The position numbers were made by a program, and so were the translations under genes. Of a DNA stretch of 64,000 nucleotides, positions 1 to 64,000 are shown piece after piece. Location: contig JAMLHW010000002.1 in assembly GCA_023954475.1 (NCBI GenBank), positions 62,001 through 126,000 of the forward strand, in the 5' to 3' direction. The notes below the pieces were generated by a model. That model saw nothing but the letters and a program-made list of their open reading frames with translations. It ran no database searches and was not told where the DNA came from. Origin of the DNA: Anaerolineae bacterium (GTDB lineage Bacteria > Chloroflexota > Anaerolineae > Promineifilales > Promineifilaceae). Position 1 is the first letter of the stretch; each line of letters starts with the position of its first letter.

Positions 1-297
1 TTGGCGCTTTATCGTATTGTTCAGTCGGCGTTGAGCAATGTCGTTTCCCATGCGGAAGCATCGACAGCCGAGGTGGTGCTGGATTTTCGGCCGAATGCAG
101 TCTACCTCGATATCACCGACGATGGCAACGGCTTTTTGCCGGTCGATGAAACTGCGCTTGTGGCAAGCGGTCATTTCGGATTGATTGGGATGCGTGAGCG
201 TGCAGAATTGATCGGTGCGACCTATCAGATTGACGCGCAGCCTGGCCGAGGTACGAAGATCGCCGTGTGTGTGCCGCTCGATTCAACCTCCGGCTAG
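1..297 (+). CDS. Sensor histidine kinase, C-terminal ATPase fragment (5' end outside window)
   Basis: The window opens inside this gene; 98 codons remain. The fragment is the HATPase_c domain of a NarX/DegS/LiaS-type kinase. The N box runs over residues 5-18 (Asn13, His17), the G1 box is DDGNGF at 40-45, the G2 region is HFGLIGMRER at 58-67 and a final GRGT turn is at 82-85. These bind ATP-Mg for autophosphorylation of a histidine that lies upstream of the window. The FGLxGMRER signature is typical of kinases paired with NarL/LuxR-type response regulators; no regulator gene follows here, so it may lie upstream. The gene ends at TAG 295-297 and the next gene is convergent. Confidence 0.85.
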   Translation: MALYRIVQSALSNVVSHAEASTAEVVLDFRPNAVYLDITDDGNGFLPVDETALVASGHFGLIGMRERAELIGATYQIDAQPGRGTKIAVCVPLDSTSG

Positions 298-333
298 ACC
301 ATCAACCCTTACGAGCCGCAGCGCAAGCGATTT

Positions 334-921
334 TTATGGCTGTAGCTTGAGTCCCCCATTGGCGACCAGTTTTTTATCATACCAGTCAATGACCAGATAA
401 GCCGGCATACCGAATTGCTGGATGCGCAGCCAGAGTTCATGCGGCGTTATTCCTGCGAATGGTGCTGCAAACAGTGCCATCACAGTGCCATGAGTCACAA
501 CAGCGACTCTGGATACTGATTGTTGACCGAGTAACCGCTCAACCCCGTCCGTAAAACGTCGTTGGGCTGTATCGGCCGATTCGGACCCCAAAACGACCTG
601 GTCAGGATGCGCAAAAAAATCGGCGACAGCGGCATGGAACGCTTCGACTGAATCAAACCACGGCACACGGCTGCGTTCATGTTCATTGAATGCCGGGTTG
701 GAACCGGAGATGGTCAGTCCCAACGCGCCTGCGAGCAACTCGCCCGTTCGTATTGCCTTGGGTTCGGTGCTGGTGACGATCACATTCGGCCGATAGGGTC
801 GCAGCACATCAGCCAGTTGAATAGCGCGATTTTCGCCTTCGGCCGAAAGCTGCCAGTCGTGAGCCGGAACACCGGCAACAGGTTGGGAATTACTGTGTCG
901 CACCAGGATTAGCGCATTCAC
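334..921 (-). CDS. Histidine phosphatase superfamily protein
   Basis: A 195-residue protein of the phosphoglycerate-mutase/histidine phosphatase fold. The phosphohistidine motif appears as VRHS at residues 7-10, where most members have RHG or RHA, and the second conserved His is in VTHGT near residue 148. A middle motif STEPKAIRTGE carries the second Arg. The substrate cannot be told from sequence. The start is GTG at 921, overlapping the stop of crcB by four bases (GTGA), so the two are probably translated together. A second, unrelated-in-sequence histidine phosphatase lies at 4.9-5.6 kb. Confidence 0.8.
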   Translation of the reverse strand: MNALILVRHSNSQPVAGVPAHDWQLSAEGENRAIQLADVLRPYRPNVIVTSTEPKAIRTGELLAGALGLTISGSNPAFNEHERSRVPWFDSVEAFHAAVADFFAHPDQVVLGSESADTAQRRFTDGVERLLGQQSVSRVAVVTHGTVMALFAAPFAGITPHELWLRIQQFGMPAYLVIDWYDKKLVANGGLKLQP

Positions 922-1292
922 GAAAAGAGACGGGCTGTTTGAAACCCCAGCACCACCGCCACGATGCCCAATACAGAGCTAATGGCAATATTGACAGCAG
1001 CATGGGTATAATCACCGCGCTGGAGCAAGAGCATATTGTCGAGACTGTACGTCGAAAAGGTGGTAAATGCGCCGAGCAGACCGGTAAAGACAAACGGACT
1101 CAGCGCCGCCGGCACAATACCATGATCGACCAGAAACCACATGAAGCCGATGACAAAGGAACCGACAATATTGACTATGAGTGTGCGATAGGGGAACTGA
1201 ATGGGGATGATGTGTGGCGGAATGTTGAAAATTGCATGGCGCAACAATGCACCACACATGCCACCGGCTGCAACTGCAATGATTTTCCACAT
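918..1292 (-). CDS. crcB: Fluoride channel/exporter CrcB (Fluc)
   Basis: A 124-residue, four-helix membrane protein of the Fluc family, which passes fluoride out of the cell as a dimer. Diagnostic residues are present: GGMCGALLRH at 10-19, Asn41 in the LIVNIVGSF helix, and TTFST at 77-81, whose Phe and Ser/Thr line the fluoride path. Length is normal for the family. A TATAAT box at 1301-1306 (minus strand) ends eight bases before the ATG, so the message may have almost no leader. I looked for a fluoride riboswitch in front of it and there is no room for one. Confidence 0.92.
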   Translation of the reverse strand: MWKIIAVAAGGMCGALLRHAIFNIPPHIIPIQFPYRTLIVNIVGSFVIGFMWFLVDHGIVPAALSPFVFTGLLGAFTTFSTYSLDNMLLLQRGDYTHAAVNIAISSVLGIVAVVLGFQTARLFS

Positions 1293-1300
1293 GGTGGTGG

Positions 1301-1306
1301 ATTATA
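1301..1306 (-). promoter_or_regulatory. -10 box of the crcB promoter
   Basis: Minus-strand TATAAT eight bases upstream of the crcB ATG. A -35 box is poor (ATTGCT at 1324-1329, 17-bp spacer). Start of transcription would fall within about two or three bases of the start codon, giving a leaderless or nearly leaderless mRNA. Confidence 0.5.
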
Positions 1307-1314
1307 CGGACTAA

Positions 1315-1349
1315 ACGGCAAGGAGCAATGACACGGTACTCCTTGCCGT
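1315..1349 (-). terminator. Hairpin terminator after the C39/TPR gene pair
   Basis: Perfect 11-bp inverted repeat (ACGGCAAGGAG at 1315-1325 with CTCCTTGCCGT at 1339-1349). It lies just past the stop codon of the minus-strand gene ending at 1361. The following T tract is weak (TTTAG), so termination may be partial. Confidence 0.6.
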
Positions 1350-1360
1350 CTGTTTCATGC

Positions 1361-2725
1361 TTAATTCAATGAGTCGATGGCCCACTGTGCGTAATAGAAG
1401 TTTTCGTTGATCTTTAACGCTTGTTCGTATGCTTCTATGGCACCGCTGACATCGCCGTTCAGTGTGAGCGCGTTACCGAGCCAATAGTAAGTTTCCTCGA
1501 CATTTTGCCCACCGGACGATTCGGCCGTTGCTTCGGCGAGATCAATCACATCCTGCATTCGGCCGACTTTGTAATAAGCCAGATAAGGCCGGAATTGATA
1601 CCATAACATGCGTTGCGGCAAACCGATGGTCCGCGCTTGATCAAATGCAGCGGCACCCTGTTGGTAATCGACCTGTTGGCCGTTCAAGCGTCCCAACTCT
1701 GTGTAAGCTGTACCGAGATTAAACCAGGCAAACGGATCTTCCGGATTTGCGGCAATGTCGCGATTGGCAACTTCGATCGTTTTCTGCCACATGCGCTGCT
1801 CATCCAGCAATTCTTCACCGACAATGTCGAAGACAACTTGTTCTTCTTCCGGTGGATAGACGACGTAGAAGGTGTAGTTGAATGCGCGCCACGAATCCCA
1901 AATGTCTTCGTAAGTGAATTCGCTGCCGTTTGGTGCCCAGGGAACGGCGTACGTGTCCATTGCCATAAATGTCTCTTTCTCGTCGTCGTAACCGAACAAG
2001 GTCAGGTAATGGCCGTACCACCCCTGACCGTCATCAAAATCGGCTCCCCGTTCAATGACAGGCGCATAGCCGGCGGCGATCAAGCGTTTGAGCATTTCCA
2101 TTTCACCACCGCTGTGCACCGTAGAGCTTAAAGCTGTGAACTCGTTGACGTAATCGCTGATTTGCCACGGGCTGACGTTGCGGTCGTTGGGATTGGGCTT
2201 GAGATAAGCGGCGGCATCGGTCTGGGTTGTCTCGTCACCGTGGTAATCGAGCACAATCGACAGATTGGCCGGCCCACAGTTATTGAATGTCTGCGGCACG
2301 TTGGTTAACCCTTCGAGAAGTACGGTCAAAGGCAGTGGTTCGGGTGTCGCTGTGGGGGCCGGTGTCGGTGTTTCTGTTGGGGGGAGCGGTGTAGCGGTTG
2401 GTTCGGCCGATTCCTCTACAACTTCAACTGCCACCGGTGTTGCCGTTGGTTCGGGCGTATTTGTTGCCGTCGGCTGTAGTGCCGCCTCGTCTATGCCGGG
2501 TAACGCCGGTGCAGCACTCAGATCGGCTTGTGTATCGGCCGAAGGCGCAGGCAACGGATCGTCAGCGACGGGTGTCACCCCGATTTGGCTGATGGCATCA
2601 GGCAGGCGGTAGCGCACGTCGGGAGGCAAAGCTTCCACCGCTGTCGGCAGCAGCAGAATGGTAACTGCTACCAATAGCAGTACAGTGGCGGCGATCAGAA
2701 TGTTGCGTTTTTGTTTCGTTTCCAT
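1361..2725 (-). CDS. Membrane-anchored C39-like peptidase domain protein with TPR repeats (copy A)
   Basis: A 454-residue protein. An N-terminal membrane segment at residues 8-28 is followed by a Thr/Pro/Ala linker (about 85-132), a C39-like papain-fold domain (about 140-290) and TPR-like helices to the end (about 310-454). The catalytic Cys150 is in NNCGPA and the His239 in YGHYLTLFGYDD, matching the peptidase_C39_2 group. In this group the domain is often of unknown substrate and need not be a bacteriocin processor; no ABC transporter or bacteriocin gene is nearby. The TPR part suggests binding to another protein outside the membrane. It starts six bases after the stop of its paralogue (2732-4063), so the two form an operon from a tandem duplication. 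Confidence 0.8.
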   Translation of the reverse strand: METKQKRNILIAATVLLLVAVTILLLPTAVEALPPDVRYRLPDAISQIGVTPVADDPLPAPSADTQADLSAAPALPGIDEAALQPTATNTPEPTATPVAVEVVEESAEPTATPLPPTETPTPAPTATPEPLPLTVLLEGLTNVPQTFNNCGPANLSIVLDYHGDETTQTDAAAYLKPNPNDRNVSPWQISDYVNEFTALSSTVHSGGEMEMLKRLIAAGYAPVIERGADFDDGQGWYGHYLTLFGYDDEKETFMAMDTYAVPWAPNGSEFTYEDIWDSWRAFNYTFYVVYPPEEEQVVFDIVGEELLDEQRMWQKTIEVANRDIAANPEDPFAWFNLGTAYTELGRLNGQQVDYQQGAAAFDQARTIGLPQRMLWYQFRPYLAYYKVGRMQDVIDLAEATAESSGGQNVEETYYWLGNALTLNGDVSGAIEAYEQALKINENFYYAQWAIDSLN

Positions 2726-2731
2726 GGTAAA

Positions 2732-4063
2732 TTATGCATCCAACTTGCTGAGTGCATCAGCAGCACGCATGAATAGCGGGTTGAAAGTGACGGCATCTTG
2801 CAAACTGGTGCGTGCATTTTCCACATCACCCATGGCAGCCTGTGCGATACCGCGATAATAATATGATTCCTCAAAAAACGGTCGCCCTTCCAATGTCGTG
2901 TTAGCGAGCAAAACGACGTCGACATAGCGACCGACCTGGTAATATGCTTCGTATGGTCCAAATTGATACCATAACATACGCCACGGCAAGCCAATTGAAC
3001 GCGCCTTGTCAAACGCCGTTACTGCTTCTTCATATTGGCCCAGGTTGACGAGCGAACTGCCCAGATTGAACCAGAAAAAGGCGTTTTCGGGATCGTCTGC
3101 GAGGCGATCTCGTGCCGTTTGCAAACTACGTTCCCACATCAGCCTTTCGTCCATGTCGTCGCCAAGTATGGCAGCCAATTCGTCACTGCGAGCCGGATCG
3201 TAGAAAACGACGTAAGCATTGTTAAACTGTGGCCAGTAGGTGTTCAATTCTTCGTATGAATAAGATCGGCCGAATGGGCTGTTCTGATCGCGCAACTGGT
3301 CCGTATCCCAGATTAGTGAGTCAAAAACCCATAGGTCCTCGGCTTTGTCATCGTATCCTGTGGCGAGCAGATAATGGCCGTACCATTCGAGGTAAGCAAC
3401 TTCACCGGGCGGATCCAGGCCAATTTCGATGATAGCCGGAAAACCGTTAGCGAGCAGGCGGCGCAAAAGATCGGGGTTGCCGTTGACGCGAGCAAGCGCA
3501 GCGTACTCCGTGTTGTTGTTGACAAAAGCGGCCAACTCGCCAGGCGTGACATTGCGATCTTCTTCGTTGGGCTTGAGTTGTGCTGCCGTTTGCTGTTGTG
3601 TGTAATTCAACCCGAAATGGGTCAGTGCCATGGCGAGTGTTGCCGGCCCACAGTTGTTCCAATCTTGTACTTTATGCTGGAAATTTTCGATTCGGGTGGA
3701 GGACGGCAATGGCTCGAGCGTTGGGGTCGGAATCGGCGTGGCGGTAGGCATTGGTTCCAGCGTGGGTGTCGCCGTTGCGTCAATTTCGGCCGAAGCCAGC
3801 ACCACTTCGGGAGTCGGCAATGGGTCTGGTGTCGCGATTACGGCGGTCGGTGCCGCCAGTAACGCATCCGCATCGGCCGATTGTTCCGGTGCCGGCAGCA
3901 CGGCGCTTTCCGGTTCCGGAATGATCATTGTTTGGATGAACTTGGGGAAGCGGGCTAACTGCCGCGTCGGCAAACTGTTGAGCACAATCCATGCCCCAAC
4001 TAGCAGCACAACTGCCAGCAACGGTATGAGAATAAGTGGGAGCAGTGAGCGTCTCTTCTGCAT
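2732..4063 (-). CDS. Membrane-anchored C39-like peptidase domain protein with TPR repeats (copy B)
   Basis: Paralogue of the downstream gene, 443 residues, with the same order: membrane helix (about 7-27), Thr/Pro linker (about 75-115), C39-like domain with NNCGPA Cys and YGHYLLATGYDD His, then TPR-like repeats. The reading frame stays open to 4099, but the extra twelve codons lie inside a strong terminator hairpin (4073-4097), so I take the ATG at 4063, directly before a basic MQKRR and the membrane helix. Both copies keep Cys, His and Asp, so both are probably active or at least folded alike. The linker and the first 100 residues have diverged much more than the catalytic and TPR parts. Confidence 0.78.
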   Translation of the reverse strand: MQKRRSLLPLILIPLLAVVLLVGAWIVLNSLPTRQLARFPKFIQTMIIPEPESAVLPAPEQSADADALLAAPTAVIATPDPLPTPEVVLASAEIDATATPTLEPMPTATPIPTPTLEPLPSSTRIENFQHKVQDWNNCGPATLAMALTHFGLNYTQQQTAAQLKPNEEDRNVTPGELAAFVNNNTEYAALARVNGNPDLLRRLLANGFPAIIEIGLDPPGEVAYLEWYGHYLLATGYDDKAEDLWVFDSLIWDTDQLRDQNSPFGRSYSYEELNTYWPQFNNAYVVFYDPARSDELAAILGDDMDERLMWERSLQTARDRLADDPENAFFWFNLGSSLVNLGQYEEAVTAFDKARSIGLPWRMLWYQFGPYEAYYQVGRYVDVVLLANTTLEGRPFFEESYYYRGIAQAAMGDVENARTSLQDAVTFNPLFMRAADALSKLDA

Positions 4064-4072
4064 ACAGCGTCC

Positions 4073-4097
4073 AAAAAAAACGTGCCCACCTGGGCAC
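4073..4097 (-). terminator. Rho-independent terminator after the sanA-like gene
   Basis: On the minus strand GTGCCCA-GG-TGGGCAC (4082-4097) is followed by G and eight T (4073-4080). It ends the upstream operon (phosphatase and SanA-like gene) and separates it from the C39/TPR pair, whose ATG is only ten bases further on. Confidence 0.8.
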
Positions 4098-4203
4098 ACT
4101 TAACCACATTATAGCCTGCGTGATAACCGTTTCTATCACAGCATGGAACTCATTGAGCAAATGTTAATCCGACTTTCGTGCTGTGTGTAGCCACGCCGCC
4201 AGC

Positions 4204-4920
4204 CTATTCGATGGGAATAGGGTCACCCAGAACAGGAGGCGGCTGATGCAAAATGACATCGCGCAACGCGGCCAGGATCGCGACAAATTCACGCGTTTCC
4301 GACCAACGCAAGGAGCGTTCATTATAGGTGCGGCGGTCGGCGACCACGCCAACGGCGTCAATCCCCAGCGCACGGCAGGTAAACAGAGCGCGCGGCAAAT
4401 GAAATGCCTGTGTCACGAGAATCGTCGTATCCAGACCAAAGATGGCCTCGGCGCGGTAGCAGGAATCGTATGTGCGCCTGCCGCCGTAGTCGGGCTGCAT
4501 GTCTTCGTAGGGAACACCGAGCGCGTTGGCATAGGCCATCATCGCCAATGGTTCGTTGTAGAATTCGCTGCTGTTGTCGCCGGTCATGAGCAGTTTTTCA
4601 ACGCGTCCGGACTGGTATAGTTCAACCCCGGTGCGCACGCGATCCTGCAACATGGCGCTGAGACGCCCGTTGCCGTAGACGGCCGCGCCAAAAATGACGG
4701 CAACACGTTCCGGGCCTGCCTCGCTGACGGACGTGATATGGCGCTGATAGCGCCACTGTACCCACTCGTTCCAAAGAAAGGCGAAGGCAACTGCGCCTGT
4801 CAGTAGCATGATGGCGGCAATAATCAGGCGGCGGAATAGTTTTTCGGCCGAAAATCCGCGCCGTTCTTCCATCGTTGACCGGGTGGCATATTGCCTCTGT
4901 TCACCGAGCATATGATCCAC
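4204..4920 (-). CDS. SanA/YdcF-like (DUF218) membrane protein
   Basis: A 238-residue protein with one membrane helix at about 32-52 and an extracytoplasmic DUF218 domain. Family motifs: VIFGAAVY near residue 74, LMTGDNS near 112, and [12 protein letters not shown] plus TQAFHLPRA further on; the TGD and the His in AFHLPRA are the conserved polar sites. SanA-type proteins affect envelope permeability and vancomycin tolerance in Enterobacteria, and YdcF-like proteins have been linked to envelope precursors; the biochemical role is not settled. Translation starts with GTG at 4920, one base into the TAG stop of the preceding phosphatase gene, so translational coupling is likely. A later Met (residue 4 or 17) could also be the start. 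Confidence 0.82.
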
Positions 4921-5591
4921 TATTTGGCAGCCCCGGCAACTGTATCGAGCAGCGGCGCTTCAACGCCGTTCAGGTGCTCCGTCCAGTTCATGCAGTGCAG
5001 ACGCCACGTTTCGCGTCCCGGGTGGCCGATGTGCTCGAAATGCGTGATTCCCGTATTTTGCGACCACACTTCACAGCGACGGTAGGCACCGACATTAAAG
5101 GCGATATCGAACATCATGTCAATGACAAAACCGTGACAGACGACCAGGACAACCTGTTTGTGAAACTGTTCCAGCATATCCTCGACAAACATGCCGACCC
5201 GTGTGCGAAAATGCATCAAGGTTTCGCCATTGGAACGGGACGGCGTGATGCTGTGGAACGGATGCTCGCTGGCCCAATATTCACCGTACGGCGGCAAATC
5301 ATCGCTAGGCCACGGCGTGTGATCGTGGCGATTATTGCCGATCTCGCGGATACGGTCATCGAAGACCACCGGTTGCTCTAGTGCGGTGCTGATATAGTGC
5401 ACAGTTTGACGAGCGCGCTGCATCGTGCTGGCGTAGATGACGTGAGGCTTGGGCAAATTGTCTTTTATCCAGGGGCCAACGGCAGCGGCTTGTGCATGTC
5501 CCAAATCAGTCAGACCCCATTCTTTACTGAAATCGGTCCAGTCGGGCAAATTGATATACGCTTGTCCATGGCGAATTAGATAGAGTTGCAT
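4920..5591 (-). CDS. Histidine phosphatase family protein
   Basis: A 223-residue phosphoglycerate-mutase-like enzyme. It begins [10 protein letters not shown] with the catalytic RHG at residues 7-9, has the second Arg in MQRARQT, a GET motif before the last third and the second His in VVCHG. The frame extends four codons upstream to a GTG at 5603, but GGAG at 5597-5600 (minus strand) is well placed for the ATG at 5591, so I chose that. Substrate unknown; SixA, cobalamin or sugar-phosphate activities are all possible on this fold. The stop overlaps the start of the SanA-like gene. Confidence 0.83.
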
Positions 5592-5696
5592 ATTGATCTC
5601 CACATTGATGAACTGTTGTGATTGCTGTGCAATACGAGAATTGTGCCGTATGGTCTGTAACCAGGCAAAAGTTGCTACCGGTGCATGAGCAGAAGA

Positions 5697-7913
5697 TCAA
5701 CTCGTGGAGGCAGATTGACGGCGTCGTATGATCAAGACTGCGGCGACAACGATAGCAATCACGACAACTGTTGCCAGGATGAGGAGCGTCATGTTGCTGG
5801 AAGTCGTCAATGAATTGGTGGTTCTGTTTTCGGCCGAATCCATTGCCTCAGTTGCAGTTGCAGCAATCTCTTCGTCTCCGATCTCGACAGGCTCCGACCT
5901 CGTCTGCTGTTGCAGATAAGCCACTACCGTGTCGATCTGGGCATCAGTCAATCGCAAGTAATAATCGCCCGGCATGACGTGCGCGAGACACTCTCCGTTG
6001 GGACACTGTGGTGCGATAAACAGATCGGGATAGAGAATTGAGTTGCGCAAATATTCAGCGGCCTGCTGTCCGGGCACGCGGTCACCTGCCAGGTTGCCGA
6101 TATTGGATAAATTAGGGCCTACTTTGCCGGATTCGCCATGTTCACCGATAAGATGGCACGCGCCACAGCCGCTGTTGAGAATAATCTCTTCGGCAGTTTC
6201 ACCGGTGATGGGACGTGGCGTGGGTGGTATTGCGGCAATGGCGGTAGGTGTTTCGGCCGAATCACCCACTGTCGGCGTCGGTGTCAGTGCCAGCAACTGC
6301 TGTAACTCTGCTTCAGTAGGCTGCCGCAGTTCTTCCCCTGGCGCAATCTTCAGAATCGCTTCACACGGGCTGAAATCCGGCTCCGGATCGGGCATGCACC
6401 AGTATGGATCGCTCTTTTTTGTTTTCAGAATAGGCACGTACCAGATAACGACATTGCGCCCGGAGGCACTTTCGCCGTCGACCAGCCCGGCAGGTGGTTG
6501 ATAGGTGTCGGCGGGGCCAGCCACTATAGGTCCGTCGCCTTCCTCTTCATTGTAACGCACAATAAACAGCCGTCCGTGATCATCGTTCAGTGGATCAGTG
6601 GGTATTGGGAACCAGCGATAATTCAGATCGTTGTCCATTGTGACGATTTTTGCGCCGTCCAATGATCGATTGTCAAATAAATTCGATCCCGTTTCACTAT
6701 CTGCAACGACCCATTCCAGTCCTTGCCAAACCCACACATTGTCTCCCTCGGGGCCTTCGAGATCGACATCGATGCGCCAGAATGGGCGGTATTCGGCCCA
6801 TGCATCGCAGCCAGGCCCATGCGAAACAAAACGCGGTTCCCATGTGCCGTCATCGTAAAACTGGATGATTTGCTCATAGCGATAGCAGCAAACGCAGTTA
6901 GGCCAGTCAAACGGCTCCGTAAAAAGCTGACGCACTTCAAAGCCATCTTCAAACTCGGTCACGCGCGTGTCAAACTTTGGCGGTACAGATGCCTGGATGC
7001 CGATTTCATCGCGGTAGCCGCCGGGCCAACTGGGATAAAATGCTTCAACCTGGCCGATCTTGGCGCTGGAAAAAATCTCTTTGCCGTTGTATTTAGCGTC
7101 ATAGAAATTGAGACCATCATGGGCAGTCATTTCCCAGCACACTTCCCAACCGTCTTGTTCATGGCAGCCGTCAGTGTGGGTTGGTGCATTGGGATCGAGT
7201 TCGGGCGGCTCTTGGTAGAAGCGTGCTGCTCGGCCTCGCGTATAAAAAGTACGCGCGACTTCTTCCTGGGTTAAGTTGACGACGACGTGGAAGATGCGCT
7301 CGCTGCCGGCCGGATCGTGGAATGTGAGATCGACGCACCAATCGTCTCTACAGGCATCGTCGCGCAGCCAGACAGACATGGGTACCATTACGTCGCGTGC
7401 ACGCCGAATATCACCAAGGACAACTTCGAGCTGCTCGTCCTGGCTGGCGATGTCAAGTACGGTGTTGAGTATCGTGGCGCTGGCTCCGGGGCGGGCGTCG
7501 TAGTCCAGCCATTGATCGACGACTGTGTCATTGTCTTTATTGATGACCAGTTCGATTGTGCCGCCGTCGCTGTAGTTGTAGTACGTTAGATGGGTGCAAT
7601 TGTTTTCGCCGCAGCCTGCTGGGCGCCATTCGGCCGATTCGCCCACGCCCATATCGACGGCATAGAGAAAGTCAACTCTTTTGTCAGCCAGCCACGCTGC
7701 CGTTGTCGCATTGGAGTCGGCAACGGCCAATAAGTGGCGTGTTTCCGGGCTGGGCTGCGCTGCACCGGCTGCGACTAATTGGCCTTTTGCCGCCGCAACC
7801 TGAATACCACGTTCTTCTTGCGGCTGCGTGCGATTTAAGATGAACAGCAGGACGACCAACAGCACAACAATGCCCAGCCGCACGTCCCATCGTGTGATTT
7901 TGCTTTGATGCAT
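5697..7913 (-). CDS. Membrane-anchored copper-amine-oxidase-like protein fused to cytochrome c
   Basis: A 738-residue protein with a membrane helix at 12-26, a large outer region, a class I cytochrome c domain and a second membrane helix at 709-730 ending in RRR. The haem site is CGACH at 583-587 and the likely distal ligand is Met647 in HVMPGDY. Residues about 260-525 read like the catalytic domain of copper amine oxidases: GLNFYDAKYNGKEI, then YRYEQIIQFYDDGT, then FWRIDVDLEGPEGDNV, then VVIWYVPILKTKKSDPYW with MP. By this eye alignment the topaquinone Tyr position may be kept (Tyr344), but the HxH and third His that bind copper are replaced (EYRPFW; LKTKK). So it is probably not a working amine oxidase. 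The Thr/Pro linker at 540-570 joins the parts. Cytochrome call firm; amine-oxidase homology is from memory of the family. Confidence 0.7.
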   Translation of the reverse strand: MHQSKITRWDVRLGIVVLLVVLLFILNRTQPQEERGIQVAAAKGQLVAAGAAQPSPETRHLLAVADSNATTAAWLADKRVDFLYAVDMGVGESAEWRPAGCGENNCTHLTYYNYSDGGTIELVINKDNDTVVDQWLDYDARPGASATILNTVLDIASQDEQLEVVLGDIRRARDVMVPMSVWLRDDACRDDWCVDLTFHDPAGSERIFHVVVNLTQEEVARTFYTRGRAARFYQEPPELDPNAPTHTDGCHEQDGWEVCWEMTAHDGLNFYDAKYNGKEIFSSAKIGQVEAFYPSWPGGYRDEIGIQASVPPKFDTRVTEFEDGFEVRQLFTEPFDWPNCVCCYRYEQIIQFYDDGTWEPRFVSHGPGCDAWAEYRPFWRIDVDLEGPEGDNVWVWQGLEWVVADSETGSNLFDNRSLDGAKIVTMDNDLNYRWFPIPTDPLNDDHGRLFIVRYNEEEGDGPIVAGPADTYQPPAGLVDGESASGRNVVIWYVPILKTKKSDPYWCMPDPEPDFSPCEAILKIAPGEELRQPTEAELQQLLALTPTPTVGDSAETPTAIAAIPPTPRPITGETAEEIILNSGCGACHLIGEHGESGKVGPNLSNIGNLAGDRVPGQQAAEYLRNSILYPDLFIAPQCPNGECLAHVMPGDYYLRLTDAQIDTVVAYLQQQTRSEPVEIGDEEIAATATEAMDSAENRTTNSLTTSSNMTLLILATVVVIAIVVAAVLIIRRRQSASTS

Positions 7914-8043
7914 AGTTCTTTGTCAATTCTTCCGGTTCGTCACGATTATAGCCGACATCAAAAATGGTGGGAGGACACGCTCTTGTTTGTTATACTGCAC
8001 CCATCTTGGCACACGGCAATTGCACAATGCAGAAAGCGACATC

Positions 8044-9270
8044 ATGACCATTACATTGTTGCAGGGAAAACGGATTGTTCTCGGAGTCACCGGTTCGATT
8101 GCGTGTTATAAATCGGCCGATTTGGCGTCCAAGCTCACACAGGCAGGCGCATTGGTCGATGTGATCCTGACCGAATCAGCTCAGCAATTCGTAACATCGT
8201 TGACATTTCGTTCGGTGACAGGTCGCCCTGTGTACACGGATATGTGGAGCCATGAGCAGCACGTACAGCATATTGGATTGGGTGAATCGGCCGATTTGCT
8301 CATCATTTCCCCTGCAACTGCCCATACGATTGCCAAGCTGGCCCATGGACTGGCCGATAATCTGCTGACAGTTACCGCACTGGCCGCACGCTGCCCTGTT
8401 CTGGTTGCACCGGCAATGGACGGCGGCATGTTCCAACATCCTGCTGTGCAAGCCAACCTCATGCTGCTGGAACAACGAGGTGTAACCTTAGCTGGGCCGG
8501 CAGAAGGTCGCATGGCGTCGGGTCTGGTAGGGCCAGGCCGCCTGCTGGAGACGCCCGAGTTGATCGGCATGATTCGGCTGGCATTGGGACGTGACGGATT
8601 GCTTTCAGGCAAGCGTGTACTAGTGACAACCGGGCCGACTCAAGAGCCTTTTGATCCAGTGCGCTACATTACGAATCGTTCGTCTGGCAAACAAGGGGTT
8701 GCATTGGCGCAGGCGGCGCTCGATCTTGGGGCGCACGTGACGGTAATCGCCGGCCCAATTGCTGAACCCATTCCAGTCGGCGCCGCGCATGTGCCTGTAC
8801 AAACGGCGATGGAAATGCATGATGCGGTGCTGGGGCGTCTCGCCGCTGCGGATGTATTGGTCAAGGTAGCGGCTGTCGCCGATTTCCGGCCGGCGATCTA
8901 TTCAGAACAAAAAATCAAAAAGACGAAATTATCGGCCGAAGCGCCGTCCATTCAGCTTGCGCGCAACCTCGATATTCTGGCAGCAGTACACACGTGGCGC
9001 GCGGCAACCGGCAAAGCATTGACCGTGCTCGGCTTTGCGGCTGAGACTGAAGATGTCATCAATCACGGGCGTGACAAAATGAGCCGCAAAGGGATGGATT
9101 TTATTGCCATTAACGATGTCAGCGCCGCCAATGCCGGATTCCAATCGGCCGATAACCAGGTTATTCTGCTTGGTCCCGACGGATTGCAGGTCACCATTCC
9201 ATTGCAAAGCAAAGCCAAGGTAGCCGAACAAATCATGGCACATCTTGCTGCATACCTCAATTCATCGTGA
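8044..9270 (+). CDS. coaBC: Bifunctional phosphopantothenoylcysteine decarboxylase / phosphopantothenate-cysteine ligase
   Basis: A 408-residue CoaBC, which ligates cysteine to 4'-phosphopantothenate and decarboxylates the product on the way to coenzyme A. The N-terminal flavin domain shows GVTGSIACYK at 14-23 and PAMDGGMF where E. coli has PxMNxxMW; the E. coli Cys158 position reads ASGLVGPGR (Ser). Both changes occur in other lineages, as far as I recall. The CoaB half starts near residue 190 with TTGPTQEPFDPVRYITN and SSGKQG, and holds the KIKKTK loop. The frame runs back to 7987, but the ATG at 8044 starts the protein exactly at the family N terminus. Six copies of the iterated palindrome or its close pairs fall in this 1.2 kb region. 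Confidence 0.95.
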   Translation: MTITLLQGKRIVLGVTGSIACYKSADLASKLTQAGALVDVILTESAQQFVTSLTFRSVTGRPVYTDMWSHEQHVQHIGLGESADLLIISPATAHTIAKLAHGLADNLLTVTALAARCPVLVAPAMDGGMFQHPAVQANLMLLEQRGVTLAGPAEGRMASGLVGPGRLLETPELIGMIRLALGRDGLLSGKRVLVTTGPTQEPFDPVRYITNRSSGKQGVALAQAALDLGAHVTVIAGPIAEPIPVGAAHVPVQTAMEMHDAVLGRLAAADVLVKVAAVADFRPAIYSEQKIKKTKLSAEAPSIQLARNLDILAAVHTWRAATGKALTVLGFAAETEDVINHGRDKMSRKGMDFIAINDVSAANAGFQSADNQVILLGPDGLQVTIPLQSKAKVAEQIMAHLAAYLNSS

Positions 9271-9307
9271 GGCAAGCGTTGATTTTAGCTAACATGGAGA
9301 CGTAATC

Positions 9308-9667
9308 ATGGCAAATTCTACCAGAATACCTTCTGTTTCAGTCAAGGAAGTTGCTCGCCGGCGTGCGGCAGGCGACGAATTCATTTTGCTCGACGTGCGC
9401 GAGCCGTCAGAACTGGAACGGGCTAATTTGGGTGACGGTGTTGAGCTGGCCCCAACGCGCCAGCTTTCCTGGCAGGGATTGGATGCGCTACCGGACAGTG
9501 TGCGTGCCGATAAAGATGCAGAAATCATTGTGATGTGTCGTACCGGTGGCCGCAGTGCGCAGGTGACGATGTGGCTGCGCAGCCAGGGCTGGACCAATGT
9601 GTGGAATATGGATGGCGGCATTTATGCCTGGTCACGCGAGATTGATCCATCGATTCCGCTGTATTGA
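9308..9667 (+). CDS. Rhodanese-like sulfurtransferase domain protein
   Basis: A single rhodanese domain of 119 residues. The active-site loop is CRTGGRS with catalytic Cys77, and the CH2-like LLDVREPSE motif is at about 29-37. Such small rhodaneses carry persulfide sulfur or act in sulfide and cyanide handling; the partner is unknown. GGAG at 9296-9299 upstream of the ATG is a good ribosome site. It follows coaBC by 37 bases and may share its message. Both pathways handle thiols, but that link is only suggestive. Confidence 0.9.
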   Translation: MANSTRIPSVSVKEVARRRAAGDEFILLDVREPSELERANLGDGVELAPTRQLSWQGLDALPDSVRADKDAEIIVMCRTGGRSAQVTMWLRSQGWTNVWNMDGGIYAWSREIDPSIPLY

Positions 9668-9724
9668 TGACCTCGGAAATCGCGTTTTTACCAGGAACTC
9701 GGTCTTTCCACTCTAATTCCGTTG

Positions 9725-10300
9725 CTATGCGTGGCCGAAGATATGGGGTTTGAGCAGGGCGACGAACGGCAGATTGCGGTATTTTTCCCGGTAATCTAGA
9801 CCGTAGCCCACGACAAAGCGATCCGGCAGGTCAAAGCCCTGATAGGTAACGTCGATATCGATCAGGCGGTGTACAGATTTGTCAAACAGTGTGCAGACCT
9901 GCAAAGTGGCTGGTTCACGGGTGCGCAATGCACGCAGTAAGTAGTTGAGTGTCAAGCCTGTGTCGATAACGTCTTCGACGAAGATAACGTGGCGGCCTTC
10001 AATTGCCACAGACAGGTCTTTTTCGATGCGCACGATGCCGCGCTCGCGTGTTTCGCTGCTGTAGCTGGTTATGGACATAAAATCGATTTCGAGCGGAATG
10101 GTGATGGCTCGCATCAAATCGGCCAGGAACGGCATGACGCCTTTGAGAACCCCGACGAGAACAGGATTGAGACCGGCGTAATCGGCCGAAATAGCTGTTC
10201 CCATTTCGTTGACGCGCTGTTGAATCTGTTCGGCCGAAAACAGCGTCTGGCCCAGATCGGGCGACATCTCGGGAAAGCGGCTGCGATCATCACTTGTCAT
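9725..10300 (-). CDS. hpt: Hypoxanthine phosphoribosyltransferase
   Basis: A 191-residue purine-salvage enzyme that makes IMP or GMP from hypoxanthine or guanine and PRPP. The PRPP-binding loop is VEDVIDTGLTL near residues 104-114, the LVGVLKGVMPF segment is near 48-58, and the flexible catalytic loop has SYSSETRERG. A C-terminal VGYGLDYREKYRNLP matches the base-binding hood. Its ATG overlaps the stop of the upstream nuclease-like gene by four bases (ATGA), so the two are coupled. Confidence 0.93.
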   Translation of the reverse strand: MTSDDRSRFPEMSPDLGQTLFSAEQIQQRVNEMGTAISADYAGLNPVLVGVLKGVMPFLADLMRAITIPLEIDFMSITSYSSETRERGIVRIEKDLSVAIEGRHVIFVEDVIDTGLTLNYLLRALRTREPATLQVCTLFDKSVHRLIDIDVTYQGFDLPDRFVVGYGLDYREKYRNLPFVALLKPHIFGHA

Positions 10301-10686
10301 GTTTCATCCGCATCCGGTTGCGCCTCGGTGCCTTGTATGCGTGCCGCCTCGTCATCGATGCCGTATTTGGTCATCAAGCGACGAATGTCACCGCGTTTGA
10401 ATAGCTTGACATTGATGTCGGGATACAGTTCCTGCATACGGCGAATTTTCCTGTTTTTGAAGCCGGCCAATTTAGGTCGCAGTGTGGTCAGTTCGATGTA
10501 GAGGTCTTGCCCAGGCAGATAAAAGTCAGGCGAAAACGCCTGCGTTACGTTACCGTCAGCATCCCATTCCAGGTCAAACGTGCGTGGCTCATATTGCCAT
10601 TCAATGCCGTAGTAGTCGAGCAGATTGGCAAATTCTGCTTCGGCCGAATTGGCGAAGTTAGGTTGGTTTTGCTCCGGCTTATTCAC
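10297..10686 (-). CDS. Putative PD-(D/E)xK nuclease-like protein
   Basis: About 129 residues. A Glu in SAEAEFANLLDYYGI, then SPDFYLP, then YIELTT followed by Lys-rich helix give the order of a PD-(D/E)xK fold of the type seen in short endonuclease-like proteins; the usual ExK reads ELT here, so activity is uncertain. The frame continues to an ATG at 10737, but those codons lie inside a near-perfect terminator stem (10708-10740), so I prefer the GTG at 10686. It overlaps hpt by four bases. I do not recognise a named family; function is unknown and the hpt link may only be co-transcription. Confidence 0.55.
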   Translation of the reverse strand: MNKPEQNQPNFANSAEAEFANLLDYYGIEWQYEPRTFDLEWDADGNVTQAFSPDFYLPGQDLYIELTTLRPKLAGFKNRKIRRMQELYPDINVKLFKRGDIRRLMTKYGIDDEAARIQGTEAQPDADET

Positions 10687-10700
10687 AAGAAACTCTGGAT

Positions 10701-10745
10701 CAAAAAAGGGATGACGACACGTTGCTTTGGTCGCCATCCCTTTTC
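10701..10745 (-). terminator. Bidirectional-looking terminator after the EF-G-like gene
   Basis: GGGATGACGAC (10708-10718) pairs with GTCGCCATCCC (10730-10740) over 11 bp. On the minus strand it is followed by TTTTTTG; on the plus strand by TTTTCT. It lies 36 bases past the TAG of the EF-G-like gene and would stop that transcript before the nuclease-like/hpt pair. Confidence 0.85.
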
Positions 10746-10780
10746 TCTGACATTTTCGTCATGGGCAAAACAAGGCGAAA

Positions 10781-12841
10781 CTACTCTTCCTCTGCTTTGC
10801 GTGCTTCGTCAATCACTTGTTGCATTAAGTGAGTCGGTACACGTCCATAGTGAGAGAATTCCATGCTGTAAACGCCGCGCCCACCGGTCATGGAACGCAA
10901 ATCCATCAAATACCGCTGCATTTCCGCCAGCGGGGCTTCCGCTTTGACCGTTGCTTTGGAGCCTTTTTGATCCATTCCATGAACACGAGCACGCCGGGAA
11001 TTGAAGTCTCCCATGACATCACCCATATTGTCGGCCGGAACGGTGACTTCGACATTGTAAATCGGTTCCAGCAATACCGGCCCGGCAGCCAGCATCGCTT
11101 TTTTGAAACCTTCGCGTCCGGCCGTTTGGAAAGCGATTTCCTTGGAGTCTACTGGATGCTCCTTACCGTCGTAGACGATGGCGCGCACACCTTTAACCGG
11201 ATAACCGGCAATCGCGCCTTGCTCAAGTGCCTGGCGACACCCTTTTTCCGTCGCTGAAACAAACGGCCCGGAAATGGCACCGCCAAAGATTTCTGATGCA
11301 AACTCAAAGTCGGCATCATCGCCAAGCGACTCAACACGCAGGAAAACACGAGCGTATTGTCCGGCACCACCTGTTTGTTTTTTGTGCGTATACTCTGCCT
11401 CGGCGGTTTTCGTAATTGTTTCCCGATAGGGCACTTTCGGAATGGTTGTGCTGACGCTAACGCCGAATTTGGAATGGAGCTTTTTGACCGCCATGTCGAG
11501 ATGCGTATCGCCCATTCCAGAGAGAATTGTCTCGCGCGTCGCTGTTTCGTATGAAGATTGCAGGGTCGGGTCCTCTGCGAGCAGTCGATGCAGTGCGCCG
11601 CTTAATTTGGCAACGTCTGATTGTGCAACGGGATGAATAGCAATGGCAAAAATGGGATTGGGACGCGCGATTGGCGCAACCTGAAGCATGTCCGATCGGG
11701 TGCTGAGCGTGTGATTGGTTTGTGTATCGCCGAGTTTGACGACTGCACCGAGGTCACCGGCATGCAAACAATTGACCGAGATCATCTCTTTGCCGCGTAC
11801 GACGCTGAGCTGCCCTAAACGTGCTTCGCTGTCGCTGTTGCTGTCCCAGACACGCGAATCCGAATCGAGTTTGCCGCCGAAGACACGGATGAAGCTGGTT
11901 TTACCGTATTGATCTTCACGGGTCTTGAAAACAAAGGCTGCCAGCGGCGATTTGTCGCTTACGGGATAAGTGTTTTCGGTTCCATCCTTACCTGTGGCTG
12001 TGAAAGTACCTTCGCCCGGGTTCGGGGTTAACTGGGCCAGCGCATCCATAGCAGCGGCAACGCCGATGCCGGTTTGACCGGAGCAGTAAAGTAGGGGAAC
12101 GCCTGACTGCGAAGCCATCAACCCTTGCAAACCGCGAATAATTTCGTCGTTTTCGAGGTCGAATTCTTCGAAGAATTTTTCCATCAGTGCGTCGTCGCCT
12201 TCGGCGGCGGCTTCGACAAGCGCCATGCGGGCTTCTTCGGCAGCTTCTTGCATCGCATCGGGAATATCGGCCGATACCCCTTTTTCACCCAGCCGTGCTT
12301 GCATCGACAGCAAATCGACGACACCTTCGAAGCTGGGGCCTTCGCCAATGGGCAATTGCAGCGGCACGACACGAATATCCAGATTGGCATCAATGCTTTC
12401 CATGACGCGGCGGACGCGGACATTGTCGCGATCCATTTTATTGACAAGCAGTATAGTCGGCATGTGGCGTTGTTGCGCTGCCTGGAACGTAATCTCGGTG
12501 CCGACTTCGACACCACCCACTGCCTCGATAAATACAACGGCTGAGTCGGCAACGTGCAGTGCTGCATTGACCTCGCCGATGAAGTCGATATAGCCGGGTG
12601 TATCCAGCAAATTGAGTTTGAGATTGTTGAACTCGATGGGCGCGAGCGCGGTTGAAATAGAACTGTTGCGCTCTATTTCCTCGGGTTCGAAGTCCATGAC
12701 AGCATTGCCACTTTGCACGCTACCCATGCGCGTGATGATACCTGTGTCAAATAATAAGCGTTCGACGAATGTTGTCTTGCCTGCGCCGTTGTGGGATACG
12801 AGGGCGATATTGCGAATTGCGTCCGTTTTGTACTCTTTCAT
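10781..12841 (-). CDS. Elongation factor G-like GTPase (FusA paralogue)
   Basis: A 686-residue translational GTPase with EF-G domain order. G1 is SHNGAGKTT at about 16-24, G3 is DTPGYID near 79, G4 is NKMD near 133. The switch region that in true EF-G reads ERGITI reads EEIERNSSI, and the protein starts MKEYKTDAIRNIALV, both marks of the EF-G-like paralogue group (often annotated fusA2 or EF-G-like) rather than the main translocase. Domains III-V are complete to FSHYGRVP near the C terminus. The main fusA should be elsewhere. Role in this lineage is unknown; related paralogues act in ribosome recycling or stress. Only one copy of the iterated palindrome occurs in 2 kb. The message starts at a good promoter (12982-13010). 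Confidence 0.9.
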   Translation of the reverse strand: MKEYKTDAIRNIALVSHNGAGKTTFVERLLFDTGIITRMGSVQSGNAVMDFEPEEIERNSSISTALAPIEFNNLKLNLLDTPGYIDFIGEVNAALHVADSAVVFIEAVGGVEVGTEITFQAAQQRHMPTILLVNKMDRDNVRVRRVMESIDANLDIRVVPLQLPIGEGPSFEGVVDLLSMQARLGEKGVSADIPDAMQEAAEEARMALVEAAAEGDDALMEKFFEEFDLENDEIIRGLQGLMASQSGVPLLYCSGQTGIGVAAAMDALAQLTPNPGEGTFTATGKDGTENTYPVSDKSPLAAFVFKTREDQYGKTSFIRVFGGKLDSDSRVWDSNSDSEARLGQLSVVRGKEMISVNCLHAGDLGAVVKLGDTQTNHTLSTRSDMLQVAPIARPNPIFAIAIHPVAQSDVAKLSGALHRLLAEDPTLQSSYETATRETILSGMGDTHLDMAVKKLHSKFGVSVSTTIPKVPYRETITKTAEAEYTHKKQTGGAGQYARVFLRVESLGDDADFEFASEIFGGAISGPFVSATEKGCRQALEQGAIAGYPVKGVRAIVYDGKEHPVDSKEIAFQTAGREGFKKAMLAAGPVLLEPIYNVEVTVPADNMGDVMGDFNSRRARVHGMDQKGSKATVKAEAPLAEMQRYLMDLRSMTGGRGVYSMEFSHYGRVPTHLMQQVIDEARKAEEE

Positions 12842-13271
12842 ACCAGTTTGGGAACCTCTTGACGTTGGGATGTTTGTGAATTCGGTTGTTCGAGGAATAC
12901 AAATGGTTCCACGAATTCCGTTGATTTTGTCGAAGCGTGTTGTGACTGTAACTGTGTCATTTGCATCTCTGAATCCGCTCGATTTTAGACGAAAGGAGGG
13001 GGGTTGTCAAAAGTGCCTGGCGGTGGCTAAAGGCTTGTGGACGGTATCGGCCGATCGGGATTATATGCAGTATCTCGGCCGAATTTTCGATTGTCACAGT
13101 ATGCGACCATTAAATATCCCGACAAATTAGTCTGTGGTAGCTGCGATGCTCGCTATCGGTGCAACCAATGCTGCATCATCGCGTATAGGTTGACAGACCA
13201 CTTTCACTCCAGAGCAGACAGCATCCCCGCTGTTGTCGGTGCTTACTGGATAGTCATTCAGGAGAGTGCGT
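12842..13271. other. 430-bp divergent gap between EF-G-like and LiaF-like genes
   Basis: This holds the minus-strand promoter of the EF-G-like gene (12982-13010) with its leader of about 130 bases, two iterated palindromes only 28 bases apart (13047 and 13075), and the AGGAGAG ribosome site at 13260-13266 for the plus-strand gene. A TTGACA at 13190-13195 has no acceptable -10 partner. I see no convincing reading frame in it. Confidence 0.6.
12982..13010 (-). promoter_or_regulatory. Promoter of the EF-G-like gene
   Basis: Minus strand TTGACA (13005-13010), 17-bp spacer, TAAAAT (12982-12987). Near-consensus housekeeping promoter; transcription would start near 12975, leaving about 130 bases of leader. 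Confidence 0.75.
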
Positions 13272-14381
13272 ATGAACGATAAAAATGATGCAGACGTGAC
13301 CTTTGACGAAAATAAAGCGGATTATCAGGCGCAGCAGCAAAAGAAAAACCGCCATAATCCGTCGCTGTTTGGGCCAATTGTGTTGATTACAGTTGGTATC
13401 GTTTTCTTGTTATCCAACCTGGGACAACTGCCGACGACGTTGAATTGGGGCGCTGCGTTGCGGCTGTGGCCTTTGCTGCTCGTGTTTCTCGGATTAAATC
13501 TGATTGTGCGTCAAGCACCGCGCCCGTTTGGTTCTTTATTGAGTGCCCTGGTGGCAATTGCTGCTATTTTGACTTTCGCCTATGTTGTGTTGTTTGCCGA
13601 TCAGATATCGGTGTTGCAAGGTGATACAGCACCAAGTCAGGCCGCGGTATGGCAACGCAATGTGCCCATTAGTTATCCGCTGGATGGTATTGAATCGGCC
13701 GATGTGCGTATCGACCTCAATGAAATACCGGCTCACATCGCCGGGTTGGAAAGCGACGCCAATCTGATTGAAGGGACAGTGACCTATGTCGGAGATTTGA
13801 TCTTTGATGTGAATCGAAACGGTAATTCGGCCGATGTTGTTCTCGATACAAGCACAACTGACTGGTGGTTTTTTGATCCGGGAAATTGGAATCGTTCTGC
13901 TGAGGATGACAGTTGGGATGTTCTACTCAACCCGAATGTCATTTATGACCTGTATTTGGATACAGCATCAGGTAGTTACGATATCGATTTGGGATCATTT
14001 ACGGTGACCGATCTTGAATTGGATAGCGGTTCCGGGGTCGGCTCGCTCGTGATGCCCAGTGGTTCGTATTCCGCACAAATCGACTCCGGATCCGGCGCCC
14101 TGTATGCCGTACTGCCGCGCAGTGGTCAACAGCAACTTGACATTGACAGCGGTTCAGGCAATTTGCGTTTCCTGTTGCCGGATAACATGGAAGCGCGTAT
14201 GGAACTCGATCTTGGCTCTGGAGCTTTTTCGGCCGGCGATCGTTTGCGCCAAATTGGTGGCGACGACAACGAATCTATTTGGGAAACGAGTGGTTATGCC
14301 GACGCAACTGACAAAATATTGATTCTGATTGATGGTGGTTCCGGGTCAATAGCAGTTGAAACGGCGGAGCAAGGGCGTTAA
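13272..14381 (+). CDS. LiaF-like membrane protein with DUF5668 helices and Gly/Ser-rich beta repeats
   Basis: A 369-residue protein. After a charged N terminus, three or four membrane helices lie between about 35 and 115 (FGPIVLITVGIVFLL, then LRLWPLLLVFLGLNLI, then LVAIAAILTFAYVVLF), matching the LiaF/YvqF N-terminal (DUF5668-type) region. The C-terminal 200 residues form a beta-rich adhesin/toast-rack-like domain with repeated DSGSG and DLGSG turns. LiaF proteins restrain cell-envelope-stress two-component systems; no LiaRS genes are adjacent. AGGAGAG ends six bases before the ATG at 13272, which I prefer over a GTG two codons upstream. The stop overlaps the convergent Nudix gene by four bases. 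Confidence 0.75.
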   Translation: MNDKNDADVTFDENKADYQAQQQKKNRHNPSLFGPIVLITVGIVFLLSNLGQLPTTLNWGAALRLWPLLLVFLGLNLIVRQAPRPFGSLLSALVAIAAILTFAYVVLFADQISVLQGDTAPSQAAVWQRNVPISYPLDGIESADVRIDLNEIPAHIAGLESDANLIEGTVTYVGDLIFDVNRNGNSADVVLDTSTTDWWFFDPGNWNRSAEDDSWDVLLNPNVIYDLYLDTASGSYDIDLGSFTVTDLELDSGSGVGSLVMPSGSYSAQIDSGSGALYAVLPRSGQQQLDIDSGSGNLRFLLPDNMEARMELDLGSGAFSAGDRLRQIGGDDNESIWETSGYADATDKILILIDGGSGSIAVETAEQGR

Positions 14382-15295
14382 CCGGCTTTATGACGCTGCG
14401 TGTGAAATATAGTCGTTTCCCGTGGCGCAGCCGCATCGGCGACGCGCGCGACATGGAACGGTAAGCAGGTTTCCGGCTCATCTCCGGGCGAAAATGTAGC
14501 GAATTCGGCCGATTCCGGTCCGGTTGTCAATGTTCCGCTGATTGTTTCGGCCGAAAACACAAACACCATTTCCTCTTTCTCGGGTTTGACATAAACGCCC
14601 GTCAAATCAGTTAAGCGCACTTCGAGACCGGTTTCTTCACGTGTTTCACGAAGCGCCGTCTGCCATGGAGGCTCCAGAGGTTGACTGCCACCGTGAGGCA
14701 AATTCCAGCGGCCATCATCCCGACGTTTTATCCACAAAACCTTGCCCTCCGCATCCCGGATAATAGTCGACGCAGCCAGATGCCAGCTTGGCGGAGCCAC
14801 ATAGCGCTTGCCGGTAAACCGGCGCATTAGATTGCGCAGCGGATATACCAGGCCGAATAAAAGCGCTTTGCCGATATGATCACTGAATCCCATCCGGTAG
14901 GTTTCCCAGACAGGCGGGCCGCCTGAATGCGTCACCGCTTGCATGACAGCCCTGCGGTGTAGACGAATCATCGCGACGTCAATTGGGTTAACCGGTACAA
15001 AACCGACCTGACGCGACTCGGATGACAGCGCTGCTTCACCGCCGCGCAGAAGGCACCGGAAAACGAACGTCAAATAGCCCCAGGGTTTGAGTGGGACGAA
15101 GCGCAAGCCGACCAACCTGACGGGTAGTACCTTGTAGCCGGTTTCTTCTTCGACTTCACGCGCAACGGCATCGGTTGGCAATTCGCCTTTGTCAAGTGAG
15201 CCTCCCGGCGGTGCCCATGTACGAATGTCATCGCGTTGAATCATCAGCACAGATCCATCCTGACCGACTACGATCCCCATTGCAGCGATTCTCAT
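14378..15295 (-). CDS. Tandem Nudix hydrolase (two Nudix domains)
   Basis: A 305-residue protein with two complete Nudix boxes. The first is at about 31-54, beginning GGSLDKGELP and ending REVEEETGY. The second is near 196-222, beginning GGSQPLEPP and ending RETREETGL. Each has the G-x5-E-x7-RE-x2-EExG pattern that binds metal and cleaves nucleoside diphosphate-linked compounds. Between them lies a segment of about 75 residues with YRMGFSDHIGKALLFGLVYPLRNL. Two-domain Nudix proteins are uncommon; substrates are unknown. A good ribosome site (AGGAGAG) precedes the ATG. Confidence 0.88.
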   Translation of the reverse strand: MRIAAMGIVVGQDGSVLMIQRDDIRTWAPPGGSLDKGELPTDAVAREVEEETGYKVLPVRLVGLRFVPLKPWGYLTFVFRCLLRGGEAALSSESRQVGFVPVNPIDVAMIRLHRRAVMQAVTHSGGPPVWETYRMGFSDHIGKALLFGLVYPLRNLMRRFTGKRYVAPPSWHLAASTIIRDAEGKVLWIKRRDDGRWNLPHGGSQPLEPPWQTALRETREETGLEVRLTDLTGVYVKPEKEEMVFVFSAETISGTLTTGPESAEFATFSPGDEPETCLPFHVARVADAAAPRETTIFHTQRHKAG

Positions 15296-15413
15296 GATGT
15301 GCTCTCCTGATGATTTGTCCTTGTAGTTTTGATCAGCAGCGATATTTCTGTCTACAAGTGTACGCCAGAAGCGTAAGCAAAGTAAAAGAAGGATGTCTGC
15401 AAGGGTGGGGCTG

Positions 15414-15444
15414 TTGGCATGGCGTTAATTTGTAGTGGTATAAT
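15414..15444 (+). promoter_or_regulatory. Promoter of tRNA-Leu
   Basis: TATAAT at 15439-15444 with TTGGCA at 15414-15419 (19-bp spacer, a little long). The tRNA begins eleven bases after the -10 box. Confidence 0.65.
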
Positions 15445-15454
15445 CGGTCAAATT

Positions 15455-15537
15455 GGGGATGTGGCGGAATTAGGCAGACGCGCATGACTTAGAATCATGT
15501 ACCGCAAGGTGTGAGGGTTCGAGTCCCTCCGTCCCCA
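15455..15537 (+). tRNA. tRNA-Leu (UAG)
   Basis: An 83-base class II tRNA. Acceptor GGGGATG (15455-15461) pairs with CGTCCCC (15530-15536); discriminator A at 15537. Anticodon loop CTTAGAA with anticodon TAG at 15490-15492, reading CUA/CUG leucine codons. The variable arm ACC-GCAA-GGT is typical of tRNA-Leu. T arm GAGGG-TTCGAGT-CCCTC. The 3' CCA is not encoded and must be added. Confidence 0.96.
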
Positions 15538-15544
15538 TCCGTAG

Positions 15545-15568
15545 GCGTTGCTTAAGCAACGCTTTTTT
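15545..15568 (+). terminator. Rho-independent terminator of tRNA-Leu
   Basis: GCGTTGC-TTAA-GCAACGC followed by six T, starting eight bases after the tRNA. It isolates the tRNA from the trigger-factor gene. Confidence 0.9.
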
Positions 15569-15615
15569 CAACTGTAAACCAGGCCTCTCATGCAGAGGTA
15601 CGAAAGAGGATACCC

Positions 15616-17178
15616 GTGACTTTGACGATTCAAACTCAAGAAGATGATAAGCGGCAACTGAATGTTACCGTAGAGGTGCCGGAAGAGCGTGTAACAAAAG
15701 AAATGCGCAAGAAGGTACAGAAGCTGTCAAGACAGATTCGTATTCCGGGATTTCGACCCGGAAAAGCACCGTACCAATTGGTAGTCAATTATGTCGGTGG
15801 TGCAGAGTCTGTGCGCCATGATACTGTTCACGATATGGTGGAACCGATATTCCGTGAAATGATGAACGAGATCGATGTTGCGTATTACGCGTTGCCGTCG
15901 GTGACCGATGTCCAGATCGATCCGTTTGTCATGCAAGTGACAATTCCTCTTGAGCCGGTCGTTGTTCTAGGTGATTATCGTTCTGAACGGCGCAACATTG
16001 AACCGGTAGAGATTGCACCGGATGCGGTTGACGAAGCATTGGCGCAGATTCGCGAGCGTCATGCCATGGTTGAACCGGTTGACCGTTCGGCCGAAATAGG
16101 TGACATTGTCACAGTAGCCGGTACGGGCTATGTAGCTGACGACGAAGACGACGTCATTTTTAAGGAAGATCGTTTTGACGTGACACTCGAAGAAGGGGCC
16201 GTCTTTGCAGGCACACCCTTCGCTGACAATTTGTTGGGCAGCGAACCGGGAGACGATTTGTCATTCAGTTTCACGTTTGCCGATGACTACGAAGAAGAAG
16301 AGTTGCAAGGAAAGGAAGCGCATTTTTCCCTTACCGTTCTCGACATCAAGCAGCGCCGGCTGCCCGAACTGGACGATGATTTGGCTCGTGAAGAAGGAGC
16401 TGAAAGTCTGGAGGAGTTGCGTGCTTCCACCACTGAGCGGTTGCAATCGCAGGCAGAAGAACAAGCGAAAAATGACTTGATTGAGAGTTTGACAGTGTCA
16501 CTCATTGAAAACGTTGAAGAATTGGTCTATTCACCCATTATCATTGAACGTGAACTCGATGATATGGTTGACCAGCTTCGCCAACGCATCGAACAAATCG
16601 GCATTGAATTTGATCGCTATCTCGCGATGATGGGCCAAAGCGAAGCTGATATGCGCGAGGAGCGCGAAGAAGAGGCAGTAGATCGCGTCGAGCGTCGCCT
16701 GGTGATAACGAAGTTTGTTGAGACTGAGTATTTGCAGGTAACCGGAAGTGAGTTTGAAGCAGAATTTGACAATTTACTCGGCGAGTACGACGAAGATGAT
16801 GAGATGCGCACCTCCATGCAAAACTATCTCATAGAGTCAGGTGGTACGATGATCGTCAACAAACTCATCATGGACAAATTGTACGATCGTTATATGGTTA
16901 TCTTGAAGGGTGAAGCGCCTGATCTGGACGTGTTGAAAGCAGAGCGCGAAGCAGCCGAGGCCGAAGAAGTTGTAGCTGAAGCTGAAGAAGTAGCGGCTGA
17001 AGCTGTGGAATATTCGTTGGAAGCCACCGCTATTGACGATGCTGTCACTGCACAGGTTGCCAAAGAAGTTGCGGTTGAAGCTGTCGAGGTTGCCGAAGAA
17101 GTTGCTATCGAAGTGGCCGAGGTTGCCGCAGCAGCAGAAATGTCGACTGAAACTAACGAGGCTGAAGACGCTGCATAA
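15616..17178 (+). CDS. tig: Trigger factor
   Basis: A 520-residue ribosome-bound chaperone and peptidyl-prolyl isomerase. The ribosome-docking motif GFRPGKAP is at about 48-55. The FKBP-like domain starts near 155 (AEIGDIVTV), and the long C-terminal helical domain follows. The last 75 residues are an Ala/Glu/Val-rich tail (about 440-520, repeats of AEEVA type) not found in E. coli trigger factor. The start is GTG at 15616 with AGAGGA at 15605-15610. As in many genomes, clpP follows (119 bases later), tying folding to proteolysis. Only one iterated palindrome lies in the gene. Confidence 0.95.
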   Translation: MTLTIQTQEDDKRQLNVTVEVPEERVTKEMRKKVQKLSRQIRIPGFRPGKAPYQLVVNYVGGAESVRHDTVHDMVEPIFREMMNEIDVAYYALPSVTDVQIDPFVMQVTIPLEPVVVLGDYRSERRNIEPVEIAPDAVDEALAQIRERHAMVEPVDRSAEIGDIVTVAGTGYVADDEDDVIFKEDRFDVTLEEGAVFAGTPFADNLLGSEPGDDLSFSFTFADDYEEEELQGKEAHFSLTVLDIKQRRLPELDDDLAREEGAESLEELRASTTERLQSQAEEQAKNDLIESLTVSLIENVEELVYSPIIIERELDDMVDQLRQRIEQIGIEFDRYLAMMGQSEADMREEREEEAVDRVERRLVITKFVETEYLQVTGSEFEAEFDNLLGEYDEDDEMRTSMQNYLIESGGTMIVNKLIMDKLYDRYMVILKGEAPDLDVLKAEREAAEAEEVVAEAEEVAAEAVEYSLEATAIDDAVTAQVAKEVAVEAVEVAEEVAIEVAEVAAAAEMSTETNEAEDAA

Positions 17179-17297
17179 ACATTCGGCCGAAATTAACGAG
17201 ATTTTGACACTCTGTTGCTAATATCCCGAAAACGAAGCGCATAGTTAACCGGTTCAGCCGTGCTACGCTTCCTCTATCAATTAACAGGAGCATTCAC

Positions 17298-17915
17298 ATG
17301 CAAATTCCGACGTCATTAGTTCCCATGGTAGTTGAATCTACCGGGCGCGGCGAGCGTGCAATGGATATATTCTCCTTGCTGCTCAAAGAACGTATTATCA
17401 TGCTCAGTACCGGCATCAACGATCAGATTGCCAACTTGATCGTGGCTCAGTTACTGTATCTCGATTCCCAGGATCAGGAAAAACCGATTCGCCTCTACAT
17501 CAATTCACCCGGTGGACAGGTCTATTCGGGACTGGCTATTTATGACACAATGCAACAAATCAAAGCACCGGTAGCCACCGTTGCCGTCGGTTTTACGGCC
17601 AGCTTCGGAACAGTCCTGTTGACCGCCGGACAGCACGGCATGCGATATGCGCTGCCCAACGCGACCATCCATATGCATCAGCCTCTGGGTGGTGCGCAGG
17701 GTCAAGCTTCTGATATTGCGATTCAGGCCAAGGAAATCCTGCGTTTGCGCACGTCGCTGAACGGTATTCTGGCCCATCACACCGGCCAGTCGATTGAACA
17801 AATCGCCACTGATACCGATCGCGATATTTACATGCATGCCGAAGATGCGCGCGAGTATGGATTGATCGACGAAGTACTGACTAATCCAAACGCGAAACTG
17901 AACGGTAAGGGCTGA
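17298..17915 (+). CDS. clpP: ATP-dependent Clp protease proteolytic subunit
   Basis: A 205-residue serine protease that forms the barrel fed by ClpX or ClpC. Catalytic Ser is in [11 protein letters not shown] (the more usual motif is AASMG), His in IHMHQPLGG and Asp in [14 protein letters not shown] at 17286-17290 serves the ATG. clpX does not follow, unlike the common tig-clpP-clpX order; the next gene is a secreted protein behind a terminator. The coding region contains no iterated palindrome, but one lies eight bases past the stop. Confidence 0.96.
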
Positions 17916-17961
17916 GCGGACATCGGCCGAGATCGATTTCACAATCCAGCAATACAATCTT

Positions 17962-18014
17962 GCGGCAACTTCAACGATGAGGTTAAGTGAATAAACTCAT
18001 CGTTGAGTTGCCGC
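17962..18014 (+). terminator. Long hairpin after clpP
   Basis: GCGGCAACTTCAACGATGAG (17962-17981) pairs with 17996-18014 over 19 bp with one bulged T. The T tract after it is weak (TGTTTGTG). It is the longest inverted repeat seen in the window and probably ends the tig-clpP transcript or protects its 3' end. Confidence 0.65.
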
Positions 18015-18099
18015 TGTTTGTGTCTCCACCTATAATCTGCGCATCAACTGGGCTTGCCCCAAGAAATTGACACGTAACTCTGTTTGTCATAGGTCCGCT

Positions 18100-19920
18100 A
18101 TGCACCCATCCGAAAACCGGCGTCTCAATCGGCTACTCATTGTGTCACTGGGTTGTCTGTTACTATTGCTCGCGGCCTTTCCCATTATCCAGGGAAAGGG
18201 TGTTCGTAGCAGTGTTCGGCCGGTTTACGCTTATCAGCCCGCAGTAACGATCACACCCAGTTCGCGTTCCGTTAATGTCGTCGCCGGAGAAACTGGTGTA
18301 TTGTCGCATACAATAGAAAATACCGGCGACGAGACCGGTACATTTACTATCACGGTGTCGACGACCCAGTCTACCTATTTCACAGTTGAATTTGTTTCGG
18401 AAACCAACCCCTTTGTTGAAGAACTGTCTCCGGGTGAGGAGATCGATGTCGATATCGGTTACGTCATTTCGGGGGCAGCCCCTAACAATACGTTCGGTGC
18501 AGTGCGACTCGATGTCATTTTAGTGAGTGACCCCAGTGTCATTCGCACGGCGACAAATACGTTGACTGTCGTCAATCCGACGGCAACGCCTACGCCAACA
18601 CGGACACCGACACCTGAAGCCAATGTCTATGCCGACGCACTGGAGCCAAACAACACCATTTCGGATGCATCAACTTTACTTGTCGATAACGGGCAAACGT
18701 GTTCTCTGACATTGTGGCCGGTTGGTGATCTTGACTATTTCCGATTTTCTGCCCGGACCGGGTCCGTTTACCAGATCACGACTGACATAAGGTCGGCTGG
18801 TCTGGATACATACATGACCGTTTACGACACGAACTTTAACGTGGTCGGTACCAATGATAATTATCAGCAGACAGGTGGCAGTTCGCAGTTTACGGTAACG
18901 GCCGGTTGGGACGGTTTTTACTTCGTTCAGATTGCTAATCTATCGCCTAATAATCCGGCAAATAAGACGTATTGCATTGAAGTTGAACAGGTTGTTCCGA
19001 CGGCTACACCAACGCCTGAGTTGTTGCCGACCGATCCGTACGAAGACAACGGTAATTTTGATATAGCGGCATTGATTGCGACTGATACGACGTATTCGGC
19101 CGATTTTGTGCCACCCATCCCCCCTGGTCCCGACAATGATTTTTATCAGTTGTGGATCAAACCGGGCATATACTACAACTGTCAGACCTTTGACCTTTCC
19201 GGCGTTACCGACACCAATATGATCTTGTATGATCAAAATCGCAATGGATTGGCCGGAAACGACGATAAGGCGCCCGGTGATCTGGGCAGCGAAGTCGAGT
19301 ATTTTTCGACTTATACTGGTTGGTTGTTTATCCTGGTAGGTAATTACGTCACGCCGGCGTACGCTGAATCGCCGCAGTACACATACAAGCTGACTTGTAC
19401 CGCAGATGCATCTACACCAACACCGACCCCGACGGCAACTCCGACGCCGCGTCCGCCAACGACTGGCGGGGGCAGCGGTTCTGTGCCGCCGACAGCAACG
19501 CTGATTCCGTCGCCAACACCGGAGAAACCAGGTACGCCGGTGGCAATCGAAACGCCGACTGCCACGCCACGCCCCAATATCGTTTTTACGCCGTTACCAA
19601 CACCGACTTCGGCAGCATCCGGGGCGCAGCTTGCCATGCTAAACGTGACGGTTTATTATGACGAAAATGAAAACTTCCAGGTGGAGCAGTCGGAAGGGAT
19701 CATGAACGTGCAGGTTTCGCTGTTTGACAGCGTTACCGGTGAATGGCTGGCATTTGGGTATACAAACGAGGCGGGTATTGTCCCGTTTGGCCCGTTTGAA
19801 GTGAGCGGGCCTATTTTAGTCACGGTGCCGTATTTAGGTTTTTCTCAGGTCGTTGCTGCTGACGCCGGTAGTTTGCAGGTGCGCATTGCGCCGCATACGT
19901 TACCGTCGGGCATTCCATAG
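18100..19920 (+). CDS. Secreted protein with two PPC domains and an SdrD-B-like domain
   Basis: A 606-residue exported protein. A signal helix at about 10-30 precedes an immunoglobulin-like domain (about 45-150, with VVAGETGVLSHTIENTGD). Two bacterial pre-peptidase C-terminal (PPC) beta domains follow, each opening with a typical acidic turn (DALEPNNTISDA near 185; DPYEDNGNFDIA near 315). A Thr/Pro linker (about 440-500) leads to a carboxypeptidase-regulatory/SdrD-B-like domain with VYYDENENFQVEQ. No catalytic domain is seen, so it is likely a surface or matrix protein that binds ligands. The frame extends eleven codons upstream to a TTG, but the ATG at 18100 gives a normal signal peptide. 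Confidence 0.8.
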   Translation: MHPSENRRLNRLLIVSLGCLLLLLAAFPIIQGKGVRSSVRPVYAYQPAVTITPSSRSVNVVAGETGVLSHTIENTGDETGTFTITVSTTQSTYFTVEFVSETNPFVEELSPGEEIDVDIGYVISGAAPNNTFGAVRLDVILVSDPSVIRTATNTLTVVNPTATPTPTRTPTPEANVYADALEPNNTISDASTLLVDNGQTCSLTLWPVGDLDYFRFSARTGSVYQITTDIRSAGLDTYMTVYDTNFNVVGTNDNYQQTGGSSQFTVTAGWDGFYFVQIANLSPNNPANKTYCIEVEQVVPTATPTPELLPTDPYEDNGNFDIAALIATDTTYSADFVPPIPPGPDNDFYQLWIKPGIYYNCQTFDLSGVTDTNMILYDQNRNGLAGNDDKAPGDLGSEVEYFSTYTGWLFILVGNYVTPAYAESPQYTYKLTCTADASTPTPTPTATPTPRPPTTGGGSGSVPPTATLIPSPTPEKPGTPVAIETPTATPRPNIVFTPLPTPTSAASGAQLAMLNVTVYYDENENFQVEQSEGIMNVQVSLFDSVTGEWLAFGYTNEAGIVPFGPFEVSGPILVTVPYLGFSQVVAADAGSLQVRIAPHTLPSGIP

Positions 19921-20025
19921 CAGGTGATGATCATTTGTGACTTTGATAATGTCTTTTTCAAGGCGTTCTTGACAACGCTTGCGCGTAATGAAAAGTAGGA
20001 TTGAGCCGCACATAGGCTGTTAGTA

Positions 20026-21405
20026 ATGGAAGAGTCACCCGAAGAGACCCGTCAAACGAGTTCATTGCGCCGTAATTGGCCGTTGATTGTAGTCATTAGT
20101 GCTATTTTCGGTGGGCTTATCTTGCTGTGCATGTTTGCGTATTTGTTGCTGGGGCCGGCCGGAGAACAGGATTCGGCCGAAGATACGACAGCCACACCGA
20201 CCCCATTTACAGCCGACGATTTTGGCCTCGATTCGGATTTTATTTCTGTCAATTTACCTGACAGTGATGAGCCTGTTCAGGTTCAAACCGACTCGCCCGT
20301 CTTCCTCGGCATCGGCAACCGGGAATACGGCATCCAGGTCGATGTCATAACTCCAGATGGGCGTTGGAATCCTTCGCTGGCGGACGAAAACACAGCGTCC
20401 TGGGTTTTTGGAACAGTGTTGAATTACGTTTATGGTGTGGCCGATACCGAGACCAATCGTGCGCTAATGGAATCGTTGCAACCCGGTGATGAACTGCGCA
20501 TTGCTATGAAAGACGGCTCGGTGTTGACGTATGCGTTCAATAGCCGGGAAATTACTAGCCGCACTGATCAGGATGTGTTTTTGCAATCCGCACCAGGCAT
20601 TACTATCGTCTTGATGGGGACAGATGGCGATGATCGGATGGTGATACGCGGCGCTTACGTTGCGTCTGAAACAGAGCCCGATGGCATTGATGTTGGCAAT
20701 AGTTCGGCCGAATTGGGTGAACCGGCGTCACTTGGAGATTTACAAATAACCGTGCTGGGTGCCACACAACTCTACGATCAGCCCCAGGCTCCAGCAGGCT
20801 TTAACTTTTTTGTCGTCGATTTTCAGATTCAAAACAACGGTAGCAACCCATTTACCACAAATCAACTGGTACTCGTTTTGCGTGATGATTTGGGCAATTT
20901 GTACGCAGCATCTCCAATTGCAACCCAGTTGGGAACATATCCCACGCTGGTTGGTGTGGTTCCGCCTGGTGAAACAGTGCTAGCCAGCGTCGGTTACGCA
21001 ATTCCTGCTGGATTAAACGTTTCATCGGTCAATTGGGTGGTAACCGATAGAGCGACAGCAGGCGAAGTGACTATCCTCATTCCGTTTGCAGGTGGTGATG
21101 AAGCGGCTGCGAGTACACGGATATCTATGACCGGTGCTGAAGTATCAGATGACGGGACACGCTTGATCATTCAAGGCGATATATTCAATGAAGGCAGCGA
21201 AGCAGTCATCGTCAGCGAATCCTCTGTTAAATTACAGGGTATCGACGGCACCAACTATCTACTCTTGTCGACCAATCCGGCATTTCCCTGGGTTGTCAAT
21301 CCTGGCGCAACCCTGGTCTACTTTGTAAGCTTCCAGCGTCCCGGCGAATCCGATGCAATTTTTACTGTCCTGAATCAATCTTATAGCTTGTCAGGCATTC
21401 GTTGA
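20026..21405 (+). CDS. Membrane-anchored sortase-like protein lacking catalytic residues, with DUF4352-like domain
   Basis: A 459-residue protein with a membrane helix at 18-42. Residues about 85-212 follow the class E/D sortase pattern: GRWNPSLADENTASWVFG, then LQPGDELRIAMKDGSVLTYAF, then GITIVLMGTDGDDRMVIRGAYV. In working sortases the GH(R) motif carries the His and TL(I/T)TC the Cys; here the equivalent places read NYVYG and TIVLMG, so both are missing. A DUF4352-like beta sandwich (about 235-345) and another beta domain follow. It probably binds a partner at the cell surface. The sortase relation is by eye and should be checked by structure prediction. It lies 105 bases after the PPC gene and may be co-expressed. 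Confidence 0.6.
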   Translation: MEESPEETRQTSSLRRNWPLIVVISAIFGGLILLCMFAYLLLGPAGEQDSAEDTTATPTPFTADDFGLDSDFISVNLPDSDEPVQVQTDSPVFLGIGNREYGIQVDVITPDGRWNPSLADENTASWVFGTVLNYVYGVADTETNRALMESLQPGDELRIAMKDGSVLTYAFNSREITSRTDQDVFLQSAPGITIVLMGTDGDDRMVIRGAYVASETEPDGIDVGNSSAELGEPASLGDLQITVLGATQLYDQPQAPAGFNFFVVDFQIQNNGSNPFTTNQLVLVLRDDLGNLYAASPIATQLGTYPTLVGVVPPGETVLASVGYAIPAGLNVSSVNWVVTDRATAGEVTILIPFAGGDEAAASTRISMTGAEVSDDGTRLIIQGDIFNEGSEAVIVSESSVKLQGIDGTNYLLLSTNPAFPWVVNPGATLVYFVSFQRPGESDAIFTVLNQSYSLSGIR

Positions 21406-21505
21406 TTCTGACTTAGGGACAGACTTATGATGTGATCTGTGCTGGATATGTGATCTGCCAGTACGGTGGGATGCGTTATGCGCATAATAAACAGGGGTGC
21501 TCAAG

Positions 21506-21838
21506 ATGAGTAGCGAAGAAAAACAACCCAAGCGTATTGCTATTGAGATGCCGAAAGATGTCAAGCCGGCTTACGCCAACGCGGCATTGATATCGGTTAC
21601 ACCGGCCGAATTGTTGATCGATTTTGCCCAGGTTTTCCCGCGCGTGCCTAAAGGTCAAATCGTTTCCCGTGTAATTCTGTCGCCGCTCCATGCGAAATTG
21701 CTGCAACGCGCGTTGGCGCATAATATCGCCAATTATGAGCGGCAATTTGGTGAAATCCGAATTCCCACACAGCCGTCTGTTGCTGACCAGTTTTTCCGAT
21801 TTTCGCAATCGGACGATGATGATGATAAAAGTAAATAA
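21506..21838 (+). CDS. DUF3467 family protein
   Basis: A 110-residue protein matching DUF3467: the core YANAALISVTPAELLIDFAQVFP and the SRVILSPLHAKLLQRALAHNIANYE helix. It ends in an Asp-rich tail. Members are found widely, sometimes next to gas-vesicle or secretion genes; function is unknown. AGGGG at 21493-21497 suits the ATG at 21506. The next gene (translin) starts 17 bases after the stop, so the pair is likely one operon. Confidence 0.8.
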   Translation: MSSEEKQPKRIAIEMPKDVKPAYANAALISVTPAELLIDFAQVFPRVPKGQIVSRVILSPLHAKLLQRALAHNIANYERQFGEIRIPTQPSVADQFFRFSQSDDDDDKSK

Positions 21839-21855
21839 GAGTGGTGAGGTGGCAG

Positions 21856-22485
21856 ATGGATGATTTGGATGCAATCGCAGACGGGATTCGCGTACGGTTT
21901 GAGCTGGTAGACGATGCACGTGAGCAAGCGATTCACCGGTCGCGTGATCTGATTCGCATTTGTGCCCGATCAATTCGTGCCATGCATCGGGAAGAGTGGG
22001 ATTCGGCCGAATCCCAGCTCGAAGATGCACGTCACTCCTCGCGTGAGTTGATCGCTTGTTGTGATCAGTTTCCCAGCATCTACAACGCAGGTTATACCCA
22101 GGACGCGCTCAAAGAATATGTTGAAGCGCATCTCACCTACGCACTCATGCGTCAGCTTCCCCTCAAATCCCCGTCAGAACTCGGCGTAGCCGGCAGTACC
22201 TGGCTGAATGGCCTATCTGAAGCAGCCACCGAACTGCGCCGCCGTATTCTCGACATTATCCGCCACGGTCACAGTGACGAAGCAGAACGCTTGCTTGACC
22301 TGATGGACGAAATCTACAGCTTGCTCGTGACATTCGATTTCCACGATACCATTACGCGTGGTTTGCGTCGCCGCACAGATACCGTACGAGCCGTTTTGGA
22401 GCGTACGCGCGGTGATGTGACCACCAGTCTGCGGCAAGCCCAACTTGAAAGCGCATTGTCTCGTGTCGAAAATCAAATCGAATAA
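21856..22485 (+). CDS. Translin family protein
   Basis: A 209-residue all-helical protein. The segment KEYVEAHLTYALM and the pattern of basic helices (RSRDLIRICARSIRAMH; ATELRRRILDIIRHG) match translin, a single-stranded DNA/RNA-binding octamer former known best from eukaryotes and archaea, with scattered bacterial members that are often misnamed haloacid dehalogenases. Translin-TRAX complexes cut RNA through acidic residues in TRAX; I cannot tell which type this is. GAGGTGG just ahead favours the ATG at 21856 over the GTG at 21841. It follows the DUF3467 gene directly. Confidence 0.78.
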   Translation: MDDLDAIADGIRVRFELVDDAREQAIHRSRDLIRICARSIRAMHREEWDSAESQLEDARHSSRELIACCDQFPSIYNAGYTQDALKEYVEAHLTYALMRQLPLKSPSELGVAGSTWLNGLSEAATELRRRILDIIRHGHSDEAERLLDLMDEIYSLLVTFDFHDTITRGLRRRTDTVRAVLERTRGDVTTSLRQAQLESALSRVENQIE

Positions 22486-22603
22486 ATACCTGGAGACAAC
22501 TGTCAGGGCTACCGCTCGCATTTGTTGTCTTATGGAATGCTAACAGCGGTGCGCTATCGTAATTGGACACGTTAAATACGCAACCTAAAGGAGTAGTTTT
22601 GTA

Positions 22604-23161
22604 ATGGACAAGCAGGTGATTATCGTCGGCGACGGACCGGGTGCATTGAGTGCGGCATTGTTTTTGGCCAAAAATGGGATGAGTGTCGCTGTCTATGGGC
22701 AGGACAAAACGGCCATGCATTGGGCGTTGCTGAACAACTATCTCGGTATTCCTCAAATTACCGGCACGGAGTTTCAGGAAGTCGCACGCGAACAGGTGAC
22801 TGCTTTTGGTGCTGACCTGCACGATATGCGTGTCGAACAAGTAGAACAAAAGGCAGATGGCTTTGCAGTGACATTGGCCGATGACACAGTGCACACTGCT
22901 GCCTACGTTGTTTTGGCGGAAGGAAAGGGGGCGCTGATTGCTACGGCCATGGGCTTGCCAAAAAACGACAGCGGTATTATTGTCGACCGCAATGGTTTCA
23001 CTGGTGTGGACGGTCTTTACGCTGTCGGTCGTGGCACAAAAATCCATCGCAGCCAGGCGATTATCTCGGCTGGTGAAGGGGCAGCGGCTGCGCTGGACAT
23101 TCTGTCACGAGAGCACGGCAAAGATTTTAACGACTTTGACACCCCGCCCAAAGAAGATTGA
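22604..23161 (+). CDS. Small FAD-dependent thioredoxin-reductase-like protein
   Basis: A 185-residue one-domain flavoprotein. It opens with a dinucleotide-binding motif (VIIVGDGPGALSAALFL) and ends with the FAD-ribityl motif GVDGLYAVGRGTK followed by an ISAGEGAAAALDI helix. This is the FAD half of a thioredoxin reductase without the NADPH domain and without a CxxC redox pair. It could be a reduced oxidoreductase or a flavin-binding regulator. AAGGAG precedes the ATG. It ends ten bases before lipM and may share its message. Confidence 0.8.
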   Translation: MDKQVIIVGDGPGALSAALFLAKNGMSVAVYGQDKTAMHWALLNNYLGIPQITGTEFQEVAREQVTAFGADLHDMRVEQVEQKADGFAVTLADDTVHTAAYVVLAEGKGALIATAMGLPKNDSGIIVDRNGFTGVDGLYAVGRGTKIHRSQAIISAGEGAAAALDILSREHGKDFNDFDTPPKED

Positions 23162-23170
23162 TCGGGTCGC

Positions 23171-24040
23171 ATGGAGAAGGTAGCGGTTCAACGTCCGGAA
23201 CGGATACAGGTCGAAGCAGTTGATTCGGCCGAATGGCGACTGCTCTTACCTTCTATCTTTGATGGGCCGACCAATATGGCAGTGGATGAAGTCATAGCCG
23301 ATTCCGTTCGTGACGGTGCGAGTTTACCTACTTTGCGCTTCTACGGCTGGAATCCACCATGTCTATCGCTGGGTCGCAGTCAGCCGTGGGATGTCGCCGA
23401 TTTTGACCGGTGTGCCGCGCTGGGTTGGGATGTCGTACGTCGGCCGACGGGCGGGCGCGCTGTCCTGCATATTGACGAATTGACCTATTCGGTAGCTGCA
23501 CCCGAAAGTGAGCCGCGTGTCAAAGGTGGCGTTCTGGAAAGTTATCGTCGCCTTTCTGCTGCGCTGTACAATGGGTTGCACGCGATGGGCATCATACCTG
23601 AACGCGCACTACCGTACTATGCCGACCGGGGTGCATCTGGCCCGGCATGTTTTGATGGGCCATCTGACTATGAAGTGACGATTGCACAGCGCAAGTTAAT
23701 CGGCAGTGCGCAACAGCGCCGCACGGGTGTCGTATTGCAACACGGTTCGTTGCCGTTGTATGGTGATGTTACCCGGGTGCGATTGGGGTTGCGCTTTGAC
23801 ACAGAGGGGCAGCGAGCGGCGCTCGAAAACCGACTGCGCTGGCGGGCAACGACGTTGTCAGAGGCGCTTGGCGGTCGCGTTGCCACATTGGACGAAGCGG
23901 CTGCCGTTCTCCGCCAGGGTTTTGAGCAAACGCTGGCTATTACATTTGTGGAGTCAGAATTGACTTCGGCCGAAAAAGAACGCGTTATCGAGATACGTGC
24001 AGAAAAATACGCGAACGACGCGTGGACACGGTACAAATAA
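23171..24040 (+). CDS. lipM: Octanoyl-[GcvH/ACP]:protein N-octanoyltransferase (LipM-like)
   Basis: A 289-residue member of the biotin/lipoate ligase fold. The motif RRPTGGRAVLH near 91-101, the catalytic Cys160 in PACFDGPSDYEV and KLIGSAQ after it define the LipM/LplA group; a Cys at this place marks octanoyl transferases. It would move octanoyl from acyl carrier protein to lipoyl domains such as GcvH, fitting the GcvT-type fusion gene at 50.5-53.6 kb and acpP at 35.7 kb, although neither is adjacent. A lipoate ligase role cannot be excluded. Confidence 0.82.
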   Translation: MEKVAVQRPERIQVEAVDSAEWRLLLPSIFDGPTNMAVDEVIADSVRDGASLPTLRFYGWNPPCLSLGRSQPWDVADFDRCAALGWDVVRRPTGGRAVLHIDELTYSVAAPESEPRVKGGVLESYRRLSAALYNGLHAMGIIPERALPYYADRGASGPACFDGPSDYEVTIAQRKLIGSAQQRRTGVVLQHGSLPLYGDVTRVRLGLRFDTEGQRAALENRLRWRATTLSEALGGRVATLDEAAAVLRQGFEQTLAITFVESELTSAEKERVIEIRAEKYANDAWTRYK

Positions 24041-24071
24041 AAAGCCGAGTTTGTGAAACAAACTCGGCTTT
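24041..24071 (+). terminator. Bidirectional terminator between lipM and the DUF4230 gene
   Basis: A perfect 14-bp stem, AAAGCCGAGTTTGT (24041-24054), loop GAA, and its complement (24058-24071). The stem starts right after the lipM stop and lies eight bases from the stop of the convergent gene, so it can serve both. Confidence 0.88.
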
Positions 24072-24078
24072 GGATGGT

Positions 24079-24873
24079 CTACGGAACCGGCGTCGCGATG
24101 ACGAATCCCTTTGGTGCATCTTGTTGATACGGTTCAGGAATCGGCGGTGGACCGTCAGTGAAAATCACATTCTCAAATCCCAACCCGACGAGGAAATCTT
24201 GCATGTATTGATGCGCATTGGCATCGGCACGTTGCAGTAAATCGCCGGCCAAAGCCGCAGCCAAAATTTCTTGCTCAGCGATTTGTCTCACTTGTGTCTC
24301 CAATTGTGGATCGGAATTGCCAAATACACTGAGCAGCAGACCGGTGTCACGGTCGGCGACGTAAGAGCGTTCATTGTCCAGGCGCGTCACCAAAACTTCG
24401 ACATCAGGCAAATTGACCATTACCGTCGTCGGATCGACGACTTGTAAATCATCGACTTCAATTTTCGCCATATCGACGCCGGCGATCACGTCCCCGTAGG
24501 CGACAAAAATCATCGTTTCACCCAACGCGCCCCACAGCATTTCATTGTTTTGTTCGGCCGATACCAGTTTCTCCATCGAAACCGATGCCGTTTCCAGACG
24601 CGCCATATCGTTGATCTCGCGTACAATGGTAACCGGATCGGGCAGGATAACGGGTGTTGCTTGCAGCAGCACACCTTGCACGAGTGCCTGTACCGGTTCG
24701 ACAATCGTTTTCTTTGTTGTATAAGCGGTTGACACAGCTAGAAATGCCGCCAGTGCAGCGAATATCGCGAATAAAGCCAGAAAGACGAGGGCAGTAGTAC
24801 GCAGGCAGCCGCCGCTTCTGCTCTTGGGCGGCGGTGCTTGTTCTTGTGGTGTAGCCGTAAACTCTTTTTGCAT
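24079..24873 (-). CDS. DUF4230 membrane-anchored protein
   Basis: A 264-residue protein with one membrane helix at about 26-48 and an outer DUF4230 domain. Recognisable parts are VREINDMARLETA, the DVIAGVDMAKI strand and a long helix before the C terminus (QIAEQEILAAALAGDLLQRADANA). Function of the family is unknown. GGAGATAG upstream of the ATG is a good ribosome site. It stands alone, facing away from the DUF503 gene. Confidence 0.75.
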   Translation of the reverse strand: MQKEFTATPQEQAPPPKSRSGGCLRTTALVFLALFAIFAALAAFLAVSTAYTTKKTIVEPVQALVQGVLLQATPVILPDPVTIVREINDMARLETASVSMEKLVSAEQNNEMLWGALGETMIFVAYGDVIAGVDMAKIEVDDLQVVDPTTVMVNLPDVEVLVTRLDNERSYVADRDTGLLLSVFGNSDPQLETQVRQIAEQEILAAALAGDLLQRADANAHQYMQDFLVGLGFENVIFTDGPPPIPEPYQQDAPKGFVIATPVP

Positions 24874-25093
24874 TATCTATCTCCAGCCTATTGAGACACC
24901 GGTATCGCTAAATTGATCACATAAGTCATGTTGCACTCATACATTGGCGCTGTGCGCTGCCTCGGTGACAGCGTCAACTGCCTTTGTACCATAGTTGCAT
25001 ATGCTATACGTTTGACTGGGCGTATCGTCGCAAAATCGGCCGAAATTCCTTAACTTGCTTGTTTTCCACGTGCCAAACGGGCAAAATTGCGCG

Positions 25094-25378
25094 ATGTTAG
25101 TTGCAACTTGCGTCATCCAGCTTCAACTTCCCGGCGTTCGTTCGTTGAAAGAGAAACGGCGTGTACTCAAATCAGTACTGAAGCGTCTGCACAATCAATT
25201 CAATGTGGCATCGGCCGAAATTGATCATCATGATGTCTGGCAAACGGCAACCATCGCACTCGTAACAGTCGGCACAGACGGACACTACCTGACTGGTTTG
25301 CTGGAAAAGACGGTGCAGTGGGTTGAGCAGGCACGCCCCGATCTTCCCATTGAAGCCGTCTCCATCACGTTTCGTTGA
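25094..25378 (+). CDS. DUF503 (YlxP-like) protein
   Basis: A 94-residue protein matching DUF503: an N-terminal strand MLVATCVIQLQLPG, then RSLKEKRRVLKSVLKRLHNQFNV, then AEIDHHDVWQTATIALVTVG. In Firmicutes the gene (ylxP) sits in the nusA-infB-rbfA cluster and may help ribosome maturation; here it is alone. The frame runs back to 25055, but the ATG at 25094 gives the family N terminus. The stop is fifteen bases from the convergent DUF1461 gene. Confidence 0.85.
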   Translation: MLVATCVIQLQLPGVRSLKEKRRVLKSVLKRLHNQFNVASAEIDHHDVWQTATIALVTVGTDGHYLTGLLEKTVQWVEQARPDLPIEAVSITFR

Positions 25379-25393
25379 TAGCTTGGAACGCGC

Positions 25394-26104
25394 TCAGGCG
25401 GGCATATTGCCCTGTTTGCGTGCCCGACGCATCAGTAAATAGCCGAGAAGTGCCACGCCGATGCCGAGTATCAATGATCCCACACTCAAGATCACACCAA
25501 AATCAAACCAGAATTTCTCGGGGAAGAGGCGGATGAGACCGTCGGTATAGTAAAAAGTCCATGAGCCTGGTGGGAAAAGCAATTCGTGGAACTCGACAAA
25601 GAATATTTGCCATGCAAGCAAAATGAATAGTGCGATGGCTGCCAGTATAATGGCTGTGAACACGCCGCCACCGAAAATCGCCTGGTATGCTGTGTAGCGC
25701 GTTGATTGACGCCACAACAAGGCGGCAGTGCCAATAATGACAATCAAGCCTGCCACAATTGCACCGATCCGAATTGCATCGGTTAACTTCTTTACATCAA
25801 CCATGTGATCGAGTTCGCTCTGCAAGTACCATGGTTCACCTGTGTTGGGGTCAACCTGGTCAGCCAGCATAAAAATAACATCTTCCGCTGCATCCCATCG
25901 GCCGAGATAATCAACGGCAACCAGAGCAAGATCGAGGCGTTGCGCCTGTGTCAGTCCCAACGGGTCAGCCGGAAACGTCGCTTTGGCATATTCATAGGTG
26001 GGGTATGCCGGACTGACGGTCAATGTGATCATCGTAAATCCGAGGAAAAACGGCATCGCAATAATGATGAGCCATTTGACGATAGTGAGCCATTTTGTAG
26101 TCAC
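25394..26104 (-). CDS. DUF1461 (TIGR01906-like) integral membrane protein
   Basis: A 236-residue protein with four likely membrane helices (about 8-30, 111-132, 146-170, 205-226). The outer loop FHELLFPPGSWTFYY and DGLIRLFPEKFW is the family signature. Function is unknown in general; members occur in Firmicutes and Chloroflexota. GTG start at 26104 with AGAGGT upstream. Confidence 0.82.
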   Translation of the reverse strand: MTTKWLTIVKWLIIIAMPFFLGFTMITLTVSPAYPTYEYAKATFPADPLGLTQAQRLDLALVAVDYLGRWDAAEDVIFMLADQVDPNTGEPWYLQSELDHMVDVKKLTDAIRIGAIVAGLIVIIGTAALLWRQSTRYTAYQAIFGGGVFTAIILAAIALFILLAWQIFFVEFHELLFPPGSWTFYYTDGLIRLFPEKFWFDFGVILSVGSLILGIGVALLGYLLMRRARKQGNMPA

Positions 26105-26210
26105 TGTATACCTCTATTTTGCCGGAATCTTGCCTGATGCAGCGTGGCAAGATGCCTTGCCTTGATTCAATTTTGTCGTGTCATTCGAATAGCGGCAGGT
26201 GGGTTCCGGG

Positions 26211-27338
26211 CTATGCCGCCAGCGGCAGCGTGATCGAAACGTTGGTGCCTTCCCCGACCCTGCTTTCTACGCTGATTGTGCCGCCGTGGAGCAGTACGAT
26301 TTCAGCCACAATGGCGAGACCGAGGCCATTGCCGGGAATGGCCATCCGCAACGCCTGCTCACCGCGAAAGAAGCGATCAAATATGTATGGCAGTTCGTTT
26401 TCAGGAATGCCGACACCGGTGTCCGACACCTGCAACGTTGCGAAAGTGTCATCGGCTGAAATCGTGATTACAATTGCGCCGTTCTCTGTGAAGCGGTACG
26501 CGTTGTCCAGCAAGTGCGAAAGTGCATAAGTCAGTTGATTCTGTTCTCCGGTTACAATCACTGCAGTGGATGGTAGTGTCGTGCTCAACGACACATCTGT
26601 TTCCGCTGCGGCCACAGCGTATGTCGTCATAGTCTGCCGCACAATCGCACACAAATCAACGTCTCCAAAGGCAGTCGGTCGCCGTCTTGTCAATTCGCCT
26701 CGTGACAAAGCCAGAACATCGTCAGCCAATTTGCGCAGGCGATCGCACTGATTTTCAATGATGCTGAAATAGCGTGCTGATTTTTCGGGGCCAGCGCGTT
26801 GCAGCAACTGCACGTACAGTTGAATACTGGTCAATGGCGTACGCAATTCGTGCGACAATTCAGAAACAAAGCGTCCTTTGAGATGGTCCAATTCCTTGAG
26901 CTGCTCATTTGCTTGTTCCAGGGCACGTTCCCGTTCAGTTTGCAGCCGTTGGCGCTCGATTGCATAATGCAATGAGCGTGCGAGAAGTTCGCTTGTCAGT
27001 TGCTTTCTGGTCAAATAATCCTGTGCGCCGTGGCGTATTGCCTGCACGCCCATCATATCGTCATGTGAATTGGCAATAATGACCAATGGTGGCGTTTGCG
27101 TAATGGTCCGGAGTGTAGTAACCGCGTCCCAGCCCGTTGTATCGAGCAGGTCTGCATCAAGCAAGACGACATCAAATTTCTCTGCCGTCAGCATTGCCAT
27201 TCCTTCGGCAACAGAAGCCGCTTGCTCTACTACAAATTCAACGTCGTATGCAAAGGTGAGCAGATCGTTGACAAGGGCAACCTGCACTGGCTCGTTGGCG
27301 AGAAAAAGGACACGGTATTTCCTGATTTCAAATGGCAT
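26211..27338 (-). CDS. Hybrid response-regulator/histidine kinase
   Basis: A 375-residue soluble protein: receiver domain (about 8-122) with phospho-acceptor Asp61 in VVLLDAD, a coiled-coil link, HisKA with His163 in SELSHELRTPLTS, and HATPase_c with the N box in LSHLLDNAYRFTENG and G boxes DTGVGIPE and GNGLGLAI. With the receiver in front of the kinase it probably senses an upstream phosphorelay rather than a ligand; there is no membrane segment. The frame is open to 27392; I chose the ATG at 27338, which begins just before the first receiver strand. A TATAAC box lies about 30 bases upstream. Confidence 0.85.
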   Translation of the reverse strand: MPFEIRKYRVLFLANEPVQVALVNDLLTFAYDVEFVVEQAASVAEGMAMLTAEKFDVVLLDADLLDTTGWDAVTTLRTITQTPPLVIIANSHDDMMGVQAIRHGAQDYLTRKQLTSELLARSLHYAIERQRLQTERERALEQANEQLKELDHLKGRFVSELSHELRTPLTSIQLYVQLLQRAGPEKSARYFSIIENQCDRLRKLADDVLALSRGELTRRRPTAFGDVDLCAIVRQTMTTYAVAAAETDVSLSTTLPSTAVIVTGEQNQLTYALSHLLDNAYRFTENGAIVITISADDTFATLQVSDTGVGIPENELPYIFDRFFRGEQALRMAIPGNGLGLAIVAEIVLLHGGTISVESRVGEGTNVSITLPLAA

Positions 27339-27404
27339 TGATTTTACACAGTGAGAGGTAACCTGTTGGTTATAATCTCTCCAAAACTTCACGCTCGCAG
27401 ATGG

Positions 27405-28949
27405 TCACCTCGTGCTGTAATTTGGTAGGCCTGTTATGCCCTCTGACAAAAGGTGACGAATGACTAGCGAATCGACGATGGCTTCGACAGGCGCTCGCTC
27501 GTCAGTGAAAATGATGGTGCTGTTGCCAACTGTCGTTCTTCCTGTTGCGTAAGCGGATTGAGCGTGCTGCAGAACCTCTGCATGATTATCGATGCTACTG
27601 AGCGTTCCATTGGTGGGTTGCATGGTAGCGTAGAGGATTGTGTTCCATGTATCAGGCACATCGACAGCGTGGACGGATGGAAAGACGGTGTTCATGGTGT
27701 GCGCAAATGCGTCGACTAGTCGCCGGTCTGTTTCCGTTCGGCCGACATTGATAGCAACGACGCCGTTTGTTGTCAGATGTACCTTGACTTCTTCAAAAAA
27801 CTCACGGGTCGCCATATGCCAGGGTATGTACGGCACTTTGTATGCGTCAATGGTGATGACATCGTATAGTGTGTCGCGTTGGTTGAGTTGGTACCGTCCG
27901 TCGCCGATGATGAGGTTGAGATTCGGCCGATTCAGTTCAAAATAGCGCTTGCCGGCAGTGACGACAGCCGGATCCAGTTCAATGCCGTCGATAGGAACTG
28001 GTCCAAATACTTCACTGAACAGTGCGGCAATTGTGCCGCCGGCCAGCCCGATGACGGCGACACGCTCCGGTTGAGGTTTTTCTGTCAGCAGCGGCGCAAT
28101 CAACATCATCGACCACACCGTAGCATCGGGGCGCAAGCCTTCGTTGCAAGCTATTGAATGGATACCGGCTCCTTCATTGAGCAATAACAATTTGCAGCCG
28201 TCGCGCTCGGCAACTTGTACTGTATTGTATGCAGATTCCGTTTCGTAAAGCAAATTGCTGCGTCCCGTTAGCGAGCCGCGTGTCCAGAGCAGAATAACGG
28301 GGATCAGCAGGAGTGCCAAGAGGGCGGCTTTTTGGGCAGATTTCGGCCGAAAACGCCGCAAGCCGACAATGCCCACCAGCAACAGCAGTCCGCCGAAAAA
28401 CGTTGCCGTCAGACGCGTACCAGCCAGTGGAATGGTAATCAAAACCGGTAAATACGTACCCGCCAGACTGCCCAGCGTGGACAGGGCATAGACATGGCCG
28501 CTCACCCGACCAGCTTCTCCCACATCATCCACGGCCAGCCGCACAGCAAACGGCGACACGCAACCCAGTAATGTCACCGGGACAGCCAACGCCAGCGTAA
28601 CGCCAACCAATGAACTAATCACAGCACCGGCATTGACCGCTGCCAGTGCAGCCGCTGCTTGTCGCAGTAACACGCTTGTGAGCAGCAAAAAAAACACACA
28701 GCAATAACCGGCCAACGTGATCAATTTGTAGAAGACATATAGCTGGGGATAGCGATCTGCAAGCCGACCACCAATGAAGTAACCGAGTGTCAAAAATAGC
28801 AGGACGAGGCCAATGACGTTGGCCCAGACGATGTTGGATGTGCCGTACACGGTCTGCAACATTCGGCTTGTCGTAAATTCAACAGCCAACGTGGTCATAC
28901 CGGCGATAAAGACGGTAATGAACAAGTAGGCGCGATTACTCCTGAACAT
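27405..28949 (-). CDS. Membrane-fused spermidine-synthase-like protein
   Basis: A 514-residue protein. About seven helices of transporter-like type fill the first 230 residues (ITVFIAGMTTLAVEF; VIGLVLLFLTLGYFIGG). The rest is a spermidine-synthase/SAM-methyltransferase fold: VAVIGLAGGTIAALF is the glycine loop, GIELDP the acidic strand end, IIGDGRYQL and ITIDAYKVPYIP follow. The last motif replaces the usual DxxD active-site strand, so true aminopropyl transfer is doubtful. Such fused proteins are common in Chloroflexota and their substrates are unknown. The ATG at 28949 overlaps the end of the upstream GT39-like gene by 14 bases, so the two are co-transcribed. Confidence 0.78.
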   Translation of the reverse strand: MFRSNRAYLFITVFIAGMTTLAVEFTTSRMLQTVYGTSNIVWANVIGLVLLFLTLGYFIGGRLADRYPQLYVFYKLITLAGYCCVFFLLLTSVLLRQAAAALAAVNAGAVISSLVGVTLALAVPVTLLGCVSPFAVRLAVDDVGEAGRVSGHVYALSTLGSLAGTYLPVLITIPLAGTRLTATFFGGLLLLVGIVGLRRFRPKSAQKAALLALLLIPVILLWTRGSLTGRSNLLYETESAYNTVQVAERDGCKLLLLNEGAGIHSIACNEGLRPDATVWSMMLIAPLLTEKPQPERVAVIGLAGGTIAALFSEVFGPVPIDGIELDPAVVTAGKRYFELNRPNLNLIIGDGRYQLNQRDTLYDVITIDAYKVPYIPWHMATREFFEEVKVHLTTNGVVAINVGRTETDRRLVDAFAHTMNTVFPSVHAVDVPDTWNTILYATMQPTNGTLSSIDNHAEVLQHAQSAYATGRTTVGNSTIIFTDERAPVEAIVDSLVIRHLLSEGITGLPNYSTR

Positions 28950-30996
28950 GATCGGGGAAATCGGGTGGATCGACGAACAGGGCCCGCATCGATTCGGCCG
29001 AAAGCCTGTCCTTATTTTCAAAAATCAGTACGAGCGGTTGATCATAGACCGTAAAGCTTTCATCTACGCGCCCCCAGTTGACGCCACCTTGAGCTTCAAA
29101 ATAATCCGAAACAAAGCGTGGTGCGTCGACCTCGGCCCACGTAAACATATCTGGCTGCAAATGAATACCGGCCAAATTGGGGCTGCGATTTGTTACATAC
29201 GCCAGATCGTAGCCGAGACTCCCGTCGAAGAGCATCTCGTAGAATTGGCTTGAGTAAGGGTAGCGCTCCGGTTGACGCGGCACCACACCATAAACACGAT
29301 TGGACGCCAGCGTCACAAAGTCAGCTGCAGCAATTGACGCCAGGTTTTGGATCACTTTGGCCTCATTGTCGCCGTCTTCTGTTCCCAGCAGCCACGTTGT
29401 TTGCGCAATCTGATATTGGTTTGCCGTCCGATACTGATCATCTACCACCAAAGCTATCGGCATCTGATCATCCCAGGATTCACCCAGGATTACCGCACCC
29501 GGTTCCACATGGCGATAAATCCATTTAGATGCATCAACCCAAGAATGCGGCGTGTTGTACATATTCACAAAGCTCAAAGCGTACAGTGCAGTAAACAACA
29601 GGCACGCTGTAATTGCCAGAGCGCGTAGTTTAGGACGCTTAATCTGCCATAACATGGCAGCCGCATACAGCATCAGGAACGGCACAATCGGCTGCAGATA
29701 GCGCATGAACTTGACGTAGAAGCCGCCTGTTGTCAAGAAGAATGGCACGACCCAGGCTAATATTACCCAATGAGGTCGCGCTGTCAGGGGTACGCTCCAG
29801 GTAAAGCCGTCATCTTGCCACAATGCACGTACAGCGTGATAGATCGCCCATGCCAATCCCAGGAACGCCAATAAACCCAAAACCGGCCCCATGCCCCATT
29901 TGATTTGCATTTCCATGTGATACAGCCAGGGTAATGTGCCGGCATACTGGCGCACAAAAGGTAAATCTGATTCTCCGCTAACCATGCGCTGCTGCGTAAA
30001 GACGTTCTTAAAATAGCACGATCCTGTCGACAAATTTTCCAATTGGAACGGTCCAAACTCGATCAGACCGAGATCGGTCGAGCATGTGTTGTCGAGTACG
30101 GCGAAGGGATTGGTAACAGTGAAAGCTACCAGTGCAATAACGCCTGTTAGCACAAGCATAAGCACGCGTTTGGACAATGAGAGACCCGGTAACTCTATGT
30201 CTGTGCCATCTTGCCGTTTGCGGGCTGCACCCATCCACCACACAGTGAGCGCTAAAGGCAGCAGCAGCATGACCGCGCTAAACTTGTTGCCGACAGCAAA
30301 TCCAACTGCTGCCGCACCTACCAGCAGCCATATGATACGTTGTGTCATGGACAGACGGCGATCAATGGCGCTGACCAAGCCTAACAACGCTAGGACGACG
30401 AAAAATGTCATGAACGGATCTGACGTAAAAAAGTGGGACAACTGAATGTGCATGACATTCAGCGCAAGGAAGCTGCCAGCTAATAACCCGACAGCCGGGT
30501 GATAGAGACGTTTGCCGAGCAGGTAAAGCAAGACAATCGTACCCAAATCCATTATCGCCGCTAGAGCGCGGCCGACGATGGTAATATGCTCATATGGTCC
30601 CTGGAGGCGAGCGTTGAGGATGTCGGTTGTGAGAAACCAGTTGTCGGGCAGATACGGGATGAGCGATGGTCCGATTTGATTGACCAGATCAGAGGCGGCG
30701 ACACCCAGGTAAAGAAATAGATGGCCGTAGGCAAAATCGCGCGGTCTATCCTGGAAGACGCCCACGCCACCACCTGATGCGTCTGGAGGCCAGTAGAACG
30801 GATTGAATGAGGAGCGATTGGGAGTCAAGCCGGTCGCTAAGTCGTCAGGCCATTCAATCGTCGTGGCGACCCAACTGATATAGCGTTCATCGGGATGAAA
30901 GTGATGATATTCATCCCAGTCGATATGTGTCAATCGCAGCCATGCGGCTACGACGAGTACCAATACGAGCAACGTCGGCCAGACCCACCGTTTCAT
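28936..30996 (-). CDS. GT39-like membrane glycosyltransferase
   Basis: A 686-residue protein with a dozen or so membrane helices. The first loop has HIDWDEYHHFHPDERYI; an Asp-Glu pair at this place is the catalytic mark of PMT/ArnT-type (GT39/GT83) enzymes that use polyprenyl-phosphate sugars outside the membrane. The C-terminal 200 residues are outside the membrane. The acceptor is unknown, either protein or glycan. No Shine-Dalgarno is seen; a TAAAAT box ends seven bases before the ATG, so the mRNA may be leaderless. Confidence 0.75.
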   Translation of the reverse strand: MKRWVWPTLLVLVLVVAAWLRLTHIDWDEYHHFHPDERYISWVATTIEWPDDLATGLTPNRSSFNPFYWPPDASGGGVGVFQDRPRDFAYGHLFLYLGVAASDLVNQIGPSLIPYLPDNWFLTTDILNARLQGPYEHITIVGRALAAIMDLGTIVLLYLLGKRLYHPAVGLLAGSFLALNVMHIQLSHFFTSDPFMTFFVVLALLGLVSAIDRRLSMTQRIIWLLVGAAAVGFAVGNKFSAVMLLLPLALTVWWMGAARKRQDGTDIELPGLSLSKRVLMLVLTGVIALVAFTVTNPFAVLDNTCSTDLGLIEFGPFQLENLSTGSCYFKNVFTQQRMVSGESDLPFVRQYAGTLPWLYHMEMQIKWGMGPVLGLLAFLGLAWAIYHAVRALWQDDGFTWSVPLTARPHWVILAWVVPFFLTTGGFYVKFMRYLQPIVPFLMLYAAAMLWQIKRPKLRALAITACLLFTALYALSFVNMYNTPHSWVDASKWIYRHVEPGAVILGESWDDQMPIALVVDDQYRTANQYQIAQTTWLLGTEDGDNEAKVIQNLASIAAADFVTLASNRVYGVVPRQPERYPYSSQFYEMLFDGSLGYDLAYVTNRSPNLAGIHLQPDMFTWAEVDAPRFVSDYFEAQGGVNWGRVDESFTVYDQPLVLIFENKDRLSAESMRALFVDPPDFPDHVQE

Positions 30997-31003
30997 AATG
31001 GAG

Positions 31004-31032
31004 ATTTTAGCGTTTGAGACCTGCTATGGCGA
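31004..31032 (-). promoter_or_regulatory. Promoter of the GT39-like gene
   Basis: Minus strand TCGCCA (31027-31032), 17-bp spacer, TAAAAT (31004-31009), then seven bases to the ATG. Position predicts transcription starting at or next to the start codon. Confidence 0.45.
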
Positions 31033-31073
31033 ACACTATCTGTATTTCAGCAGTGGGCTATCAGCGAGGTATA

Positions 31074-31101
31074 AAAAAGACCGGTTTTAGCCGGTCTTTT
31101 T
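31074..31101 (-). terminator. Rho-independent terminator of rplY
   Basis: AAAAAGACCGG-TTTTAG-CCGGTCTTTTT: an 11-bp stem flanked by A and T tracts on both sides, 66 bases past the rplY stop on the minus strand. Confidence 0.88.
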
Positions 31102-31166
31102 GAAGTCAAATTACGAAATGTATCTCGTCATCCAAATAAATCATGTTGCTGTCGGTGCAAGCACCA

Positions 31167-31799
31167 TTATACAGCGTCTTCTTCTTCCGGCTCTTCAAAT
31201 TCGAATTCGTCCTCTGCTTCTTCTTCGACTTCCTCTTCCTCAAGACGTTCGACATAGACGTTGACAACAACTTCTTCCACGTTGTCCGTGATGGTTACAC
31301 CTTCAGGAGCGATAATGTCGCCAACTGTGATGGTTGAGGAGAGTGAATCCATGCTGGAAATATCGACGGTGATTTCGCTGACCAGTGCGTCGGGCAAACA
31401 TTCGATCTGGACGCTGTGTCGGAGGAAGCTGATGGCAGCGGAGACTTCGCTTTCTTCGGTAACCGGTGCGGTTCCGACGAAAACCAGAGCGGCTTCGGCC
31501 GAAATGGTTTGCGTCATATCGACCTCGTAAAAATCGACGTGTAATAGATCACCACGTGTGACATGACGCTGAATGTCACGTACCAATACACGGTGATGCC
31601 CGTTTCCGACTTGCAGATCGATCAAATCGTTGCTGCCGGCTCTATTCAGCACACGGTTGAGAACGCGACCTTCGAGCTTGACTTTTTGCGGATCACCCAC
31701 GCCGTACAAGACAGCCGGAACCTGGCCTTCCCGACGAAGCTGTTTAACCTTACTTCCCGTAATATCTCTGGGTTCTGCTACCAATATTAAATCAGTCAT
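31167..31799 (-). CDS. rplY: 50S ribosomal protein L25/general stress protein Ctc
   Basis: A 210-residue 5S-rRNA-binding protein of the long (TL5/CTC) type. The L25 domain covers about 1-92 (ITGSKVKQLRREGQVPAVLYG; IQRHVTRGDLLHVDFYEV) and the C-terminal beta domain about 93-180. The last 30 residues are almost all Glu and Asp, a common trait of long L25 proteins. The frame extends to 31859, but the ATG at 31799 gives the family start. The gene has its own terminator and no ribosomal neighbours. Confidence 0.92.
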   Translation of the reverse strand: MTDLILVAEPRDITGSKVKQLRREGQVPAVLYGVGDPQKVKLEGRVLNRVLNRAGSNDLIDLQVGNGHHRVLVRDIQRHVTRGDLLHVDFYEVDMTQTISAEAALVFVGTAPVTEESEVSAAISFLRHSVQIECLPDALVSEITVDISSMDSLSSTITVGDIIAPEGVTITDNVEEVVVNVYVERLEEEEVEEEAEDEFEFEEPEEEDAV

Positions 31800-31846
31800 A
31801 CTTTGCCTATCCTCAATACCAGACTGTGACGCCTGCCTGTTTCTGA

Positions 31847-31852
31847 TATAAT
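31847..31852 (+). promoter_or_regulatory. Extended -10 promoter before the DUF2267 gene
   Basis: TATAAT at 31847-31852 preceded by TG one base before (TGATATAAT), an extended -10. No good -35 box. The start codon lies 85 bases downstream. Confidence 0.4.
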
Positions 31853-31937
31853 CATGCACGCTTGTAAAATAGCCGCACTCCTTCAGTGGGTGCGACGGAT
31901 AAGTATAGCAATTTACGGGAATACGTCAACGAGAAAC

Positions 31938-32345
31938 ATGAGTATGACAGCTGATCTCACACCCTTTTATGATGATGTCCGGAATGCCGGATCCATGCGT
32001 TCCCCGGCACACGCCGAACGTTGGACACAGGCTACGTTGCAGATGCTTGGCGTCAATCTGGATCGCAAGAGCAAGAAGGCATTGGCAAATGCGCTGCCGA
32101 AGCCTTTAGCCGATGATTTGACAAGCGTTTTCTGGCTGCTTCATTTCCGTGACAAAAACCTGAGTGCCGTCGATTTTCAGCATCGGGTAGCCCGGCGGGC
32201 TGGCGCCAGTGACAAGCATCGCGCGCGTTTGGCAGTGATTGCCGTGTTCACCTCGTTGAAACAATATATTGACGATGATCTCGACCACCAAATTGCCGAA
32301 GCGCTTTCTCCCGAACTGCGTGCCTTGTGGGCAACACAGCCTTAA
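31938..32345 (+). CDS. DUF2267 family protein
   Basis: A 135-residue helical protein. HAERWTQATLQMLGVNLDRKSKKALANALPKPLADDL, split over the first two helices, and the second half with DFQHRVARRAG and SPELRALW follow the DUF2267 pattern, where two similar halves each end in an LP-x-(D/E)-L turn. Function is unknown. The ATG at 31938 is chosen from the domain boundary; the next Met (31944) is also possible. It is followed by an 82-base gap and the large glycan gene. Confidence 0.7.
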   Translation: MSMTADLTPFYDDVRNAGSMRSPAHAERWTQATLQMLGVNLDRKSKKALANALPKPLADDLTSVFWLLHFRDKNLSAVDFQHRVARRAGASDKHRARLAVIAVFTSLKQYIDDDLDHQIAEALSPELRALWATQP

Positions 32346-32427
32346 TTTCGGCCGAATCAATTTGCTCCCGTTTATGAGCAGCCGGTGTGCAACACGCCGG
32401 TTGCTGACCCCCATCTCTACGTAACCG

Positions 32428-35400
32428 ATGACACGGCAAACAGTGCGGACGCTTGACGGACGGGCTGTGCGTGCGCTTGTTTTTGTCGCGTTCGCCGTCG
32501 TTGTGCTGGCAACAATGGGTGCGTTGATCGTGCGGCATGCGTTTTTGACGCGCGGCATCCCGGACGATTACCCGGAACCGATAGCACACGCCGCTGCGCG
32601 GCTCGGTGTCAATGTCTACCTGTCACAAGTCGGCGAAGATGAATTGGCGGAAACCTTTGCGGCGGTTGAGGAAGCCGGTTTTACTGTAGTCAAGCAATCG
32701 TTTAACTATTCGGGCGAGAATCAGTTCGATTGGACTGTTGCTGACCGCATTGTCGATGCCGCTGCGTCTGCCGGACTCGACATTGTACCGTTGCTGGATG
32801 GTGATCCGGCCAACAACTACGCACCACCGGCTGATCCGGCTGCATTTGCCGACTGGGCAGGTGAATTTGCGCAACGCTACAGTGATGTTGTCGATTACTA
32901 CATTGTGTGGGATGAGCCAAATTTGGCGGCGCATTGGGGCAATGAGCAGGTCAATGCCGACGACTATGCCGCGTTGCTCAGCGCGACTGCTGAGACAATC
33001 CGTTCGGCCGATGCGACCGCAACCATTGTCGCAGCGCCACTGGCTCCAACAACAGAAACCAACAGTGTCAATCTCAGCGATGTGAGCTATCTCCAGGCCA
33101 TGTACGAAGCTGGTGCAGCCGATGCGTTTGATGTTGCCGCCGCCAAACCATATGGTTTTGACTATGGCCCGGATGACCGCCGCGTTGATCACGACGTACT
33201 CAATTTCAGTCGTGCCGTTCTGTTGCGCGAGGTTATGGAGCGCAACGGTGATGCAGCAACGGCACTGTGGGCCGGCAACTGGGGTTGGAATGCATTGCCG
33301 GACGATTGGCAAGGTGCGCCATCTCTTTGGGGCCGGGTTGATGAGGCGACACAGGCAGCATGGACGGCCACAGCATTGGAGCGCGTAGTGACCGAGTGGC
33401 CATGGATGGGAACGCTGTTTCTCGAAAACTGGGAACCGGCAGCGCCGGCCGACGATCCGCGCTGGGGATTCAGCATTGCCAATCGGCCGATTCTCGATGC
33501 GCTGCAGGCGGTGTTGCCGTCGGCTGCTGTGGCCTACCCAGGTTTTCATCCGGCTTCAGACGCAGACCCGGCACAGCAATATCGCGGCGACTGGCGTTTT
33601 TCGGCCGATTATGGTGCCGACAGCAGCGAAAAAACAGGCGATCAACCCCGCGACAGCGTAGAATTCCGCTTTTGGGGCACCGATCTGGGTTTGCGCGTGC
33701 GCCGCGCCGATTTTCGTGCCCGCTTCTATGTCACTGTCGACGGTGAGCCTGCCAATGCGCTGCCAACGGATGAATACGGAGCAATGCTCGTACTCGACGC
33801 ACCTGATCCGGCCGAAGATTACATCACCATTGAACCGGTCGCTGCCAATTTGCCTCCCGGAGAACATGTCGCCACCATTACGGCTGAGCGTGGTTGGGGG
33901 CAGTGGGCGCTGAACGGTTTTAGCGTTGCGTACAACCCGCCGACGACATCGTTACATCGCGCTTTGCTGCTGCTTGGCGCACTTGCCATGGCGTTGCTGG
34001 GTTTGGCCTGGCGCGATGCACGGCATGCTGATTGGGGTGCGGCAGGTACGCGTTTCCATGCCGGGTACAACCGACTGCACAGCCGGACGCAATTGGTGCT
34101 CGTCGGCGCCGTTGCGGCTGTTGTGTCGCTTACAGGCTGGTTGACCTGGGGTCAACAGGCAGCGGGTGCGTATCGCCGTCTGGGAGACGGAACACAACTG
34201 GCGGCGGTCGTCGCAACGGCGGCTGTATTTTATGTGACCCCGACATTTTTCATCACCATGGCAGCGCTGGTCGTTCTCGTTATTCTGCTCAGTTTTCGGC
34301 CGGCGTGGGGATTGGCATTGATTGCGCTGACGATGCCGTTTTATGCACTCGATTTACTTAAGCCGGTATTCAGTTATCGATTTTCGCCGGTTGAGCTGTT
34401 TACCTGGGCAGCATTGGCCGGATTTTTGCTGGCGCAGGCAACGGCGATAGCAAAACGGCGTTCACTTTCGGCCGAAAAGCCGCTGCGTCGCCGCTTGATT
34501 GGCGCTGATTATGCCGTCATCCTGTTTACTCTGGTCGCTACGGCATCGCTGTTTTTCACAGCACGGCTTGATCCGGCGCTACGCGAATGGCGCACCGTGA
34601 TCGTCGGTGCGGCACTGTTATACGCTCTGCTACGCTGGATTCGGCCGACGCCGGACGAGATGTGGGTTGTGTTGGGTGCCTGGGTACTTGGTGCTGTTCT
34701 CGTTTCCTTGATTGGCCTCGGTGAATACGGTCTCGGCAGCGATCGGATTACGGCCGAAGGCGGTTTATTTCGCCTGCGTTCGGTCTACGGCTCACCGAAC
34801 AATGTCGCGCTGTATTTCGGCCGAATACTGCCCGTGTTGCTGGCGATGCTGCTGCTCGGCCATTCAGCCGCTGTGTGGCGACGCCGTCTATACGCCGTGG
34901 CTTTGCTGCCCATCGGATTGGCCGGGATGCTGACATTCAGCAAAGGCGGCTTGCTGCTGGCGTTTCCAGTCGGCGCGTTGATCGTATTTGTTTACTGGCA
35001 GCGCGTTAACCAGCGACGAATCTGGCCGTGGCTACTTCTGTTTGTCGTGGTAGGTGGTTTGAGTTTAGTGGCGTTGCTGCGTCTGCCGCCGCTGGCCTCG
35101 CGATTTGACTTGCTCGGAGAAACGAGCCTGCTGCGTTTCAATTTGTGGCGTGCCGGTATCAATATGTTCCGCGATAATTTCTGGAGTGGTGTTGGCCTGG
35201 ACAACTTCCTCACCGCGTATCGAGGTCGTTACATTTTTGCCGAAGCGTGGCGCGAACCTAATCTGAGTCATCCGCACAATTTTTTGCTTGATTTCGGCAC
35301 GCGGCTGGGCATCTTCGGTCTTCTTGCCGGACTGTGGCTGCTGTTCACGTTGGGACGAATTGTGCTGCTGTTGCCGTTCCGGATTAGCGCAGAATGGCGT

Positions 35401-35571
35401 CCCGTTGCGGTTGGCCTTATCGCGGCATTTGGCGCGATGGTGGTGCATGGTCTCGTCGACCACATGTTTTTTCTGGTTGATCTGGCCTATGTTTTTTATC
35501 TGATGCTGGGCGTGGCAGTGTGGTTGCAGCGACCCGGTGCGCCGCCAGGCGGTGCAGGACAGCCAACGTAA
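32428..35571 (+). CDS. Glycosidase-like domain fused to O-antigen-ligase-type membrane domain
   Basis: A 1047-residue protein. A membrane helix at about 13-34 leads to an outer TIM-barrel-like domain (about 50-370) resembling GH39/GH5-type cellulase-like folds; VVDYYIVWDEPNLAAHWG near 155-172 carries the likely acid/base Glu. A beta domain of carbohydrate-binding type (about 385-510) follows, then ten or more membrane helices with the Wzy/O-antigen-ligase pattern: SPNNVALYFGR in an early loop and HPHNFLLDFGTRLGIFG near 948. The fusion suggests one protein that trims or recognises a glycan and also polymerises or ligates it. It opens the surface-glycan region that runs to 42 kb. Which glycan is unknown, and the second catalytic Glu of the barrel is not certain. 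Confidence 0.7.
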   Translation: MTRQTVRTLDGRAVRALVFVAFAVVVLATMGALIVRHAFLTRGIPDDYPEPIAHAAARLGVNVYLSQVGEDELAETFAAVEEAGFTVVKQSFNYSGENQFDWTVADRIVDAAASAGLDIVPLLDGDPANNYAPPADPAAFADWAGEFAQRYSDVVDYYIVWDEPNLAAHWGNEQVNADDYAALLSATAETIRSADATATIVAAPLAPTTETNSVNLSDVSYLQAMYEAGAADAFDVAAAKPYGFDYGPDDRRVDHDVLNFSRAVLLREVMERNGDAATALWAGNWGWNALPDDWQGAPSLWGRVDEATQAAWTATALERVVTEWPWMGTLFLENWEPAAPADDPRWGFSIANRPILDALQAVLPSAAVAYPGFHPASDADPAQQYRGDWRFSADYGADSSEKTGDQPRDSVEFRFWGTDLGLRVRRADFRARFYVTVDGEPANALPTDEYGAMLVLDAPDPAEDYITIEPVAANLPPGEHVATITAERGWGQWALNGFSVAYNPPTTSLHRALLLLGALAMALLGLAWRDARHADWGAAGTRFHAGYNRLHSRTQLVLVGAVAAVVSLTGWLTWGQQAAGAYRRLGDGTQLAAVVATAAVFYVTPTFFITMAALVVLVILLSFRPAWGLALIALTMPFYALDLLKPVFSYRFSPVELFTWAALAGFLLAQATAIAKRRSLSAEKPLRRRLIGADYAVILFTLVATASLFFTARLDPALREWRTVIVGAALLYALLRWIRPTPDEMWVVLGAWVLGAVLVSLIGLGEYGLGSDRITAEGGLFRLRSVYGSPNNVALYFGRILPVLLAMLLLGHSAAVWRRRLYAVALLPIGLAGMLTFSKGGLLLAFPVGALIVFVYWQRVNQRRIWPWLLLFVVVGGLSLVALLRLPPLASRFDLLGETSLLRFNLWRAGINMFRDNFWSGVGLDNFLTAYRGRYIFAEAWREPNLSHPHNFLLDFGTRLGIFGLLAGLWLLFTLGRIVLLLPFRISAEWRPVAVGLIAAFGAMVVHGLVDHMFFLVDLAYVFYLMLGVAVWLQRPGAPPGGAGQPT

Positions 35572-35616
35572 CTATTCGGCCGAATTCGGGTTGTTTCTTG
35601 TGGTCAGGCGTGTATG

Positions 35617-35632
35617 CAACAATTGATTGTTG
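35617..35632. promoter_or_regulatory. Inverted repeat upstream of acpP
   Basis: CAACAAT-TG-ATTGTTG, a 7-2-7 inverted repeat 29 bases upstream of the acpP -35 box. It could be an operator or a weak end for the preceding message; nothing decides between these. Confidence 0.35.
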
Positions 35633-35660
35633 AAAAACAGCGATCTGATGGTATCGTTAC

Positions 35661-35688
35661 TTGACATTAGAACTAATAAATCTACAAT
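35661..35688 (+). promoter_or_regulatory. Promoter of acpP
   Basis: TTGACA (35661-35666), 16-bp spacer, TACAAT (35683-35688). Near-consensus and well placed, about 38 bases before the start codon. Confidence 0.75.
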
Positions 35689-35725
35689 TAGACGGGTTGA
35701 AAGCTTTTTTTGCAGGAGAAATACG

Positions 35726-35983
35726 ATGGATGAAAGTATAGTAAATGAAGTGCGCGAGGCTATTACAAAGATAGTTGTCGAATTGTTGGGCGTCGATGAA
35801 AGCAGGGTGGTAGACGAAGCTCGTTTCCGTGAAGATTTAGAAGCGGACTCATTGGATTTAGTCGAATTGATTATGGCAATGGAAGAGGAATTTGAAAGCG
35901 AAATCTCTGACGAAGAGGCGCAGAAAATTACCACTGTCGGCCAGGCCGTTGAGTATATTGTCGAGCGTATGCCGCAATCATAG
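35726..35983 (+). CDS. acpP: Acyl carrier protein
   Basis: An 85-residue ACP. The phosphopantetheine site is Ser42 in [12 protein letters not shown], and the protein is very acidic, as usual. The frame extends 33 codons upstream, but the ATG at 35726 has AGGAG ahead of it and gives normal length. It stands alone with its own promoter and terminator, apart from other fatty-acid genes, so it may serve general fatty-acid synthesis or lipoate formation. Confidence 0.95.
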
Positions 35984-36041
35984 TACAGGCACCGGCTAAA
36001 AGTTGGTGCTGATTGTCGTTTGACAACTTGGCGATAAGCAG

Positions 36042-36069
36042 AAAGGTGTTGCATGTGCAGCACCTTTTT
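36042..36069 (+). terminator. Rho-independent terminator of acpP
   Basis: AAAGGTGTTGCA (36042-36053) pairs with TGCAGCACCTTT (36056-36067) with one G-T pair, followed by further T. It lies 59 bases after the acpP stop. Confidence 0.8.
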
Positions 36070-36088
36070 AGTTTCGGCCGAAAAACAC

Positions 36089-36721
36089 TCACGACCGTGC
36101 GTAACGGCGTAGCTGGTATAGTCCTGCAGCGGCCAACAGGGCAAAACCCAGCGTGTTCAGCCAGACGCCCAAGCCAATTCCCACCGGAGATCGCAGCAAA
36201 TTGGAGATTATCGGCCGAAGCTCCCAGTAAGCCCACAGCGGCAGAATCGTGCCCACCGCAGCGATCACGACGATGCTCCCCATGACGCCCCGTGGAACAC
36301 GCCCCAAAAACGGCGCAGCCAACACGGCAATGCCGACCAATCCAATCCATGACAACCGCAATAGCCACTCTGTTGTCGGTTCGTTCAGGATTGCTTCAAC
36401 TGCCGGAAAAGCCAGCAAACTGACGGCAACTGCCAACCCGCGCATCGTCCATGTGCGCCAATTGTTCGGCCATATTGCGGTGAAAAGCGCCATGATCAGG
36501 CCTAATGCGATTGGCGGTATGTAGAAGAAATTGCGACTGGCACTCACTTGCCCGCTGCGCACTTCCGGCAGAAATTTGACCCATTCGCCTAGTTCGACAC
36601 CGATAAAGCTCAGCCCGGCATTTTGATTGGGAAGCCAGATTGTGAGATAGCCGACCAGTACTACACTAACGCCCAGCGCCAGCACGATCGTTTCTGGTGC
36701 CCGATTGCGATGGTCGGTCAT
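36089..36721 (-). CDS. Integral membrane protein of unknown function
   Basis: A 210-residue protein with about six membrane helices (near 12-31, 68-86, 92-112, 121-138, 146-166, 180-203) and little outside the membrane. I do not recognise a family. Its ATG overlaps the stop of the thioesterase gene by four bases, and that gene overlaps the GT4 gene, so it is the last of a tightly packed run (GtrA, GT4, thioesterase, this) on the minus strand. Its role may therefore be in envelope or lipid work, but that rests on position alone. Confidence 0.6.
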   Translation of the reverse strand: MTDHRNRAPETIVLALGVSVVLVGYLTIWLPNQNAGLSFIGVELGEWVKFLPEVRSGQVSASRNFFYIPPIALGLIMALFTAIWPNNWRTWTMRGLAVAVSLLAFPAVEAILNEPTTEWLLRLSWIGLVGIAVLAAPFLGRVPRGVMGSIVVIAAVGTILPLWAYWELRPIISNLLRSPVGIGLGVWLNTLGFALLAAAGLYQLRRYARS

Positions 36722-37224
36722 GTCGACTCTGGTTTGCGCTGCGCTTTTTCCTGTTCACGCAGCATCAGTCGAAACGCCTGACGCTCAACAGCCTCATCGT
36801 AGAGTCGTTGCTCTTCCTCCGTCTCCGGCTGCAAATTGGGCACGGTAGAAGGTCGTCCAACGCGATCGAGGCCCACGTAGACAATATAGGCCGTGTTGGT
36901 GTGGGCGATGTCGCCGGTCATGACATTTTCGGCCGTTACCGTGACGCGCGTTTCCATCGAAGTTCGGCCGACCCAGGTCACAACCGCATTCACTGTAACG
37001 AGATCACCGATGTGTACCGGTGCGCGGAAGGTCATCTGATCAACGGTGACCGTAACCGTGGGGCGGCGGGCGTGTTTGGTTGCCGCCATCGCGCCGGCTT
37101 CGTCGCACAGTTTCATCAGGAAACCGCCGTGTACGTACCCGCGTACATTACCGTCAGCCGGACCCATTAACTGCGTCAATGTGATACGGGATTCGCCGGG
37201 CGTTTTAGTGATGCGCTCATCCAT
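36718..37224 (-). CDS. Acyl-CoA thioesterase, hotdog fold (YciA/BFIT type)
   Basis: A 168-residue hotdog-fold enzyme. LMGPADGNVRGYVHGGFLMKLCDEAGAM, read in two pieces, contains the active-site Asn/Asp-rich turn and the HGG that starts the central helix; VTVTVDQMTFRAPVHIGDLV is the typical beta stretch. It would cleave acyl-CoA. AGGGAG upstream of the ATG at 37224 decides the start over an upstream frame opening at 37323. It overlaps both neighbours by a few bases. Confidence 0.87.
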   Translation of the reverse strand: MDERITKTPGESRITLTQLMGPADGNVRGYVHGGFLMKLCDEAGAMAATKHARRPTVTVTVDQMTFRAPVHIGDLVTVNAVVTWVGRTSMETRVTVTAENVMTGDIAHTNTAYIVYVGLDRVGRPSTVPNLQPETEEEQRLYDEAVERQAFRLMLREQEKAQRKPEST

Positions 37225-38401
37225 GTTGCAATTCTCCCTGGAGTAGTTTGTCGTAAATCTTGAGCAAGTGATAAGCTGATTTGCGCCACGAAAAACGGCG
37301 TGCCTGCATGGCTCCGGCTCCAATAAGGGCGACGCGACGCGGTGTGTTCAGCAGCAGGCGATGGATGGTTGCACGCCATGCTTCCGGGTCGTGTGGTGAG
37401 AGCAAAATGCCGGCATCGCCGACAACCTCGGGCAGGCAGGATGCATTGGAAGAAATGACCGGTACGCCACAAGCCATAGCTTCGAGCAGCGGCAGGCCGA
37501 ATCCTTCGTAAAGACTGGGAAACAGAAATAGTGTTGCATCGCTGTACAGAGCCGGCAGATCAGTTTCATCGACAAAACCGATAAACTGAACGCGGTTTTC
37601 CAATCCCTGTTGCGTTACTTCGGCGAAAATGTCGTCGAATAACCAGCCTTTGCCACCCGCAAAGATGAGGTTGTGGGGCCAGTCACGGGCAATGCCGGCA
37701 AATGCGCGAATGAGCATCTGGTAATTTTTTCGCGGCTGGACGGTGCCGACGCAGAGTAAATACGGCTTGTCGCCGATTGCGTAGCGCTGCCGCATTGCTT
37801 GTAGCTGGTTTGGTGCCGTAATCGGCCGAAACCGTTCATCCACGCCGCTGTACAAGACCGTCACCTTTGCCGGATCGACATCCCACAGGGTCGTCAGGTC
37901 AGCTTTGGTTGCTTCTGAATCGGCCAGTACGTGTGTTGCCCGGTTAACTGACCACGGCACAACGCGGTTGAGATAATCGACGAGCCGCTTGTCAAATGTA
38001 TTCGCATAGTGAACGAATGATAAATCGTGCACAGTCAGCAGCGTGGGAATTTTGCCGCGTACCGGCGGCAGCACAAAATCAGGTGAATGAAAAAGATCCA
38101 ATCCGCCTGTTACCCACTGTACGGCCAGGGGTAAACGTGCCCGGTACCATAATCGGTAAAGCCAGCGTTCGCCGATTGGAGCAGGCCGAAAGAGTGTATT
38201 GTCTGTGTCGGGCAGGGAAGTGGTAATTGGCGTATCGGCCGATACCTTAGCTGCAAACAAGCGATATTGGTTGTGTTGATCAATGGCGGTGAGGGCGTGG
38301 ATCAATTCGCGTGTGTAACGGCCGATTCCTGCACCCTGTAAAATGGCCGCTGTTACATCGATGCCGATGCGCGCCGGTTGATTGCCTCGTGCCACGCTCA
38401 A
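37217..38401 (-). CDS. Glycosyltransferase family 4
   Basis: A 394-residue GT-B enzyme. GIGRYTRELIHAL near 27-39 is the N-terminal glycine loop; the donor half starts at LCVGTVQPRKNY, and the conserved E-x7-E motif is in FPSLYEGFGLPLLEAMACG. Close in look to mannosyltransferases of the WbaZ/MtfB kind that build lipid-linked glycans. Cytoplasmic, using a nucleotide sugar. It overlaps the GtrA gene upstream by four bases, so both act in one pathway. Confidence 0.9.
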   Translation of the reverse strand: MSVARGNQPARIGIDVTAAILQGAGIGRYTRELIHALTAIDQHNQYRLFAAKVSADTPITTSLPDTDNTLFRPAPIGERWLYRLWYRARLPLAVQWVTGGLDLFHSPDFVLPPVRGKIPTLLTVHDLSFVHYANTFDKRLVDYLNRVVPWSVNRATHVLADSEATKADLTTLWDVDPAKVTVLYSGVDERFRPITAPNQLQAMRQRYAIGDKPYLLCVGTVQPRKNYQMLIRAFAGIARDWPHNLIFAGGKGWLFDDIFAEVTQQGLENRVQFIGFVDETDLPALYSDATLFLFPSLYEGFGLPLLEAMACGVPVISSNASCLPEVVGDAGILLSPHDPEAWRATIHRLLLNTPRRVALIGAGAMQARRFSWRKSAYHLLKIYDKLLQGELQHG

Positions 38402-38946
38402 TCCACGTCGCTATAAGTCCAGTATCGGTTGATGAAAAAGTTCCAGAACAACGCAATGCCAACAGCCAGAGCGAGCGCTAGATTTTTCCCCAGGCGCACG
38501 GCGACAGGTTCCGAAAGGGACGGAAACAACGTCGCTGCTGTGCGCGAAAAAAAGTTTACTGTAAGTGCCAGGATGGGTAAGCGAATGAAGATAGCACTGA
38601 TGTTGACCAGAAAGAATTGCGCAAATTGGCGCGGTAAGCTCTTTGAGCGCGAATCGGGGTATGTCCAATAACGATTCCAGATAAAATTGCTGATGACAGC
38701 CAGTACGAATGAGATTGTGCCTGCGATGATGGCGACGACTTGTTCCGGTGTTAATGTTGCCACAGGCTCAAACCAGGCGATCACATTTGCAGGCACATCG
38801 CTACGGCTAAGTGGTCCGATGAGCAGATTGTAAGTGCCAAAATCGACGACAGCGCCAATCACGCCGACGACGAGAAATTTTAGAAATCGCGTTAACTCTT
38901 TGGGGTTGACGCCAACCCGTGTTGCCACTGTTGTAATCATTGCCAT
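38398..38946 (-). CDS. GtrA-like membrane protein
   Basis: A 182-residue protein with four membrane helices in the GtrA pattern (FLKFLVVGVIGAVVDFGTYNLL; ISFVLAVISNFIWNRYWTY; and a final IALFWNFFINRYWTYSDVD). Two copies of NRYWTY close the second and fourth helices. GtrA proteins move or position polyprenyl-phosphate-linked sugars. It is followed by, and overlaps, the GT4 gene. Confidence 0.9.
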   Translation of the reverse strand: MAMITTVATRVGVNPKELTRFLKFLVVGVIGAVVDFGTYNLLIGPLSRSDVPANVIAWFEPVATLTPEQVVAIIAGTISFVLAVISNFIWNRYWTYPDSRSKSLPRQFAQFFLVNISAIFIRLPILALTVNFFSRTAATLFPSLSEPVAVRLGKNLALALAVGIALFWNFFINRYWTYSDVD

Positions 38947-38973
38947 TGTCTGCTCTTCACCATTGTCACCAGT

Positions 38974-39423
38974 TTATCGTCTGCGTGCTTGTGTGACAAA
39001 ATCATACTCGTACGTTGTGATCTCGAAACGGTGACCATATGGGTCGCAAAAGTAGATCGAATATGCTTGCTCGTGGTCGGCTATGTCATCGGCCGATACC
39101 TGTTTACCGTGTTCGCCGGTCAATTGAAGGGCAGATAATCGGCCGATAAACTGCATGAACGTCGGCCCATCGACACGAAATGCCACGCGGTGAAAACCCG
39201 CCGTCGGCTGCATACCGCGTGGTTCACCAACGAACAAAGCCAACATTGTAGACCCTTCGTCGCTTGAGATCATCAACGGGCCGCCATCGCTTGCCCAATG
39301 CTCATGCTGCGGCAAGATTTCCAGACCCAGAACATGCCTGTACCAGTGTGCCGCTTCATGTTGATCCGGGACAAATAGCTCTACGTGGTCAATTTGCTGC
39401 ACGCGAAAAGTAGGGTCGCTCAT
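38974..39423 (-). CDS. VOC-family (glyoxalase/dioxygenase fold) protein
   Basis: A 149-residue protein with two beta-alpha-beta-beta-beta units. The metal-ligand places are His in QIDHVELFV, His in GFHRVAFRVD and Glu in GHRFEITTYEYD. Substrate unknown. AGAGGAC serves the ATG. It is one base from the stop of the O-antigen ligase gene, so it is in that transcript, though a role in glycan work is not evident. Confidence 0.85.
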   Translation of the reverse strand: MSDPTFRVQQIDHVELFVPDQHEAAHWYRHVLGLEILPQHEHWASDGGPLMISSDEGSTMLALFVGEPRGMQPTAGFHRVAFRVDGPTFMQFIGRLSALQLTGEHGKQVSADDIADHEQAYSIYFCDPYGHRFEITTYEYDFVTQARRR

Positions 39424-39424
39424 G

Positions 39425-40975
39425 CTAAGTCCTCTTGCTAGGTTCAGCCTGCATCAAGCGTTGCAGTACAATTACGATACCCAGCATTGTTCCCAACTGT
39501 AGATACAGGTTGTTGACATATAAGTTGTCCAGAAAGTGGTGCACAGCCATGCCCACCCAGGCACCCAGTAAACCTAGCGCAATGCCGCGTGCCTCCCACG
39601 AGCGCAATGCCAGCAGACGCACTGTTTGCCATACAATGACGAGCCATAGTCCGATGTAGGCAAGCAATCCGACAATACCGGTTTCGGCCAGCAGGTTGAG
39701 ATAGTAGTTGTGCGCATGGCCGAGCGCCAGCGGCCAGTTGACCAAGGCAAATTGTGAGTAGACGGCTTCGTAATTGCCGAAACCGACGCCGAGCCATAGT
39801 TCCTCGCGGGCCATACCCAATGCCGTTTGCCAATGTGCCAGCCGCTCGATGACGGCGAAATTGGCGTCATTGATATCGACGCCGCGCACGTCGGCCAGTT
39901 GCAAGTCGCCGAGAAAGCCGGTCAGCCGCGCCCAGATCGAAGCGGGAATAATGTCTAGCTGCCATGCTGCCACGAAAGCGAAGCCGCCGGCCAGGACGAG
40001 GAGAACACCGTAACGTCGTTTGCGTGGCAGGAAGAATGCCAGTACAACCATGCCGGCAGCGAAATTGATCCAGGCACCGCGACTCCACGAACTGAGCAAG
40101 GCACCCAACAATAAACATACAGCCACGACGAGAAAGCTGAGCCAAAGCCATGTGACGGCGTCTATACGGCGCAGATCTTGCTTGTGTTGCCATTGGTGCC
40201 ATAGCGCAATCAACAAGCCCAGCGCCGCGCCGCTGGCCACCGTCAGCATCATGCTGATGTAGCCGCCGTACGGATTGGGTTGCTGAAATGTGCCGGACGC
40301 CCGGTACAACCCCTCACTGATCAGGAAGTGTTCTGGGCCGTCGCCGCGCAAGGCGTATTGCCAGATGCCGAGCAGCGCCTGAAGCACGGCGCCGAGCAGT
40401 AAGATGAGCACGAGAAATCTCAGAAACCGGGTTCTTGTCAAAAACTCGGTTTTTTCAAGTCGCGTTTCGGCCGAATCTCCCTTCTTCTCTACCAAACGTT
40501 CACCGGAAGCGATGACCAACCACATGATCAGCGTGATTTCCACCCATTTGCCGATCTCCTTCAACCCGTCCCAGGTGGACGTCGTTTGCCACAATGTCAA
40601 CGCCATGACGGTGATGAAGAGCAGCAAAGGTAAATTGAACGTTGTTCGTGGTATATGCAGTTCGCGGTCGGCCAGCATTTGGATCAGCCAGGCAGCCAGT
40701 GCAAGGAAAAAGACGATTTGGCCGGAGGAAAATCGGCCGAAAACACCGCCGACAAAAACCGCCTCCCATGCGCCAAACGGGCCGACAAACAAGGCGATTG
40801 CTAGGCCGATTATCGGCCGAATAGTTATCGCCAATACCGCTGCAACACCGCCCACCAAAACCCCAGCGACAGCCGCCGGCAGCAACGCAACGGCCAGCCC
40901 ACAAACCAGGACAACAGCGCCCCATGCCCAGACACGCCAAACGTCACTCTGTACAGAAAGCGTCATACGCTGCAT
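39425..40975 (-). CDS. O-antigen ligase family (Wzy/WaaL-like) membrane protein
   Basis: A 516-residue protein with about twelve membrane helices. The ligase/polymerase signature is HAHNYYLNLLAETGIVGLLAY near 415-435 with the preceding outer loop (about 320-410). It is the second such enzyme in the region after the fusion at 32.4-35.6 kb, so one may polymerise and the other attach chains. Near codons 170-190 a hairpin-forming repeat (40421-40458) sits inside the coding sequence and gives the odd peptide TEFLTRTRFLRFL. Confidence 0.8.
   Translation of the reverse strand: MQRMTLSVQSDVWRVWAWGAVVLVCGLAVALLPAAVAGVLVGGVAAVLAITIRPIIGLAIALFVGPFGAWEAVFVGGVFGRFSSGQIVFFLALAAWLIQMLADRELHIPRTTFNLPLLLFITVMALTLWQTTSTWDGLKEIGKWVEITLIMWLVIASGERLVEKKGDSAETRLEKTEFLTRTRFLRFLVLILLLGAVLQALLGIWQYALRGDGPEHFLISEGLYRASGTFQQPNPYGGYISMMLTVASGAALGLLIALWHQWQHKQDLRRIDAVTWLWLSFLVVAVCLLLGALLSSWSRGAWINFAAGMVVLAFFLPRKRRYGVLLVLAGGFAFVAAWQLDIIPASIWARLTGFLGDLQLADVRGVDINDANFAVIERLAHWQTALGMAREELWLGVGFGNYEAVYSQFALVNWPLALGHAHNYYLNLLAETGIVGLLAYIGLWLVIVWQTVRLLALRSWEARGIALGLLGAWVGMAVHHFLDNLYVNNLYLQLGTMLGIVIVLQRLMQAEPSKRT
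40421..40458. repeat. Hairpin-forming AGAAACCGGGTT element inside a gene
   Basis: AGAAACCGGGTT at about 40421-40433 pairs with AACTCGGTTTTTT at about 40444-40456 with one mismatch. The same core forms the hairpin after dnaE (62848-62877). Here it lies within the O-antigen ligase frame and is translated. Confidence 0.5.
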
Positions 40976-40990
40976 CGACCCTTAGGTTGG

Positions 40991-41932
40991 CTACACTTTA
41001 TCACGAAAATAGGCGATTGTCTGTGCCAGACCATCTGACAAAGTCACCTGTGGTTCCCAGCCGAGAATTTGTCGCGCTTTTGTAATGTCCGGTTGACGCA
41101 CCTTGGGATCATCCGTAATGCGCTCATCATCCGGCTGCACAAACACGATCTCTGATTGACTGTTTGTTAACTCGACTACCGCTTCAGCAAACTCCAGAAT
41201 AGTCATTTCCGCCGGATTGCCAATATTCACCGGCAGCACTTCATCTGAATGCAACAGGCGATGGATGCCTTCAACAAGGTCACTGACATACTGGAATGAT
41301 CGGGTTTGCTTACCGTCCATGTACACCGTCAAAGGCTGACCGGTCAATGCCTGATAAATGAAGTTAGGTACGACACGCCCATCGTGCAGGCGCATCCGTG
41401 GTCCATAGGTGTTGAAAATACGTACGATACGCGTATCGACCCCATGATAGCGATGGTAAGCCAGCGTCATCGCTTCCGCAAATCGCTTGGCTTCATCGTA
41501 AACGCCACGCGGTCCAATTGGATTGACATGTCCCCAATACGTTTCCGGTTGCGGATTAATCTGTGGATCACCATACACCTCTGATGTGGAGGCAAGTAAG
41601 TAACGCGCTCCTTTTGCCTTGGCGAGACCCAGCGTGTTCATCGTACCGATTGAGCCTACTTTTAATGTCGGGATGGGGTGTTCCAGATAGTCATTAGGGC
41701 TTGCCGGCGACGCAAAATGGAGCACAGCATCGAGCGGCCCATCCACGTAGATGTAGTGATAGACATTGTGTTTGACAAAACTGAAGCGTTTGTGCCCGAA
41801 TAGATGGGCAATATTGTTCATACTGCCCGTAATGAGGTTGTCCATGCCAATGACCTCATGGCCTTCAGCCAAGAAGCGATCACTGAGATGTGACCCGACA
41901 AAACCGGCAGCGCCGGTAATCAAAATACGCAT
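40991..41932 (-). CDS. UDP-glucuronate decarboxylase (UDP-xylose synthase) type SDR
   Basis: A 313-residue extended short-chain dehydrogenase. NAD site [10 protein letters not shown] at 7-16; active-site Ser/Thr in [12 protein letters not shown] and the Tyr-Lys pair in [16 protein letters not shown] and [13 protein letters not shown] follow as in UXS enzymes. It converts UDP-glucuronate to UDP-xylose for surface glycans, matching the transferases and ligases beside it. GGAGAAGAT fits the ATG at 41932 rather than the frame opening at 42022. A dTDP-glucose dehydratase or other epimerase is less likely. Confidence 0.88.
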
Positions 41933-42161
41933 AATATCTTCTCCGCAGGATATGAAGCTCTTATAGATGGCGGGTGAATAGCTGTTTAGTTTACAATGAA
42001 AATGTAGTGTTCTGAAATTCACCAGTTAAGCAGCGTAATTGTAACCGTTATCTACGAGGCTTCAATGCCAATGCTGCCTTGACTCGCAATTCGATAATCT
42101 CCATAGTATACTCGCAGGGTTGGCGACGTGAAGGCGCCGAAAACGATTTTCTGGAGAGTGC

Positions 42162-43217
42162 ATGACACGTTCTCAATCTCACGATTCACCCCAAATCCAC
42201 GAACGTCGCAAAGCTGATCATATTCGCATCAATCTGGAAGAAGATGTTGCGTTCAAGCTGCTCACAAACGGGCTTGAACAATACTTTTTTATGCATACGG
42301 CTGTACCTGAGATTGATTTGGACGCAATTGACACTTCGGCCGAATGGTTTGGCAAACGACTGGCAACTCCGCTTTTGATCTCCTCAATGACAGGTGGCAC
42401 AGAACGGGCACGCACGATCAATCGCATTCTTGCCGCAGGCGCACAAGAAGTTGGTATGGCAATGGGTCTTGGCTCTATGCGGGCGGCTATTGAAGATGCG
42501 TCTCTGGAAGCCACTTATCAGGTGCGCGATGTAGCGCCTGATATTGTGTTGTTTGCCAATCTGGGTGTGGTGCAGTTGAATTACGGATATGGTCTTGGTG
42601 AATGTCAACGTGCTGTGGACATGATTGAGGCCGATGCCTTGATCTTGCATTTTAACGCGTTGCAGGAAGCGGTGCAGCCGGAAGGGGATGGCAATTTTGC
42701 CAATTTGCTGACGAAAATCGAAGCGATTTGCCGTGCTTTGCCTGTCCCGGTGATTGCCAAAGAGGTCGGTTGGGGATTTTCGGCCGAAGATGCGCGTCGG
42801 CTTGCGGCAGCAGGTGTAGCCGCAATTGATGTGGCTGGGGCGGGTGGCACTTCCTGGAGCCAGGTAGAAATGTACCGCGCTCCGACACCACGCCTGGCAC
42901 GTGTCGCGGGTGCATTTGTCGATTGGGGCATTCCCACTGCTGCATCTATTCGCTATTGCCGTGACGCAGCCCCTGACTTGCCCATTATTGCCAGCGGCGG
43001 ACTAAAAACCGGTATTGAAATCGCGAAATGTATTGCACTGGGCGCGCAGTTGGGTGGGCTGGCCGGCGAATTTTTGCGTGCAGCTGACAGCGACGGCGTG
43101 GCTGGGGTTGTAGAATTGGCCGGTATGATTACTGATGAATTGCGTGTAGCGATGTTTTGTGTCGGTGCAGCAGACCTGGATGCGCTGTCGGTAACACCAC
43201 TCTACACGCAGTTCTGA
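42162..43217 (+). CDS. fni: Isopentenyl-diphosphate delta-isomerase, type 2
   Basis: A 351-residue FMN enzyme that interconverts IPP and DMAPP. Signatures: RKADHIRI near the N terminus, [21 protein letters not shown], and [17 protein letters not shown] with the catalytic Gln and metal Glu; [14 protein letters not shown] and [10 protein letters not shown]-like turns bind the flavin phosphate. GGAGAG precedes the ATG. With the polyprenyl synthase 52 bases downstream it forms an isoprenoid operon. Confidence 0.95.
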
Positions 43218-43269
43218 CTTTGAACGCAGACGTAACTCCAGTCAATGAAGTCGATAGGACATATTTGTC

Positions 43270-44298
43270 ATGAATGATTTGCTCAAGCAGCGTGCGCAGT
43301 TGATGATTGCAGCTGTAGAAGATGAAATGCGTTCCGTACTCGAGCTGAACAATTCGGCCGAAACAACGTCACTTAACGGAATGATCCACTATCACATGGG
43401 GTGGGTTGACGCTGAATTCAAACCGGCACTAAGTGAAACCGGTAAGCGGATACGCCCATTGGTTTGTTTATTGGCTTGCGAAGCCGCAGGCGGTAATTGG
43501 CGCCAGGCTGTGCCGGTTGCTGCCGCCATCGAAATACTCCACAATTTCTCACTTGTCCACGATGATATTGAAGACCGTAGCCCGACGCGTCGCGGCCGCA
43601 AGACAGTGTGGGCTATTTGGGGTATGCCTCAAGCGATCAACACCGGTGATGCCATGTATGCCTATTCACACCTAGCGATTGGGCGGTTGCTCGATTTGGG
43701 AATTGCACCTGCTACTGTCGTCACTGCGATGCGCCGTTTTGACGAAACTTGCATTGCATTGACGCAAGGCCAGTACGCTGATATGGTATTCGAGACTCGC
43801 GACTTGGTGTCGGTTGACGAATATATTGCCATGATTCGTGGAAAAACGGCCGTGTTGCTGTCGTTGTCCACTGAGTTAGGCGCACTTATTGCGGGTTCTG
43901 CTGCGGATAAGATTGCACATTATACTGCGCTTGGTCTGCAATTGGGTTTAGCGTTTCAGGTGATGGATGATATTCTCGGCATTTGGGGTGATGAAGCGAA
44001 GATTGGTAAATCGGCCGAATCCGACATCCTCACGAAGAAGAAGACATTGCCCATTCTATACGGTCTTAACCAAAGTGGCGCTTTGCGCGAACTGTATACA
44101 AAATCGGCCGAAACACCTGGTTTTGTCGAGCAAACCGTTCAACTGCTAGAAGATACTGACGCCTTAGCCTATGCTCAAGAACGTGCAGCGGCATATTCTG
44201 AATCAGCTTTGGCTCACCTTGAGGCGGCACAGCCAATTGGAGACGCTGGTATTGCATTGCGCAGCCTTGTCGACATGCTGCTAAATCGTCAGTCGTGA
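43270..44298 (+). CDS. Polyprenyl diphosphate synthase (GGPP/FPP type)
   Basis: A 342-residue trans-prenyltransferase. The first Asp-rich motif is HDDIEDRSPTRRG (DDxxD), the second DDILGIWGD. This second motif, with G-x-W-G-D, is usual in actinobacterial and chloroflexal short- to mid-chain enzymes. Chain length cannot be fixed by eye. It would use the DMAPP made by the Fni enzyme encoded just upstream and could feed the UbiA-type enzyme at 56.8 kb. Three iterated palindromes lie in the gene, all read as Ser-Ala-Glu. Confidence 0.9.
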   Translation: MNDLLKQRAQLMIAAVEDEMRSVLELNNSAETTSLNGMIHYHMGWVDAEFKPALSETGKRIRPLVCLLACEAAGGNWRQAVPVAAAIEILHNFSLVHDDIEDRSPTRRGRKTVWAIWGMPQAINTGDAMYAYSHLAIGRLLDLGIAPATVVTAMRRFDETCIALTQGQYADMVFETRDLVSVDEYIAMIRGKTAVLLSLSTELGALIAGSAADKIAHYTALGLQLGLAFQVMDDILGIWGDEAKIGKSAESDILTKKKTLPILYGLNQSGALRELYTKSAETPGFVEQTVQLLEDTDALAYAQERAAAYSESALAHLEAAQPIGDAGIALRSLVDMLLNRQS

Positions 44299-44347
44299 GT
44301 TGAGCTGCTCACTGTCATTGTAATAGAAGTGGCACGAGCACGATAGC

Positions 44348-44376
44348 AAAAGCGGCAGCCAAGTGGCTGCCGCTTT
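44348..44376. terminator. Bidirectional terminator between polyprenyl synthase gene and rpoC
   Basis: AAAGCGGCAGCCA (44349-44361) and TGGCTGCCGCTTT (44364-44376) form a 12-13 bp stem between two convergent genes, with short A/T tracts on both sides. Confidence 0.82.
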
Positions 44377-44404
44377 CAATTTGTTGAACCCGGAAATCTA
44401 CCGT

Positions 44405-47400
44405 TTATTCAGTTGGCGGAGTCAGACCATGCGAACGATCTTTGTCAGCCGCCGCACGTGCAATTGCTTCCAGTAACGCTTCATCTGTGTTGTCATCGAT
44501 CAAAAGAGTTGAGAAGTCGATATCTTCAACCTCTTCTTCTTCAATTTCTTCCTCAACCTCTTCCAACAGGTCAGAACGGAATCCCGTGCCGGCCGGAATC
44601 AGCTTGCCTATAATGACGTTTTCTTTGAGACCAGACAGCTCATCCTGTTTACCGGCAATCGCTGCGCCGGCAAGTACTTTGATCGTGTGCTGGAATGAAC
44701 TGGCTGACAAGAAACTATCAGTGCTCAACGATGCTTTCGTAATGCCCAGCAAGACCGGATCTGCTTCGGCCGGTTGACCACCTTCCTCTTCTACCTCGGC
44801 ATTTGTTTCCTGGAAGATGTAGGTTTCGATCAACTCGCCGGGTAACATTTCGGTGTCGCCGGAACTTGTCACAATGACCTTGCTCAACATCTTGCGTATG
44901 ATCGTCTCGAAATGTTTGTCGTTGATGTTTTGCCCTTGTGGCCGATACACTTTCTGAATTTCGCGCAACAGGTACTGCGTGACTGCGTCGGAACCCTGGA
45001 TTTCCAGAATTTGATGCGGGTTCTTGGATCCTTCGGTGAGTTGGTCACCTGCATTGATCGAATCGCCTTCATTGGGTAAAACGCGCATGCCGGCCGGGAT
45101 TTCGTAGTCACGCTCGTCGATGTGTTCCCATGAAACCTTGACGCCGTTCTCATCACGTTTGACCCGTCCACGATTCTGCGCCGTGACTACTTCGTCATCT
45201 TTTTGAGCGACGATATCGCCTTTTTCAAGAACCTGTCCGTCTTCGACCACGATTTGCCAGGCTTCCGACAGAAGGTATTCATCTTCCAGCATCTGACGAT
45301 CAGTAATGACTACATGTCGCACACCATCGGCAATATAGGTAGATACAACACCGCCGATTTCGGTGATGACGGCTTCACCTTTGGGGCTTTGTCGTGCTTC
45401 GAATAGCTCTTCCACGCGTGGTAAACCCGTTGTGATGTCACCACCTGCGGAAGCCGTACCGCCGGTATGGAACGTGCGCAGGGTTAATTGTGTACCCGGC
45501 TCACCGATTGATTGAGCGGCAATGATACCGACGGCCACACCCATCGCGGCCGGTTGGCCGGTTGCCAGGTCCATGCCGTAGCATTTGGAGCAGATGCCCT
45601 GGCGCATTTCGCAGGTCATCGGAGAATAGACAAAGATGTTGTCCATATCTGACTGATCGACGATACGTGCAACGCGCTCGGAAATCATGGTACCTTTTTC
45701 GACAAGGATTTCGCCGGTTTCCGGATCGGTGATGTTCTCAGCGGCAAATCGGCCGAAAATCCGCTCCAGCAGCGTCTGTTTACCGAAATTGTCAGCCCGT
45801 TTGATCACGATACCCTTTTCCGTGCCGCAATCGAAAGAGCGTACAATGACATCTTGCGCGACATCGACTAAACGTCGCGTCAGATAACCAGCATCAGCAG
45901 TACGCAATGCTGTATCGGCCAGGCCCTTGCGCGATCCATGCGTCGAGATAAAGTATTCCTGAGCCGACAAACCGTCGCGGAAGTTAGACTTGATCGGCAC
46001 TGGAATAATCCGGCCTTGCGGATCTGCCATCATGCCGCGCATCCCGGCCAACTGCGTGATGGGGCCAAAGCCACCCTTGGTTGAACCAGACAGCGCCATG
46101 ATACTGATCGGGCTGCCGGGATTCATCACGTCGCGTACAGCTTGCTCGACGTCTTCCTTAGCCAGATTCCACGTATCGACTGTGCGCTGATATTGCTCAT
46201 CTTCGGTCAGTAGTCCCCGACGGAAGTTGCGGTCGATAGTATCGACCTTCTTTTGTGCTGTGTCCAGAATATCCATGCGAAGTTCCGGTACGTTCAGGTC
46301 GGAGACAGCGATAGTAACACCAGATCGCGTCGCGTATTTGAAACCGATATTCTTGATGCTGTCAGCCATCTGAATGGTTGCTTCTGGTCCAATGACACGG
46401 TGAACACTGTCGATCAAGTCGTTGACGCCACCTTTATCCAGCAGTCGATTGACAAAGCGGACACCTTCCGGCAGCGCCAAATTGAAGATCACGCGTCCGG
46501 GCGTAGTCTCGAGAATGGCAGAACGCACTTCATGATTTTCCTGCATCTGCCGACCTTCAGTATCATCATAATAGGTGTCTGTGTGCACTTTGATCTTCGC
46601 GTGAAGATGCACATAGCCCAGTTCGTGTGCCAGAACGACTTCGTCCAACGAACTGAATACCATGCCTTCACCCTTCATGCCGTCTTTGATGAGTGTCATA
46701 TAGTACACACCCAGCACCATGTCTTTGGACGGACCGATAATCGGCCGACCGTCGGCAGGCTTAAGCAGGTTATTGGTGGCGAGCATCAAACTCTTTGCTT
46801 CGTTGACGGCGCTCTGCGAAAGCGGTACGTGAACCGCCATTTGGTCGCCGTCGAAGTCGGCGTTGAATGCGGCGCAAACAAGCGGATGCAGTTTAATCGC
46901 TTTGCCTTCGACCATCTTGGGCATAAATGCCTGGATGCCGAGGCGGTGTAGGGTGGGAGCACGATTGAGCAAAATCGGCCGATCCTGTGTCACTTCTTCC
47001 AGCGCTTCCCATACTTCCGGCCCTTGGCGCTCAATGACGCGCTTGGCACCTTTCACATTGCTCGCATAACCATCCGTGATGAGTTTACTGATCACAAACG
47101 GGCGGAACAATTCCAGTCCCATCGTTTTGGGCAGACCACATTCCCCCATCTTGAGATCGGCACCGACGACGATCACCGAGCGTCCAGAGTAGTCAACACG
47201 CTTTCCGAGCAGATTGCGACGGAAACGGCCTTTCTTACCTTTGAGCATGTCGGACAGTGACTTCAGTTCACGGCGACCGCGACGACTGAGCGCCTTACCG
47301 CGTTGGCTGTTGTCGATCAGGCTGTCGACTGCTTCTTGCAGCATGCGCTTTTCATTGCGGATGATCACGTCCGGCGCGCCTAGATCAAGCAGTCGCTTGA

Positions 47401-48730
47401 GACGGTTGTTGCGGTTGATGACACGTCGGTACAAGTCGTTCAGGTCTGACGTAGCGAAACGTCCGCCGTCCAACTGCACCATCGGGCGTAAATCAGGTGG
47501 AATAACCGGCAAAACAGTCAGAATCATCCATTCCGGCCGATTCCCACTCTTGCGCAAATCTTCAACCACGCCGAGACGTTTCGTGGCCCGTTTGGCAGCT
47601 TGTTTGGAGCGTGTCGTACGCACTTCGCGCCACAAGTCACGCGCAAGGCCGTCGAGATCCATGTCTTTGAGAATGTCGTAAAACGCTTCTGCACCCATCC
47701 CGGCGCGGAAAACATTACCAAATTTGCTTTTGTATTCGCGGTATTCTGTCTCGTTGAGGAATATACCTTGCGCGAGACTTTCGAGCTGTTCGCGGCTGAG
47801 CTGTGCTTGCTCACGCAGGCGAGCCATGCGTGTGCCGTAGCGGTCGCGTACTTCCTGGGAAACAGTGCCAATCTCTGCGCTCAGTTCGTTGATTTCGCGC
47901 GTGAGGGTGGCTGTATGGCTTTCCAGGTCTTCACGCATCTCAGTTTCAGCCTGGCTGATGCGCTCCGTGGTTGTTTCCTGGATCAATGTGACATGTGCGC
48001 GGCCAATCGTTTCACCTTCATTGACGATGATGACGTCACCGATGGTGTAGTTTGTGTCAGCCACTTGATTCATGGCGTTGTCAAGGCGTTGGTTGAGGCG
48101 TTGGGCTTCCAGAACAAAGCGCTCGGTTTCGGCCGAAAGCTTGTCGTCATACGTCTGTGGCAATGCTTCCAGTGTCGCACGCATCTCATCCAGTCGCTCT
48201 TGCGCTTCGGCCGATGCAGTTTCACTTTCAGCCTGAATCTCTTCTTCGATCTTCAATTCGGCCGCGGCCAATTCACTTTCCAGACGCTTTAACGCACGTT
48301 TGCGTGACTCATCATCGACATTTGTTACGACATATTGCGCGAAATAGAGCACCCTGTCGAGGTTGCGGCGGGATATATTGAGCAGCAGTCCCAAATAGCT
48401 GGGCACACGGCGCGTGTACCAAATGTGCGCTACCGGTGCAGCGAGTTCAATGTGGCCCAGACGCTCGCGCCGCACTGAACTGCGAGTGACTTCCACACCA
48501 CATTTGTCACAAACAATTCCTTTGTAGCGGATATTCTTGTATTTACCGCAATAACATTGCCAGTCCCGTGTCGGGCCAAAGATAGCCTCGCAAAAGAGGC
48601 CGTCTTTTTCCGGGCGTAGACGCCGATAGTTGATGGTTTCAGGTTTAGTGACTTCACCGTAGGACCAGGACCGAATCTGTTCAGGTGATGCCAGGCTAAT
48701 GCGTAAGGAACGGAAATCTGATGTTTCCAC
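44405..48730 (-). CDS. rpoC: DNA-directed RNA polymerase subunit beta'
   Basis: A 1441-residue beta' subunit. The zinc site CYCGKYK...CDKCG is near residues 59-78, and the catalytic Mg loop NADFDGD is near 622-628. The second zinc cluster is around FDCGTEKG and GICSKCYG. An insert of about 190 residues (about 140-330) rich in Glu, Ala and Arg, mostly helical, sits between VLYFAQYVV and the [13 protein letters not shown] helix, where E. coli and Bacillus have only a short link; Thermus has a large insert near here too. The start is GTG at 48730 with GGAGGT upstream. rpoB is not next to it: a leader, a terminator and tRNA-His lie upstream instead. Confidence 0.97.
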
Positions 48731-48880
48731 AGAGGTGACCTCCCAAAATGCGTGGATAGCGCAATGTCACAAATACTTTTCGGGGTGTTGAATTCGGTTG
48801 CTGCGAGGCGCAGAATTGCATTCCCAACGGTATTGTTATCAGAATCGTGTTGGAACCACCCTAAACACCGTCAGACACGC

Positions 48881-48917
48881 AAAAAGAGCGTTCGGCCGAT
48901 CAGCCAACGCTCTGCAA
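48881..48917 (-). terminator. Terminator-like hairpin inside the rpoC leader
   Basis: Plus-strand AGAGCGTT (48885-48892) pairs with AACGCTCT (48906-48913), extended by GGC/GCC inside; on the minus strand it is followed by TTTTT. One iterated palindrome (48892-48899) forms part of the stem and loop. It lies between the rpoC promoter and start, as an attenuator would. Confidence 0.75.
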
Positions 48918-48999
48918 TTTCTCACCGTCTTACCCACCCACTCAATGTCAAATTTTCGCCGATTAAACCTAATTGTTCAATAATATAAGCGAATACGTA

Positions 49000-49028
49000 A
49001 TTATAGAGGCAACGGTCGTAATTCGCAA
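49000..49028 (-). promoter_or_regulatory. Promoter of rpoC
   Basis: Minus strand TTGCGA (49023-49028), 17-bp spacer, TATAAT (49000-49005). Transcription would start near 48993, about 260 bases ahead of the rpoC start codon. Confidence 0.65.
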
Positions 49029-49071
49029 CCCTGATTCATATTGTATTCACAATAGTTCCATTGCATTGCGG

Positions 49072-49105
49072 GAAAGAAAATGGGCCTGCACTGATGTGCA
49101 AGCCC
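49072..49105 (-). terminator. Terminator of tRNA-His
   Basis: GGGCCTGCA-CTGATG-TGCAAGCCC (49082-49105) forms a 9-bp stem with one mismatch; on the minus strand ATTTTCTTT follows. It begins five bases past the tRNA. Confidence 0.8.
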
Positions 49106-49109
49106 TGAG

Positions 49110-49183
49110 GGCGAGTGGTGGGATTTGAACCCACGATCTTCTGGGCCACAACCAGACGTGTTAACCCCTACACCACACCCGCC
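49110..49183 (-). tRNA. tRNA-His (GUG)
   Basis: A 74-base tRNA on the minus strand. Acceptor GCGGGTG pairs with CACTCGC (one G-T pair), with the extra G(-1) at 49183 opposite C73 at 49110, the identity mark of tRNA-His and here encoded in the gene. Anticodon arm TCTGG-TTGTGGC-CCAGA gives anticodon GTG. T arm GTGGG-TTCAAAT-CCCAC. CCA is not encoded. Confidence 0.96.
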
Positions 49184-49196
49184 ATAGTAGTTCAAA

Positions 49197-49225
49197 ATCG
49201 TATCATAAACGCAGTTTGGTGGCAA
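49197..49225 (-). promoter_or_regulatory. Promoter of tRNA-His
   Basis: Minus strand TTGCCA (49220-49225), 17-bp spacer, TACGAT (49197-49202), thirteen bases before the tRNA. Confidence 0.65.
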
Positions 49226-49275
49226 CAGCGTTGCAAATGAGACCGTTAATTCCAATGTGATTGAGATATTCCGGC

Positions 49276-50322
49276 CTATGGTGACAGCATGTAGGCCCTG
49301 ATCAATTCGGCCGAATTGCGCAGCGCATCCCGATGAGTGCGTTCATAATGGTGCGATGCGTCTACACCCGGTCCGAGCAGCCCGACCGCGACATCGCCAC
49401 CGGCTCGCCAGAACGCTTCGCCGTCCGAACCATAATACGGATAGACATCGGTTACCCATCTCAGCTTTGCTGCTTCAGCCAGCCGCTCCAATTTGCGCCT
49501 TAGCCCGAGGTCGTATGGCCCTCGGGTGTCTTTGGCGCAGATGGTTACACTGTATTCGTTTGATTGCTGATCGTGTGCAACGACGGCCATGTCGACCGAA
49601 ACAAGCTCGACGATATCGGCCGAAATGCCTGCTGCAGCGCCGTGCCCAACTTCTTCATAGTTGGCAATGTGGATCAGCGTATCTTGATACGGTCGTCGTC
49701 CTTCACTGACAAGTGCGGCAACCGCACCATAAATTGTGGCGATGCTCGCTTTGTCGTCGAGGTGTCGTGACTTGATGAAACCGGTTGGCGTCAGTTCTAC
49801 GCGTGGGTCGAACACAATCATATCGCCGACACGGATGCCGAGTTCGCGAGTTGCTTCGGCCGAATCGGTATGTGCATCGAGCCGCACTTCCATCGTTTCG
49901 GCCGAACGTTTCGCAGCGCTCTCGGCATGTTCGTGCGCGTGAATCGACGATGCAACTGGCATAAATGTGCCCCGATACCATTCGCCGTTGCTGGCGAACA
50001 CCGTAACGTTTTCACCTTCCACTGAACTCCACACCCAGCCACCTAGTTGTGTGACAAGCAGCCGTCCATTTTTCTTGATGCGCTGCACCATTGCACCGAG
50101 CGTATCGACATGTGCGGTCAATGCTCGCGGTGCGTCAGCGCGTTCACCCTTAAATCGGCCGATTAACATCCCTTTGGGTGTCATTTCCATGGTAAACGGA
50201 AACGGTGCAAATGCGTTTTGAATAATTCTCATCGCTTGCTCTGTATCACCTGTGGGACTGGGCGTTTGCAGCAATTCGACGAGAAACTCAACCATACGAT
50301 CCACATTAACGTGACTTGTCAT
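49276..50322 (-). CDS. M42-family metallo-aminopeptidase
   Basis: A 348-residue enzyme of the M42 (glutamyl aminopeptidase/TET/FrvX) family, which forms large hollow complexes that trim short peptides using two metal ions. Ligands are visible: His in LTAHVDTLGA, Asp in RHLDDKASIA, the Glu pair in NYEEVGHG, Asp in VSVDMAV and His in ASHHYERTH. The frame runs six codons further to 50340, but GGAAAC is set well for the ATG at 50322. Four iterated palindromes are in this 1-kb gene, two of them 42 bases apart. Confidence 0.9.
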   Translation of the reverse strand: MTSHVNVDRMVEFLVELLQTPSPTGDTEQAMRIIQNAFAPFPFTMEMTPKGMLIGRFKGERADAPRALTAHVDTLGAMVQRIKKNGRLLVTQLGGWVWSSVEGENVTVFASNGEWYRGTFMPVASSIHAHEHAESAAKRSAETMEVRLDAHTDSAEATRELGIRVGDMIVFDPRVELTPTGFIKSRHLDDKASIATIYGAVAALVSEGRRPYQDTLIHIANYEEVGHGAAAGISADIVELVSVDMAVVAHDQQSNEYSVTICAKDTRGPYDLGLRRKLERLAEAAKLRWVTDVYPYYGSDGEAFWRAGGDVAVGLLGPGVDASHHYERTHRDALRNSAELIRAYMLSP

Positions 50323-50480
50323 AATGGTTTCCGGGTACATTGACCAAACAGATAAAACTCAACGCAAAAGCAAGGAGAAACGATTTGTTCGCTCTGCCGC
50401 TCTCCCTCCGCCTCGCGTGTGTGCCCCAATGCGTCGTGTACGTCAGTGTAAATGCGTCTGCTAGACGCAATACCGAAGCA

Positions 50481-53400
50481 TTAATTGCGTGCAGGAAAAC
50501 GCGACAACACAGTCGCACTGTCTGGCCGCGGCAGCCGTGCGCCAAGGCTGATGTCATTGGGTACGCGCAATCCGCGACTGCCGCCGCCAGTCTGATAAAT
50601 ATCGATGACTGTGCCTGTGCGCCGCAGCTCCTGCGGCACGACCGCTTGTCCGAGCAAGTAGCCGTCGCTGTCGATAGCACAACTGGTGACAATGCCGACA
50701 ACTTTACCGCGCTTGTCCAATATCGGGTCGCCCAATTCCGGACGACGCACGCTTTTGTCATTCATGCGGAAGCGGACGACAGTACGTTCCTGGTTGAGGA
50801 ACGTGTCGAGATAGGCATTTCGGCCGATGAAGAACGGTTTCGACAACTTGACGAACGACACAAACCCGGCTTCATTTGGCTTGAGTTCAAGCGGGCCGGC
50901 CAACTCGTGACCGTGTAGCGGCAGCCCGGCTTCCGTGCGTGTACTGTCTCGCGCTGCCAAACCACACGGTTTGATGCCGAACGGCTCACCTGCTTGCAGC
51001 AACGCCTGCCAAAAGCCAATGGCATGCGCCGGATTGACGAACAATTCATAGGCGACGCGTTCGCCTGTGTAGCCGGTACGCGAGATGATCACATCAAAAC
51101 CAGCCAGATTACCGCGCGTCAATCCGGCCCACGGCAGTTTGCGCAATTGTGCCGCCAGTTTGTCGTCGTTGGTCATTGCCAGCAAAATATCGCGCGATTT
51201 TGGCCCTTGCAAAGCGATGTCGACGCGACAATCGTTGCCGTGTTGTGGATCGCGCAGATCGCGCAACGTTACTGGTGTCTGAATGTGTACCCACGGGCGG
51301 TCATTGTCGATGCGTACCGACCGGTCATTGACTGCGTTGAGCCACGCCCAATCTTTGTCGTTGTTACTGGCGTTGACAACGAGCATGAAGTGTTCGTCAT
51401 CTTGACGGTAGATAAGCAGGTCGTCGATGACATTGCCGTCGGGATCGAGCAGATAGGTGTAGTGAGACCGGTTGATAGGCAGTTCGTGAACATCATTGGT
51501 GGTGACGGTGTGCAGAAATTCGGCCGAACCCGGCCCACTCACTTCAAACACACCCATATGGGTTACATCGAAAAGCCCGGCCGTCTGGCGCACTGCTGCA
51601 TGTTCATCGCTGACTGATGTATACCAGACGGGCATATCCCAACCACCAAATGGCACCATTTTTGCCCCCATTGCCACATGTGTGTCGTGCAATGCCGTTT
51701 CACGGAGCACATTGTTGTCATTGGGTTCAAAGACGAAGGCAGGTAGTGCATTTTCCTGTGCGGCCATGTCCTGGCCGATGCAGAACGGCTTGGTGTGTGC
51801 TTCGCTCTGTGTCGATTCGGCCGAATGCGGTTGGTTCGTAGCAATCGTCTGTACAACAATCGGGCCGGGCAGCTTGGCATGCAGAGAGCCAAAATCGACA
51901 TAGCCGTCAGACAGATCGGACAACCATTGTGCCAGCATGGCAGCCTGCTCAGCGTTGTCGCAGTGCAAGTTGTAGTGGTGTTCGCCAGTGCATTCAACGA
52001 CTACATCTACGGTAATGCCCGGTGTCACAGCACGCATCGTCACCGCTTCGCCTATCGCTAAAGTCCACAAATCGCCGCTCAAGGCGTAGTTGAGAAATTC
52101 CTGTGCTTCCGCGCCGCGCACGGCAACAGTTGTTTCCAATTGATCGAGCAGGCGCTCGGTTGCGTCAATAAATTTGCGCATGATACCCGACGGTTCTTGT
52201 CTGGCTATCCGTTTTGTCAGTTTGTGCACGACGTCGCGTGCGTGTTGCAATGCTGCCGGATCAACTTTGGCCCGGAACAACTTACCTGCCGATCCGCGAT
52301 AATAAAACGGCGTGCATCCCTTGAGGACAGTGGCAATCGCTTCTGCAAGTAAGTCAACCTCCTCATCGCCAAAACCGCGCTGGCTGATCCAGACTGTGCC
52401 GATGCGTATACCGAATGGATTGAGCGCACTGCGGTCACCGGGAATATTGTTGCGATTGAGAACGATACCGGCCACATCGAGAATGCGTGCGGCCATGTCG
52501 CCGGTTAACGGCACCCCATCAATGCGTATGCTTTTGCAATCGACCACGAGCATATGGGTTTCTGAACCACCGAAGGGTACGCGCAATCCGTGTTCCTGCA
52601 ATTTGGCAGCCAGCCGCGCCGCGTTCGCAGCGATTCGTTGTTGTAGAGCGCGGAACTGATTGCTGTCAGCCAGACGCAGGGCTACGGCCAGTGCGGTAAT
52701 TGTGTTAATATGCGGTCCACCTTGTTCGCCGGGGAAAACGGCGCCGTCGATTTTGGATGATAAATCGCGGCGATGTGTCATAATCATCGCCCCGCGTGGG
52801 CCGCAAAGCGATTTGTGTGTCGTGGTCATGACGACATCGGCAATGCCGATGGGGCTGGGATGGACGCCTGCTGCGACGAGACCGGAGATGTGCGAAATGT
52901 CGGCGAGCAGATAAGCGCCTACTTTGTCAACAATGGCCCGGAAGCGCTGCCAATCGACGGCAAGCGGGTAGGCGGAATAGCCGGCTACAATGATGCGTGG
53001 TTTTTCGGCCGAAGCCAGTTCCTCAATCGCATCATAATTGAGCCGCTCCAGTTTGGTGTCAACTGAGTAGCTGACACTGCGATACACTGTGCCCGAGCGA
53101 TTGACCGGCGCACCGTGCGAAAGATGGCCGCCGTCACTGAGCTTGAGACCCATCACCGTATCACCCGGATTGAGCAGAGCCGTGTAAACAGCGTTGTTGG
53201 CCGGGCCACCACTCAGCGGTTGAACGTTGACATAGAGTTGACTGGGTTTGATGCCGTTCGCAGCGAACAAGTCAGCCGCACGCCGCCGTGCCAGCGCTTC
53301 AATGATGTCGGCGTATTCAACTCCTTTGTAATAACGCGGGTCGCTGTGCCTCCGGTAATATGCGAGTTCATAATCAATGTCGAGCAGCTCGGATTCGGTT

Positions 53401-53609
53401 TGGCGGCGGCTGGCTTCACGCGGATAGCCTTCGGCATAAATGTGCGCGAATGGGCTGGCAATCGCTTCGTGGACGGCGTCTGGCGTTTCGCTTTCAGACG
53501 CGACTAGGATGATCGCATCGCGTTGGCGGCGTGTTTCGCGCTGTACGAGTTCAAAAACGGCGGGATCGATAGCGGCAAGTGAGCCATTGAAAATGAAATT
53601 GTCTGACAT
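50481..53609 (-). CDS. Serine hydroxymethyltransferase-aminomethyltransferase (GlyA-GcvT) fusion
   Basis: A 1042-residue protein joining two folate enzymes of glycine metabolism. The first 460 residues are SHMT: Lys266 in TTTHKSLCGPRG binds PLP, and GEQGGPHINTITALAVA and NRNNIPGD follow. Residues about 637-1030 are GcvT, the T protein of the glycine cleavage system: GAKMVPFGGWDMPVWY, FDVTHMG, then ARDSTRTEAGLPLHGHEL. Between them is a segment of about 140 residues with LDQLETTVAVRGAEAQEFLNYALSGDLW and GYVDFGSLHAKLPG that I do not recognise; its first part looks like a broken echo of GcvT sequence. Methylene-THF made by GcvT is the substrate SHMT uses to form serine, so fusion could pass it on. 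AGGAG precedes the ATG at 53609. The frame is open fifteen codons further. Confidence 0.9.
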   Translation of the reverse strand: MSDNFIFNGSLAAIDPAVFELVQRETRRQRDAIILVASESETPDAVHEAIASPFAHIYAEGYPREASRRQTESELLDIDYELAYYRRHSDPRYYKGVEYADIIEALARRRAADLFAANGIKPSQLYVNVQPLSGGPANNAVYTALLNPGDTVMGLKLSDGGHLSHGAPVNRSGTVYRSVSYSVDTKLERLNYDAIEELASAEKPRIIVAGYSAYPLAVDWQRFRAIVDKVGAYLLADISHISGLVAAGVHPSPIGIADVVMTTTHKSLCGPRGAMIMTHRRDLSSKIDGAVFPGEQGGPHINTITALAVALRLADSNQFRALQQRIAANAARLAAKLQEHGLRVPFGGSETHMLVVDCKSIRIDGVPLTGDMAARILDVAGIVLNRNNIPGDRSALNPFGIRIGTVWISQRGFGDEEVDLLAEAIATVLKGCTPFYYRGSAGKLFRAKVDPAALQHARDVVHKLTKRIARQEPSGIMRKFIDATERLLDQLETTVAVRGAEAQEFLNYALSGDLWTLAIGEAVTMRAVTPGITVDVVVECTGEHHYNLHCDNAEQAAMLAQWLSDLSDGYVDFGSLHAKLPGPIVVQTIATNQPHSAESTQSEAHTKPFCIGQDMAAQENALPAFVFEPNDNNVLRETALHDTHVAMGAKMVPFGGWDMPVWYTSVSDEHAAVRQTAGLFDVTHMGVFEVSGPGSAEFLHTVTTNDVHELPINRSHYTYLLDPDGNVIDDLLIYRQDDEHFMLVVNASNNDKDWAWLNAVNDRSVRIDNDRPWVHIQTPVTLRDLRDPQHGNDCRVDIALQGPKSRDILLAMTNDDKLAAQLRKLPWAGLTRGNLAGFDVIISRTGYTGERVAYELFVNPAHAIGFWQALLQAGEPFGIKPCGLAARDSTRTEAGLPLHGHELAGPLELKPNEAGFVSFVKLSKPFFIGRNAYLDTFLNQERTVVRFRMNDKSVRRPELGDPILDKRGKVVGIVTSCAIDSDGYLLGQAVVPQELRRTGTVIDIYQTGGGSRGLRVPNDISLGARLPRPDSATVLSRFPARN

Positions 53610-53770
53610 GCAAGACTCCTGGAAAATTTGGCTGGGAATGTGTCGCAGTGACAAGCACGCATCATAAGTTTGCTTTTGTTTGTAACGTGCCTGATTTTAG
53701 CAGGAAAGCGACGGCAAAGCGACCATAATCACATCGAGAACGCTGCTGAAAATTCGTATAGCCAGCCAGG

Positions 53771-53799
53771 TTAGCGTTGTTTAAGGGATGGCGTATAAT
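53771..53799 (+). promoter_or_regulatory. Promoter of tyrA
   Basis: TTAGCG (53771-53776), 17-bp spacer, TATAAT (53794-53799). The ATG is at 53809, nine bases after the -10 box, so the transcript should start within three bases of it. Confidence 0.6.
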
Positions 53800-53808
53800 G
53801 TTGCCGTT

Positions 53809-54693
53809 ATGTTAGTTGATCGCATCATCATCGTCGGATTGGGCTTGATGGGAGGTTCGTTGGCGCGTGCGCTGCGGAACGAGGTTTTCACCATCATCGG
53901 AGTCGATTCTGATTTGGAAACGCGGCAGACGGCAATCGCCAGTGGTGTTGTAGCTGCTGTGGCAGATGATTTGGCCGCTGTCATAATTCGGCCGACTGAT
54001 CTCGTTATTTTGGCGACACCGGTACGCACGATTTTGGCGCAAATTGCAGCATTGCCGACCGTTGCACCGCGCGGCTGCATGGTACTCGATTTAGGCAGCA
54101 CCAAAACCGAGATTTGTGCTGCCATGGATGGTCTGCCGGAATCATTTCAGGCAATTGGCGGCCATCCGATGTGTGGTCGTGAAGTCGGCGGGTTTGCGAA
54201 TAGTTCGGCCGATTTATTTCGTGGTCAGAACTTTCTTCTCGTTGAGACCGGGCGGACAACGCCGACAGTCCGGCGCGTTGTTGTGCAGCTCATCCAGGCT
54301 GCCGGTGCCCAGCCAGTGCTGATCGATGCGGCCCGTCACGACGCGGTGGTCGCGGCTGTCAGCCATGTGCCGTATCTCGCGGCAGCCTTATTGATGCAGC
54401 AAGCAGCTGAAACGGCGGTGACAACACCGGAAATCTGGAATATTGCTGCGTCCGGTTTCCGCGATACCAGTCGTCTGGCAGGTTCGAACCCGACGATGAT
54501 GCGTGATATTGTCTTGACCAACCGCGATGTGATTGCAGAGCAGTTGCTGGTTTACCGTGGTCACCTGGATGCGTTACTGGCTATGTTGGATGATGCCGAT
54601 CGATTGGCAGCGTGGATGCAGCAGCAGCAGGAAGCACATGCTGCGTATCGCTCATTGAAAGCGAACAATGCCGATTTTACAACCAATTTATAA
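53809..54693 (+). CDS. tyrA: Prephenate dehydrogenase
   Basis: A 294-residue TyrA for tyrosine synthesis. NAD site GLGLMGGSLA near 10-19; the catalytic His is in GGHPMCGREVGG, and later AVSHVPYLAAA and ASGFRDTSRLAGSNPTMMRDI complete the family pattern. No chorismate mutase or ACT domain is attached. There is no Shine-Dalgarno; a TATAAT ends nine bases before the ATG, which points to a leaderless message. Confidence 0.93.
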   Translation: MLVDRIIIVGLGLMGGSLARALRNEVFTIIGVDSDLETRQTAIASGVVAAVADDLAAVIIRPTDLVILATPVRTILAQIAALPTVAPRGCMVLDLGSTKTEICAAMDGLPESFQAIGGHPMCGREVGGFANSSADLFRGQNFLLVETGRTTPTVRRVVVQLIQAAGAQPVLIDAARHDAVVAAVSHVPYLAAALLMQQAAETAVTTPEIWNIAASGFRDTSRLAGSNPTMMRDIVLTNRDVIAEQLLVYRGHLDALLAMLDDADRLAAWMQQQQEAHAAYRSLKANNADFTTNL

Positions 54694-54791
54694 CTTTCGT
54701 CACGAGTAAAATCGGCCGAAACTCAGCTATAATCATATTGGTTACTGTTTTTGTAACGTGGAAGCTAGTAATGGCCGACTGGCTACCCAAT

Positions 54792-54817
54792 AAAGGCCGT
54801 CCAATAGGGCGGCTTTT
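54792..54817 (+). terminator. Rho-independent terminator after tyrA
   Basis: AAAGGCCGTCC-AATA-GGGCGGCTTTTT: an 11-bp stem with G-T pairs and five T, about 100 bases past the tyrA stop. Confidence 0.8.
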
Positions 54818-54859
54818 TGCATTGCCATATTTACAGAGTACAGGTACGCTTACAAATCG

Positions 54860-54889
54860 TTGCCGATTTGCCCTGCTTGCGGTTAGAAT
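54860..54889 (+). promoter_or_regulatory. Promoter of the Ser/Arg-rich CxxC protein gene
   Basis: TTGCCG (54860-54865), 18-bp spacer, TAGAAT (54884-54889). The ATG follows six bases later, just where transcription should start. Confidence 0.5.
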
Positions 54890-54895
54890 CGCTCT

Positions 54896-55381
54896 ATGAA
54901 CGATTCTTCATCGGAACCAAATACGTCAGCCGAAAATTCACCCACACAACGGTCGAAAGGGAGGTCGCGACAATCTAAGCGACGATCCCGTCGTCGTCGC
55001 TCTAAGTCAAGCTCATCATCTTCCTCATCACCGGTAAGTCCGGCACAGGCTATTCCCGTAGCAGCCGGAGATATCATCGCTGCCTTTGTGGCATGTGGGC
55101 GCTGTAGTTTTTTCATGTCGGGGTATCGCGCCATGCGTGGTAACGAGGGTTTTATAGCCGATGCAGTTCAAGCCAGTGACAATTGGTTGGCAATGGTGTG
55201 GCAACCGGCGCTGATTCCGTTGATTGAAAAATCATATGGCATGTCGTTTAGGGACGGGATGCTTCAGATGGAGCACATGTGTCATGAATGTGGCCGCGTC
55301 GTTGTCTATCGTCTGGCAACAGATGAGGATGCGGACAGTAGTCAGCCGATTGTGCGTGTGCAAATTATGCCGGGCGATTAG
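54896..55381 (+). CDS. Ser/Arg-rich protein with two CxxC pairs (zinc-ribbon-like)
   Basis: A 161-residue protein I do not recognise. Residues 19-47 are almost only Arg, Lys and Ser, ending in a run of eight or more Ser, like eukaryotic RS domains and probably disordered and nucleic-acid binding. The folded part (about 52-161) carries Cys67-x2-Cys70 and Cys129-x2-Cys132, which could hold one zinc ion, and a conserved-looking WQPALIPLIEKSYGM helix. No Shine-Dalgarno; a TAGAAT box six bases before the ATG suggests a leaderless mRNA. Its end overlaps the convergent SRPBCC gene by 17 bases. Confidence 0.65.
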   Translation: MNDSSSEPNTSAENSPTQRSKGRSRQSKRRSRRRRSKSSSSSSSSPVSPAQAIPVAAGDIIAAFVACGRCSFFMSGYRAMRGNEGFIADAVQASDNWLAMVWQPALIPLIEKSYGMSFRDGMLQMEHMCHECGRVVVYRLATDEDADSSQPIVRVQIMPGD

Positions 55382-55853
55382 ATGTTCTGCGACGGGTTAA
55401 TTCTTGTTCTAAACTGATCTCTCCCTGACGCATGGCCCATTTGTGGTTGGCAGAGAAGATCGGTTTCATAACGAAGGAAAGACGGCGCAGCAAGGGTTTT
55501 TCGGCCGAAATGCGCCAGTCATACGCAATGTCAACCCAGTCGCCATCCTGCTTAAACGTCCAGACGCCGCGCCCGACAAAATCACCCCACGCTTCCAGCG
55601 CAAAGCCGTGTGGCGCATTGTTCTCGGTGACGCGGAATTGCCAGCGTAGCGTGTATGGCAGCCACCCTTTTGTGTGCAGATCGACAACCTTGCCGACGCC
55701 GCTTTCGTCACCCGGTTCCAATTCGTTTACTTCGAGGTACACGGACGGCCACCAGCGTGCGAGGTCTGGTGCATTGCCGAGAATTTCGCTGATTTCCTCG
55801 CAACTGCTTTGCATGCGCCAATGGGTTACAAATTGGTACTCATGACTGCTCAT
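55365..55853 (-). CDS. SRPBCC/polyketide-cyclase-like protein
   Basis: A 162-residue START-like (SRPBCC) fold with a large ligand pocket. HEYQFVTHWRMQSSCEEI opens the first strand and helix, WWPSVYLEVNELEPG and DWVDIAYDWRI are typical strands, and a long C-terminal helix ends it. Ligand unknown. GAGGAC precedes the ATG. It lies 35 bases after the RNA methyltransferase gene and may share its message. Confidence 0.82.
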   Translation of the reverse strand: MSSHEYQFVTHWRMQSSCEEISEILGNAPDLARWWPSVYLEVNELEPGDESGVGKVVDLHTKGWLPYTLRWQFRVTENNAPHGFALEAWGDFVGRGVWTFKQDGDWVDIAYDWRISAEKPLLRRLSFVMKPIFSANHKWAMRQGEISLEQELTRRRTSNRPA

Positions 55854-55888
55854 GGTTCGTCCTCATCTTAACCAGCCAGGAAGCAGGG

Positions 55889-56644
55889 TTAGTTGGCAAA
55901 ACGGCGTTGCCGCGCCGCTTCAAACAGGATAATGGCACCGGCCATTGCTGCGTTGAGTGATTCAGTAGCGCCGGCCATTGGAATTGAAACAGAGTCTGTC
56001 ATAAGCGCTTCGGCCGATTTTCCCACACCATGCGCCTCATTGCCCACGATTAGCGCCGACGGTTGCCGCCAATCGACTGCTGTGTAGGCTTGCACGCCGT
56101 CTGCCGCCGCTGACCAGACAGCCAGATTCTCCGTCACTTCAGCAATGTGCCGCCAGTTGAGGCTTGCGACCGGCAAACGCAATTGTGCTCCCATACCGCC
56201 GCGCACTACTTTTGGGTTAAATGCATCGACGCAGCCGGGTGTGAGGATCACGCCGTCCACACCGGCCGCAGCTGCTGTGCGCAGCAGCGTGCCCAGATTG
56301 CCTGGCGTTGTAATGCGGTCCAGAATCAGGAGTAGCGTTGGTTGTGGCGGAAGTGCCAGACGCGGCATCGGTACCACCGCGAGGATGCCGGGCGGTGTTT
56401 CAACATCGCTCATATGCGTCATGACGGCGTCGGATGCGAACAAAGGAGAAATTCGGCCGACCAGCGCTTTATAATTCCATGACTCGGCAACAAATAATTC
56501 GGTCGGCTCCATTCCCGCATCCAGCACATCAGCGACCCAGCGGTCACCTTCAACGACAAAAGCACCTTCACGCTCGCGGAAGCGCCTATCAGCTTGCAGC
56601 CGCCTCACATATTTGACTCTGCTATTCGTCGTACTGGTGATCAT
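55889..56644 (-). CDS. SpoU/TrmH-family RNA 2'-O-methyltransferase
   Basis: A 251-residue RNA ribose methyltransferase. An N-terminal substrate-binding domain (NSRVKYVRRLQADRRFRER; AFVVEGDRWVADVL) precedes the knotted SPOUT domain with motif 1 DRITTPGNLGTLLRTA, motif 2 ALIVGNEAHGV and motif 3 SIPMAGATESLNAAMAGAI. Target base is unknown; rRNA (RlmB/TsnR-like) is more likely than tRNA given the N-terminal domain. Confidence 0.92.
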   Translation of the reverse strand: MITSTTNSRVKYVRRLQADRRFREREGAFVVEGDRWVADVLDAGMEPTELFVAESWNYKALVGRISPLFASDAVMTHMSDVETPPGILAVVPMPRLALPPQPTLLLILDRITTPGNLGTLLRTAAAAGVDGVILTPGCVDAFNPKVVRGGMGAQLRLPVASLNWRHIAEVTENLAVWSAAADGVQAYTAVDWRQPSALIVGNEAHGVGKSAEALMTDSVSIPMAGATESLNAAMAGAIILFEAARQRRFAN

Positions 56645-56775
56645 CTCGCGTTTCCCGACGTCTCATGCCACAGCTGCCATGCATCAAATCAATTGTCAGT
56701 GCCGTGTTATAATCGCGGCGTTTGCATCTTGCGGCCACTTTCCGTGTTATAAACGGATAAGTGAGGTCAATTCGA

Positions 56776-57612
56776 ATGAATAAACTCAAAGCATATTATA
56801 GACTGGCACGCCCGTTTAATGCACTCTCCGGCGCGTTGGCTGTTTTTCTCGGTGGCTACGTCGCTGGAACCGGCGCCTGGGATAAGGTGGCGCTGGCAGC
56901 CGTCGTGACGCTGTTGGTGACGGCTTCTTCCAATGCTTTTAATGATTACCTCGATGTAGAAATTGACCGCATCAACCAGCCACAACGAGTTTTGCCGTCA
57001 GGTCAATTGACGCTGCGCAATGCTCTGTGGTTTTCAATTGTGACAGCGCTGCTCTCGATTGTCGTTGCGGCATTTATCAATCTGCCGTCTTTTGTCATTG
57101 CCATTCTGGCAAATGGATTGCTTTACATTTATTCCTGGAAGCTAAAGAGCACGGTTCTGGTGGGTAACTTGATAGTGGCTATGATGTCAGCTTTGAGTGT
57201 GGTAATGGGGGGCGTTGCGGCCGGTAATGCACAGCCGACGCTTGTTCTGGCTTTGGTTGTGTTTGTCACGATACTGGCGCGTGAAATTCTGAAGACAATG
57301 GCGGATTATGACGGCGACCTGAAAGAGCATGTGCGTACAGTGGCAACGGTGTGGGGCAAACGTGCCGCCGGCATATTGTTCCAGTTAATCGCTGCGCTGG
57401 TCATTGTCGTTGTGCTACTGCCGTATTTTCTCGGCCGATATAATCCGATTTATGTCGTTATCGTCGCCTTGGGTATCTATCCGGTCATTGTTTACGCGCT
57501 GATCAAGGTTCGGCCAAACACGCCCGGCCCACAGTTGGAACGCTTAAGCCAAATCCTCAAGTATGATTTCCTCATCTGGTTTGTCGCTGTCATCCTCGGT
57601 GTGACACCTTGA
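56776..57612 (+). CDS. UbiA-family prenyltransferase
   Basis: A 278-residue membrane enzyme with about eight helices. Asp-rich motif 1 is NAFNDYLDVEIDRINQP (NDxxDxxxD) and motif 2 is DYDGDLKEH; both bind the prenyl diphosphate through Mg. The NxPxR-x-LPSG following motif 1 and the overall form resemble digeranylgeranylglyceryl-phosphate synthase and related geranylgeranyl transferases as much as quinone enzymes. The acceptor is therefore open: a quinone ring, chlorophyll-type or a glycerol lipid. GTGAGGT precedes the ATG at 56776; a TATAAT lies at 56708-56713. Confidence 0.85.
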   Translation: MNKLKAYYRLARPFNALSGALAVFLGGYVAGTGAWDKVALAAVVTLLVTASSNAFNDYLDVEIDRINQPQRVLPSGQLTLRNALWFSIVTALLSIVVAAFINLPSFVIAILANGLLYIYSWKLKSTVLVGNLIVAMMSALSVVMGGVAAGNAQPTLVLALVVFVTILAREILKTMADYDGDLKEHVRTVATVWGKRAAGILFQLIAALVIVVVLLPYFLGRYNPIYVVIVALGIYPVIVYALIKVRPNTPGPQLERLSQILKYDFLIWFVAVILGVTP

Positions 57613-57644
57613 TAAGCCTTCAGTCGCCTTGTACATAACGTCAT

Positions 57645-57658
57645 AATGTTATAACATT
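57645..57658. promoter_or_regulatory. Palindrome AATGTTATAACATT upstream of the monooxygenase gene
   Basis: A perfect 14-bp palindrome, 29 bases ahead of the start codon and overlapping a TATAAC -10-like box. It is the right size and place for an operator of a dimeric repressor. No regulator gene is adjacent. Confidence 0.4.
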
Positions 57659-57686
57659 TCGCACAATTACCGTGTGAGGAAAGCAT

Positions 57687-58862
57687 ATGTGCAATCGGCC
57701 GATACTTATCGTCGGCGCCGGTCCGGTCGGCTTGTCATTGGCAACGGCATTGATTCGGCGCGGGCTCGATGTCATCATCTTTGAAGCCGACGCCGACCTC
57801 AACGACGAAATTCGCGCCAGCACGTTTCATCCGGCCACGTTGGAAATGTTTGCCGAGTGGGGTGTCATCGACACGGTACTCGCCAGTGGACACATTGTCG
57901 AGCGATTGCAATACTGGGAACGCGTCACAAAGACATTGCTCGCCGAGTTCAGTTACAGTCTCATCACCGCTGATACACCGTTTCCATTTCGTCTGCAATG
58001 TCCGCAGCATGTGCTGACACGCGTGCTCGAGCCGGTCGTCGCTTCGGCCGAATGTGGAACCGTGCAGATGGCACATCGTTTTGTCAGCTATGATGATTGT
58101 GGCGATCACGTCGTCGCCCACTTCGCGACACCGGAGGGTATGCGCTCCGTTGCGGGATCGTACTTGTGTGGCGCTGATGGAGCCGGCAGCACTGTCCGTA
58201 AAGCGCTGGGCCTTTCGTTTGACGGCATGACTTACGAAGATCGCTTTTTGTTGATCGGCACCGACATCGATTTCACCCGCATTTTTCCGCAAGCCGGACC
58301 CGTAATGTACATATTTGACCCGCAAGAATGGGTCATCATTCTCAATTTGCCTGACGTGGTGCGCGTTGTGTTTCGGTTGACTGAAGAGGAATCGGCCGAA
58401 ATCGAAATGCAGCCCGCCGCCGTGCGCAGCCGACTGCGGCGCCTCATCGGAGATATGCCGTTCACAATCAAAATGACATCTGTCTATCGGGTGCACCAGC
58501 GCGTCGCTGAGTCGTTTCGCGTCGGTCGTGTCATGTTACTCGGTGATGCCGCGCACATCAACAATCCGTCGGGTGGCATGGGCATGAACAGTGGTATCCA
58601 TGACGCTTACAGCCTGGCGGAAAAGCTGGCAGCGGTTTTGGCCGGTGGCGATGATACATTGCTCGATGCGTACAGTGCCGAACGACGGCGTGTGGCGCTC
58701 GATCTCGTGCAGGCTTACACAGACCGCAGCTATCGCGATCTGGCATCGGCCGAAACCGGTTACCGTCAACGCCGCAACGATACTTATCGGCAAATGGCGG
58801 CTGATCCTGCCACAGCGCGTGCCTTTCTGCTGCGCGCTTCCATGTTGGCTCACCGCATTTAG
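57687..58862 (+). CDS. FAD-dependent aromatic-ring monooxygenase (PHBH family)
   Basis: A 391-residue class A flavoprotein hydroxylase. FAD motif GAGPVGLSLATAL at 9-21, the second FAD/NADPH motif near YLCGADGAGSTVRKALG (the DG fingerprint), and the GD motif LLGDAAHINNPSGGMGMNSGIHDA near 287-310. Such enzymes add oxygen to phenolic rings with NAD(P)H. The aldehyde dehydrogenase following 57 bases later suggests breakdown of an aromatic aldehyde or a similar compound. GAGGAAAG upstream of the ATG. Several iterated palindromes, one at codons 3-5. Confidence 0.88.
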   Translation: MCNRPILIVGAGPVGLSLATALIRRGLDVIIFEADADLNDEIRASTFHPATLEMFAEWGVIDTVLASGHIVERLQYWERVTKTLLAEFSYSLITADTPFPFRLQCPQHVLTRVLEPVVASAECGTVQMAHRFVSYDDCGDHVVAHFATPEGMRSVAGSYLCGADGAGSTVRKALGLSFDGMTYEDRFLLIGTDIDFTRIFPQAGPVMYIFDPQEWVIILNLPDVVRVVFRLTEEESAEIEMQPAAVRSRLRRLIGDMPFTIKMTSVYRVHQRVAESFRVGRVMLLGDAAHINNPSGGMGMNSGIHDAYSLAEKLAAVLAGGDDTLLDAYSAERRRVALDLVQAYTDRSYRDLASAETGYRQRRNDTYRQMAADPATARAFLLRASMLAHRI

Positions 58863-58919
58863 CGCGAATGTAAAGTTGAGCATTTCAGAAAACCCGGATT
58901 CTGCGAACCGAGAGGTACT

Positions 58920-60353
58920 ATGGATACGTACGGACATTTCATCAATGGCCGCGAGCAGGCAGCGCTTTCGGCGGCAACATTCCCCGTTCTCAATCCATCT
59001 GACGGCTGTGTAGTCGGTTATGCGGCGCGAGGCGATGCCGACGACGTACAGGCGGTCATCGCTGCAGCACGTGCGGCGTTTCCCGTCTGGTCTGGTTTGC
59101 CGGTCGCTGAACGTGAGCGCCTGCTGCTCTGTGCCGCCGACTTGCTCGAAGAATCGGCCGATCAACTGCTCGACCTGATCATCGATGAGAGCGGCTCGAC
59201 GATGCGCAAGGCGCAATTTGAAGTGAATTATGGGGCGAATTTGTTGCGTGCCGCCGCCGGAGAAGCACGGCGCCTTTATGGTGACACGTTTCCCAACGAC
59301 AAGCCGCACCGTCTTTCGCTGGTGATCCGCGAGCCGCTGGGCGTCGTCGCTGCCATTTCACCGTTCAACGCACCGCTCGTGCTGTTGATCAAAATGATTG
59401 CGTTTGCCCTGGCCGCCGGCAATACGGTTATCGCCAAGCCTTCTGAAGAAACGCCGCTTATCGCTGTCGCATTGGCACGTATTCTGCACGCCGCCGGATT
59501 GCCGGAGGGCACTTTTAATGTCGTTACCGGCTACGGCGTTGAGTGCGGTGCCGCATTGGTCGATAATCCTGACATCGACGCGATTGCCTTTACCGGTTCG
59601 ACGCAGACGGGCATGCGCATCGCGCAGACGGCGATCACGCATATGCACCGCATGCAGATGGAGTTGGGTGGCAATAACCCGCTGTTGGTCTTGAATGATG
59701 TCGATGTGGTGCAATCGGCCGAAATTGCGGCAGACGGGGCGTTTTTTCACGGCGGACAAATTTGCATGTCCGGTGCGCGTATCATCGTTGAAGCACCGCT
59801 GGCACGGCCCTTTGCCGAAGCATTGGCGCGCAAGGCCGACAGTCTCTACCTCGGCGATTTGCGTGACGACCGCACCGCTTACGGCCCATTGATTAACCAA
59901 GCATCTCTGGATAAAGTCGCTGCCCATGTGGCGGAAGCTGTAGCAACCGGTGCAGAACTCCTGGCCGGTGGCAGCATTTACGCCGGTTTGACATATCGGC
60001 CGACTGTGTTGTGGGAGCCAAATCGCCGCAGCACCGTATGGTGTAGTGAAACCTTCGGGCCGGTCGCCACCGTCGTCGCTGCCCGTGACCTGGACGATGC
60101 CATCGCCATCGCCAACGCCAGCAATTACGGCCTCAGCGCCGGTGTTCTGACTAATGACATGCGTCGTGGTCTGACTGCGGCACGGCGCATCAAATGCGGC
60201 GCCGTCCACGTCGGTATGCATTCATTTCAAAGTGATGCGCTGGCTCCGGTCGGCGGCATGGGCATGTCCGGCTTCGGCCGATCAGGTGGCAAATACAGCG
60301 TTGAGCATTTTACCGAATTGAAATGGATCAGCATTGAGTTGGAAAAAAGTTGA
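58920..60353 (+). CDS. NAD(P)-dependent aldehyde dehydrogenase (vanillin/benzaldehyde type)
   Basis: A 477-residue enzyme. Catalytic Cys282 is in GGQICMSGARI and the general base Glu248 in MELGGNNPLLVL; the NAD motif FTGSTQTGMRI lies between. The GQICMS loop and SPFNAPLVLLIKMIAFALAAGNT are closest in look to vanillin, benzaldehyde and salicylaldehyde dehydrogenases. GAGAGGT precedes the ATG. Together with the monooxygenase gene it makes a two-gene aromatic-compound operon. Confidence 0.92.
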   Translation: MDTYGHFINGREQAALSAATFPVLNPSDGCVVGYAARGDADDVQAVIAAARAAFPVWSGLPVAERERLLLCAADLLEESADQLLDLIIDESGSTMRKAQFEVNYGANLLRAAAGEARRLYGDTFPNDKPHRLSLVIREPLGVVAAISPFNAPLVLLIKMIAFALAAGNTVIAKPSEETPLIAVALARILHAAGLPEGTFNVVTGYGVECGAALVDNPDIDAIAFTGSTQTGMRIAQTAITHMHRMQMELGGNNPLLVLNDVDVVQSAEIAADGAFFHGGQICMSGARIIVEAPLARPFAEALARKADSLYLGDLRDDRTAYGPLINQASLDKVAAHVAEAVATGAELLAGGSIYAGLTYRPTVLWEPNRRSTVWCSETFGPVATVVAARDLDDAIAIANASNYGLSAGVLTNDMRRGLTAARRIKCGAVHVGMHSFQSDALAPVGGMGMSGFGRSGGKYSVEHFTELKWISIELEKS

Positions 60354-60382
60354 TCCTAAAGGCTGAAAGCTAACACGTTCCC

Positions 60383-62689
60383 TCACGCCATCCAGCAGCG
60401 CAGCAGGCGTTCGCCTGGTTGCAGGGCAGCGACGTTTTCTTCGGCCGAACTGAACGACAGCGGCAGCAAGCTCAATTCGATCAGTCGGCCCGTCGAAGTC
60501 AGCGCATGTGGCATGCCGTCGCCGCCAAGTGGCAGCACGCCGCAAATGTCACCGTTGCGCACGAGCACACGACCGACGCCGGGTTTGGCAGGAAAGGGTG
60601 TGTCGGCAACAGTCAACGCGACTGCCGTTCCCGACCGACGAATGGCAGCCACTTTCTCGACCGAATCAGCCACAATGTTATACACCGATTCCGCCTGTTT
60701 GAGCTTGATACCCATACTGCCGCGTGTGCTGATTTGGTTTACCTCGATCCGGGTCACGCGACCCGATTCTGTCACGAGTAGAACAGTGCTATCTGCCTTG
60801 ACTCCGATTAGATCGGACGGCGGGTCGGCTTGACCGCGCAGTGTCAATTGCCAGCTTCCCATGTCGAGCAGCGGTTTTTCAAAGTGGGCGCGTTTGAAGG
60901 TGCGCACATTGCCCCAGCGCGTGGTCAGAAGCAGCCAATGTGATCGGCCGAAGCGGTTCCAGCGAGCGACAAATGTGTATTCTTCGCCCAAATCGCGGCG
61001 AATTCTAAAGAGCGGCATGGCTTTGTCGCGGTCTTGTGTCGCATTGACGATGTCGGCGACATTGGCGAGGATGAAGCGGCTCAGCGACGTGCCTAGGAGA
61101 ATTTTGGCTGACGCGACAGTGAAAACGCCGCGCAGTGCAACGGGTCTGTCGCCGCCTTCCAGCGCTACCGTTAGCTTACCGGTTTGCCACGGCGTGCCGT
61201 AAAAACGGCCGTCGTTGTGAATGCTGACAATCGCCTGTCCAAATGTCGGCTGTTCCTCCAAAATCGGGCTGAAATCAGCTTCTTGGGTGCGCACTTCGGC
61301 GATCAGGCGGCTGCGTTCTGCCGGCAAATGGCGCTCTTCCAGGTCGTCTAGATCATGTGCGTAGATGCCGAGTCCCTGCACGACGCCGGTCATCATTTTG
61401 GCGTCCTGACTGACTTCGGCAGCATCTGCAAATTTGTCACGGAGCATCCGGCGAAAGACGGGAATTTGAGCTGAGCCACCGGTTGCGACGACGAATTCTA
61501 TATCGGCCGAATTGATGCCAGCCCGTGCCACAACCGCGTCGATGGCTTTTTCAATCGTGCTGCGCTCGGTGCTGATCATCATCTCGAACTGTAGGCGCGT
61601 CAGTGGCTCTTCAATGTCAATGTCTGTTTCGTGGAAGCGGATCACGGTCTCGTTCTGCTGTGATAGTGCAATTTTGGCGCGTTCCACTTCACGCAGCAGA
61701 CTGTAGTAATAATTGCGCATGACCAGCGCGTGCAAGGCGCGAAATGCGTCAGGATCACTGCTAAAACCGGGACGAGCCGCGTCTTCAATCAGTTTAATCG
61801 TATCCGTACGCTTCATTTCCTCTGTCGTTTGCCAGTCAAGCAGCGACTCCCATACATGTTCGGGCACGGGATGACCATTGCTCAGTGTGGCACCTCGGCC
61901 GAAATGGGGTAGCAGATGTTGCATCAAGCGTCGGTCGAAATTGTCACCGCCGATAAGCACACCTTCCGTTGCGAGGATACGCGGTTCGCCATCACCACCT
62001 AATTCAGCCACGGTGAGGTCAAGCGTTCCACCACCAAAGTCAAAAATAAACGTCATTTTGCGTGTAGCAAATTCACGATGATAGGCGTAAGCCGCCGCAA
62101 TGGGTTCGGGAAGGAAAGAAACGTCGACAATGCCGACTCGTTTGGCGGCAGCGGTAATGGTTGCTTCGGCTGCTACGTTGATCGCCGGGTCGTCGGAAAA
62201 TTTGACCGGTCGGCCGATGACGGCTTGCGTTACCGAGCGTCCGGTTTGCGCTTCGACTTGCGTGACCATGTGCTGTAACAAAATGGCGATTAACTGATCG
62301 ACGGTGTAATCTCGGCCGAATAAGCTCGTGCCGCTGTACTCTTTGCTGCGCAGTACCGTCTTGATCGAGCGCAGTAAACGTCCCGGCGACAACACGTCGA
62401 TCATGACAATCACCAGTTGCTTGATGATCTTGACATCGCTGCCGCCACCAACGGTCAGCTCGATTTCGCCGACTGTCTTGGGCATGAACCGAGACTGGCG
62501 ATTGGTGTTGCGTTCCAGGTAAATGTCGCGGGCGTGGGTTCCTGCATATTCTTCGAAATCTTTGGTAATGTAAATCAAGGATGGCAGCAGGTCGGGCAGT
62601 TCGGTATCTAGCTTGAAGGTGTGGACGGTCTTGCCATCAGAGAGCGAGATGGCGGAGTTGGTCGTGCCAAAGTCGATTCCCAGTCGCAT
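60383..62689 (-). CDS. Hsp70-like ATPase with a GyrA C-terminal-like beta-pinwheel tail
   Basis: A 768-residue protein. Residues 1-445 are an actin/Hsp70 ATPase of the YegD kind: LGIDFGTTNSAI at 3-14, FDFGGGTLDLTV at 216-227 and VVATGGSAQIP at 400-410. There is no DnaK substrate-binding domain. Residues about 490-545 are a beta region. From about 560 to 765 the chain reads like repeated blades of the gyrase A C-terminal domain: HWLLLTTRWGNVRTF, TVLLVTESGRVTRIEVNQI with STRGSMGIKL, and GRVLVRNGDICGVLPL. The GyrA-box (QRGGKG-like) is only loosely present. GyrA tails wrap DNA; so this might bind DNA or just use the fold for protein contact. GAGGTACC precedes the ATG. Confidence 0.75.
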   Translation of the reverse strand: MRLGIDFGTTNSAISLSDGKTVHTFKLDTELPDLLPSLIYITKDFEEYAGTHARDIYLERNTNRQSRFMPKTVGEIELTVGGGSDVKIIKQLVIVMIDVLSPGRLLRSIKTVLRSKEYSGTSLFGRDYTVDQLIAILLQHMVTQVEAQTGRSVTQAVIGRPVKFSDDPAINVAAEATITAAAKRVGIVDVSFLPEPIAAAYAYHREFATRKMTFIFDFGGGTLDLTVAELGGDGEPRILATEGVLIGGDNFDRRLMQHLLPHFGRGATLSNGHPVPEHVWESLLDWQTTEEMKRTDTIKLIEDAARPGFSSDPDAFRALHALVMRNYYYSLLREVERAKIALSQQNETVIRFHETDIDIEEPLTRLQFEMMISTERSTIEKAIDAVVARAGINSADIEFVVATGGSAQIPVFRRMLRDKFADAAEVSQDAKMMTGVVQGLGIYAHDLDDLEERHLPAERSRLIAEVRTQEADFSPILEEQPTFGQAIVSIHNDGRFYGTPWQTGKLTVALEGGDRPVALRGVFTVASAKILLGTSLSRFILANVADIVNATQDRDKAMPLFRIRRDLGEEYTFVARWNRFGRSHWLLLTTRWGNVRTFKRAHFEKPLLDMGSWQLTLRGQADPPSDLIGVKADSTVLLVTESGRVTRIEVNQISTRGSMGIKLKQAESVYNIVADSVEKVAAIRRSGTAVALTVADTPFPAKPGVGRVLVRNGDICGVLPLGGDGMPHALTSTGRLIELSLLPLSFSSAEENVAALQPGERLLRCWMA

Positions 62690-62847
62690 TGGTACCTCGT
62701 GGATTCATGTTTGTGAAATGGATGACGGCAAACGCAAAACGCGCGGCGGCGTTGGCGCAATTCATCATTATAGCGGAAACGACGGTTATTTGGCGAATTT
62801 GGGCCGGAAAAGGCAATTCAGGATTGCGTTAGTGCTTTCAGTGGCGC

Positions 62848-62877
62848 GAAACCGGGTTGATTGAACAACCCGGTTTC
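62848..62877. terminator. Hairpin between dnaE end and the Hsp70-like gene
   Basis: GAAACCGGGTTG (62848-62859), loop ATTGAA, CAACCCGGTTTC (62866-62877): a perfect 12-bp stem ten bases past the dnaE stop. It has no T tract on the minus strand (GCGCC follows), so it may protect a 3' end or be a dispersed repeat rather than a true terminator. Its core recurs at 40421-40458. Confidence 0.55.
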
Positions 62878-62886
62878 TGGAAGTGA

Positions 62887-64000
62887 TCAAAGCAGACCTT
62901 GCTGGACATAGACTTTGCGCACTCCGGGAAGGCGTTCGAGCGCTGTCGCGAGTTCGGCCGAATAGTCGGTGCGGTTGTTGGGAAATGCCATTTCCCACCC
63001 TTTGCCCGAGAGTACAATTTTGAGCGTATCGTCGCCCTCGTACTCGAAAGCAAGGCGTGTCAGTTTGCGGCATGTTTCCTGCCAAGTTTGATCAGCTTTG
63101 ATCTCGACGACGATCTCATGCAAATTGGTTGTGCGCGATACCGGTTGCGTCTCAATGGTTGTTGGGGGTTCAGCTACTTTTTTCGTGTAGCCGTTAATTT
63201 TCGTGCCGTTTGTCGTGTTTGTGTCACCATTCGGCCGATACGGAGTGCTGCCTTCCGGCCACAATGCGTCAAAATCGGGTTCCGGCGGCATGGTCGGGTC
63301 GTTGTCACTTTCGCGCATAGCTGATTCCTTCTCAGGTGGTGCCAGGAAAGCTTCTGCTTCGTCTGGTTCGTCCCCGTTGTCTATATCCCAATCGGCAGGG
63401 GGGAGCAGATGTTCCGGCAGGGGATCGGCCGAAGACGGCACATCAATCGTGGTCATGATTTTGTCCACGATGACAGAAATGCTGTCGTCTCTGACATTGA
63501 CCTGGCCGTAAATCAGTACAATTTGGTCGACCCGGGCATCGTCACGAAAGGCAGTCCAGGTGCGCGGGAAGAAGACGAGATCAACTTTGCCTTCGAGGTC
63601 TTCGAGCTGGCCAAACGCCATTTGATCGCCCTTTTTCGTTGTGAATGTGCGCATCGAACTGATCATACCGCCGAGGACAATAGGCGTTCCGGCGTGGTGG
63701 GGCTCGATTTCGGCCGAATGCATCGTCACCCGATCTTCGAGATGTTGCAACGCACGCTCCAGCGGATGTTCCGACAGGTAGACGCCGATCAATTCTTTCT
63801 CCCAGTCGAGCAGTGTCCGGTAGCCGATTTTCTCAACTTGCGCTGCCGGGTGCAGTAAATCAGGTTGTGCTGCAGGTCCTCCTGAATCCAGTATGCCGAA
63901 CAAACTCAGTTGTGCCGACGCTTGTTCATCGGCATGTTGCCCACTATAAGCGACGAGGCGCTTGAGTGCTTCGAGGAATTGCGAGCGCGTACCCCAGCTA
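62887..64000 (-). CDS. dnaE: DNA polymerase III alpha subunit, C-terminal part (5' end outside window)
   Basis: The last 371 codons of a DnaE-type replicative polymerase. The frame is open to the window edge and begins there with RSQFLEALKRLVAYSGQHA, then LFG, the usual end of the helix-hairpin-helix region. LDWEKELIGVYLSEHPL and the OB-fold (VLGGMISSMRTFTTKKGDQMAF; LEGKVDLVFFPRTW) follow. A variable Asp/Pro-rich link (about 190-270 of this part) leads to the C-terminal domain ending VRKVYVQQGLL. The catalytic Asp residues lie beyond the window. Confidence 0.93.
   Translation of the reverse strand, partial: SWGTRSQFLEALKRLVAYSGQHADEQASAQLSLFGILDSGGPAAQPDLLHPAAQVEKIGYRTLLDWEKELIGVYLSEHPLERALQHLEDRVTMHSAEIEPHHAGTPIVLGGMISSMRTFTTKKGDQMAFGQLEDLEGKVDLVFFPRTWTAFRDDARVDQIVLIYGQVNVRDDSISVIVDKIMTTIDVPSSADPLPEHLLPPADWDIDNGDEPDEAEAFLAPPEKESAMRESDNDPTMPPEPDFDALWPEGSTPYRPNGDTNTTNGTKINGYTKKVAEPPTTIETQPVSRTTNLHEIVVEIKADQTWQETCRKLTRLAFEYEGDDTLKIVLSGKGWEMAFPNNRTDYSAELATALERLPGVRKVYVQQGLL

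Follow-up and report, generated by a model that had tools for sequence, protein, structure and literature searches.

The closest described relatives of the protein reported here belong to two kinds of glycan-assembly machinery. The first is PslG of Pseudomonas aeruginosa, a GH39 endo-beta-glucanase of Psl synthesis, in which Glu165 acts as the acid/base and Glu276 as the nucleophile (PMC11912335). PslG is described in PMC6813494 as membrane-associated, and its association with the inner membrane is reported there to be important for Psl production; a catalytic double mutant yields little Psl in P. aeruginosa, and the same paper remarks that PslG proved dispensable in the hands of another group. 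It is disputed what part PslG and other periplasmic glycosidases play in making, and not only cutting, the polymer, and the means by which glycan polymerases set the length of their chains and choose acceptors are themselves a long-standing question. The second system is the Wzy/WaaL superfamily, in which a conserved Arg and a conserved His of the outer loops are catalytic; its structural representative used here, 7tpg, is the WaaL O-antigen ligase of Cupriavidus metallidurans.

The window (the whole stretch of DNA that was analysed, 64,000 nucleotides long) contains a gene whose product joins a PslG-like barrel to a Wzy/WaaL-type membrane domain. Both halves fall into known families; their fusion, together with the repeated erosion of the glycosidase site, is apparently new, and no description of it was found in the open-licence literature. 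From comparison of sequences and folds we consider, with a probability of roughly 0.58, that the protein is a glycan polymerase/ligase of the Wzy/WaaL superfamily carrying the outer barrel as a built-in, non-hydrolytic binding module.

A PslG-like barrel and a ligase domain in one chain

The genome carrying the window measures 5.1 Mb and is 97.9% complete, the window lying in its contig 12. The fusion gene is one uninterrupted open reading frame beginning with ATG, and its parts are as follows:

32428..35571, + strand: fusion gene (1047 aa), encoding a transmembrane helix, PslG-like barrel, beta-sandwich, transmembrane helix and Wzy/WaaL-type membrane domain
32458..32547, + strand: first transmembrane helix, residues 11-40 (AlphaFold2 model; topology predicted)
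32563..33522, + strand: PslG/GH39-like (beta/alpha)8 barrel, residues 46-365 (AlphaFold2, profile, structure comparison)
33541..33942, + strand: beta-sandwich, residues 372-505, CBM-like by predicted fold (CE2_N below cut-off)
33946..34020, + strand: helix 507-531 after the outer domains, taken as transmembrane (AlphaFold2 model; putative membrane role)
34279..35541, + strand: WaaL/Wzy-type membrane domain, residues 618-1038 (Pfam, profile, structure comparison)

The sole Pfam match above cut-off is that of Wzy_C (PF04932) to residues 825-967 (67.9 bits, cut-off 31.7). The barrel matched no Pfam or NCBIfam model above any cut-off, and the beta-sandwich scored 15.8 bits against CE2_N, under the Pfam cut-off of 27.9. 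The AlphaFold2 model of the whole chain, computed from the window protein and 50 relatives, is confident (pLDDT 89.1, pTM 0.83) and displays a many-helix domain after helix 507-531, while the outer part modelled alone (residues 42-529) folds into a TIM barrel and a beta-sandwich with a pLDDT of 96.1. Three Lys or Arg residues lie among the 14 residues preceding helix 11-40, which would place the barrel outside the cell.

When the outer half was compared with solved structures (Foldseek/VIA), PslG ranked best, followed by other GH39 enzymes (for PslG, Z 29.5 over 321 residues, rmsd 4.5, 22% identity); a sequence profile of the family also retrieves PslG, with an E-value of 2e-30. The membrane half has the same fold as WaaL (residues 618-1038 against 7tpg_B: Z 25.9, 375 residues, rmsd 4.4) and matches it by sequence profile (E 8e-13), the HxHN motif, here within HPHNFLL at residue 948, being common to both; the fusion differs from WaaL in its extra outer barrel. 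The putative catalytic residues of the ligase half, R903 and H950, align with those of WaaL and are present in 105 of the 105 rows compared. These results bear out the initial annotation in so far as it described a real reading frame that combines, in a single chain, a glycosidase-type barrel with a DEPN acid/base motif (W161-DEPN), a beta-sandwich, putatively sugar-binding, and a complete Wzy/WaaL-type domain.

The fusion is recurrent and conserved. Barrel and ligase share one open reading frame in 26 of the 34 loci first gathered, and wider sets yielded 128 fusion ORFs over 139 loci and 160 over 179, counts that express recurrence rather than frequency since the loci were selected for matching. 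Of 400 genomes drawn from the phylum, 174 had a match at E <= 1e-20, a figure that mixes fusions with lone barrels. All named records are of Chloroflexota type (Anaerolineae, Thermoflexales, Ardenticatenia, Promineifilum), and all 80 loci retained of 486 bear Chloroflexota-type titles. An assembly artefact, which had been named as a possible objection, was rejected, as the fusion recurs in many independent genomes. One locus departs from the common layout: in L151:402-4298, a single ORF (1299 aa), the ligase half is preceded by two barrel matches; this may be a genuine double barrel, or an indel may have fused the neighbouring barrel gene to it.

Repeated loss of the glycosidase site

Alignment with PslG sets WNEPN of that enzyme on WDEPN of the window protein, and STEWGW on AGNWGW. 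The acid/base Glu is common to both proteins, E163 occupying the position of PslG Glu165; the position of the nucleophile Glu276 is taken by N284, the Glu being replaced by Asn. PslG stands alone as a protein and has the full pair of Glu residues, whereas the barrel of the window protein is fused to a Wzy/WaaL-type domain and has Asn for its nucleophile. In the AlphaFold2 model E163 stands just past the end of strand 4 (157-160), strand 7 (278-286) contains N284, and E333 comes just after strand 8 (327-332). The positions discussed below are:

32911..32916, + strand: D162-E163, end of strand 4; E163 aligns with PslG Glu165 (model)
33145..33147, + strand: K240, end of strand 6, coupled to D162
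33277..33279, + strand: N284, strand 7, at the position of the PslG nucleophile Glu276
33424..33426, + strand: E333, just after strand 8, a second carboxylate in a new place

The state of these positions was compared in 137 fusions (the 160 ORFs minus 19 duplicates and 4 short rows). Both Glu residues are kept in 45, only Glu284 is lost in 77, both are lost in 12 and only Glu163 in 3, so that at least one is missing in 92 of the 137 and Glu284 in 89. By comparison, barrel ORFs without a ligase domain keep both in 36 of 40 cases, the other four including the L089 and L032 ORFs, which run to the sequence end and are probably cut fusions, and L005, which is unaligned at position 284. The idea that the fusion gene is a lone ordinary member of its family was rejected: its barrel paralogues in the same genome, L002 and L003, have no ligase domain and keep both Glu. 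On the tree of the ligase halves there are at least 5 changes at position 284 and at least 5 at position 163.

The initial annotation had called the barrel a hydrolase and proposed that the fusion edits the length of a surface polymer by cutting it, leaving to be checked whether both Glu residues are present. The first Glu is indeed kept; the second is not, and the objection foreseen in that annotation, a barrel lacking a second carboxylate, largely holds, although such a carboxylate is present in a new place (E333). Given N284 and the 92 fusions without the full pair, length control by cutting is unlikely in the window protein, and as a general account of the fusions, most of which share its lack of the canonical nucleophile, we regard it as very improbable; it may hold for the 45 that keep both Glu residues. 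In some fusions the acid/base Glu is lost, being replaced in L157 (Ala), L164 (Gln), L165 (Asp), L166 (Gln) and L167 (Gln), with Glu284 kept in three of the five; in L165 a neighbouring barrel ORF has both Glu. In distant lineages a separate barrel gene with both Glu adjoins the fusion, as if a cutter and a holder lay side by side (L121, L122, L125, L127, L129, L132-L135 and L137-L139).

The presence of E333 means that catalysis might have been altered rather than lost, either with E163 as acid/base and a relocated carboxylate at 333, or by a substrate-assisted route through D162. Of the 89 fusions that have lost Glu284, 77 retain E163 and 66 have an acid at position 333; none of the 48 with Glu284 is acidic there. 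The residue read at 333 depends on the alignment in one group (Ser or Trp by alignment), though neither alignment puts an acid there in a protein with E284. Every one of the 77 fusions with E163 but no Glu284 has Asp at 162; among the 45 keeping both Glu, this residue is Asn in 37 and Asp in 8. Weighing against this explanation, the events on the tree are few: 5 changes at 284 and 8 for acid-333 leave only 2-3 independent pairs on supported branches, too few for a sign test to be informative. Moreover, D162 is coupled to K240, which may neutralise it (the 162/240 pair is D/K in 88 of 137 fusions and N/K in none), 23 of the 89 have no acid at 333, and one clade retains its ligase residues although all of these carboxylates are gone from it. 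We therefore hold altered catalysis to be unlikely, though by no means negligible. A more specific version is that the barrel switched chemistry, with the strand-7 nucleophile lost, an Asp-Glu pair gained at strand 4 and a further acid acquired just past strand 8, and that it acts as a built-in transglycosylase handing chain ends to the polymerase channel. An adjacent Asp-Glu pair is the layout of substrate-assisted N-acetylhexosaminidases; still, we consider such a switch distinctly improbable.

In the clade just mentioned, which comprises ten rows, both Glu are lost, all of these acidic and lysine residues are missing at positions 162, 163, 240, 284 and 333, and R903 and H950 are present in all ten ligase halves. 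As read from the alignment, the pocket has been rebuilt, and in this clade emptied, while the ligase residues stayed in place. In three of four groups the barrel has a higher pairwise identity than the ligase (0.504 against 0.466 in the group of the window protein), which argues that it is kept under selection; in the clade without either Glu it falls below (0.694 against 0.742). Among the 89 rows without E284, the cleft-type residues W161, N165, W170, Y242, W287 and W301 are each conserved in 95% or more, and it is from this conservation that their role in binding is judged.

Judged by sequence and predicted fold, the barrel is probably a retooled, non-hydrolytic glycan-binding module on a polymerase/ligase. 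The association of PslG with the Psl machinery, which matters for Psl synthesis, may serve by analogy as a precedent for a barrel within an assembly machine. Three observations sit less easily with pure binding: activity evidently matters in PslG, whose double mutant makes little Psl (PMC6813494); E163, which binding would not require, persists in most fusions that lost Glu284; and the carboxylate E333 and the Asp-Glu pair have appeared. The fusions constitute a natural experiment, in which the barrel has been put inside the polymerase chain and its catalytic residues removed repeatedly while its fold and the ligase were kept, and which suggests that the non-catalytic role of the barrel is what assembly needs.

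Gene neighbourhood and the possibility of protein docking

Downstream of the fusion the window encodes a set of genes on the opposite strand, all but the first of which the initial annotation had listed:

36718..37323, - strand: 4HBT thioesterase-fold protein, within the conserved neighbourhood
37217..38401, - strand: GT4 glycosyltransferase
38398..38946, - strand: GtrA-like membrane protein
39425..40975, - strand: second Wzy_C ligase/polymerase, without a barrel (72.6 bits)
40991..42022, - strand: UDP-glucuronate decarboxylase, i.e. UDP-xylose synthase (UXS1 2b69, E 4.8e-117)

The second ligase shares its Pfam family, that of the TIGR03097 PEP_O_lig_1/Wzy_C ligases, with the fusion, but has no barrel; its own match to TIGR03097 is below cut-off. 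In four relatives (L104, L108, L109 and L112) a single strand carries, in succession, a DUF348-G5-propeller protein, the fusion, UDP-xylose synthase, the second Wzy_C protein, GtrA and GT4. The window has UDP-xylose synthase, second ligase, GtrA, GT4 and 4HBT in the same order on the opposite strand, with a glyoxalase-type gene in between. Ten named loci, like the window, have both UDP-xylose synthase and the second ligase close to the fusion.

The G5-propeller gene bears on another explanation, namely that the barrel is a scaffold onto which a protein docks, for instance this very one, and binds no glycan. Among the 71 named loci whose upstream DNA measures 900 bp or more, 31 have the G5-propeller gene at most 200 bp upstream of the fusion. 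The window genome, however, has the fusion and no detectable G5-propeller protein, the same query having matched 37 of the 40 genomes of the relatives set, which includes that of the window (33 at E <= 1e-40), and the barrel keeps its cleft-type aromatic residues; docking without glycan binding appears improbable. In the window the fusion starts 82 bases past a DUF2267 gene, and in relatives such as L041, L056, L064 and L071 the G5-propeller gene sits between the DUF2267 gene and the fusion. The combination of G5/DUF348 with a beta-propeller occurs in L094:7229-9031 and in 34 similar genes next to the fusion in relatives, and the three genes checked in Pfam all score above cut-off for both DUF348 and G5. 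The DUF348-G5 layout is wall-associated, and the protein may connect the assembly of the glycan with the cell wall.

Cell context and a proposed model of assembly

The 97.9% complete genome of the window yielded no LpxC and no Omp85, in searches whose controls matched in 4 and 7 of 14, respectively. An LPS or lipid A acceptor is thus unlikely and, unlike for WaaL, not expected for the fusion, so that "O-antigen ligase", as the protein had been labelled, is a misnomer. Wzy-type pathways do exist in this genome, as indicated by 11 Wzy_C loci, 6 loci for Bac_transf initiating transferases and 5 Wzz loci (4 above cut-off). As a test case, the fusion bears on the surface glycans of Chloroflexota, in a genome without the LPS genes that were tested.

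If the barrel is a binding module, the most likely scheme would be the following. Lipid-linked repeats, probably containing xylose, would reach the outer face of the membrane, where the membrane domain would join them to a growing chain or to a surface acceptor. Standing over the membrane domain, the barrel and the sandwich would grip the chain or the incoming repeat and position it, the barrel thereby serving as a built-in processivity or acceptor-selection module. The ancestral barrel would have been an active glycosidase, a function that its unfused relatives have probably preserved, and its cutting residues would have been lost more than once after the fusion.

Two further genes of the window were noted. 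An acyl carrier protein gene (35627-35983) follows the fusion on its strand after a gap of 55 bases, and the product of 25394-26104 matches Lit (lipoprotein intramolecular transacylase) above cut-off, in what is a Chloroflexota-type genome.

Follow-up and report, generated by a model that had tools for sequence, protein, structure and literature searches.

The window, a stretch of 64,000 nucleotides from an Anaerolineae genome, carries on its minus strand a reading frame, open from ATG to stop, whose 768 codons join an Hsp70-type ATPase to a domain resembling the C-terminal domain (CTD) of GyrA. Its parts are as follows, all on the minus strand.

60383..62689, minus strand: whole gene, Hsp70 ATPase plus gyrase-type pinwheel, 768 aa, stop codon included; the architecture is repeated in about 30 related genomes.
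61355..62689, minus strand: YegD-type Hsp70 nucleotide-binding domain, residues 1-445 (PRK11678, E 2.6e-46; Pfam HSP70, 8.4e-35); DnaK ATP-site residues kept.
62654..62674, minus strand: phosphate-1 loop DFGTTNS, residues 6-12, invariant in alignment A1 and aligned to DnaK.
62018..62044, minus strand: phosphate-2 motif FDFGGGTLD, residues 216-224, invariant in alignment A1 and aligned to DnaK D194-D201.
61460..61483, minus strand: adenosine motif TGGSAQIP, residues 403-410, from alignment A1 and the DnaK alignment.
61238..61354, minus strand: linker, residues 446-484, with one predicted helix (455-468), of low pLDDT in the tail model and without a family match.
60386..61237, minus strand: predicted GyrA-CTD-type beta-pinwheel without a GyrA box, residues 485-768 (AlphaFold2 pLDDT 84; Foldseek 6e-14; Z 24.5 to 1suu; gyrA model 8.5e-07).
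60701..60724, minus strand: blade loop RGSMGIKL, residues 656-663, a typical GyrA blade repeat at the end of the PF03989 stretch 636-663; G657 is invariant in alignment A1.

Upstream of the gene, at 62767-62796 on the minus strand, lies a promoter-like site with a perfect TATAAT and 10 of 12 matches; about 1.5 such sites are expected by chance in the stretch scanned. The window as a whole is marked by a HIP1-like iterated palindrome: TCGGCCGA is its commonest octamer, with 110 copies in 64 kb, and TTCGGCCGA is hit 127 times, both strands counted, where 0.96 would be expected. TCGGCCGA is shared by a genome of the same family, G031 (20 in 20 kb); other family members have ACGGCCGT instead (31-41 per 15-20 kb), the core CGGCCG being common and its flanks lineage-specific (window; L217, L219, L220, L224, L053).

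The proposal that the N-terminal 445 residues are a YegD-type Hsp70 ATPase is borne out by the family matches: PRK11678 (YegD) is their best full-length NCBIfam match, over residues 1-444. The score, 158.4 bits, lies under the equivalog cut-off of 331, so by the equivalog rule the Hsp70 part is a distant relative and not a YegD ortholog. Aligned with DnaK, it keeps D8, G10-N13, E171, D194, GGGT 196-199 and D201; the residues for ATP binding and hydrolysis are thus retained, the K70 equivalent apart, where the alignment is uncertain. The phosphate-1, phosphate-2, connect and adenosine motifs are all present and the nucleotide-binding domain is complete. There is no Hsp70 substrate-binding domain: Pfam finds no HSP70 match in the C-terminal 323 residues. 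Judged by these motifs the Hsp70 part is of the ATP-binding type and lacks the canonical substrate-binding domain. E. coli YegD (450 aa) has in common with it the full nucleotide-binding domain, the catalytic motifs and the lack of a substrate-binding domain, but identity is about 25% and YegD stops where the pinwheel of the fusion starts. PADLOC defence models gave no match to the protein; PHROGs matches were confined to an unnamed Hsp70-like family and a partition ATPase, and the viral contigs hold ordinary Hsp70-like proteins, none with a pinwheel tail.

The peptides quoted in the original prediction as signs of GyrA blades, LLVTESGRVTRI, RGSMGIKL and GRVLVRNGD, are all found in the protein. 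Searched alone, residues 446-768 match the NCBIfam gyrA model at 8.5e-07, the alignment covering its CTD (positions 549-769 of 800); they also match the structure of the Aquifex GyrA CTD, 3no0, at 1.7e-06. Pfam DNA_gyraseA_C, a single-repeat model, scored 15.9 bits, short of the 27 that its cut-off requires. From the PDB, a profile made of 26 orthologous tails retrieved only GyrA and topoisomerase-IV chains, down to 1.2e-22, with blades in 1:1 order. The tail was modelled with AlphaFold2 (mean pLDDT 84, pTM 0.78; model residue = protein residue - 440), and in Foldseek the model drew 20 chains at E < 0.001, all gyrase or topoisomerase IV, the best at 6e-14. VIA-align gave Z 24.5 over 268 residues to 1suu, 22.1 to 3no0 and 17.7 to 1wp5; the best non-gyrase chain reached Z 4.1, other propeller families appearing only at about 4. 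An unrelated fold had been named as the outcome that would speak against the prediction, and the fold returned is the GyrA pinwheel. On its predicted structure, then, the tail (about 485-768) is a true GyrA-type beta-pinwheel, homologous to the GyrA CTD across the whole domain with blade order unchanged.

With the GyrA CTD (PF03989; 1suu, 3no0) the tail has in common fold, blade order and blade repeat motif; it differs in lacking the GyrA box and the pivot arginine R667, and in being joined to an ATPase, not to a DNA-cleaving part. The DNA-cleavage core of GyrA is absent, the N-terminal part being Hsp70 by Pfam, and the true, complete GyrA of the source genome is encoded elsewhere (G000:C24). 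The pinwheel fold is also that of the ParC CTD of topoisomerase IV (1wp5, 4mn4), but the tail profile lies nearer to GyrA than to ParC, and the partner domain is different.

The fusion recurs. Proteins of this architecture, 770-840 aa long, are encoded in frame on independent contigs in about 30 Anaerolineae genomes; the relatives on contigs were found by alignment-based search, a single-protein query of the contigs having found none. Of the 34 other genomes in the family of the window, 27 have a match with an E of 1e-20 or lower. Most of these matches are full-length proteins, 790-840 aa long and about 30% identical, which we call group B. Group A consists of the window's fusion, its full-length relatives in G031 (51% identity) and G032 (42%), and a MAG locus, L037. 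One record of the family (L059) was deposited as Ardenticatenaceae, the others as Anaerolineae or Chloroflexi MAGs. From the single window, and with Pfam GyrA_C below its cut-off, the gene might have been taken for a chance fusion, a frameshift, a mis-assembly of two genes or a convergent propeller likeness. Recurrence in frame in some 30 genomes excludes an assembly or frameshift artefact, and the strong structure and profile matches are to gyrase and topoisomerase-IV CTDs only, which leaves an artefactual reading with a negligible probability; we regard it as refuted. The proposed order, Hsp70 ATPase followed by a GyrA-CTD-like propeller, is thereby confirmed by family matches, fold prediction and recurrence together.

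Elsewhere among the Anaerolineae the Hsp70 ends after about 450 aa, and a coiled coil plus the same pinwheel is encoded by the gene immediately before it. Every ORF of the Hsp70-centred loci was compared with a tail profile derived solely from fusions. The profile matched 15 non-fused ORFs, 14 of them directly upstream of a YegD-type Hsp70 of about 450 aa; the other one is the end of a real GyrA, in L060. The partner proteins, of about 400 aa, begin with two helices that probably form a coiled coil and continue with the pinwheel (alignment A3); a partner model (pLDDT 84.9) has GyrA and ParC CTDs as its top structural matches. The association holds in reverse: a partner profile searched at E<1e-40 through two draws of 199 and 400 genomes, with no selection on Hsp70, found 10 partner genes, nine of which are directly followed by a YegD-type Hsp70. 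For the tenth, in G040, one ORF intervenes and the Hsp70 lies 1.3 kb downstream. That ORF (L183:2620-3846), directly downstream of the partner gene, encodes 409 aa without a Pfam match, and the YegD-type match beyond it (G040:C56:5739-7100) contains one in-frame TGA. In the 23 pairs measured, two of which may be double-counted (the same contig twice in the set), partner and Hsp70 are spaced by -7 to +110 nt, and nine of the 23 overlap. No partner gene adjoins a full-length fusion, and the Hsp70s of L055 and L056, of the pair clade, have no partner nearby. The Hsp70 domain is thus coupled to a pinwheel, either in cis or through a tightly spaced gene pair. This is evidence of the Rosetta-stone type, and the paired pinwheel gene, which the window alone could not reveal, is the most informative result.

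Neighbours other than the pair are not conserved, around fusions or around pairs, so the dnaE gene beside the window's fusion, which the original prediction had noted together with the hairpin between them, is uninformative: other fusion loci share no neighbours with it, its position appears incidental, and we reject a functional link. A separate stand-alone pinwheel of 326 aa (L168:1438-2415, G132) groups with the fusion tails (support 91) and has no Hsp70 within 1.5 kb.

Gene context bears also on the idea that the pinwheel mimics the GyrA or ParC CTD, the Hsp70 serving to assemble, remodel or inhibit gyrase or topoisomerase IV. The pinwheel is indeed a relative of the gyrase CTD and the genome does encode a complete GyrA, but no genetic link to gyrA, gyrB or parC is seen in the loci studied, and the sole gyrA near a pair, about 6 kb away in L060, was judged to be there by chance. 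We consider such a regulator unlikely.

The history of the fusion was approached with a careful Hsp70 tree of 48 rows and a quick pinwheel tree. In the former, the fusions of group A make up a clade (100/100) within a branch shared with Hsp70s bearing a different C-terminal domain, of about 160 aa, and group-B fusions form another (100/100), sister to the paired Hsp70s (92/93); placing all fusions in one Hsp70 clade is rejected (p-AU 5e-6). The pinwheel tree conflicts with this, uniting tails A and B (96). Given the conflict, either some lines may have lost or split an ancestral fusion, or the pinwheel may have been joined twice from one source. The YegD-type Hsp70s with the domain of about 160 aa (L038, L039, L040, L041, L043, L045 and L092) total 604-636 aa and belong to the same clade as the window's Hsp70.

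The original prediction raised the possibility that the tail wraps or binds DNA, which would make the protein an Hsp70-family motor acting at DNA, and the fold is indeed identical to that of a DNA-wrapping domain. In Salmonella GyrA, R667A abolishes DNA binding and deletion of the GyrA box abolishes activity (PMC7210945). The box, Q(R/K)RGG(R/K)G, occurs in none of 32 fusion tails, the sole match to a loose pattern (1/32) being a blade repeat; the loose pattern finds it in 17 of 22 local true GyrA CTDs and in none of 22 partners, and when the tail profile is aligned with gyrases the box is seen to be deleted. Of the pivot arginines R612, R667, R766 and R817 (E. coli GyrA reference), only R766 is largely kept in the tails; the alignment behind this comparison is of low identity, and the GyrA-box result is the stronger of the two. 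The position of R667 is basic in 21/22 local GyrAs but in 0/32 tails and 0/22 partners, and that of R612 in 21/22, 4/32 and 0/22, respectively; R817 has a basic equivalent in 6/28 tails. GyrA CTDs contain 14.8% K+R, tails 11.6% and partners 10.8%. Since GyrA box and R667 are lost and K+R is lower than in GyrA, gyrase-like wrapping is unlikely, and the DNA-motor interpretation is, as far as the residues tell, weakened. Hsp70s are switches, and we know of no translocating motors among them; we give a wrapping motor very little chance.

What remains of the basic character could serve ordinary contact with DNA or RNA. The R766 equivalent, in blade 5, is basic in 24/31 tails (4/4 in group A, 20/27 in group B), against 22/22 GyrAs and 9/22 partners; that of R712 is basic in about half of group B (16/28 tails), the basic positions equivalent to R598, K656 and R705 persist, and group-B tails have a conserved basic loop, K..N.KGK.L.ARR. 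The window's tail has a net charge of +8 over 290 residues, inside the range of true GyrA CTDs, and group-A tails in general lie at +6 to +8. A weaker nucleic-acid contact is accordingly possible, above all in group A with its net-positive tails. Together with true descent from the GyrA CTD, these features make the main rival to the reading that we prefer a tentative but serious one: the pinwheel would bind DNA or RNA without wrapping, as in ParC, whose CTD pinwheel has no GyrA box, and the ATPase would remodel proteins on the nucleoid or on RNA. Against it, the GyrA box is gone, R667 and R612 equivalents mostly so, K+R is below that of GyrA, group-B tails and partners are near neutral or acidic, and DNA-metabolism neighbours are not conserved.

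Stand-alone GyrA-CTD-like Anaerolineae proteins of 350-440 aa belong by sequence to the same fold family but, unlike the tails, keep the box in 9 of 15 cases (QRRGGMG or QRRAGMG), are not adjacent to Hsp70, and form their own branch in the pinwheel tree. The source genome has one such protein (L150:1465-2526, in G000:C23), of 354 aa with the box-like QRRAGMG, and its relatives in many Anaerolineae keep QRRGGMG; proteins of this type may possibly wrap DNA independently of gyrase. A link with clpC was considered and dropped: L150 is downstream of clpC in the source genome only, and in relatives clpC is not within 1.5 kb.

We prefer, with a probability of roughly 0.5, a novel Hsp70 machine in which a pinwheel of gyrase origin, either fused or contributed by a co-transcribed coiled-coil partner, would replace the canonical substrate-binding domain as the ligand-binding module of the ATPase, the ATP cycle gripping and releasing a protein client or DNA. 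ATPase and pinwheel would act jointly on one object: the pinwheel would hold the ligand, standing in for the substrate-binding domain, and binding and hydrolysis of ATP in the Hsp70 part would switch it between holding and release. As ligand, a protein, alone or in a complex, would be more likely than wrapped DNA; a nucleic acid that is not wrapped is a possibility. A protein seems most likely for two reasons: fold and coupling survive while the wrapping residues are lost, and sister Hsp70s have an unrelated domain in this place; the complex of the ParC CTD with MukB (4mn4) is a precedent for protein binding by the pinwheel fold.

The original prediction knew of no characterised protein with a GyrA CTD following an Hsp70, and in the open-licence literature we found no description of an Hsp70-gyrase pinwheel fusion or gene pair, although the architecture may be listed in domain databases. 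Each part comes from a known family; what seems new, as far as can be told, is their combination, the family of partner genes and the loss of wrapping residues. On YegD itself the same literature offers nothing relevant beyond expression and genetic-interaction listings, and assigns no molecular role.

YegD-type Hsp70s are widespread and without a substrate-binding domain. The conserved pair and the repeated fusion give a clue to what one YegD-type branch, at least, works with, and make this a directly testable question. They also show the gyrase DNA-wrapping domain taken into a chaperone-type ATPase once key wrapping residues had been lost, a fate of this fold that we have not seen described.
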